A stretch of DNA of 35,140 nucleotides from Eggerthellaceae bacterium (GTDB lineage Bacteria > Actinomycetota > Coriobacteriia > Coriobacteriales > Eggerthellaceae), in contig JAAWAY010000178.1 of the NCBI GenBank assembly GCA_022792415.1, forward strand, positions 1-35,140, written 5' to 3'. Shown here one piece after another: positions 1 through 35,140 of the stretch. Made by a program: the position numbers and the translations under genes. Every line of letters begins with the position of its first letter. Positions within the stretch are counted from its first letter, which is position 1. Below the pieces are notes generated by a model. That model was given only the letters and a program-made list of their open reading frames with translations, made no database searches and was not told the origin of the DNA.

Positions 1-120
1 TCGCCGCAGAAAGATTTCTTGTGGTATACCACACCACATGAATTCGCAGCGTGGAGGCGACCGCAACCCTCCCGCCCCGCCGCTGGGCCACCCGCGACCG
101 CGACGTGCGAGAATCCGGCC

Positions 121-1065
121 TCAGGCGCGCGCCGCCTCCAGCACCATGCCGTGCAGGATGTCCGACTCACTCACCGTGAAGCCGGGCAGGCCGGACAGCG
201 CCAGCACCTCACGCAGGATGACCATGCCCGCCACGATGACCGGCGCGCGCGCCGGATCCAGGCCCACCACGCGCTCGCGCTCAGCCAGCGGCAGCGACTC
301 AAGACGCGCGGCCACGGCGTCCAGGTCGGCGGCGCTCACGTACGCGCGGTGCACGCGCGCCGAGTCGTAGACCGCCATGGCCTCGCGGATGGACACCACC
401 GTGGTGGCGGTACCGGCCACGGCGATGAGCCGCCCCACGGGCACGGACGACGTCAGGGCGGCGAAGAACGGCGCCATCTCGGCGCGCACCCAATCGCGGG
501 CGGCCGCGCGCTCCTCGGCCGTGGGCGGGTCGGCGCGGAAGAAGCGCTCCGTCAGCCGCCGGCACCCCACGTCGAAGGAGTGGGCGCGCTCCGGGGGCTG
601 GCCCGCGCAGCCGGCCACCACCTCCGTCGAGCCGCCGCCGATGTCCACCACCGCCACGGTCTCGCCCGGAAAGTCGCTGCTCGCGCCCAGAAACGACAGC
701 GCCGCCTCGCGCTCGCCCGGGATGACGGCCAGCTCCACGCCCCGCTCGGCCAGCAGCGCCGCGAACTCCGCCGCGTTGGCCGCGTCGCGCGCCGCGGACG
801 TGGCCATGGCGATGGTCGTCACGGGATGATCCGCGTCCGCCAGGGCGTCGCGCACGGCCACGTAGCGGTCCACGGCGGCCATCACGCGGTCCATGGCGGC
901 GCGGGACAGCACGCCCGAGGCGTCCACCCCCTCGCCGAGGTTGGTGATGGCGTACTCCTTGGCCAGCTCGGTGATGGCGCCGCCGGCGTCCACGTCGGCC
1001 ACGAGCATGCGGCAGGTGACGGTTCCGATGTCGATGGCGGCGTAGCGCCCTGGAACGTAGCTCAT
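121..1065 (-). CDS. Ppx/GppA family exopolyphosphatase/pppGpp phosphohydrolase
   Basis: ORF with ASKHA phosphate motifs (YAAIDIGTVTCRMLVADV, VAVVDIGGGSTEVV), ATSAARDA and VAGTATTV typical of Ppx/GppA. Confidence 0.9.
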   Translation of the reverse strand: MSYVPGRYAAIDIGTVTCRMLVADVDAGGAITELAKEYAITNLGEGVDASGVLSRAAMDRVMAAVDRYVAVRDALADADHPVTTIAMATSAARDAANAAEFAALLAERGVELAVIPGEREAALSFLGASSDFPGETVAVVDIGGGSTEVVAGCAGQPPERAHSFDVGCRRLTERFFRADPPTAEERAAARDWVRAEMAPFFAALTSSVPVGRLIAVAGTATTVVSIREAMAVYDSARVHRAYVSAADLDAVAARLESLPLAERERVVGLDPARAPVIVAGMVILREVLALSGLPGFTVSESDILHGMVLEAARA

Positions 1066-1132
1066 GGGACTTCCCTTCGCGTAAAAGGACCCCGCGGGCC
1101 GGGCGGCGCGCGGGCTTACGGCAGGTGGCGCG

Positions 1133-2215
1133 CTAGTCCACCCCGAACAGCGGGTCGAGGAAGGAGTACCAGGTGTCAGGCGCGGGCACCTCGCCGGCCA
1201 CGATGTTGGCCGTGAAGGTGGAGTCGTCCTCCACGTCGATGCCCGACACGCTCACGGACTGCTCGCCCTCCAGCACCCAGCCGAACTCGCGGCGCGCCTT
1301 GTCCTCGACGCCGGCGTCGCCCGACAGGTAGTCCACCTGGCGCTGGATGGCGTCGTTGCGCTGCTGGATGGCCTCGTACTCCGCCTGCAGGCGGTCGCGC
1401 TCGCGCACCTCCTGGTAGTACTGCTGGGCCGGCGGATACAGGAACACGACGGTCATCAGCAGGCAGACGGCCACGGCGCCCAGGGTGACGAGCCGGCTGC
1501 GGCCCGAGCCCGCCTCGCGCTTGTCCGACGGGCGCGAGGGCGCCGACGATCCGCGGCGCGCCGTGCCGTCGTTCTGCAGGCGGGCCGCGCGCTTGTGCTG
1601 GCGCCCCATCTGGGTCTCGTACACGGCGGCGCGGGGGCCCGCCTCGGCCGCCGACGGGCGGTCGTCGCCGTAGCGGCGCGTGAACTCGCGGTCGGCCTTG
1701 GCCTTCGACGCGCTGCGGCGCGCCTTGGTGATGCGCCCGAGCAGGCCCGATCCGCCCTCGTCGGCGCGGCGGCCCTCCTCGACGCCCTCCACCTCGTCGC
1801 CGCGGGCGCCCCCGCGCGACCGGGGGGCCTCATCCGCGCGGCGCACCTCGTCGCGCAGGCCGTCGTAGCGGTACGCCTCGCGACCAAGGCGCCCCGACCG
1901 GCCGGCGCGGGGCGCGGGCGCCTCGTCGGCGTACCAGCTGGGAACCGCCGCCGACCGGGCGGGCGCGGGACGGTCGACGCGCCGGGCAGACGCGGGGCGG
2001 GACGTATCGAGGCGGGACGCAGGGGCCCCGCTGGCAGGACGGGCGGCAGGACGGCCGGCCCGCTCACGGGAGCTGCTCATCCCCGGTGCGTCGCTGGCGC
2101 GCCGCGGGCGGCGCGAGGAGCCGGATGCCCCCTGGTCAAGCGCATCCCCAGACGCAGAAAAACGACGCGATCGCTTCGCGTCGTCAAAGGATACGATATG
2201 CGGCTGCCGACTCAA
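1133..2215 (-). CDS. Septum formation initiator (DivIC/FtsB-like) with long disordered basic N-terminus
   Basis: C-terminal TM followed by coiled coil (VCLLMTVVFLYPPAQQYYQEVRERDRLQAEYEAIQQRNDAIQRQVDYL). Start taken as TTG at 2215 behind GAAGGAG; the ORF track starts at TTG 2233. Confidence 0.75.
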   Translation of the reverse strand: MSRQPHIVSFDDAKRSRRFSASGDALDQGASGSSRRPRRASDAPGMSSSRERAGRPAARPASGAPASRLDTSRPASARRVDRPAPARSAAVPSWYADEAPAPRAGRSGRLGREAYRYDGLRDEVRRADEAPRSRGGARGDEVEGVEEGRRADEGGSGLLGRITKARRSASKAKADREFTRRYGDDRPSAAEAGPRAAVYETQMGRQHKRAARLQNDGTARRGSSAPSRPSDKREAGSGRSRLVTLGAVAVCLLMTVVFLYPPAQQYYQEVRERDRLQAEYEAIQQRNDAIQRQVDYLSGDAGVEDKARREFGWVLEGEQSVSVSGIDVEDDSTFTANIVAGEVPAPDTWYSFLDPLFGVD

Positions 2216-2353
2216 GTGAGTGCGCTCCTTCAAGCACGGGGTACGATGATTCTGCGTTCATGCGAGAAGCTATCTGCAGCATACCATAGCGCCCCCGCGC
2301 CCCGCTACCGTGTCACGAAACGGACAAGGCGGGCGGACATCCCCCCAACGCAG

Positions 2354-2387
2354 CGGTGCCCGGGGCGCTCTCGCACCCCGGGCACCG
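2354..2387 (-). terminator. GC-rich hairpin downstream of the feo/dtxR operon
   Basis: Perfect 12-bp arms CGGTGCCCGGGG / CCCCGGGCACCG just after the dtxR stop; no strong U-tract. Confidence 0.4.
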
Positions 2388-2411
2388 GACGCACACGGCA
2401 AAACGCGCGGA

Positions 2412-2822
2412 CTACAGGTTGAGTCCCTTGATGTAGGCCACCCACTTCTCGAACGACTCGTCGCTGATGGCGTGCTCCATCAGGCACGCCTCGCGGTCGG
2501 CCTGCTCCTCGGGGATGCCGAGGGCCTTGTTGAGGAACTGGAACAGCAGGTTGTGCCGGTCGAGCACCGACGATCCGTACTCGTAGCCCAGCTCGGTGAG
2601 CGTGATGTCACCGTAATAGGGCTGCTCGGCGTACCCCTTCTCCTTCAGCACCGCCATGGCCTTGTTCACCGATGCCTTCGACACGCCCATCTTGGCGGCC
2701 ACGTCGACGGATCGGATGGGCGACTCGGGCGTCGCCCCCAGCATGACCATGGCTTCGAGGTAGTCCTCATGGGACATGGACATCTTCTCCACCGCGCCCC
2801 TCCCTTCGTCAGTTCCGGCCAT
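2412..2822 (-). CDS. DtxR/IdeR/MntR-family metal-dependent transcriptional regulator
   Basis: EDYLEAMVMLG..., winged HTH (VAAKMGVSKASVNKAMAVLKEKGY), LTELGYEYGSSVLDRHNLLFQFL, C-terminal acidic/His metal-binding region. Confidence 0.85.
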   Translation of the reverse strand: MAGTDEGRGAVEKMSMSHEDYLEAMVMLGATPESPIRSVDVAAKMGVSKASVNKAMAVLKEKGYAEQPYYGDITLTELGYEYGSSVLDRHNLLFQFLNKALGIPEEQADREACLMEHAISDESFEKWVAYIKGLNL

Positions 2823-2858
2823 AGTACCACAGGCGCACCGGGGCTTTGGCGGGGAGGG

Positions 2859-3116
2859 TCAGCGCAGGCGGCGCTCCACGTCGTCCATGAGCGACGCGGC
2901 CGCCTTGCACGAGCACCCCTCGCCCGCCCCGGGAGAGGTCAGCCCCAGCGTCCCGCCCTGCGACGAGCAGCCGCTGCAGCCGGCGCAGGCGCCGTCGCCC
3001 TCGCCGTGGCAGTCGCACAGGCCCTTGCGGCACATGCGGCGCACGGCCAGCACGGCCAGGGCCGCGATGACGAGCAGCAGCACGACGGTGGAGGGGGTGA
3101 AGACGAGCTCTTGCAT
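2859..3116 (-). CDS. FeoB-associated Cys-rich membrane protein
   Basis: Short protein with an N-terminal TM then a Cys-rich tail (CRKGLCDCHGEGDGACAGCSGCSS), immediately downstream of feoB. Confidence 0.75.
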   Translation of the reverse strand: MQELVFTPSTVVLLLVIAALAVLAVRRMCRKGLCDCHGEGDGACAGCSGCSSQGGTLGLTSPGAGEGCSCKAAASLMDDVERRLR

Positions 3117-3167
3117 GGGGCGTCCTTTCGCGGGGCGCCGCCGCTCGGGCGGCGCCCCGTCATGATG

Positions 3168-5699
3168 CTAGGCGGTGTGGCTGGCAGCCTCGCCCTTGAG
3201 GGCGGGTGCGGTGGCCTTGGGGGTGGGGCGGAACAACAGGAACAGCATCCCCGCGGCCACCACCAGGGCGAGCACGGTCCAGATGCCGAACGTCACCTCG
3301 CCGGTGATGAGGCCGCCCAGCTGGTAGATGAGCAGGCCGACGCACCAGGCGAACACGGTCATGTAGCCGATGGCAGCCCAGGTCCACTTGGCCGACGCCA
3401 TCTGGCGGCGGATGGTGCCGATGGCGGCGAAGCACGGCGCGCACAGCAGGTTGAAGGCGCAGAAGGCCATGATGGCAGCCGAGCCGCCGCCCAGCATGGC
3501 CGCGAACGACGCCCACAGGCTCGGGTCGGTCTCGCCGACCTCCTCGCCCAGGCTGGTGAGGACGCCCACCGTGGCCACGACGTTCTCCTTGGCCACCAGG
3601 CCCGTGATGGACGTGACGGTGGACTCCCAGTTGCCGAAGCCCAGCGGGATGAAGATCCACGCCAGCAGGTTGCCCAGGCCGGCCATGAGGCTGTACTGGA
3701 TGTAGTCGTCGACCTCGGGGTCAAGCAGGCCGAACTGGCCCTCGTACATGCCGAAGTTCAGCAGGAACCAGATGATCATGGAGCTCAGGAAGATGATGGT
3801 TCCGGCCTTGACCACGTAGCTGCGCACGCGCTCCCACATGGACAGCAGCACGTTCTTGACGGTGGGCAGGTGGTACTGGGGCAGCTCCATGATGAACGGG
3901 GCCACCTCGCCGGCGAAGGCCTTGAACTTCTTGAGGATGATGCAGGACAGGATGATGGCGGCCAGGCCCAGGAAGTAGAACACGGGCGCGACCCACCAGG
4001 TGGCCTCGTAGTCGCCGCCGGCCAGGGCGCCGAAGACCAGCGCGATGATGGGCAGCTTGGCGCCGCACGGGATCATCGTGGTGGTCATGATGGTCATGCG
4101 ACGGTCCTTCTCGTTCTCGATGGTCTTGGTGGCCATGACGGCGGGCACGCCGCAGCCCGACGCGATGAGCATGGGGATGAAGGACTTGCCGGACAGGCCG
4201 AAGCGGCGGAAGATGCGGTCCATGATGAAGGCGACGCGGGCCATGTAGCCGCAGCCCTCCAAGAAGCCCAGCAGGATGAACAGCACGATGAGCTGCGGGA
4301 TGAAGCCGATGACGGCGCCCACGCCGGCGATGATGCCGTCCAGGATGAGCGACTGCACCCACGGGGCCGCGTCGATGGCCTCGAGCCAGCCGCCCACCAC
4401 GACGGGCACGCCCACGTGGTAGAAGCCGTAGTCGGCCGGGTCGGGCTCCTCGGCCTCCAGGGCCTCGGCGAACACGGCGGGCGTCACGCGCTCCGTCGTC
4501 ACCTCGCCGTCCTCGTCCTCGACCTCCAGCTCGCCCACGACGCCCGCGGAATCAGCCGCGTACATGAAGTTCTCGATGATCTCCTCATCCTCGGCGTTGG
4601 GCTCCTCGGCCTCCAGGGCCGTCAGGAACTCCTCGGTGTCCAGGCCCTCGTCCTCGGCGGCCTCGAGGTACGCCGCGATCTGCTCCTGGTAGCCCTCGAA
4701 CTCCTCGGCGTCGGCCTCATAGGCCTCGGTGTTGGTGTAGAGCCAGCCGTCGCCGAACAGGCCGTCGTTGGCCCAGTCGGTGACGAGCGTGCCCACCGTG
4801 GACACGGAGATGTAGTACACGACGAACATGATGACGATGAAGATGGGGATGCCCAGGATGCGGTTGGTCACCACGCGGTCGATCTTCTGCGTGGTGGTCA
4901 TGGCCTTGGGCGACTTCTTCACGCACTCGGCGCACACGGCGCTGATGTTGTCGTAGCGCTCGTTGGTGATGATGGACTCGGCGTCGTCGTCCTCCGCGTC
5001 CTCCAGCGCCTCGCGGATGGCGGCCACCTTGGACAGGTCGCCGGCCGACAGGTTGAGCTTGTCGATGGTGAGCGCCTCGCCCTCGAGCAGCTTGATGGCG
5101 TACCAGCGCGCGTTGGCGGGCTTCACGCGCGAGCCCAGGATGTCGATGATCTTGCTCAGGGCCGTCTCGACGTCATTGCTGAAGCGCAGCTCGGAGGCGG
5201 CAGGCTGGGCCCGGCGGGCCTCCTCGGTCGCCTTCGTGATGAGCTCCTCGAGGCCGCGGCCCTTGAGGGCGGTCGTCTGGACGATGGGGCAGCCCAGCTT
5301 GCGGGACAGGCCCTCCACGTCGATCTCGTCGCCGTTCTTCTCCACCAGGTCCATCATGTTGAGCGCGATGACCACCGGCAGGCCCAGGTTGATGATCTGC
5401 GTGGTGAGGTACAGGTTGCGCTCCAGGTTGGTGGCGTCCACGATGTTGACGACCACGTTGGGCGTGCCGCTCATGAGGTAGTCGCGCGTGACGATCTCCT
5501 CGGGGCTGTACGGCGACAGCGAGTACACGCCCGGCAGGTCGGTGATGACCACGTCCTTGTCGCGGCTGTACTTGCCTTCCTTCTTCTCAACGGTCACGCC
5601 GGGCCAGTTGCCTACGTACTGGTTGGCTCCGGTGAGGTCGTTGAACATGGTCGTCTTGCCGCAATTGGGATTGCCGACAAGCGCGATGTTGATTCCCAT
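3168..5699 (-). CDS. feoB: Ferrous iron transport protein B
   Basis: G1 GNPNCGKTTMFNDLTG, G3 DLPGVYSLS, NMMD; GYMARVAFIMDRIFRRFGLSGKSFIPMLIASGCGVPAVMATKTI permease core; large acidic insertion. Confidence 0.97.
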   Translation of the reverse strand: MGINIALVGNPNCGKTTMFNDLTGANQYVGNWPGVTVEKKEGKYSRDKDVVITDLPGVYSLSPYSPEEIVTRDYLMSGTPNVVVNIVDATNLERNLYLTTQIINLGLPVVIALNMMDLVEKNGDEIDVEGLSRKLGCPIVQTTALKGRGLEELITKATEEARRAQPAASELRFSNDVETALSKIIDILGSRVKPANARWYAIKLLEGEALTIDKLNLSAGDLSKVAAIREALEDAEDDDAESIITNERYDNISAVCAECVKKSPKAMTTTQKIDRVVTNRILGIPIFIVIMFVVYYISVSTVGTLVTDWANDGLFGDGWLYTNTEAYEADAEEFEGYQEQIAAYLEAAEDEGLDTEEFLTALEAEEPNAEDEEIIENFMYAADSAGVVGELEVEDEDGEVTTERVTPAVFAEALEAEEPDPADYGFYHVGVPVVVGGWLEAIDAAPWVQSLILDGIIAGVGAVIGFIPQLIVLFILLGFLEGCGYMARVAFIMDRIFRRFGLSGKSFIPMLIASGCGVPAVMATKTIENEKDRRMTIMTTTMIPCGAKLPIIALVFGALAGGDYEATWWVAPVFYFLGLAAIILSCIILKKFKAFAGEVAPFIMELPQYHLPTVKNVLLSMWERVRSYVVKAGTIIFLSSMIIWFLLNFGMYEGQFGLLDPEVDDYIQYSLMAGLGNLLAWIFIPLGFGNWESTVTSITGLVAKENVVATVGVLTSLGEEVGETDPSLWASFAAMLGGGSAAIMAFCAFNLLCAPCFAAIGTIRRQMASAKWTWAAIGYMTVFAWCVGLLIYQLGGLITGEVTFGIWTVLALVVAAGMLFLLFRPTPKATAPALKGEAASHTA

Positions 5700-5803
5700 G
5701 ATCTGCCTTTCCTTCTCCTACGGTGCCCCCGCGGGGGCCTCTCTCCCATGTTCGGCGGGCTCTCCCGCGCGCCCTCGCGCGCCTTCCCCGCCGTGAGACG
5801 AAA

Positions 5804-5819
5804 GTTAACTAACCCTAAC
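5804..5819. promoter_or_regulatory. Candidate operator GTTAACTAACCCTAAC upstream of feoB
   Basis: 16-nt motif sharing 12/16 positions with 6625-6640 upstream of the first feoA; inverted GTTA/TAAC ends. Confidence 0.4.
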
Positions 5820-5921
5820 TGCTGGCCCGTAAAAAAGCGCCGAAGCGCTCGCGGCCCGCGGGGCGGCCAGCCCTCCCCCGCGTGCCGTCAGCCGGGGCAC
5901 CCGCGTGCCCGCGGCGCCAGG

Positions 5922-6161
5922 CTAGGACACCAGCACGTTCTGCGCCTCGTCCTTGCGCAGCGACAGCTCGAAGCCGCGCACGGTCACCTCGATGGGATCG
6001 CCCAGCGGCGCCACCTTGCGCACGTAGACGTCCGTGCCCTTGGTGATGCCCATGTCCATGATGCGCCGCTTCACCGCGCCGTCGCCGGTCAGGCGGCGGA
6101 CGACGGCCGAGCCGCCCACGGGCACGTCGCGCAGGGTCTTCTCCTCACCCGTCTGCGTCAT
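5922..6161 (-). CDS. feoA: FeoA-domain ferrous iron transport protein
   Basis: Small SH3-like FeoA protein (TLRDVPVGGSAVVRRLTGDGAVKRRIMDMGITKGTDVYVRKVAPLGDPIEVTVRGFELSLRKDEAQNV). Start taken at MTQTGEE; the ORF track extends to 6191. Confidence 0.9.
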   Translation of the reverse strand: MTQTGEEKTLRDVPVGGSAVVRRLTGDGAVKRRIMDMGITKGTDVYVRKVAPLGDPIEVTVRGFELSLRKDEAQNVLVS

Positions 6162-6311
6162 GTTTCGTTCCTTTCGCTCAGTTCCCGCCAACTATCGATG
6201 GGGCATGCCGGAATCGCCCGGCCTCGTCGCGCAGACGCGGAGGCGGCGCGCACGCCTCCCCCGCCGCGGGCCCTCGCGAACGACCCGCCTCCTGGCGACT
6301 GTCCCCGCGAC

Positions 6312-6608
6312 CTACGCGGCCGCGGTGATGATCTTGGATGCCACCGACCGGTCGAGCGCCACCTGGGCGCCCTTGATCTCGACGATGAAGTTGCCGGCCT
6401 GCTCGCTCACCACGCGCACGGCCGCTCCCTCCACGAATCCGAGGTTCTCCAGGTGATGATGCACGTCGCCCTTCCCGCGGACCTTGACGATCCGCGCGGC
6501 GTCGCCGCTCTTCAGGAACGCCAGCGGCATCTGCGGGCAGTACACGCTCGACTCGCCGGCCGGTGCCGCGGCAAAGCTCGCCCCCGTCATCGCCATCACG
6601 CCTTCCAT
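6312..6608 (-). CDS. feoA: Second FeoA-domain protein
   Basis: MPLAFLKSGDAARIVKVRGKGDVHHHLENLGFVEGAAVRVVSEQAGNFIVEIKGAQVALDRSVASKIITAA. Met at 6608 has GGGAG upstream; the ORF track starts at 6620. Confidence 0.85.
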   Translation of the reverse strand: MEGVMAMTGASFAAAPAGESSVYCPQMPLAFLKSGDAARIVKVRGKGDVHHHLENLGFVEGAAVRVVSEQAGNFIVEIKGAQVALDRSVASKIITAAA

Positions 6609-6624
6609 AGCATCTCCCATCGAT

Positions 6625-6640
6625 GTTAGCTACCTATAAC
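6625..6640. promoter_or_regulatory. Candidate operator GTTAGCTACCTATAAC overlapping the likely feo promoter -10
   Basis: Shared with the feoB-upstream motif; overlaps TATAGG on the minus strand in a locally AT-rich region. Confidence 0.4.
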
Positions 6641-6753
6641 AAAAAGTATCTTACAGCAAACAAACGGGAAATGGAACCCAAGGATAACTTTTTCGCTGAG
6701 AATTGGGCGGGCGGCGCGCCACGGTGCCGGGGAGGCGCTCGTGCGCACCGCGG

Positions 6754-7740
6754 CTAGGGAAGCTCGCAGACGCACGACCAGCTGTTGCCCGTGCCGCGCG
6801 CGTGGGCGCAGCCGAAGCACGTCGCCTCGTCGCAGGGGCGACCCGAGCGCAGGACGGGCGAGAACAGGCCCTCCGGCAGCGCGGCGAACGCCTCGGGGGC
6901 CAAGGTGCCGCCCGTGTCGCGCACGCCGGCGGCGTCGAAGGACGCGGGGGCGGTGCCCACGTCGCCGGGGCGCGCCTGGTCGGCCGCATCCATGGCCGCC
7001 ACCGCCAGGGCCGCCAGCTGCTCCATGCCCCGCGCGGTGGGGTGCGTGCCGTCGGCCGCCTCGTAGTCGTAGCCCGCGGCGCGGATATCGGCCACCTTGC
7101 AGCCGTTCGCCGCGGCAGCCAGGCGGATGACGTCGTTGTAGTCGTCCAGGTCGATGCCGCGCAGGCGGTAGGCGAACCGCGGCTGCGAGGCGCCGCGCTC
7201 GCGACCGGGCAGCAGGGTGAGGCACCAGACGCGCGCGGCGGGGTAGGCGGCGCGCATGCGGGCGAGCATCTCGGAGTACGCGTCGGCGAAGCGCCCGAGC
7301 GCCCCGTCGTCGGCCGGGCCGGCCTCGCCCTCGGGCACGGCCAGCGCCTCGGGGCAGCGGGGCATGGCCTCGCTGCGCGCCGCGGCCTGCGCCCGCGCGC
7401 CGGCCCATCCGAAGTCGTTGATGCCGATGAACACGAGGATGTCGTCCGGGCTCGCACCCGCCTCGCCCGCGCAGGCGGGGCCGGCTATCTGGGCGATGCG
7501 CTCAGGACTGCGCCCCGCCGGGAACCCGGCCCCCTCGGCGAGTGACCCCGAGAACGACGCGTTGGCCAGCAGGCGCCCGCCGAAGTGCTCGATCACCTTG
7601 CTCCACCAGGTGTCCCCCGGCGCCAGCACGCCGGTGGAGGCGCGCAGGTCACCTTGGTAATAGATGCGGTTGGCGGGGTTGGTGATCCCCTCGAACGTCG
7701 ATATGGAGTCTCCGAACACCGAGAACGTGCGCTGGCCCAT
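6754..7740 (-). CDS. SGNH/GDSL hydrolase family protein
   Basis: Block I FGDSIST, block III GINDFGW, block V DGTHPTARG; Cys-rich C-terminal tail. Confidence 0.85.
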   Translation of the reverse strand: MGQRTFSVFGDSISTFEGITNPANRIYYQGDLRASTGVLAPGDTWWSKVIEHFGGRLLANASFSGSLAEGAGFPAGRSPERIAQIAGPACAGEAGASPDDILVFIGINDFGWAGARAQAAARSEAMPRCPEALAVPEGEAGPADDGALGRFADAYSEMLARMRAAYPAARVWCLTLLPGRERGASQPRFAYRLRGIDLDDYNDVIRLAAAANGCKVADIRAAGYDYEAADGTHPTARGMEQLAALAVAAMDAADQARPGDVGTAPASFDAAGVRDTGGTLAPEAFAALPEGLFSPVLRSGRPCDEATCFGCAHARGTGNSWSCVCELP

Positions 7741-7824
7741 GGCCCCTCCTTGCCCTCCCGTGCTTCAGCCCGCTTCGCGCCATAGTATACTGGCCCGTAC
7801 CTATCACGCGGAAGGAAGATCCCC

Positions 7825-9399
7825 ATGACCCACGCCACCGCCTGCGCGGACGCCGCCGAGGCTAATCTCTACGTCGACACCCGGGGCTGCTGCGACGCCC
7901 CCGTCCCCTTCACCGAGGCCGTCGTCAACGGCCTGGCGCCCGGCGGCGGCCTGTACGTCCCCGAGCACATCCCCTCCCTCGCGCTCGAGCAGATCATGGC
8001 GCTGGCCGAGCTGCCCTACGCGCAGCGGGCCGCCCGCATCTACCGCGCGTTCGGCATCGACCTGCCCGACGAGGAGATCGACCGCCTCATGGCGCGGTCC
8101 TACGGGGACAACTTCGACGACGAGGCCGTCTGCCCCATCACCACGCTGGGCGACGACACCCACATCCTCGAGCTGTGGCACGGCCCCACCAGCGCCTTCA
8201 AGGACATGGCGCTGCAGTGCCTGCCCCAGTTCTTCTCGGCCAGCGCCCGCGCGCTGCGCGAGGCCGGCCAGCTCGACCACGACTTCCTCATCCTCGTGGC
8301 CACCTCGGGCGACACCGGCAAGGCCGCCCTCGAGGGCTTCAAGAACGCCGACGGCGTGCGCATCGGCGTGCTCTACCCCGATGGCGGCGTGAGCGACATC
8401 CAGCGCAAGCAGATGGTCACCACCACCGGCGACAACGTGCGCGTCTGGGGCGTGCGCGGCAACTTCGACGACTGCCAGACCGGCGTGAAGCGCGCCTTCT
8501 CCGACGAGGCCTTCGCCGCCGAGCTGCTCGACGAGCACGGCGTGGCGCTGTCCAGCGCCAACTCCATCAACTGGGGGCGCCTCATGCCCCAGATCGTCTA
8601 CTACGTGTCCAGCTACGCCGAGCTGGTGGCCCAGGGCAAGGTGGACGCCGGCGCGCCCATCGACGTGTGCGTGCCCACGGGCAACTTCGGCAACATCCTG
8701 GCCGCGTGGTACGCCAAGGCCATGGGCGTGCCCATCGGCACCCTCATGTGCGCCAGCAACGAGAACCGCGTGCTGGCCGACTTCATCAACACCGGCACCT
8801 ACGACATCGCCGACCGCCCGTTCGTCACCACGCCCTCGCCGTCCATGGACATCCTCGTGTCGTCCAACCTCGAGCGCCAGCTGTTCGAGCTGACCGGCCG
8901 TGACGCCCAAGCCATCGCCGGCTGGATGCGCGACCTGTCCGACAGCCGCCGCTTCCGCGTGGACGCCGGCACGTTCGCGCGCCTGCGTGCCGACTTCGTG
9001 GCCGACTCCGTGGACAACGACGAGTGCCTGGCCGTCATCCGCGAGGTGCTCGACGAGCACGACTACCTGCTGGATCCCCACACCGCCGTGGCCTACCGCG
9101 TGGCGCAGAACGTGCGCGGGGACAACCCCGTGCTCGTGGCCAGCACCGCGCACTGGGCCAAGTTCGGCGACAACGTCTACCGCGCCCTGCACGGCCTGGC
9201 GGCCTCCGACCCGCTGCCGCCCGAGGTGGCCGCGCTCACCGGCTGCCAGCTCAACGAGCTCATCTCCCAGGAGACGGGGGGCCGCGCCATCCCCGCCGGG
9301 CTGGCATCGCTCGACGAGATGCCCGTGCGCTTCACCCAGGTGATCGACGGAGACGTGGAGGCCATCGAATCTGCGGCGCGGGATTTTCTCCTCGCCTGA
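7825..9399 (+). CDS. thrC: Threonine synthase
   Basis: PLP enzyme motifs HGPTSAFKDMALQ, VATSGDTGKAALEGF, VPTGNFGNILA; RBS GGAAGGA. Confidence 0.95.
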   Translation: MTHATACADAAEANLYVDTRGCCDAPVPFTEAVVNGLAPGGGLYVPEHIPSLALEQIMALAELPYAQRAARIYRAFGIDLPDEEIDRLMARSYGDNFDDEAVCPITTLGDDTHILELWHGPTSAFKDMALQCLPQFFSASARALREAGQLDHDFLILVATSGDTGKAALEGFKNADGVRIGVLYPDGGVSDIQRKQMVTTTGDNVRVWGVRGNFDDCQTGVKRAFSDEAFAAELLDEHGVALSSANSINWGRLMPQIVYYVSSYAELVAQGKVDAGAPIDVCVPTGNFGNILAAWYAKAMGVPIGTLMCASNENRVLADFINTGTYDIADRPFVTTPSPSMDILVSSNLERQLFELTGRDAQAIAGWMRDLSDSRRFRVDAGTFARLRADFVADSVDNDECLAVIREVLDEHDYLLDPHTAVAYRVAQNVRGDNPVLVASTAHWAKFGDNVYRALHGLAASDPLPPEVAALTGCQLNELISQETGGRAIPAGLASLDEMPVRFTQVIDGDVEAIESAARDFLLA

Positions 9400-9437
9400 G
9401 ACGCTATCCGTGCGAAAATAAAGGGGAACGAGAGGAC

Positions 9438-9477
9438 GCAGGTGCGGGGCGCGCCCGAGAGAGCGCCCCGCACCTGC
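9438..9477. terminator. Strong 15-bp hairpin between thrC and the ModE-like gene
   Basis: Perfect arms GCAGGTGCGGGGCGC / GCGCCCCGCACCTGC; no U-tract. Confidence 0.4.
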
Positions 9478-9509
9478 TCGCCCTTACCGCCAACCCGAAG
9501 GGACGAAAC

Positions 9510-9854
9510 ATGGAGCAATTCAGCGGACTTGAGATGAGCGTCAGGCTCTCCGTGAGAAACCCCCGCTCCGACAGCAGCTCCGCGTTCGGGCGCGGCGTGG
9601 CCGACCTCTGCCTGGGCGTGCGCAACCTCGGCTCGCTCAACGCGGCGGCCAAGGGCATGGGCATGGCCTACAGCAAGGCCTGGCGCATCATCAAGGACAC
9701 CGAGGCGGCCCTGGGCATGAAGCTGCTGAACCGGGACGGCGCCCACGGCAGCGACCTCACCGAGGCCGGTAACCTGCTCCTCGACTCCTACCTGTCCATC
9801 AACGACCAGATGCAGGCCGAGGCCCAGCGCCTCTTCGAGGAGCTCACCGCGTAG
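9510..9854 (+). CDS. ModE-N/LysR-like winged helix-turn-helix regulator (single domain)
   Basis: LGSLNAAAKGMGMAYSKAWRIIKDTEAALGMKLLNRDGAHGSDLTEAGNLLLDSY, typical of ModE N-terminal HTH. Confidence 0.8.
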   Translation: MEQFSGLEMSVRLSVRNPRSDSSSAFGRGVADLCLGVRNLGSLNAAAKGMGMAYSKAWRIIKDTEAALGMKLLNRDGAHGSDLTEAGNLLLDSYLSINDQMQAEAQRLFEELTA

Positions 9855-9884
9855 CCGCCCCCCTGCCGCGAGACGCCCGCGCGC

Positions 9885-10148
9885 CTACCCGCGCCCCACC
9901 GGCGCCGGGACGCCCGGCGGCGCCAACTCGACCGACCACAGCTGGTCGGGGTTGGATCGGTTCCTCACCTCCAGCCTGACCACCCACTCCCTCAGGTCAT
10001 CGGCCTCCCGGCCGACGACGGCCCGCTGGGCTGCATCGCGCTGGGCCGCCTCCTCCATGGCGGGCTCGCTGCCGAACCGGTAGAGACAGCCGTAGCACAC
10101 CTCCATGTCATCGAACAGCGCCGCCGCGCAGATGGGGCACTCCTTCAC
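9885..10148 (-). CDS. Zinc-ribbon protein
   Basis: N-terminal CPIC...CYGC motif; start overlaps the end of the DUF192 ORF by 41 nt. Confidence 0.6.
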   Translation of the reverse strand: MKECPICAAALFDDMEVCYGCLYRFGSEPAMEEAAQRDAAQRAVVGREADDLREWVVRLEVRNRSNPDQLWSVELAPPGVPAPVGRG

Positions 10149-10470
10149 CGCATCCTCCTCTCCGGCCGTCCTCGGCGTCGCGCCGCGCGGCCACCGTCAC
10201 CTGATCTCCTGGCACGGGCCACGGCCCGGCCTCCGCGAACCGCTCCAGCACCGCCGCCGCCCCGCGGCAGCGCAGGCGCCGACGCGGCCCCACGTCCCGA
10301 TGCGCCTCCAGCACCACCCCCGCCGCGTCCACGAAGGCCACGTCGATGGGGTGGGACATGCCGAACGTGTGGATGTCATGGCAGGGGGCCAGAAGCAGCA
10401 CCCCGACCGACCCGGGCTCTCGCCCCAGCAGCCCCCTCATCCGGGCCGCCATGCTCGTCGCCAACCTCAT
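10108..10470 (-). CDS. DUF192-family protein
   Basis: TSMAARMRGLLGR...LLLAPCHDIHTFGMSHPIDVAFVDAAGVVLEAHRDVGPRR is diagnostic of DUF192; start overlaps the upstream stop as ATGA. Confidence 0.85.
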   Translation of the reverse strand: MRLATSMAARMRGLLGREPGSVGVLLLAPCHDIHTFGMSHPIDVAFVDAAGVVLEAHRDVGPRRRLRCRGAAAVLERFAEAGPWPVPGDQVTVAARRDAEDGRRGGCGEGVPHLRGGAVR

Positions 10471-10979
10471 CGCCCCCCCACTCGCCTGGTTTGCACCACC
10501 ACGCACGCGCCGTGCTCCTGCTCGATCCACGACACGAGGGCCCAGCGGCACGTCCCCTCGTCCTTCACCAGCGTCAGGCTGCCCGCCAGGCCGCTGGGCA
10601 CCGCCCGCCAGCCCCGAACCGCCAGGTCGCCCGCCACGCGCTCCTGCGTCGCGGCGACATCGGCGCCGTACACGAACGCCCGCACCGAAGAGTCCGGCTC
10701 GCCGTAGGACTCGGCCGCCCCCACCGGGTCGAACACCTCCTCGACGAACCACGGGGGCGCCACGGCCCCGACCGCGTAGCCGGGCAGGGCGCGGGCCCAC
10801 TCCTCCTCGCCGCCCAGGGCCGCCCGGGCAAGCGCGGCAGGCCCGGACCCGACCGCAGGCGCGCCCCGGCTCTCCTCACCCCCGCCCGACGCCCCCGCTG
10901 CCACCGCGACGGCGGCCAGGGCCACGCAGACGGCCACCGCGGCCCTGACGGCCCGACGGCCCTGCACGCTTCTCTCCAT
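10467..10979 (-). CDS. Putative secreted/membrane-anchored protein of the tad operon
   Basis: N-terminal hydrophobic segment (AVRAAVAVCVALAAVAVAAGAS); operon context and 4-nt overlap with the DUF192 gene. Confidence 0.6.
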   Translation of the reverse strand: MERSVQGRRAVRAAVAVCVALAAVAVAAGASGGGEESRGAPAVGSGPAALARAALGGEEEWARALPGYAVGAVAPPWFVEEVFDPVGAAESYGEPDSSVRAFVYGADVAATQERVAGDLAVRGWRAVPSGLAGSLTLVKDEGTCRWALVSWIEQEHGACVVVQTRRVGGR

Positions 10980-10988
10980 CGTCCCTCC

Positions 10989-11525
10989 TCAGAACAGCAT
11001 CCCCGGCTTGTAGGGGTCCACCGTGAGCGCCGTGCGGTGCGTGAGGACCGGCAGCCTCACGCCCAGCACCTCGTCGCGCAGCCCCATCCCGAACAGCGTG
11101 GGGACATAGCGCAGGGTCACCGTGAACGTCGCCAGCCCGAGCGAGCCCCTCTCAACCTCGACCGACACCGCCAGGTTGTCCCGGCCCATCTCGTCCTCGA
11201 CCATCGCCCGCACGGCCTCGGCGCTCTGCCCCAGGTCCTGGCCGTAGCCGGGAGATGCCGCGCAGACGCGCACGCTGGAGCGCGCCACCCGGTCGAACGC
11301 CGCGCAGTCGCCGAAGAAGGTGAGCGCGTTCACCGCGATCACCGCCACGACGAGGGCCACCGGCAGCACGACGAGCAGCTCGACGGTCATCTGGCCGCCC
11401 TCGCACGCGCCCCGGCGCACCATGCCGCGCGCACGGGGCCCGCGCCCGGGCGTGAAGCGCCGTCCCCTGGCGCCGCCGCGGGACGCGCGGCCGCGACGGC
11501 GCGCCGCGGTCTCCCTCAGCGCCAT
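10989..11525 (-). CDS. TadE-like pseudopilin
   Basis: Basic leader then EGGQMTVELLVVLPVALVVAVIAVNALTFF. Start ATG 11525 overlaps the upstream stop; the exact start is uncertain. Confidence 0.7.
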   Translation of the reverse strand: MALRETAARRRGRASRGGARGRRFTPGRGPRARGMVRRGACEGGQMTVELLVVLPVALVVAVIAVNALTFFGDCAAFDRVARSSVRVCAASPGYGQDLGQSAEAVRAMVEDEMGRDNLAVSVEVERGSLGLATFTVTLRYVPTLFGMGLRDEVLGVRLPVLTHRTALTVDPYKPGMLF

Positions 11526-13669
11526 GGCTGCGCACCGCCCAGCGCGCCCTGCAGCGACCGCACCGCCTCGAAGCAACGGCCCACCACGTCCCGCGCGTCG
11601 TCGGCCATCGCAGGCGGCAGTGCCAGCGTGATGGGGACGGACACGCCTCCCACCGGCAGCTCGATGCGCGCCACCTCTATCCCGCGCTCTGCCGCCGACA
11701 CCGCGCCCAGGGCCTCCGACTCCAGCTCGAGGGCCAGCGACGAGAACAGGTCGGGCGTCGGCGCCGACAAGCGCAGGGCCTGCTCGCGCACCGTCCGGTA
11801 CGTCACCGCGAACCGTCCCTCGTCAGCCGCGGCCACATGCGCGCTGTTCACCACCACCGGGCGCAGCGCATCCAGGGCGACCGGCTGCAGCCCGACGGCG
11901 GCGAACGCGTCTTGCAGGGCGCCCGAGGCCCACGTGCCCAAGCCGCTCGCCCCCACCAGGGGAAGCGACCCGGCGGCAGATCCCACGGCCCCCACAAGCG
12001 CCTGCTGGCCGTCGGCGTAGGCGCGCAGCAGCCCCGACCAGCAGTCGAGGACGATCCTCCCGGCGCCCACCGCCGCGCCGCCATCGCGCCCGAAGCCGTC
12101 GAGCAGCGACGTGATGACGGTGCGTCCCTCGGGGGAGGAGTCCGCCACCAGCGTCGCGCCGGAGACGGCGGCGCGCACGCCCAGCGTGGACCCTCCGCGC
12201 ACGAAGAGCGACGCGAAGCCCCCGTCGGCGGCCATGCCGCCCGTGCCCACCACCAGCGCCACCGCCCCCTTGCTCCCGGGCGGGTCGGCTTTGATGCGGT
12301 AGTCGGCCGCCGAGCGCGCCGCCTGGGCGCACCCGTCGATCAGGTCGCGCACGAGCCCCTTGGCCTGCTCCACCTCGGGGTCCAGGGCGCGACGCGCCTC
12401 CTGGTAGTCAGCCGCGGCCTGGGCGATGGCCGCGTAGTGGTACTCGAACCCGTTGTCGATGGACGTGGACGCAGCTGCCACGTTGCCCAGGCTCGCCGCC
12501 GTGAACTCGCACGCCCCGCACACCGCGAACCCACCCCGCTCCCATTGGGCGGCCGAGCCCCGCTCGCGCGCGCCCTCCGCGTTGGGGCAGCCGTCCCAGG
12601 CGTGCATGACCCGCTCGTCGCCCTCGCCCGTGATGGGGAACACGACGCGGGAGAACAGCGCGGTGCCCCGCATCTCATCGGCGTTGCGGGGCAACGGCGG
12701 GAAGTACGCGCCGAAGGAGCCGGCGGTCTCCCTCACGTAGCCCTGGGCCAGCTGCTCGGCGGCGAAGCCGTAGAACAGCTTCCGCAGCGCCGAGCGTGCC
12801 CGCTCCTCCGTCGACCCCGAGGCTGGCCGCTCCTGGTCACGCCGCGCCGCGTAGTACGCGCGCGCCCGCTTGAGGGGCACCGAGAACGACCAGGCATCGA
12901 CGCTGCGGTAGAGCGGATTGCTCGCCTCGTCGAGGACGGCCAGGTGGGCGGCGCGCTCGTAGAGGCAGTACGACGGGTTGGCCCCGCAGTCGCGCTCGAA
13001 CGCCCGCGCCTTGGCCTCCTGGGCCGCCCGCGCCGCCTCCTCGGCCGCGGCCGCCGCCCGCTCCACCTCGGCCGCCCCGGCTCCCACCGCGTCGCCCGCC
13101 GCCTGTGCCGCGTCGTCGGGCCCCACGCGGATGGGCGCGCCCGACGGGGAGACGAGCACCGCCGCGGCCAGGTAGGCGCCCCCGGGGCCGCCGCGGCCGT
13201 TGGCCGCCCCCACGGCGGCGGCGTTGGCCGCGGCCAGAAACGGCAGCGCCGTCTGGAGGCGGCTGAGCCCCGCGGCGGCACGTTCCGCGAACGCGTTGCG
13301 CGCCTTGAGCACCCGCGTGCCCAAGTCGATGAGCTTGGCGCCCACCTCCGCGCAGGGCGGCACGCACAGGGCCACCACGCCCGCGCCGCACGTGACCAGG
13401 CCCAGCAGTGACAGCGAGAGCGCCACGGCGTCGCACAGCCGCACGGCCACCATGAACTCGGCCACGGGGTTCTCGGCCGCCAGGGCCGCGGCGTCCGCGA
13501 CCTCCTGTATCTCGGCCGCCGCCGTGTTCACGCGATAGACCTGGGCCCCGCTGAACACGAGGGCCAGCGAAAGCAGCAGCGCCACCGCCATGCCGGCCGT
13601 GGTCAGCCCCGCCTCATCCCGCATGAGACGCCCCACGGCGCCTCCCACCGCCACCTTCCCATCACCCAT
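11516..13669 (-). CDS. Large TadG-like Flp-pilus assembly protein
   Basis: N-terminal DEAGLTTAGMAVALLLSLALVFSGAQVYRVNTAAAEIQEVADAAALAAEN (Tad/TadG-like TM and downstream signature); position in tad operon. Confidence 0.7.
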   Translation of the reverse strand: MGDGKVAVGGAVGRLMRDEAGLTTAGMAVALLLSLALVFSGAQVYRVNTAAAEIQEVADAAALAAENPVAEFMVAVRLCDAVALSLSLLGLVTCGAGVVALCVPPCAEVGAKLIDLGTRVLKARNAFAERAAAGLSRLQTALPFLAAANAAAVGAANGRGGPGGAYLAAAVLVSPSGAPIRVGPDDAAQAAGDAVGAGAAEVERAAAAAEEAARAAQEAKARAFERDCGANPSYCLYERAAHLAVLDEASNPLYRSVDAWSFSVPLKRARAYYAARRDQERPASGSTEERARSALRKLFYGFAAEQLAQGYVRETAGSFGAYFPPLPRNADEMRGTALFSRVVFPITGEGDERVMHAWDGCPNAEGARERGSAAQWERGGFAVCGACEFTAASLGNVAAASTSIDNGFEYHYAAIAQAAADYQEARRALDPEVEQAKGLVRDLIDGCAQAARSAADYRIKADPPGSKGAVALVVGTGGMAADGGFASLFVRGGSTLGVRAAVSGATLVADSSPEGRTVITSLLDGFGRDGGAAVGAGRIVLDCWSGLLRAYADGQQALVGAVGSAAGSLPLVGASGLGTWASGALQDAFAAVGLQPVALDALRPVVVNSAHVAAADEGRFAVTYRTVREQALRLSAPTPDLFSSLALELESEALGAVSAAERGIEVARIELPVGGVSVPITLALPPAMADDARDVVGRCFEAVRSLQGALGGAQPWR

Positions 13670-14252
13670 CCACCCACGCTCCTATCCACTGCGCCGGGTC
13701 GTCGCCCGCCCCCGCCTGGCCCACCCAGGCCGGGCGCGGGCGCGCGGACCTCTCTACCGACAGCACCAGGTTGCCCCGCTCGTTCACCAGGCCCAGCAGC
13801 GCCGCCCCGGCGTCGAGCAGGGGCAGCGGGCGCACCTCGGTGGACACGGTCACCCTCACCTGCTCCGACCGCTCGTCACCGTCCAGGTCGACCTTCCAGG
13901 TGCACGCGTCGCCGTGGACGTGGAAGCAGTCCACCGGCGGCACGGACCCCAGGTGCCGCAGGACGTAGTTCTCGCACTGCTCCTGGGCATCCCCCATCGC
14001 GTCCGAGCGGGTGGCCAGGAGGCGGCAGCCCTCCGCGGCTGCCGCCTCCATGACCAGCCGGTCGTACAGCAGGATGCCCGGCTGGGCCAGCAGCAGCGCG
14101 AGCAGGCACAGCACCGGCAAGGCGAAGGCGGCCTCCACCGTGGCCTGGCCCTCCTCGCCCGCCGACGCGGCACGCCGCGCCGCGCGCCGCCCCCACGCCC
14201 GACCTGTCCGGGACGCGCCCTGCGCACGGGGCCCTTCCCTCCATCGCCTCAT
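13662..14252 (-). CDS. TadE-like pseudopilin
   Basis: Basic leader, EEGQATVEAAFALPVLCLLALLLAQPGILLYDRLVMEAAAAEGCRLLATR. Confidence 0.8.
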   Translation of the reverse strand: MRRWREGPRAQGASRTGRAWGRRAARRAASAGEEGQATVEAAFALPVLCLLALLLAQPGILLYDRLVMEAAAAEGCRLLATRSDAMGDAQEQCENYVLRHLGSVPPVDCFHVHGDACTWKVDLDGDERSEQVRVTVSTEVRPLPLLDAGAALLGLVNERGNLVLSVERSARPRPAWVGQAGAGDDPAQWIGAWVDG

Positions 14253-14262
14253 AGCGACCTCC

Positions 14263-14487
14263 TCAGTAGCAGAAGACGTCGGCCGCCCACCCTGCCGCCA
14301 GCTGGGCATGGTGCGTCGCCGCCATCAGGGCGTGCTCGACGAGCAGCCCTCCTCCCAGGGCGCGGGCGAGCAGGCTGCCCGCCACGAGGGCTCCCAGGGC
14401 GAGCGCGGCCACCACCGCGTACTCCACCGTGGCCTGACCCCGATCGTCGCCTACAAGCCGTTGATCCCCGCGGCGATGGCATCCCAC
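14263..14487 (-). CDS. Second Flp-pilin-like small protein (putative GTG start)
   Basis: DDRGQATVEYAVVAALALGALVAGSLLARALGGGLL pilin-like motif in a frame overlapping the flp 3' end; no ATG available in frame, GTG at 14487 used. Confidence 0.55.
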   Translation of the reverse strand: MGCHRRGDQRLVGDDRGQATVEYAVVAALALGALVAGSLLARALGGGLLVEHALMAATHHAQLAAGWAADVFCY

Positions 14488-14693
14488 AGCTCCTGGATCT
14501 TGGGGCGGAACAGCGTGATGGCCAGGATGGCGATGACCACCAGGATGCCGACGAGGATGGCGTACTCCGTCGTTCCCTGCCCCCTCTCGTCCGTCATGCG
14601 CACGCGCAGGCGGGCGCACCACGTCCGCGTGGCGCGACCCGCCCTCTCCCGCCAGTCTCCGATTGCCTGCACCGCCTTCGTCATCGTCTTCAC
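14451..14693 (-). CDS. flp: Flp family type IVb pilin
   Basis: DERGQGTTEYAILVGILVVIAILAITLFRPKIQELWDAIAAGI. Confidence 0.9.
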   Translation of the reverse strand: MKTMTKAVQAIGDWRERAGRATRTWCARLRVRMTDERGQGTTEYAILVGILVVIAILAITLFRPKIQELWDAIAAGINGL

Positions 14694-14708
14694 CGCTTGG
14701 CTCCCTTC

Positions 14709-15647
14709 TCATGAGAATCCTCCGATTAGCTCCAACATCACCGGCCCCAGCACCAGCATCAGCATCGCGGGCAGGATGAGCGCCGCCGTGGGCACCATCA
14801 TCTTGACCGGGGCCTTGGCCACCTGCTCCTCCATGCGGGCCCGATAGGCTCCGCGCGCCTCGCGCGCCGCCGCCTCGAGCCCCTCAGCCAGAGACGAGCC
14901 GAAGCGCAGCGAGCGGATCACGTCCTCGACCACCCGCGCGAAGATGGCCGAGTCGTACGTCGACGCCACCTGCCGCAGCGCCTCGTCCCGCGCCACCAGG
15001 CCGCTCTCCCACTGCCGCTGCGCGCTTGCCAGCGACGCGGAGAGCAGCGTGTCGAAGTGCCCGACGTAGAGGCGCAGGCTCCGGTCGAACGACAGCCCGC
15101 TGCGCAGCCCCAGGGCCACCACGTCGAGCATCTCGGAGAGGTGCCGCTCCATCTCCTGCGCCCGCGCCCGGCACCGCGCCTCCACCGCGCGCCGCGGCGC
15201 CCGCGCGCCTGCCACCGCGCCGACGAGCCCCAGCGCGACCGCCAGCTCCGACGAGAAGGCGGCGCCCACCGCCATGCCGCCGGCGCAGCCCGCAGCACCC
15301 AGCCGCACCTGGGCCTCCCGGCAAGCCTCCGCGCTGACCGCGTCGGAAAGGCCCGCCGGCGCGACCCTCTCCCGGGCCCAGGCGGGGCCGCCCGGAACCA
15401 GGCGCGCCCAACGCCGGCACGTCGGCGAGCGCAGCCGCGTCGTGAGCGCGGCGAGGTAGTCGATGACGCGCGCGTCGGGTGATCGGGCGCGCTCGCGCAC
15501 CCTCGGTCCCGTCTCCTGCCGCACGGCCCGCTGGTACCGGCGCCGCGCCCGCACGCGCTCGGCCACGCCCCAGGCCCACAGGCCGAGCAGGGCCGCGAGC
15601 GCGCATGCCGCCACGGCCCACGCCGTCAGCGCGCCCACGCCGCTCAC
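14709..15647 (-). CDS. tadC: Type II secretion system F-domain protein TadC
   Basis: T2SSF-like: MERHLSEMLDVVALGLRSGLSFDRSLRLYV... C-terminal TMs; GTG start overlaps the tadB stop (GTGA). Confidence 0.85.
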   Translation of the reverse strand: MSGVGALTAWAVAACALAALLGLWAWGVAERVRARRRYQRAVRQETGPRVRERARSPDARVIDYLAALTTRLRSPTCRRWARLVPGGPAWARERVAPAGLSDAVSAEACREAQVRLGAAGCAGGMAVGAAFSSELAVALGLVGAVAGARAPRRAVEARCRARAQEMERHLSEMLDVVALGLRSGLSFDRSLRLYVGHFDTLLSASLASAQRQWESGLVARDEALRQVASTYDSAIFARVVEDVIRSLRFGSSLAEGLEAAAREARGAYRARMEEQVAKAPVKMMVPTAALILPAMLMLVLGPVMLELIGGFS

Positions 15648-16612
15648 CCCGTCTCCACGGCGAGCATGCGGCGCACGACCAGCACGCCGATCGCCTGCAT
15701 CCCAAGCGCCGTCGCCAGAAGCGCCATCCCGGCGACGCTCTCGAAGAACGGCGCCAGGAAGTCCTCGCTCACCAGCGAGAACACCGCCACCAAGATGAAG
15801 GGCATCAGCGTCACGATGCGGGCCGAGAGCTTCGCCTGGGCCGTCTGGACGCGCAATGAGCGCCGCAGCTCGAGCTCGCCCTCCACCGACTCCCTCGCCG
15901 CGTCCAGCACGGCCGCCAGACTGCCCCCGCTGTGGTGCTGGACGTCCAGCGACACGGCCACGAACGACAGCTCGGGGACCGAGCCGGGGCCGCGCAGCGC
16001 CGCGAGGGCCTCCGTGGCCGTGGAGCCCGTCTCGAGGCGCGCCGCGGCCTGGGCGAACAGCCCGCCCAGCGCCCCGCCCACCTCCCGCGACACCTGGGCG
16101 AGCGTCTGGGACAGCGAAAGCCCCGCCCGGAAGCACACCCCCATCGACCGGAGGGCCTCGGGGACCTGGTCGCGCAGCTCGGTGCGGCGACGGTCCTGGA
16201 GGGAGCGCACGGCACCGCCGGCGGCGACGAGCAGCCCCGCGCCCACGGCGACGGCGCACACCGGGGTGCCGGAGAGGGCCCACCCCGCCGCGCCGGCCGC
16301 GATGACGGCGGCGCCGAGCAGCGAGACCAGCGCGTCGGGCGCGGTCACCAGCCCCCGATCGCCGGCGATGTCCGCCGCCTCATCGGCGAGGGAGCGCAGG
16401 GCGGGCAGGCGCAGGGCGATCCGGGCGAGGGGCATGAGGGGCGCCACGCCGTTGCGCGCGAGCCAGGCCCCTCCCGGCGCGCCGGGGCCCCCGACGAGCG
16501 CCTCGGCCCGGCGGACCCGGGCGGCGCGATCGACGAGCCACCGGCCCAGCGCCGCGCCCGCCAGCGCCGCCGCCGCTAGCGCGCCGCCTGCCGCGAGAGC
16601 CGTTCCCTCCAT
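15644..16612 (-). CDS. tadB: Type II secretion system F-domain protein TadB
   Basis: LRDQVPEALRSMGVCFRAGLSLSQTLAQVSREVGGALGGLFAQAAARLETG; C-terminal TMs. Confidence 0.87.
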   Translation of the reverse strand: MEGTALAAGGALAAAALAGAALGRWLVDRAARVRRAEALVGGPGAPGGAWLARNGVAPLMPLARIALRLPALRSLADEAADIAGDRGLVTAPDALVSLLGAAVIAAGAAGWALSGTPVCAVAVGAGLLVAAGGAVRSLQDRRRTELRDQVPEALRSMGVCFRAGLSLSQTLAQVSREVGGALGGLFAQAAARLETGSTATEALAALRGPGSVPELSFVAVSLDVQHHSGGSLAAVLDAARESVEGELELRRSLRVQTAQAKLSARIVTLMPFILVAVFSLVSEDFLAPFFESVAGMALLATALGMQAIGVLVVRRMLAVETG

Positions 16613-17907
16613 GCGTCCACCTCCCTTCCGCACACCGTTCCCGCGGCCACCGCCGCGCCAAGCCACGTGGGCTCGGCGATCCAGCGCCCCTCGGATGCCC
16701 CCGGATCCCGCTCGTACAGCGGGGCCAGGACGCAGCGGCGCCGGTCGGCATCGAAGCCCATCTCGGCCACCGCCGACACGTAGCGCTCGCCGCTCCGCGC
16801 GCGGGTCGTCTGGACGACCAGGTCGAACGCGCTTCCGATCTGCGCCTCCACCACGTCGAGCGGCAGGTCGACCGCGTAGCGCACCATGGTGACGAGGCGG
16901 TCCACCACCTCGTGCGGCGCGTTGGCGTGCAACGTGGTGAGCGACCCCTCGTGACCCGTGTTCATGGCCTGGAGCATGTCGAGCGCCTCGCCGCCGCGGC
17001 ATTCCCCCACGATGATGCGATCGGGGCGCATGCGCAGGGCGTTGATGACGAGATCGCGGATGGTCACCTCCCCCAGCCCCTCGGCGTTGGGGGGCCGCGC
17101 CTCCAGGCGCACCACGTGCGGGTGCCGGTCGAACTTAAGCTCAGCCGAGTCCTCGATGGTGAGGACGCGCTCCTCTGGCGGGATGTGGCACGACAGCGCG
17201 TTGAGCAGCGTCGTCTTCCCGCTGCCCGTCCCCCCGGACACCGCCACGTTGCGGCGCGCGACCACCGCCCACACCAGCAGCTGGCGCAAGGAGTCGTCGA
17301 ACGACCCGCGGGCGGCCATCTCCTCCAGCGTGATGATGCGCCGCGAGAACAGACGGATGGCGATCAGGGGCCCGTCGGGTGACAGCGGCGGGATGATGGC
17401 GTGGACGCGGTGGCCCTGGGGCAGGCGCGCGCTCACCATGGGGGACGCCTCGTCGATGCGACGCCCCAGAGGGCCGATGATGCGGTCGATGAACACGCGC
17501 ACCTGCTCGTCGCTGTCGAACGACGCGTCGCTGCGGTACAGCCGCCCGGCCCGCTCGTAGTAGATGCTGCGCGTGCCGTTGACCATCACCTCGGTCACCG
17601 TGTCGTCGTCGAGCAGGGCCTCGAGGGGCCCCATGCCGAAGACGGCGTCGACCAGGTCGCTCGTCAGCCGCTCGCGCTCGACGGGCGTCACCGACTCCCA
17701 GCCGGCGTCGGAGAACGCCTGGCGGCAGGCCGCCCTCAGCTCGCTGCGGGCGCGCTCGGGGTTCTCGGCCATGAGGGCCGCCACCTTCTCCATGGCGATG
17801 CGCTTGCGCACGCTGCGCCTGAGGTCCTCCACCGTCGCCTGCCGCACCGCGACGCCGGGGCCCGCGCACGCGGCCTGCGCGGCGCGGGCGCGCTCCATCA
17901 GCGTCAT
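16576..17907 (-). CDS. tadA: CpaF/TadA family secretion ATPase
   Basis: Walker A SGGTGSGKTTLLNALS, Asp box LTIEDSAELKF, RPDRIIVGECRGGEALDMLQAMNTGHEGSLTTLHANAP. Confidence 0.95.
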   Translation of the reverse strand: MTLMERARAAQAACAGPGVAVRQATVEDLRRSVRKRIAMEKVAALMAENPERARSELRAACRQAFSDAGWESVTPVERERLTSDLVDAVFGMGPLEALLDDDTVTEVMVNGTRSIYYERAGRLYRSDASFDSDEQVRVFIDRIIGPLGRRIDEASPMVSARLPQGHRVHAIIPPLSPDGPLIAIRLFSRRIITLEEMAARGSFDDSLRQLLVWAVVARRNVAVSGGTGSGKTTLLNALSCHIPPEERVLTIEDSAELKFDRHPHVVRLEARPPNAEGLGEVTIRDLVINALRMRPDRIIVGECRGGEALDMLQAMNTGHEGSLTTLHANAPHEVVDRLVTMVRYAVDLPLDVVEAQIGSAFDLVVQTTRARSGERYVSAVAEMGFDADRRRCVLAPLYERDPGASEGRWIAEPTWLGAAVAAGTVCGREVDAWRERLSRQAAR

Positions 17908-19415
17908 GGCAGCACCCCCTCCCCCGCCTGGGCGCGGCGGGAGCGCCGATGCAGCAACCCGCGGCGCGGCTCCTCGGCCGCCTGGACGCCCGGCCGGCCG
18001 GGCGCCGGTTGGGGCGGCACGCCGCGACGGGAGGCGGCGGCCGGCAGCAGCTCGTCGACCGCGGACGCCACGCTGGCGACCAGGTCGTTGCGCGTGGACG
18101 CGAGCGCGGGGGCCATGCCCGACCCCATCAGCTCCTCCACCTCCGCGCCCCCGTCCCGCAGCTCCCCCACCGGCAGCCCCTGCAGCGCGCAAGAGACGTC
18201 GAGCGAGGTGAGGGAGGCGCCCTTGGCGCAGCGGTTCAGCAGAAACACGAACGACCCCGTGGCGATGCCGCAGCGCCCGCACAGCTCGAGGGCATGGCGA
18301 CACGCCCTCACGGACGAGGCGCGTTGGTCGATGAGGAACAGCGTCCTCGCGCTGCGTTCGATGATGAGCGCGTGGCCCTCCGACCAGCTGGCGGCTGTGT
18401 TGACCACCACCACGTCATAGCGGGCGGCGGCCTGCTCGATGAGCTGGGGAATGCGGGGGATGAGGTCCTCGGCCACCTCGAGGCGGCGGGGCGCGGCAAT
18501 GACCGCGAGGCCCGTGCCGGCGTCGGCATCGGCCCAGCGGGCCGCGTCGGAGAGCACCTCGTCCGCCGCCGGCGCGTCCGCGCGCCCCAGCAGGGCCGTC
18601 TCGTCGCCGAACGGCAGGTCGCAGTCGAGCAGGGCGACGCGCAAGCCTCGGGCGGCCGCGTGCAGGGCGACCAGCGCGGCGACCGTGCTCCTGCCCGCGC
18701 CGCCGCTGCCGCTCACCACCGACAGCACCAGCCCCGAGGCGACCTGCGCGGCCGGCGGCTGGTCCGCCGCAGCCTGCTGGGCGGGCACGGACGGGTTCGC
18801 AGCGGGCGGGCGGACGACGACCGGGACGCGCCCCTCCGAAGGCCGGGCGGGCGCGGGCGGCGCAGGTGGGCACGCCTCGCGAACGACCTGCGCCGTCTCG
18901 CAGGCCAGCGCCTCCTGCCAGGGCAGCGGGGCGCTGACGGGCGCGGCCGGCTCGAGGGGACCGCCCGGAGCCGAGGCGGCCCGCAAGGCCGCCTCGCGGG
19001 CCGCGGCCGCCACCCGGCGGCGGCTCTCCTGCGCCAGGCGCCGGGCCAGGCCCTCGGGCGACAGCAGCCCGGTGACGCCCGCGGCCTGCGCCCGGCTGGC
19101 CATCGAGCCGCTCGCCTCCGTGGTCACCAGGTAGATGGGAAGCGCGGGCGCGTCGTGGCGCAGGGCGGCCGCCAGGTTGACGGCCGACATCTGATCCGAG
19201 GACAGCACCCACGCCTCATCGAGGGGCTCGCCCTGCCTCCCCACGCGCGCCCGCGCCGCCTCGGCGTCGGCGCAGGGCTCCACCCACGGGTGGGCCGCCA
19301 GCCCTCCCTCGGGCAGCCCCGCGATCGTCGGATCCGCCATCACGCGACTCTCCGCGCAGAACAGCACCGTGCCCATATGGCTCCTCTCCCCCACGGTCTC
19401 GTGTCTCTCGCTCAT
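17904..19415 (-). CDS. TadZ/CpaE-like ParA-superfamily pilus localisation protein
   Basis: VLSVVSGSGGAGRSTVAALVALHAAARGLRVALLDCDLPFGDETALLG; receiver-like N-terminal region; ATGA overlaps on both sides. Confidence 0.82.
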   Translation of the reverse strand: MSERHETVGERSHMGTVLFCAESRVMADPTIAGLPEGGLAAHPWVEPCADAEAARARVGRQGEPLDEAWVLSSDQMSAVNLAAALRHDAPALPIYLVTTEASGSMASRAQAAGVTGLLSPEGLARRLAQESRRRVAAAAREAALRAASAPGGPLEPAAPVSAPLPWQEALACETAQVVREACPPAPPAPARPSEGRVPVVVRPPAANPSVPAQQAAADQPPAAQVASGLVLSVVSGSGGAGRSTVAALVALHAAARGLRVALLDCDLPFGDETALLGRADAPAADEVLSDAARWADADAGTGLAVIAAPRRLEVAEDLIPRIPQLIEQAAARYDVVVVNTAASWSEGHALIIERSARTLFLIDQRASSVRACRHALELCGRCGIATGSFVFLLNRCAKGASLTSLDVSCALQGLPVGELRDGGAEVEELMGSGMAPALASTRNDLVASVASAVDELLPAAASRRGVPPQPAPGRPGVQAAEEPRRGLLHRRSRRAQAGEGVLP

Positions 19416-20170
19416 AGATCGTCCTGCTCCCCCGCCGCCTGCGGGGCCGTCGCGGTCCCCCATGCGGCGGCGATGCGGTCCTCCCGGCCCTCTGGCGCAG
19501 GCGGATCGGGAGAGTCGGGCGGGTCGCCGCCTGAGTCCGCCGGCAGGACGAAGTAGATGTCCAGCCCCTGGGCGGCGGCCACGAGCTCCTGCGCGGCGGA
19601 AGGCGCCACCGCCAGCGTCACCCACTCCACCGCCCCGGCGGCGAGGAGGCCCGACGAGTCGGTGCTCGTGGCCAGCACGAGGGCACGGGGGACGAGCAGT
19701 TCGGTGGCCTGCGCGCCCGTGGCGTAGACGTCGGCCCGCATGCCGGCTTGGAGCGCGCCGCCGACGGCCTGCACCTCCCGCGCCGGGACGCTGACGGCCA
19801 CGAGGCCCGCCGGCACGTCCAGGGAGGGGGCGGCCGCGGATCCGAAGCGGCGGCTGGTGAGCGCCTCGCCCTTGAGGATGGCGGCCGACGCCTGCTTGCC
19901 CACGACGTCGGCGCGCGCCGTGATGGCGCCCTCGGGGAGCAGGTCGGCCACCCACAGCCGCGTCTCAACGGCGCCCTCGTCGACCACCTCCCCCGAGGCG
20001 ATGTCGCGCCGCGCCACACAGACCTCCAGCTGATCGCCGCCGTAGCGGTCGAGCGCCTCCGCCCGCGCGCGCTCGGCCTGCTCCCCCACCTGCGCCATGA
20101 ACGCCCCCACACACAACGCGCACGCCGCCGCGCACGCCAGCCCCACGGCCAGGGATCGACCCTTCTTCAT
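19412..20170 (-). CDS. cpaB: CpaB/RcpC-like Flp pilus assembly protein (SAF domain)
   Basis: N-terminal TM, VCVARRDIASGEVVDEGAVETRLW, VGKQASAAILKGEALTSRRFG, VPAGLVAVSVPAREVQAVGGALQAGMRADVYAT. Confidence 0.87.
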   Translation of the reverse strand: MKKGRSLAVGLACAAACALCVGAFMAQVGEQAERARAEALDRYGGDQLEVCVARRDIASGEVVDEGAVETRLWVADLLPEGAITARADVVGKQASAAILKGEALTSRRFGSAAAPSLDVPAGLVAVSVPAREVQAVGGALQAGMRADVYATGAQATELLVPRALVLATSTDSSGLLAAGAVEWVTLAVAPSAAQELVAAAQGLDIYFVLPADSGGDPPDSPDPPAPEGREDRIAAAWGTATAPQAAGEQDDL

Positions 20171-20407
20171 CACGCCTCCTCTCGTATCGGAGACGCCATC
20201 CTCTTCCGCCCCGCCGACCACGCGGCGACTGGCCGGCCACGCGCCCCGCACCGCCCCCCGACGTCCGATCCGCCACGGGCCAGCGGCCCCGCGGGAGCGC
20301 GCGCACGCGGTGTCGGCGCCCCGTCGGGTGCGCGACTGTGCCCCGCGACGGGCCGTCGGGCGCCCCGCGGCAGGCCGGCAAGAGGGGAAGTTCTGGGGGG
20401 GAAGGTA

Positions 20408-20442
20408 AAAGAAAACCCCGTTTCACCAGGTGAAACGGGGTT
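20408..20442 (-). terminator. Rho-independent terminator of tRNA-Val
   Basis: Near-perfect palindrome AACCCCGTTTCACC-A-GGTGAAACGGGGTT followed on the minus strand by TTTTCTTTTA. Confidence 0.85.
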
Positions 20443-20449
20443 CTGAACA

Positions 20450-20524
20450 TGGTGGTCGCGGAGGGATTTGAACCCCCGGCCTTGTGCTTGTAAGGCACCT
20501 GCGCTCCCGCTGCGCCACGCGACC
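20450..20524 (-). tRNA. tRNA-Val (anticodon UAC), CCA encoded
   Basis: Cloverleaf: acceptor GGTCGCG/CGCGACC, D-stem GCGC/GCGC, anticodon loop CTTACAA, T-loop TTCAAAT, A discriminator + CCA; one mismatch at the top of the anticodon stem. Confidence 0.93.
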
Positions 20525-20758
20525 TCGGGGCGATACGGCTGCGTCTTCGACGCGCGCGTTCGCGGTGGGTATTCTCCCATAGTTGGGCGACGCGGGCAAA
20601 CGAGCGCACGCGGGGACTGCCCCGCCGAGGGACGCAGGGGCGTCGACCCCGGACGGACGACGCCCCGGCGGCACGGGCGCACAAGCGGCCGCCACGGGCA
20701 CGACCTGGTGTTCTATGGCATAATCAGCGCGATAAAGACGAGGGAGAGCAGGCACATC

Positions 20759-23700
20759 ATGACGAAGTCCGACGACGCGACGCCCGCGAGGGCGTCCGCG
20801 CCCCTGCACATCGGCATCGACGCGGGATCCAAGACCATCAAGGTGGTGATCGCCGACGGCGAGGGCCGCGTGCTGCACTCGGCCTACCAGCGGCACAAGT
20901 CCAACATCCGGTCCACCCTGGAGACGGTGCTCCACGACCTGTCCTGGCGCTACGGCAACCTGGAGGGCACCATCGCCATCACGGGGTCGGCCGGCATCAG
21001 CGTGGCCGAGGTGCTCGGCGCGCCCTTCGTCCAGGAGGTGGTGGCCACCACGCGGGCCGTGCGCGCCGCGTTCCCGGATGCCGACGCCGTCATCGAGCTG
21101 GGCGGCGAGGACGCCAAGGTCATCTACCTGACCGGCGGCCTGGAGCAGCGCATGAACGCCACGTGCGCGGGCGGGACGGGCGGCTTCATCGACACCATCG
21201 CCTTCATGCTGGGCGTGCGTACGAGCGCCATGAGCCGGCTGTCCATGGGCGCGTCGCGCCTGTACCCTATCGCGTCGCGGTGCGCGGTGTTCGCCCAGAC
21301 CGACGTGCGCCCGCTGCTCAACGCCGGGGCGTCGAAGTCCGACATCGCCGCGAGCGCGCTGGATGCCGTGGTACGCCAGACGCTGGGCGGCCTGGCCTGC
21401 GGACGCCCCCTGCGTGGCACCATCGTGTTCCTGGGCGGCCCGTTCGAGTACGTTCCCGACCTGGCGTTCCGGTTCCGCAAGGCGCTGGGGCTCACCAGCG
21501 CGACGGGCATCCTGCCCCGCGACGCGCACCTGTTCACCGCGCTGGGCACGGCCCTGCTGGGGGCCGAGGAGGGCACGACGGTCACGCTCGACGAGCTGTG
21601 CGAGCGCGTGGCGGGCGGCACGCGGCTGGACGCCGAGGACGACCTGGGGCGGCTGCCCGCGCTGTTCTCCGACGAGGACGAGCTGCGAGCCTTCCGCGAG
21701 CGCCACCGCCAGGCGACGTACCCCACGCGGCGCGCCTTCGACGTGCGCGGTCCGGTGTTCGTGGGCATCGACGCCGGATCCACCACGGCCAAGCTGGCGG
21801 TGGTGGACGCCGACGGCACGCTGGTGCACAGCGCCTACGAGCCCACGCGCGGCGACATCCTGGACACGGTGCGCGAGATGCTGCTGGGCGCCTACGCGGC
21901 CATCCCCTCGTCGGCCCCGCGCGGGCAGGAGGCGCCCTGGGTGGCGCACGCCACGGCCACCGGGTACGGGGAGGGGCTGCTGCGCGCGGCCTTGGGCATC
22001 GACTCGGGCATGGTGGAGACGGCGGCCCACCTGCGGGGCGCGCGGCAGCTGCGGCCGGACGTCTCATTCGTGCTGGACATCGGCGGCCAGGACATGAAGG
22101 CGCTGTGGGTCAGCGACGGCCAGGTGACTGACGCCGTGCTGAACGAGGCCTGCTCGAGCGGGTGCGGCGCCTTCATCGAGGGCACCGCGCACAGCCTGCG
22201 ATCGAACCCCTCGGACTTCGCCAGCGCGGCGCTGCGCGCCACGAGTCCCGTCGACCTGGGGATGCGCTGCACCGTGTTCATGTCATCGCGCGTCAAGCAC
22301 GCCCAGAAGGTGGGCGCCACGCTGGAGGACATCGCCGCAGGGGCGGCCTACTCGGTGGTGCAGAACGCGCTGTTCCGCATCATCGGCGCCGAGCGCGCCT
22401 CGTCGCTGGGCGACGTCGTGGTGGTGCAGGGCGGCGCGTTCAAGTCGGATGCGGTGCTGCGGGCCTTCGAGCTGACCTGCGGCGTTGAGGCCGTGCGCTG
22501 CGACCGGGCCCACCTTATGGGGGCCATCGGCGCCGCGCTCACGGCCCGGGATCGCTGGCTGGCCGACCAGGCCGCGGCGGGCAGCGCGGGCGAGCCGGGA
22601 TCGCGCAGCACGCTCATCGGACGTGACGAGCTGCGGGGCCTCGACCCGCGGCACACGGCGCTCACCTGCACGGGCTGCGCCAACGGCTGCGCGCTGGACG
22701 TCGTCGACTTCGGCGGGGGCCGACGCTTCGTCAGCGGCAACCGCTGCGAGCGCGGGGCCGACGAGTTGGAGCGACGCGCCGGGGCCGAGGGCGCGGCGCG
22801 GGCCGAGGACGCCGGCGCCGAGGAGCCGCCGAACCTCATCGCCCTGGAGCAGGCGCTCATCGCGGATCTGGGGGACGTCGACGCCGCGGGGCCGCGTGGG
22901 AGCGTGGCCATCGGCCTCATGGACGTGCTGGAGATGTACGAGGCGCTCCCCTTTTGGCATCGGCTGCTGTCGGCGCTGGGCTTCAGCGTGCGCCGTGCGG
23001 CCGGAGACGGCGGGGGAACGAGCGAGGCGTGGGAGACCGTGCCCTCCGAGAGCGTGTGCTTCCCCGCCAAGCTGGCGCACGCGCGCCTGTTCTCGCTGCG
23101 GGGAAAGGGATGCGACGCCGTGCTGATGGCCCGGTTCGACCGCGGGTCGCATTGCCCGGTGACCAGCGGCTATGCCGACGCGCTGGCCGATGGCGCGGGG
23201 CTTTGCCTGGTGGGAGGCGCGAGCGCGCGTGAAGACGCGGGCGGCCGCGTGGCACAGGACGGCGCCGACGGGGCGCGCGGCCCCGAGACGCCCGCGGCGC
23301 GGTTCGGTGCGGAGGGCGACGCGCTGCTGGCGCCGCTGCTGAGCGCGTCGAAGCCGGCGGCGATCGCCGCCAACCCGGCGGATCGCGCGGCACTGACGGC
23401 CTGCCTGGCGCCCCTGGCGGCCCAGGCCGACGCGCCCCTGGGCGAGGACGAGGTGGAGGCGGCCCTGCGCGAGGCCCTGCGTGCGCAGGAGGCGTTCGAG
23501 CAGGCCCTGGCCCAGGCCGGCGCCGAGGCCCTGCGCTGGGTGGAGGCCGATCCGGCGCGCCACGACATCCTGGTGGCGGGGCGGCCCTACCACAACGACG
23601 CCGCGCTCGTCCACGACGTGGACGTCATGCTGCAGCGCCTGGGATTCGCCGTGCTCAACCCGCTGTCGCTGGCAGGCCAGCTGCGCGCCGTGGACGGCCA

Positions 23701-24877
23701 CGCCCCGGGCACCGAGCCCTGGAAGCCCGCGAAGCACCTGGTGAGGTGCGCCCGCGCGACGGCCGCCCACCCGCAGCTCGACCTGGTGTGCCTGCAGTCG
23801 TTCGGCTGCGGGTTCGATGCGCTGAGCCTGGAGGAGGTCCGCGACCTGGCGGCTGCGCACGGCGCGCCCTACACCGCCCTGAAGGTGGACGAGATGGTGG
23901 ACACGGCGCACATCCGCATCCGGCTGCGCACCCTGGCCGAGACCATCGCGGCACGGCGGCGTGGCGAGGGAGCGGCTGGCGGTGCCGGGGCGGCCGAGGA
24001 CGGGGGCGCGGCCGGCGCGCCCGGCGACCCCGAGGCGATCGACGGGGCGGGGGCGCGGGCGGCCTCGGGCTGTGACGAGGCGGCACGGGGGATGGACGGC
24101 CGCGACGAGGCGCGCCTGCTGTCCCGCGGCTTGGACGAGGGCGACCTGGAGGTGGCGCGGCGCTGCACGCCGAAGGACGTGTGCTTCACGGCCGCGGCCC
24201 TGGCGGCCCGGGCCATCCGCCTGCTGGAGGACGACCCGCACCTGGCGTCCGTGGCCCTGCCGGCTGTGTGCGAGCGCTGCCTGGAAGACGCCGTGCCGCG
24301 CCTGGTGGAGCGCGCGACGGGGCTCACGCCCGCGTACCGCTGGGAACGGGAGTGGGTGCCGGAGGGCGCGGAGGGCGCCGCGCGCGAGGACTGCGCCGGC
24401 CAGCCGGAGGGCGCCGCGGCGGGGGACGTGGCGGCCAGCGTCGAGGGCGCGAGCGCCGACCAACCGGCGGATACCGCGCGCGAGGACGCCGGCCGGCCGG
24501 GGGACGGGCGGCCGCGCATCGGGATCGTCGGCAACGCGCTTCTGTGCTTCGACCCGTTCATGAACGACCACCTGGTGGAGCTGCTGGGACGCCTGGGGGC
24601 CGAGCCGGTGCTGCCCGATCCGGCGCTGCTGTTCACCGACGACGTGCGCTACCTCGACCAGCTGGACGCGTTCGCCGCCGCGGGCGTGCGCCACGTCATC
24701 TACCTGCAGTCGTTCGGCTGCCTGAAGGGGCACGTCCGCAGCCGGGGCGCCCTGCACGAGCTGGCGCGGCGCTACCCCGACCTGCAGGTGACCGTGCTCG
24801 ACTACGACCCCGAGGCCTCGGCCCTCAACCGAGAGAACCGCGTGCGCCTGGTGGTGGAGGCGGCCCGGAGGGGGTAA
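20759..24877 (+). CDS. Fused 2-hydroxyacyl-CoA dehydratase activase (two BcrAD/BadFG ASKHA domains + DUF2229-like region)
   Basis: Two ASKHA starts (HIGIDAGSKTIKVVI, FVGIDAGSTTAKLAVV); cluster-type motifs NATCAGGTGGFID/CAVFAQTDV and NEACSSGCGAFIE/CTVFMSSRV; CTGCANGCAL...GNRCERG; C-terminal YLQSFGCLKGHVRSRG. Confidence 0.92.
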   Translation: MTKSDDATPARASAPLHIGIDAGSKTIKVVIADGEGRVLHSAYQRHKSNIRSTLETVLHDLSWRYGNLEGTIAITGSAGISVAEVLGAPFVQEVVATTRAVRAAFPDADAVIELGGEDAKVIYLTGGLEQRMNATCAGGTGGFIDTIAFMLGVRTSAMSRLSMGASRLYPIASRCAVFAQTDVRPLLNAGASKSDIAASALDAVVRQTLGGLACGRPLRGTIVFLGGPFEYVPDLAFRFRKALGLTSATGILPRDAHLFTALGTALLGAEEGTTVTLDELCERVAGGTRLDAEDDLGRLPALFSDEDELRAFRERHRQATYPTRRAFDVRGPVFVGIDAGSTTAKLAVVDADGTLVHSAYEPTRGDILDTVREMLLGAYAAIPSSAPRGQEAPWVAHATATGYGEGLLRAALGIDSGMVETAAHLRGARQLRPDVSFVLDIGGQDMKALWVSDGQVTDAVLNEACSSGCGAFIEGTAHSLRSNPSDFASAALRATSPVDLGMRCTVFMSSRVKHAQKVGATLEDIAAGAAYSVVQNALFRIIGAERASSLGDVVVVQGGAFKSDAVLRAFELTCGVEAVRCDRAHLMGAIGAALTARDRWLADQAAAGSAGEPGSRSTLIGRDELRGLDPRHTALTCTGCANGCALDVVDFGGGRRFVSGNRCERGADELERRAGAEGAARAEDAGAEEPPNLIALEQALIADLGDVDAAGPRGSVAIGLMDVLEMYEALPFWHRLLSALGFSVRRAAGDGGGTSEAWETVPSESVCFPAKLAHARLFSLRGKGCDAVLMARFDRGSHCPVTSGYADALADGAGLCLVGGASAREDAGGRVAQDGADGARGPETPAARFGAEGDALLAPLLSASKPAAIAANPADRAALTACLAPLAAQADAPLGEDEVEAALREALRAQEAFEQALAQAGAEALRWVEADPARHDILVAGRPYHNDAALVHDVDVMLQRLGFAVLNPLSLAGQLRAVDGHAPGTEPWKPAKHLVRCARATAAHPQLDLVCLQSFGCGFDALSLEEVRDLAAAHGAPYTALKVDEMVDTAHIRIRLRTLAETIAARRRGEGAAGGAGAAEDGGAAGAPGDPEAIDGAGARAASGCDEAARGMDGRDEARLLSRGLDEGDLEVARRCTPKDVCFTAAALAARAIRLLEDDPHLASVALPAVCERCLEDAVPRLVERATGLTPAYRWEREWVPEGAEGAAREDCAGQPEGAAAGDVAASVEGASADQPADTAREDAGRPGDGRPRIGIVGNALLCFDPFMNDHLVELLGRLGAEPVLPDPALLFTDDVRYLDQLDAFAAAGVRHVIYLQSFGCLKGHVRSRGALHELARRYPDLQVTVLDYDPEASALNRENRVRLVVEAARRG

Positions 24878-24885
24878 GACGCGCA

Positions 24886-24921
24886 GCAGGGCGCGCCCGC
24901 CGTGATGCGGGCGCGCCCTGC
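24886..24921. terminator. 15-bp perfect hairpin between convergent activase and SDR genes
   Basis: GCAGGGCGCGCCCGC-cgtgat-GCGGGCGCGCCCTGC. Confidence 0.55.
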
Positions 24922-24984
24922 ACGGGAAGGCCGGCTGCGATGAGGCGGCCTCCTTCCCCTCGTTGCCTTTCTCGCGGGCCTCGG

Positions 24985-25737
24985 CTACGGGCGGGACAGA
25001 CCGTCGACGGGGATGACGGCGCCGGAGATGTAGCTGGCCATGTCGGAGGCGAGGAACAGGTAGGCGTTGGCGATGTCCTCCGGCTCGCCCATGCGGCCGA
25101 GCGGGATGGTGGCGATGAGCGGCTGGATGACGGAGTCGGGCAGCGCGTCCACCATGTCGGTGTGGGTGACGCCGGGCGCAACCGCGTTGACGCGGATGCC
25201 GTCGGCGGCCACCTCGCGGGCGAGCGAGAGCGTCAGGCCGTTGACCGCGAACTTGGACGTGGGGTACGCGATGCCGGAGGGCTGGCCGTAGCGGCCCACC
25301 ATGGACGAGGTGTTGATGATGCAGCCGCCGTCGCCCTGCGCGCGGAAGATGCGCACCGCCGCCTGGCTGCACAGGAACACCGCGTCGACGTTGAGCTCCA
25401 TGACGTTGCGGAACTCCTCGGCCGTGTAGTCGAGCAGCGGCGTGCGGGAGCTGACGCCGGCGTTGTTGCCCAGGATGTCGAGGCGGCCGAAGGCGTCGAC
25501 CACCTTCTGGAACTCGGCGGCGATGGAGTCCGGGTCGGTGAGGTCGGGGGCGATGCCCATGACCTGGTAGCCATCGTTGATCTCCTGCAGCTCGGAGAGG
25601 GCACGCTCCACCGTGGCCTGACGCGAGCCGCAGATGGCCACCTTCGCGCCGTTCTCGAGGAACTCGTGCGCGATGGCGAAGCCGATGCCGCGCGTGCCTC
25701 CGGTGATGATGGCGACCTTGCCGTCGAGGATACCCAT
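24985..25737 (-). CDS. SDR family oxidoreductase
   Basis: TGGTRGIG, NNAG, YPTSK catalytic motif, C-terminal FLASDMASYISGAVIPVDGL. Confidence 0.93.
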   Translation of the reverse strand: MGILDGKVAIITGGTRGIGFAIAHEFLENGAKVAICGSRQATVERALSELQEINDGYQVMGIAPDLTDPDSIAAEFQKVVDAFGRLDILGNNAGVSSRTPLLDYTAEEFRNVMELNVDAVFLCSQAAVRIFRAQGDGGCIINTSSMVGRYGQPSGIAYPTSKFAVNGLTLSLAREVAADGIRVNAVAPGVTHTDMVDALPDSVIQPLIATIPLGRMGEPEDIANAYLFLASDMASYISGAVIPVDGLSRP

Positions 25738-25989
25738 GATGAAACTCCTTCCCCCGGGCGCGTCCCGGGCCGTGACGTGATGCCGTGGCCGGCGTGCGCG
25801 GGGCGCGGCCGGCCTGAGGGCAAGTAGCATCATGCTAGGGCATTTAAGGGGGCAGAAGGGGGCTGGCGGGGCAGATGTGACAGACCCGAAACAAAGGCAC
25901 GGGCCCGGTGGGGCGCGGAGGGGGCGCAGGGCCGGACGCGGCGGGGCGCGGCGCCTAACGCGGCGGGCGGCAGAGGGGGCGCAGACGCG

Positions 25990-26022
25990 GCGGGGCGCGC
26001 CCGTCGTGCGGGCGCGCCCCGC
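25990..26022. terminator. 14-bp perfect hairpin downstream of the serA-like gene
   Basis: GCGGGGCGCGCCCG-tcgtg-CGGGCGCGCCCCGC. Confidence 0.5.
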
Positions 26023-26096
26023 GGGTGGAGACGCTGATGCGAGGGGCGCCTGTTCCCCCTCTTGGCCTTTGCCCTGCCCTCGGGCGGGACGCGTCG

Positions 26097-27017
26097 CTAC
26101 TTCATGTTGACGCAGTGGACCTTGGTGCCGTTCTCCAGGTACTCCATGATCTGGTTGACGGCCATGATGGCGCAGTTGTCCTCGGCCTCGGCGGTGGAGG
26201 CGCCCAGGTGCGGGATGACGATGGCGCCCTCCATGGCCATGACGGCGGGGTTGGCGAAGTCGGTGACGTAGGCGGCCACCTTGCCGCTGGCGAGCCCGGC
26301 GGCCATGGCCTCGTCGTCGACGAGGGTGTCGCGCGCGAAGTTGAGGAAGACGACGCCGTCCTTCATGTGGGCGATGGCGTCGGCGTCGACCATGCCCTTG
26401 GTGTCGGCCGTGGCGGGCACGTGGATGGTGACGAAGTCGCTGGCAGCGTACAGGTCGTCCAGGTTGTCGGTGAACGTCATGGCCGGCGAGATGGCGGCGG
26501 CGCGCTCGGCGTCGAGGAACGGGTCGTAGCCGATGGTGCGCATGCCGAGGGCCTCGGCGGCCGCCACGACGAGCTTGCCGATGGCGCCCAGGCCGATGAC
26601 GCCGAGCGTCTTGCCGGTGATCTCGGTGCCGGCGAACTGCTTCTTGGCCTTCTCGGCGGACTTGCCGATGTTCTCGTCGTCGGCGTTGGCGCGGCACCAC
26701 TCGATGCCGCCGACGATGTCACGCGAGGCCAGCAACATGCCGGCGATGACGAGCTCCTTGACGGCGTTGGCGTTGGCGCCCGGCGTGTTGAGCACGGGGA
26801 TGCCGGCCTCAGCCATGGCCTCGAGCGGGATGTTGTTGACACCGGCGCCGGCGCGGGCCACCACCTTGAGGTTGGCGGGGATGGCCATCTCGTGCATGTT
26901 GGCGCTGCGCACGAGGACGGCGTCGGCCTGCTCGATGTCGTCGGTCAGCTCGTACTGGTCGGTGAGCAGGGCCAGGCCCTCGGGCGAGATGTTGTTGAGG
27001 CAGTGCACTTTGTACAT
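26097..27017 (-). CDS. serA: D-3-phosphoglycerate dehydrogenase-like (short, no ACT domain)
   Basis: VVARAGAGVNNIPLEAMAEAGIPVLNTPGANANAVKELVI, LGVIGLGAIGKLVV, IPHLGASTAEAEDNC. Confidence 0.85.
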   Translation of the reverse strand: MYKVHCLNNISPEGLALLTDQYELTDDIEQADAVLVRSANMHEMAIPANLKVVARAGAGVNNIPLEAMAEAGIPVLNTPGANANAVKELVIAGMLLASRDIVGGIEWCRANADDENIGKSAEKAKKQFAGTEITGKTLGVIGLGAIGKLVVAAAEALGMRTIGYDPFLDAERAAAISPAMTFTDNLDDLYAASDFVTIHVPATADTKGMVDADAIAHMKDGVVFLNFARDTLVDDEAMAAGLASGKVAAYVTDFANPAVMAMEGAIVIPHLGASTAEAEDNCAIMAVNQIMEYLENGTKVHCVNMK

Positions 27018-27165
27018 GGCGACCCCCTGGGGTTGGCGCGGGCGGGCGCGAGGCGGCGGCGCGGCGCGCGGATGATAGGTGACGGGGCCAGCATAGCGCG
27101 AAACCGGCCCGCCCGGGAGCGGGCTCGGGTGGCTGGGGCGAGGGCGGCGGCTGCCGGGGCGGGCG

Positions 27166-28908
27166 CTAGGCGAACGCGGCGTGGACGAGGCGGCCGCCGA
27201 CGTAGGTGGCGAGCACGCGGGCGCCCAGCAGGTCGTCCGGCGTGACGGCCAGCAGGTCGCGGTCGAGCACGACGAGGTCGGCGAGCATGCCCGGCGCCAG
27301 CGTGCCCAGCTCATCGCCCCGGCCGGCGGCGCGGGCGCTTCCGGCGGTGTAGGCGGTGAGCGCCTCGGCCACGGTGAGCGCCTCGGCTGCGAGCCAGCCG
27401 CCCTCGGGCAGGCCCGTGTCGGCGTCGCGGCGCGTGACGGCGGTGTAGACGGCGGCGAGCGGGTCGGTGGCCGTGACGGGGGCGTCCGTGCCGAAGGCCA
27501 GGGTGGCGCCGGCGTCGAGCAGCTGGCGCAGCGGCCACATGTAGGGCACGCGGTCCGGCCCGAGGTCGCGCTCGGGGCCGCCGGGGTCGAGCGTCATGTG
27601 GCGCGGCTGCACGGACGCCACCACCCCCAGCCGCGCCAGGCGGCCGATGTCGGCGGGCTGGAAGTTCTCGAGGTGCTCGAGGGTGAGGACGGGCGAGAGC
27701 CCGGCCTCGGAGGGCGCGCCCTGCCCGCGCGGGGCCTCCCCCTCCCCTTCTTTCTCTTGGGCTTGGGTCTCTCGGGCGGAGAGGGCCTGCTCGTAGGCGT
27801 CGAGTGCCACGTGGATGGCCTCGTCGCCGATGGTGTGGATGCGCACGCCGTCGCCCTGGGCCACCGCGTCGGCCACCAGGCGCGTCAGCTCGGCCGGGTC
27901 CACGGTGGGACGGCCGCGGTCATCGGCGAACCGGGCGTTGGCGTAGGGGTCGCGCAGCCAGGCGGTGTGCTGGCTGGAGACGCCGTCGAGGAACTGCTTG
28001 TAGCCGCCCGCGCGCACGAGGGGGCCGTCGAGGCGGGAGCGCAGGTCGCGCAGGCGCGTGGTGCCCGGCAGCAGCGTGGGGAACAGCGTGGGGCGCACGG
28101 TGAGCTGGCGGGCGCGCTCGAGGGCCGCGAACAGGTCGTCGCGCACGAAGTCGAGGCCGGGCAGCGCCATGAGCGCCATGTCGCAGACCGCCGTAACGCC
28201 CTGCGCGTTGAGGTGCGCCTGGAACGAGCGGTAGGCGTCGAGCAGCTCGTCGTCGGAGAACGAGGCCACGATGCGCGGCATGAGGTCCATGGCCGCCGCC
28301 TCGCGCACGATGCCGGTGAGCCGGCCCTGCGCGTCGCGGTCGTAGCTGCCGCCGGCCGGCGGGCGCGACTGCTCCGTGATGCCCAGGCGCCGGAGGGCGC
28401 ACGAGTTGAGCCACAGCGTGTGGGCGTCGCCGGAGTAGAGGGCCACGGGACGGTCGGGGTAGGCCGCGTCCAACGAGGCGCGGGTGGGCATGACCGGCGG
28501 GTCCCAGCGGTACTCCCGCCAGCCCTGCGCCAGCAGCCACGAGCCGGCGGGGCGCCGGGCGGCCAGAGGCGCCAGGCGGGCGACGCAGTCCTGCTCGCTC
28601 GTGCCCAGGAAGCGCTCGGCGAGGGGCGACGAGTACAGCGCCGAGTGGAAGAAGTGCAGGTGGGCGTCGTGGAAGCCCGGCATGAGAAAGGCGTCACCGT
28701 AGTCGACGCGCGCCGCGTCCGGCGTCACGGGGCAGCGCGAACCGCCCACGTCGTCCGGCGAGGCCACCCACTGGATGCGATCGCCCGCGATGCCGACGGC
28801 GAGGGGCCCGGCGGCCGGGCGCAAGCCCGTGAAGCCGTGGGACGCCGTGACGACGAGCGCGGCGGGAAGGGGTGTGAAGGCGGGGGCGAGGGGGCTGGCG
28901 GGGGGCAC
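27166..28908 (-). CDS. YtcJ-like metal-dependent amidohydrolase
   Basis: LMPGFHDAHLHFF, YKQFLDGVSSQHTAWL, IHTIGDEAIHVALDAY, FGTDAPVTATDPLAAVYTAVTR, GTLAPGMLADLVVLDRDLL. Confidence 0.9.
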   Translation of the reverse strand: MPPASPLAPAFTPLPAALVVTASHGFTGLRPAAGPLAVGIAGDRIQWVASPDDVGGSRCPVTPDAARVDYGDAFLMPGFHDAHLHFFHSALYSSPLAERFLGTSEQDCVARLAPLAARRPAGSWLLAQGWREYRWDPPVMPTRASLDAAYPDRPVALYSGDAHTLWLNSCALRRLGITEQSRPPAGGSYDRDAQGRLTGIVREAAAMDLMPRIVASFSDDELLDAYRSFQAHLNAQGVTAVCDMALMALPGLDFVRDDLFAALERARQLTVRPTLFPTLLPGTTRLRDLRSRLDGPLVRAGGYKQFLDGVSSQHTAWLRDPYANARFADDRGRPTVDPAELTRLVADAVAQGDGVRIHTIGDEAIHVALDAYEQALSARETQAQEKEGEGEAPRGQGAPSEAGLSPVLTLEHLENFQPADIGRLARLGVVASVQPRHMTLDPGGPERDLGPDRVPYMWPLRQLLDAGATLAFGTDAPVTATDPLAAVYTAVTRRDADTGLPEGGWLAAEALTVAEALTAYTAGSARAAGRGDELGTLAPGMLADLVVLDRDLLAVTPDDLLGARVLATYVGGRLVHAAFA

Positions 28909-29043
28909 GGCGTGGCTCCTAACGGGTTGGGGGGCGGGTGGCGCGGGGCGCGGGAGCGCGGGTGGCGCAGACGGCGCGCGAGAGCGCGGGCGGGTGGCGC
29001 GACAGTGCAGCCCGACGGCGCGCGGGCTGGCGGCGCGGGCGGA

Positions 29044-29325
29044 TCAGGCGGCGGCTGCCGCGGGGGCCAGCGCCATGAGCAGCACGACAACCGCCACGAC
29101 CACGAGCGCACCGAGGACGAGCCCGCGAATGACACGACCGCACACGGCGTCCTGGCTCACGTCCTCGGCGGTCCCTGCCTGCGACGCGTCGGCCGCGCCC
29201 GGCACCGCCTGCGGCACGTTGGTCGCGCCGGACGCCTCCACGCCTCGACGCCCGACGGCCGGCTGGCCCATGGACGCCGCCAGGCGCGCGGGGTTCCTCT
29301 TGGAGCGGGGATCATCTGGGGTCAT
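29044..29325 (-). CDS. Small hypothetical protein with one C-terminal TM
   Basis: ORF MTPDDPRSKRNPARL... ending GLVLGALVVVAVVVLLMALAPAAAAA. Confidence 0.55.
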   Translation of the reverse strand: MTPDDPRSKRNPARLAASMGQPAVGRRGVEASGATNVPQAVPGAADASQAGTAEDVSQDAVCGRVIRGLVLGALVVVAVVVLLMALAPAAAAA

Positions 29326-29500
29326 GGCAGGCCTTTCCCGTAGGTTCACATGCTGCGCCCCTGGCATAGGGCTTCGCGCGGCGCCTCTGCCCCGGGCTCG
29401 CAAGCCCGAAGCGCGCCACGCCCTCGCGATGGGGCGCACTGGAGCGCGCCGCCCTCGCTGCCGACGGACGCGGCACCAGCTTAGCACGGGCGGCGAAGCA

Positions 29501-29533
29501 GCCTCCGTTTTGGCAAGAAATCGCGAGTTTGCG
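29501..29533. repeat. Left arm of a 33-bp long-range inverted repeat
   Basis: GCCTCCGTTTTGGCAAGAAATCGCGAGTTTGCG; reverse complement of 29650-29682 with one mismatch. Confidence 0.95.
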
Positions 29534-29649
29534 CGCTCACCGGCCAGCGATTCTCCCAAGAAGGAGCGCGCTGCGCTGAGGCGCCAGCATCGTGCCTGGA
29601 AAGAGCCATGGCTAACTTTCGGCCGGGCCCCGGGGCGGCGAGACCAGGT

Positions 29650-29682
29650 CGCAAACTCGTGATTTCTTGCCAAAACGGAGGC
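29650..29682. repeat. Right arm of the 33-bp long-range inverted repeat
   Basis: CGCAAACTCGTGATTTCTTGCCAAAACGGAGGC. Confidence 0.95.
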
Positions 29683-29828
29683 GAAAAGCGGACCGGCCCA
29701 GCAAGGGGGAGCAAGGGAGCAGCGCAACGCGGCGCGAGGGCAGAGCACAGCGCAAGAGAATCGAGGACGCAAGAAGGGACGTCAGGAAAAGCAGAAGGCG
29801 AGAGGGTCGCCAAGAGAAAGCGGTGGGG

Positions 29829-29844
29829 TGTTTCACGTGAAACA
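29829..29844. other. parS: Perfect parS centromere-like site
   Basis: TGTTTCACGTGAAACA, identical to the canonical 16-bp chromosomal ParB-binding parS palindrome. Confidence 0.88.
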
Positions 29845-30022
29845 TTCGTTCGAATGGACGTTGGAGGCGGGAATGGGGCCTCGAGTGCGATGCGAGAAGC
29901 ATAGGGACGCGATGCGGGAATACGCGGGTGCACTGCGCGAATGTGATGCGAGGTGCGGGTTGCGGGCACGAGCGCGCTGCGGGCGGGACGGAGCAAGGAC
30001 GCTCACCGCGCCCCACACGCGA

Positions 30023-30060
30023 AAGCGGACCGGCCCCATCGGGGAGGAGCCGATCCGCTT
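30023..30060. terminator. Hairpin with T-rich flank
   Basis: AAGCGGACCGGC / GCCGATCCGCTT (one mismatch), followed on + by CCGCTGTGTTTTA. Confidence 0.4.
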
Positions 30061-30083
30061 CCGCTGTGTTTTAGACTACCTGC

Positions 30084-30112
30084 ACTATATGACATCATCC
30101 AATACTCGTCAA
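30084..30112 (-). promoter_or_regulatory. Sigma70-like promoter reading leftwards
   Basis: Minus strand TTGACG - 17 nt - TATAGT. Confidence 0.55.
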
Positions 30113-30160
30113 CATCTTCTTTGGAAATGCTGTGAAGACGTAGGGCCCATCCTTTTCATT

Positions 30161-30200
30161 AGTCCGATTTTGGACTTAAATGATAGTCCGAAATTTGACC
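30161..30200 (+). promoter_or_regulatory. Two phased operator-like half-palindromes upstream of marR
   Basis: AGTCCGATTTTGGACT (30161-30176) and AGTCCGAAATTTGACC (30185-30200). Confidence 0.5.
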
Positions 30201-30262
30201 AATCATTCACGGCCCGGCACCGCGCACAACGCGCTGCGGGCCCCCGCGACGAAGGAGACCGC

Positions 30263-30709
30263 ATGGCGATGACCGACCCGCGTCCCGCGACCCTGGCGAA
30301 GGCGGCGGAGCTCGAGCGCTTCTACCAGGAGCTCAACGAGCTCTACCATGACGTGGCCCGCACGTGCGGGCTCTCCGACAGCGCCTTCGACATCCTGTAC
30401 GCGCTCATGATGCACGACGGCCTCACCCAGAAGCAGCTGCGCGAGGGCAGCTTCATGACGAAGCAGACGGTGAGCTCGTCGGTGAGCCGCCTCATAGCCG
30501 ACGGTCTGGTCGAGATAGCCGGCACCGGGCGCGGGGCCACGGTGAGCCTGTCCGCCGCGGGGGCGGCGCTGGTCCACGAGCGCCTCCAGCCCGTCCTGGC
30601 CGCGGAGTGCCGCGCGCTCGAGCGGCTCTCCCCCGCCGACCAGGACGAGCTGCTGCGCCTGATGGGCGCCTACCGCACCGCCCTGCGTGCCGAGCTGAGC
30701 GCGCTGTAG
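30263..30709 (+). CDS. MarR-family transcriptional regulator
   Basis: wHTH: FDILYALMMHDGLTQKQLREGSFMTKQTVSSSVSRLIADGLVEIAGTGRGATVSLSAAG; RBS GAAGGAG. Confidence 0.88.
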   Translation: MAMTDPRPATLAKAAELERFYQELNELYHDVARTCGLSDSAFDILYALMMHDGLTQKQLREGSFMTKQTVSSSVSRLIADGLVEIAGTGRGATVSLSAAGAALVHERLQPVLAAECRALERLSPADQDELLRLMGAYRTALRAELSAL

Positions 30710-30830
30710 CCGACCGTCGACTGCCTGGCCGCTGACCCGAGCGCACCTCGAGGCAGCCGGTCTTCCGACGGGCGCACAGCGAACGCCGCCCGCCACACCC
30801 CATCCGCCCACCCCGATCCAAAGGATCCCC

Positions 30831-32213
30831 ATGACCACCTCAATGTCCCAGCACTTCACGATGCCCGCGCTGCTCAAGTTCGTGGCGCCCTCCATCGCCA
30901 TGGCCATCTTCGCGTCGCTCTACTCCATCGTGGACGGCGTGTTCGTGTCGAACTTCGCCGGCAAGACGGCCCTGGCCGCCGTCAACCTCATCTACCCCTT
31001 CATCATGATCCTGTCCGCGACGGGCATGATGGTGGGCACGGGCGGCAGCGCGCTCGTGGCCAAGACGCGCGGCGAGGGCGACGAGGAGCGTGCCAACCGC
31101 ATCTTCTCCATGCTCGTGCTGTTCGCCCTGATCCTGGGCATTGCGCTGACCGCCGTGGGCTACCTCGTCGTCGAGCCGGTGGCCGCGGGGCTGGGCGCCA
31201 CGGGCCCCATGTTGGACGACGCGCTGCTCTACGGGCGCATGCTGCTGGCCACGCTGCCGTTCTTCATCCTGCAGTTCGCCTTCCAGAGCCTGTTCGTGAC
31301 GGCTGGCAAGCCCCAGCTGGGCTTCGTCGTCATCGTGGCGGCCGGCGTGACCAACATGGTGCTCGACGCGCTGTTCGTGGGCGCGCTGGGCTGGGGGCTC
31401 GCCGGCGCGGCCCTGGCCACCAACATCGGCGAGATCGTCGGCGGCGGCCTGCCCCTCGTCTACTTCCTGCGCAAGAACTCGAGCGCGCTGCGGCTGCGCC
31501 CGACGCGCCTGCAGCTGCGCCCCCTGGGCAAGGCCTGCCTGAACGGCTCGTCGGAGATGGTGTCCAACGTGGCCATGAGCCTGGTGTCCATGCTGTACAA
31601 CTTTCAGCTGCTGGCCTTCCTGGGCGAGGACGGCGTGGCGGCCTACGGCGTCATCATGTACACGGCCATGATCTTCGCCGCGGTGTTCATGGGCTTCGCC
31701 ATGGGATCCGCCCCGCTCATGAGCTTCCAGTACGGCGCGCGCAACCACCGCGAGATGCGCAGCCTGCTCAAGAAGAGCCTGCTGTTCGTGGCCGTCGGCG
31801 GCGTGGCCATGTTCGCCGCGGGCGAGCTTCTGGCCGAGCCCCTCGCCCTCATCTTCGTGAGCTATGACGCGGGCCTGACCGAGCTGACCGTACACGGCTA
31901 CCGCCTGTACTCGTTCGCGTTCCTCATCATGGGCTTCTCGATCTTCGGCTCGTCGTTCTTCACGGCGCTCAACAACGGCGTGGTGTCGGCCATCATCGCG
32001 TTTCTGCGCACGCTCGTGTTCGAGACCTCGTCGGTGATCCTGCTGCCGATGGTGCTGGGCGTGGACGGCATCTGGCTGTCCGTCACCGTGGCCGAGCTGG
32101 CCTCCGTGACGGTCATGGCCGTGTTCATGCTGGCCCTGGGGCGCCACTACGGCTACCTGGGCCCGCTGCCGCCCGACCCGAGCCGGCGCAAGCCCATCGA
32201 GGAGGCCGCGTAA
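30831..32213 (+). CDS. MATE family efflux transporter
   Basis: 12-TM-like protein; SIVDGVFVSNFAGKTALAAVNLIYPF...GTGGSALVAKTRGEGDEERAN...GMAMGSAPLMSFQYGARNH-type MATE repeats. Confidence 0.92.
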   Translation: MTTSMSQHFTMPALLKFVAPSIAMAIFASLYSIVDGVFVSNFAGKTALAAVNLIYPFIMILSATGMMVGTGGSALVAKTRGEGDEERANRIFSMLVLFALILGIALTAVGYLVVEPVAAGLGATGPMLDDALLYGRMLLATLPFFILQFAFQSLFVTAGKPQLGFVVIVAAGVTNMVLDALFVGALGWGLAGAALATNIGEIVGGGLPLVYFLRKNSSALRLRPTRLQLRPLGKACLNGSSEMVSNVAMSLVSMLYNFQLLAFLGEDGVAAYGVIMYTAMIFAAVFMGFAMGSAPLMSFQYGARNHREMRSLLKKSLLFVAVGGVAMFAAGELLAEPLALIFVSYDAGLTELTVHGYRLYSFAFLIMGFSIFGSSFFTALNNGVVSAIIAFLRTLVFETSSVILLPMVLGVDGIWLSVTVAELASVTVMAVFMLALGRHYGYLGPLPPDPSRRKPIEEAA

Positions 32214-32415
32214 GGCCGGCCGCGGACGCCCCGTCGACAACGCGCCGTTCACAGATGGGCTATCGGCGCGTATCAGGCGGCCTCACGGGCCCGCGGCGTC
32301 GCGGCCGGCACCGTACGCTGTACCCAGCAATCCCGTCGGGCATCTGGTTCCGCTAACTCACCAGAGCGCGCCCCGGGGGAACGTACAGCGCATGGGCGCA
32401 CGAAAGGAGCACACC

Positions 32416-32781
32416 ATGGGATTCACCGACAAGATGAAGGATCTGGCCGAGGACGCCAAGCAGATGGCCGGCGATATCGCAGAGGCCGCCCAGGAGGGCG
32501 TGCATGAGCTGGGCGAGAAGGCCCAGGACCTGGGCGAGAAGGCGGGCGATCTGAAGGACGCCGCCGTCGAGAAGGCGGGCGACATCGCCGACGCCGCCCA
32601 GGACGCCGCCAAGAAGGCCGCTGACAAGGCCTCCGACCTGAAGGACGCCGCGGCCGACAAGGCCGCCGACGTGGCCGAGGGCGCCAAGAAGGCCGCCGGT
32701 GAGGCCGCTGACAAGGCCGAGCAGGCCAAGGATGCCGCGGCCGCCAAGGTCGACGAGGCTGCCAAGGCCGCCCAGAAGTAG
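32416..32781 (+). CDS. LEA-like/apolipoprotein-like Ala-Lys-Asp-rich 11-mer repeat protein
   Basis: MGFTDKMKDLAEDAKQMAGD... with consecutive 11-residue repeats; RBS AAAGGAG. Confidence 0.8.
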   Translation: MGFTDKMKDLAEDAKQMAGDIAEAAQEGVHELGEKAQDLGEKAGDLKDAAVEKAGDIADAAQDAAKKAADKASDLKDAAADKAADVAEGAKKAAGEAADKAEQAKDAAAAKVDEAAKAAQK

Positions 32782-32839
32782 CACGCGTCCGGCGGCGCGA
32801 ACCGCGCGCCCCACGCGCACAGCTCACCCTGAAGCACGG

Positions 32840-32867
32840 AGGCCCGGCGCACCATCGCGCCGGGCCT
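32840..32867 (+). terminator. GC-rich hairpin between convergent LEA-like and permease genes
   Basis: AGGCCCGGCGC-accatc-GCGCCGGGCCT; weak T-tract. Confidence 0.5.
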
Positions 32868-32932
32868 CGTCATGTTCAGATGGCCTCGGGGGCCGGGGGC
32901 TGCGGGTCCCGAGAACCCGCGGTCGCAGAACC

Positions 32933-34414
32933 CTACCCGATCTCGCCCGCGCGCACCTTGTCGCGCACCAGCCAGCTGGCGCCCGCGTACACGATGATCG
33001 TGAGCGGCGCCACCACCAAGAACGGCACGGCCACCGCGCCGGTGGCGTACAGGACGCTGCCGAGCAGGCCCACGCCGGCGATGGTGCCCACGCCGCGCCA
33101 GTTGACCTCGTGCTCGGGTGCGTCCACGTCGATGCCCTGGGCGCCGATGCCCATCTTGCCGCGCACCAGGTAGTAGTCGGTGATGAGCAGCACGCACCAC
33201 GACGACGTGAGGATGGAGCCGTAGCTCATGAAGGCGTTCACCTGGTCGAGGATGTTGCCCAGGATGAACGCGAGCCCGATGGCGTTGGCGGCCACCACGG
33301 CCACCGCCCAGGGCAGCTTGCGGCCGGTGAGCGAGTGCACCAGGTTGGACACGGCGTTGGCGCCTCCGATGGAGTTGGACGTCTCCACCTTCATCTGGGA
33401 CAGGCAGATGACCGCCAGGCCGATGCCGCCCGCGGCCAGTACGAGCGACACGCCCGGGTTGGTGACCGCGGCGTTGGCGGCCAGCGTGGGATCCATGCCC
33501 TGGGCCGAGAAGTACGCAACGGACTTCTCGAAGCCGTAGTAGACGATGAGCGCGCCGCACAGGTAGGTGACGATGGCGAAGAGGCTGCCCGTGGCCGCGA
33601 TGGGCGCGATGTCGCGCTCCTTGCGGGCGAAGCGGGTGAAGTCAGCCGCGAACAGGGCCAGAAGGCCGCTCGTCATGATGGCGTAGTTGACGGAGTAGGC
33701 GAAGCCCTGCAGGGGCTCGACGCCGGGGATGAGGATGCCGTGGGTAGCCGCGTCGACCAGCTGCCCGTCGGCGGCGATGAGGTAGACGACGTAGCCCATG
33801 ACGCAGAACAGAGCCACCACGAACACGGCGTTCATGCGGGCGATGATCTTGGTGCCGAACAGCGCCATGGCCACCCACACGCACGAGATGCCGATGAACA
33901 GGGCCCAGCGGACGGCCTCGCCCTCCCAGCCGAACGCGAACAGGATGGCGTTGCCCAGCTGCACGGTGCCCACGGCCAGCACGCCCACCAGGCAGAAGAT
34001 CCAGATGATGGAGCCGGCGGCCGACCCGCGCCGCCCGAAGATGTAGAAGCGGGACACCACGTTGTTGGGCAGTCCCTCGCGGAAGCAGATCTTGCCGACG
34101 AGGTAGGTGAGCACGAACGACAGCGCGAACGTGATGGCCACGGTGACGCCGCCCATCTGGCAGCCGGCGTATAAGGCCACGATGCCGCCGCCCATGACCT
34201 TGGACAGGCTCGACACCACGCCCGACAGGATGGCCGCGATGTCAGGCCACGCCAGGCGCTTGTCGGCCGGCACGCGCTCGAACAGCGACACCTGCTCGGT
34301 GGCCGACCCCTTCTTCTTGGGAGCGGCCCCCTCCCCCGACGGCGCGCGGCCGCGGGTGCGCTCGGCCACGTCGGCCGTGGCCTTGCCCTTCGCGTCAGTT
34401 GGCTTCTGGTCCAT
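32933..34414 (-). CDS. NCS1-family (cytosine/purine permease-like) transporter
   Basis: CodB/NCS1-like: LAWPDIAAILSGVVSSLSKVMGGGIVALYAGCQMGGVTVAITFALSFVLTYLVGKICFREGLPNNVVSRFYIFGRRGSAAGSIIW; DFTRFARKERD. Confidence 0.82.
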   Translation of the reverse strand: MDQKPTDAKGKATADVAERTRGRAPSGEGAAPKKKGSATEQVSLFERVPADKRLAWPDIAAILSGVVSSLSKVMGGGIVALYAGCQMGGVTVAITFALSFVLTYLVGKICFREGLPNNVVSRFYIFGRRGSAAGSIIWIFCLVGVLAVGTVQLGNAILFAFGWEGEAVRWALFIGISCVWVAMALFGTKIIARMNAVFVVALFCVMGYVVYLIAADGQLVDAATHGILIPGVEPLQGFAYSVNYAIMTSGLLALFAADFTRFARKERDIAPIAATGSLFAIVTYLCGALIVYYGFEKSVAYFSAQGMDPTLAANAAVTNPGVSLVLAAGGIGLAVICLSQMKVETSNSIGGANAVSNLVHSLTGRKLPWAVAVVAANAIGLAFILGNILDQVNAFMSYGSILTSSWCVLLITDYYLVRGKMGIGAQGIDVDAPEHEVNWRGVGTIAGVGLLGSVLYATGAVAVPFLVVAPLTIIVYAGASWLVRDKVRAGEIG

Positions 34415-34523
34415 TGGGAGTACGCCCCTCTCTCTCCCTCGCCGCCGCGAGCACGGACCCGGCCGGGCGCACGAAGGGCGCGAGACCGGGACGGCCGCGT
34501 CTCAGACGGCCGACGAGCTGCTT

Positions 34524-34580
34524 TCCCTTCCCGGAGGGTCCCGGGTGATGGTGGGGTGCCCGGGCACCTCCGGGAAGGGA
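34524..34580 (-). promoter_or_regulatory. Structured leader element upstream of the NCS1 permease
   Basis: 14-bp perfect arms TCCCTTCCCGGAGG / CCTCCGGGAAGGGA enclosing palindrome GGTGCCCGGGCACC that overlaps the right arm. Confidence 0.45.
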
Positions 34581-34638
34581 GCTGGACGGAACCGGGGGAT
34601 GCGTATTCCCCGCTCCGCCCAGCCCAGCTGACAAGCGC

Positions 34639-34911
34639 TTACGCGCCCGGGGCCTTGGGGGCGCTGGGGGCAGACGGAGCTGCCGGAGCGCCGGGGGCCT
34701 TGGGGGTCACGCCCGGGGCGGCCGGGGCCGCGGGAGCGCCGGGGGCCGCGTTGGGCAGCGGCTTGGAGCCGCTCAGATACGGCGTGAAGTCAGCCTTGCA
34801 GAACGGGCAGGACTTCAGCTCGATGCCGCCCATGGCCTGGATGGCCTTGCCGCACTCGGGGCACTTGGCGGGGCCGGCGGAGGCGCCGGTGTCAGCAGGT
34901 CTAAAACACAT
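34639..34911 (-). CDS. Zinc-ribbon protein with Ala/Pro-rich C-terminal tail
   Basis: CPECGKAIQAMGGIELKSCPFCKADF then APGAPAAPAAPG... low-complexity tail. Confidence 0.65.
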   Translation of the reverse strand: MCFRPADTGASAGPAKCPECGKAIQAMGGIELKSCPFCKADFTPYLSGSKPLPNAAPGAPAAPAAPGVTPKAPGAPAAPSAPSAPKAPGA

Positions 34912-34999
34912 GGTGGTTCTCCTTGCGAGTCAGGGCGGCGCGTCCTCGGGCGGGCTTGGAGGAGTCCGGGGCCCAAGGTCGCGCCGCGGTGAGTCAGTC

Positions 35000-35140
35000 T
35001 TAGTAGATGCCCACGTTGGCCATGATGATCATGACCACCAGGGCGCACAGGCCGGCGCCGATGGAGATGGCGGCGATGTGCTTGTAGGAGTTCTTGTGGT
35101 TCAGGCCCATGGCGGCCAGCATGCCGAACATGGCGCCCGA
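35000..35140 (-). CDS. C-terminal end of a small membrane protein (truncated by window edge)
   Basis: Open frame ...SGAMFGMLAAMGLNHKNSYKHIAAISIGAGLCALVVMIIMANVGIY-stop. Confidence 0.5.
   Translation of the reverse strand, partial: SGAMFGMLAAMGLNHKNSYKHIAAISIGAGLCALVVMIIMANVGIY

Follow-up and report, generated by a model that had tools for sequence, protein, structure and literature searches.

In other species ParB, once nucleated at parS, closes into a clamp that holds CTP and slides; it also binds ParA and recruits SMC. KorB of plasmid RK2, another clamp of the ParB family, acts from several dispersed palindromes and controls plasmid transcription at an operator sequence different from parS. 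Published chromosomal parS numbers run from 1 to ~20–23 per chromosome, near the origin (PMC7333895, PMC10197239), and the eight sites of Bacillus subtilis, which span ~0.75 Mb, are already regarded as widely dispersed (PMC8357415). The usual explanation for parS being scarce and confined to the origin is that copies added to the arms disturb segregation or cause condensins to collide (PMC5815017, PMC5098823, PMC8357415). Extra parS sites in Caulobacter are tolerated up to about 500 kb from the native locus but disfavored in mid-arm (PMC5815017), parS in Pseudomonas must sit within about 650 kb of oriC (PMC5098823), and scattered loading in Bacillus leads to SMC collisions (PMC8357415). The Noc-binding sites (NBS) of Bacillus are ~70 short palindromes around the chromosome whose reader is a ParB-family CTPase (PMC4331003); they depart from the parS sequence at two base positions and require the Noc-type residues QKKR (PMC7383237). 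In Pseudomonas aeruginosa, ParB is found along the chromosome at numerous half-parS places outside the parS cluster (PMC10419367).

The DNA analyzed here (the window) is a contig of 35,140 nucleotides, C64, from a draft genome of an Eggerthellaceae bacterium, a 77%-complete MAG of 2.39 Mb in 234 contigs. A first-pass annotation had described one perfect parS palindrome within a gene-poor segment of ~0.9 kb, and each part of that description held. The sequence TGTTTCACGTGAAACA was matched exactly at 29829–29844, had no second match in the window even with up to three mismatches, and did not occur in any of 100 dinucleotide shuffles of the window. With its flanks it forms an extended 22-bp site, GGG-parS-TTC (29826–29847), which fits the lineage signature RRR-parS-YYY. 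The surrounding intergenic region covers 937 bp without a convincing gene (29326–30262). It is bounded on the left by a gene for a small predicted membrane protein (29047–29325, minus strand), conserved in the congener Adlercreutzia faecimuris and without a Pfam family, and on the right by a gene for a MarR-family regulator (30263–30709, plus strand; PF12802, E 7.6e-14), downstream of which lies a gene for a MATE-family efflux transporter (30831–32213, plus strand; PF01554, E 2.5e-39). Judged by its sequence, the site is an ordinary parS.

Several other features were seen nearby. A 33-nt inverted repeat (29501–29533 and 29650–29682; 97% complementary, 116 nt apart) lies just left of parS and has no other copy elsewhere in the draft genome. 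On the minus strand, 29990–30112 contains a sigma-70-like promoter, TTGACG-17-TATAGT, with a very stable hairpin (z −5.6) downstream of it. Over 119 nt this stretch is 85% identical at the equivalent place in A. faecimuris; it has no Rfam match and is possibly a small RNA or a terminator. An RNA element at parS itself was considered and rejected, the region having given only one sub-threshold, chance-level Rfam match. Further right are a gene for a small alanine- and lysine-rich protein that is YtxH-like below the cut-off (32392–32781, plus strand) and, adjoining it, a weakly NCS1-like transporter gene (32933–34414).

The whole-genome search that had been proposed found 42 exact and five one-mismatch copies of TGTTTCACGTGAAACA on many contigs of the 2.39-Mb draft, with no two-mismatch copies; the reversed pattern, used as a control, had no match. 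Contig C142, judged by its translations, carries dnaA, dnaN, recF, rnpA, yidC, jag, rsmG, parA, and parB. The last two were also identified by profile search, parB at 16403–17464 (minus strand; locus L016), with a structure match as well, and parA at 17454–18512. Sixteen of the exact copies fall in a 6-kb part of this contig (15.0–20.9 kb), in the parB/parA/rsmG region. The G+C content of that region (14900–21000) is 44–59%, compared with 68–70% in the sequenced DNA of a congener.

The ParB of this genome scored above the NCBIfam parB_part cut-off, and its N-terminal and middle domains aligned with solved ParB structures, including ParB-CTP and ParB-parS complexes (7bnk, 6t1f). Its score against the Noc model was 245.7 bits, below the cut-off of 315. 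In Caulobacter ParB, four positions set specificity, RTAG for parS and QKKR for Noc sites, and R173 and G201 are invariant in ParBs (PMC7383237). Alignment to the Caulobacter protein (SKGRSTVAN and ITAGHAR against GKSRSHVAN and LTAGHAR) gave R, A, E, and G at the four positions, and thus R at 173 and G at 201, where Noc has Q and R. The N-terminus carries the ParA-type motif GLGRGLNSLLGD and no Noc amphipathic helix. By these residues the protein is parS-type in specificity. Because parA and parB lie beside dnaA, where the 16-mer forms a 16-copy cluster, and because ParB retains R173 and G201, the site in the window is very probably a ParB-loading site. The identification as a chromosomal parS, which a genome lacking parB would have contradicted, is thus well supported.

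Copy number was examined by counting the exact 16-mer in 140 Eggerthellaceae genomes. Most genera had 0–14 copies, whereas the expanded ones (the window's genus, Eggerthella, Gordonibacter, Rubneribacter, and a few others) had about 20–148. The four counts in the window's genus were 42, 107, 126, and 54, of which 107 belongs to A. faecimuris and 126 to Enterorhabdus sp. P55. Counts by genus elsewhere were 109–148 (g50), 63–122 (g58), 25–79 (g53), 48 and 103 (g51), 39–75 (g22), 21 and 30 (g57), 15–41 (g16), 12–23 (g11), and 108 (g4), and one of the two members of g13 was expanded, with 33. Individual examples include Rubneribacter badeniensis (122), Eggerthella sinensis (109), and Gordonibacter pamelaeae (78); at the low end are Adlercreutzia hattorii (2), A. 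caecimuris (3), Slackia (3–4), and Collinsella (0–3). In a phylum-wide sample of 397 genomes, none outside the family exceeded 21; this comparison was restricted to exact 16-mers and undercounts lineages using degenerate parS. On a ParB tree the expanded genomes clustered with two label changes, a number as low as which was reached in none of 500 shuffles; the tree took in some partial-length sequences and fits one or two origins alike. The expansion is specific to one branch of the Eggerthellaceae, and the array is far beyond the described range. A search of the open-access literature for parS in Eggerthella or Coriobacteria returned nothing relevant, and within that literature the expanded array appears undescribed.

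The copies are not uniformly distributed. In A. faecimuris, parS density was 1.05 per kb at distances of up to 10 kb from parB and fell outward through 0.40, 0.26, 0.16, 0.043, and 0.032 per kb to 0.007 per kb beyond 500 kb, a drop of about 150-fold. Three relatives with single-contig genomes, G006, G050, and G110, were also mapped, with positions listed for 100 of 108 matches in G006, all but 39 in G110, and all but 2 in G050. The chromosome of G006 is 3,377,915 bp, with parB at 2.296 Mb; at least 24 of its 108 copies are found no more than 33 kb from parB, and at least 33 among the matches listed lie beyond a quarter-chromosome distance. At least six exact copies occur at 610.9–618.3 kb, the antipode of the origin, where the sampled GC skew flips sign. 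At least three copies in G110 are no farther than about 35 kb from the antipode, as placed with a chromosome length of about 3.63 Mb estimated from the rounded genome size and the parB position, and G050 has at most two in about 1.1 Mb around its antipode. Copies were scattered in all expanded genomes mapped, and in two, G006 and G110, they reached the neighborhood of the terminus. The six antipodal copies of G006 (610953–618348, L276), four of them in two doublets, sit within ~12 kb of the antipode between ordinary chromosomal genes; simple patterns found no dif-like sequence in a 20-kb terminus sample of this genome.

The first-pass annotation had reasoned that parS usually clusters toward oriC and that the site could put the window within the domain of the origin. 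The general statement fits the array as a whole, which is centered on parB, but not the window's copy, which is off the origin contig, and the placement of the window was not supported: it is on C64 and the origin is on C142. In A. faecimuris parB sits 0.28 Mb into contig C1 (1.35 Mb; L062) and the segment orthologous to the window is at 27–38 kb of contig C4, at least ~0.28 Mb from parB. The best matches of the window's genes in G006, G050, and G110, where gene order is not conserved, are 0.8–1.6 Mb from parB. Because copies occur out to the terminus, a parS copy in this lineage gives little positional information.

We conclude, with a probability of roughly 78%, that the site is a genuine chromosomal parS belonging to a greatly expanded array of about 25–148 copies per chromosome, at which ParB would load chromosome-wide and whose members would be interchangeable. 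The array shares with the chromosomal parS of Bacillus subtilis, Caulobacter, and Streptomyces the identical 16-bp palindrome, a cognate parAB by oriC, and greatest density near the origin; it differs in copy number and in extending onto the arms. By analogy with other ParBs, dimers would recognize the palindrome, close as CTP-bound clamps, and slide to flanking DNA, with the same clamp loading at every copy. Loading would thus take place along the whole chromosome and not solely at an origin-proximal centromere. The resulting coat would be graded: the origin would be segregated via ParA, and ParB on the arms may seed SMC-ScpAB condensin or compaction. ScpB was found in nine of ten genomes searched, among both the expanded isolates and the unexpanded relatives tested, so the presence of condensin does not explain the expansion. 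The exception is the window's own genome, the 77%-complete MAG, in which scpB was not detected; against this stands the fact that isolates of the same genus share the expansion. Because added arm copies are harmful in Caulobacter and Pseudomonas, many distal copies are unexpected, and the distal sites may act differently. Either the flux of ParB and SMC is tuned differently in the expanded genera, or the distal sites serve some other purpose.

One such purpose would be a second, Noc-like job for ParB, acquired without a duplicated Noc gene, in which ParB complexes all along the chromosome prevent division across DNA that has yet to segregate, or act as a tether for the nucleoid. Only one ParB-family protein is encoded in the complete genome G006, with its 108 copies, which makes ParB the only candidate reader of that family; Noc itself uses ~70 scattered sites. 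For these reasons a Noc-like role is the leading alternative for the distal sites. In number and scatter the copies resemble NBS, likewise many short palindromes read by a ParB-family protein, more than they resemble classical parS, and, as described below, they show no preference for promoter or terminator positions. However, the ParB residues are RXXG and not QKKR, the Noc model score is below its cut-off, the N-terminus is of the ParA type, and NBS avoid the terminus, near which two of the genomes keep copies and a third, G050, has at most two in about 1.1 Mb. On balance we regard a Noc-like job as unlikely. A broader proposal is that in these gut Actinobacteria a single ParB serves upward of 100 parS sites, spread all the way to the terminus, in a distributed ParABS system joining centromere, condensin-loading, and possibly nucleoid-occlusion roles, which elsewhere are either restricted to the origin or divided between ParB and Noc. 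This is somewhat easier to accept but can be advanced only tentatively. Comparison with the half sites of P. aeruginosa is limited, as those are 7 bp long (GTTTCAC or GTTCCAC) and the copies here are perfect full palindromes. Free half sites of the GTTTCAC form were not enriched in 1.64 Mb of A. faecimuris, where GTTTCAC occurred 124 times and GTGAAAC 118 times, ~100 of each inside full sites, with 39 expected by chance.

The 16-mers could instead be a dispersed palindromic repeat, REP- or MITE-like, spread by copying and having no role. Besides the high copy number, two observations favor this. Doublets with starts 34–36 bp apart recur in G006, G050, and G110, mostly far from the origin (in G006, for example, at L018, L023, L029, L032, L038, and L045), with a spacer that often resembles GTTTGCGCAAAC. 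In addition, positions turn over: 19 copies from contigs other than C142 could be mapped to the part of the A. faecimuris genome that was compared, and of these nine had a counterpart, one of them about 1 Mb from parB, and ten, including the window's copy, had none. The sequence itself, however, does not behave like a decaying repeat. Exact copies numbered 95 in 1.64 Mb of A. faecimuris, with a further 10 at one mismatch and 3 at two. Seeding on the inner 10-mer gave 102 places against 0.31 expected, and at these the six outer bases were 97–100% invariant; seeding on the outer ten bases gave 99 places (0.06 expected), 95 of them with a perfect center. Because decayed copies are rare, the exact 16-mer must be maintained, unlike a repeat that decays after transposition. 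A pyrimidine, read outward, occupied positions +1 to +3 in 93–97% of A. faecimuris half-flanks, and this purine-parS-pyrimidine preference was identical at origin-cluster and distant sites. Neither an all-against-all comparison of site flanks nor a genome search with the 671-bp surrounding segment found longer shared flanking sequence; what is common is the 16-mer and a few bases, or up to ~70 bp in doublets, and on this basis an origin in a mobile element was rejected. Density, moreover, tracks distance to parB. We therefore consider a repeat without a role improbable. Copy numbers and sequence thus persist even though positions change from one congener to another, and selection appears to keep the copies exact throughout.

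A further reading is regulation of the neighboring genes. The window's parS is intergenic and ~420 bp upstream of marR, and KorB, a weak sequence relative of this ParB (8qa8), is a repressor; the site could then be an operator through which ParB or another regulator controls the marR-MATE pair. The distance from marR is large, however, and the orthologous gap in A. faecimuris, ~500 bp shorter, contains no parS, nor is there an exact copy at the matching locus of Enterorhabdus sp. P55 (L167). The other copies do not behave as operators either. A simple codon-model gene call put 68 of the 95 A. faecimuris copies (72%) in intergenic DNA, compared with 13.6% non-coding sequence (P ~1e-37), and these divide among tandem, divergent, and convergent gaps as 33/21/14, close to the available gap lengths. 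This division by space, without orientation bias, speaks against promoter operators and terminators and distinguishes the copies from KorB operators. An operator is accordingly slightly less probable still than a repeat. A terminator hairpin is scarcely credible: the palindrome does lie within an intergenic gap, but its stem is weak and A/T-rich, it lacks a T-run, no terminator was predicted there, and divergent gaps carry copies as commonly as convergent ones.

The expanded-array reading must accommodate the fact that the window's own parS is missing at the orthologous place in both congeners. Since copies remain exact while their positions turn over, the window's copy is probably an interchangeable member of the array without a locus-specific function. 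In Eggerthellaceae contigs, the presence of parS is no guide to where the origin lies. A culturable gut lineage with about 25–150 perfect parS sites, some of them at the terminus, is a natural exception to the rule that parS is few and origin-bound. The reason for that rule thereby becomes testable, as these cells would have to either cope with ParB loading throughout the chromosome or exploit it.
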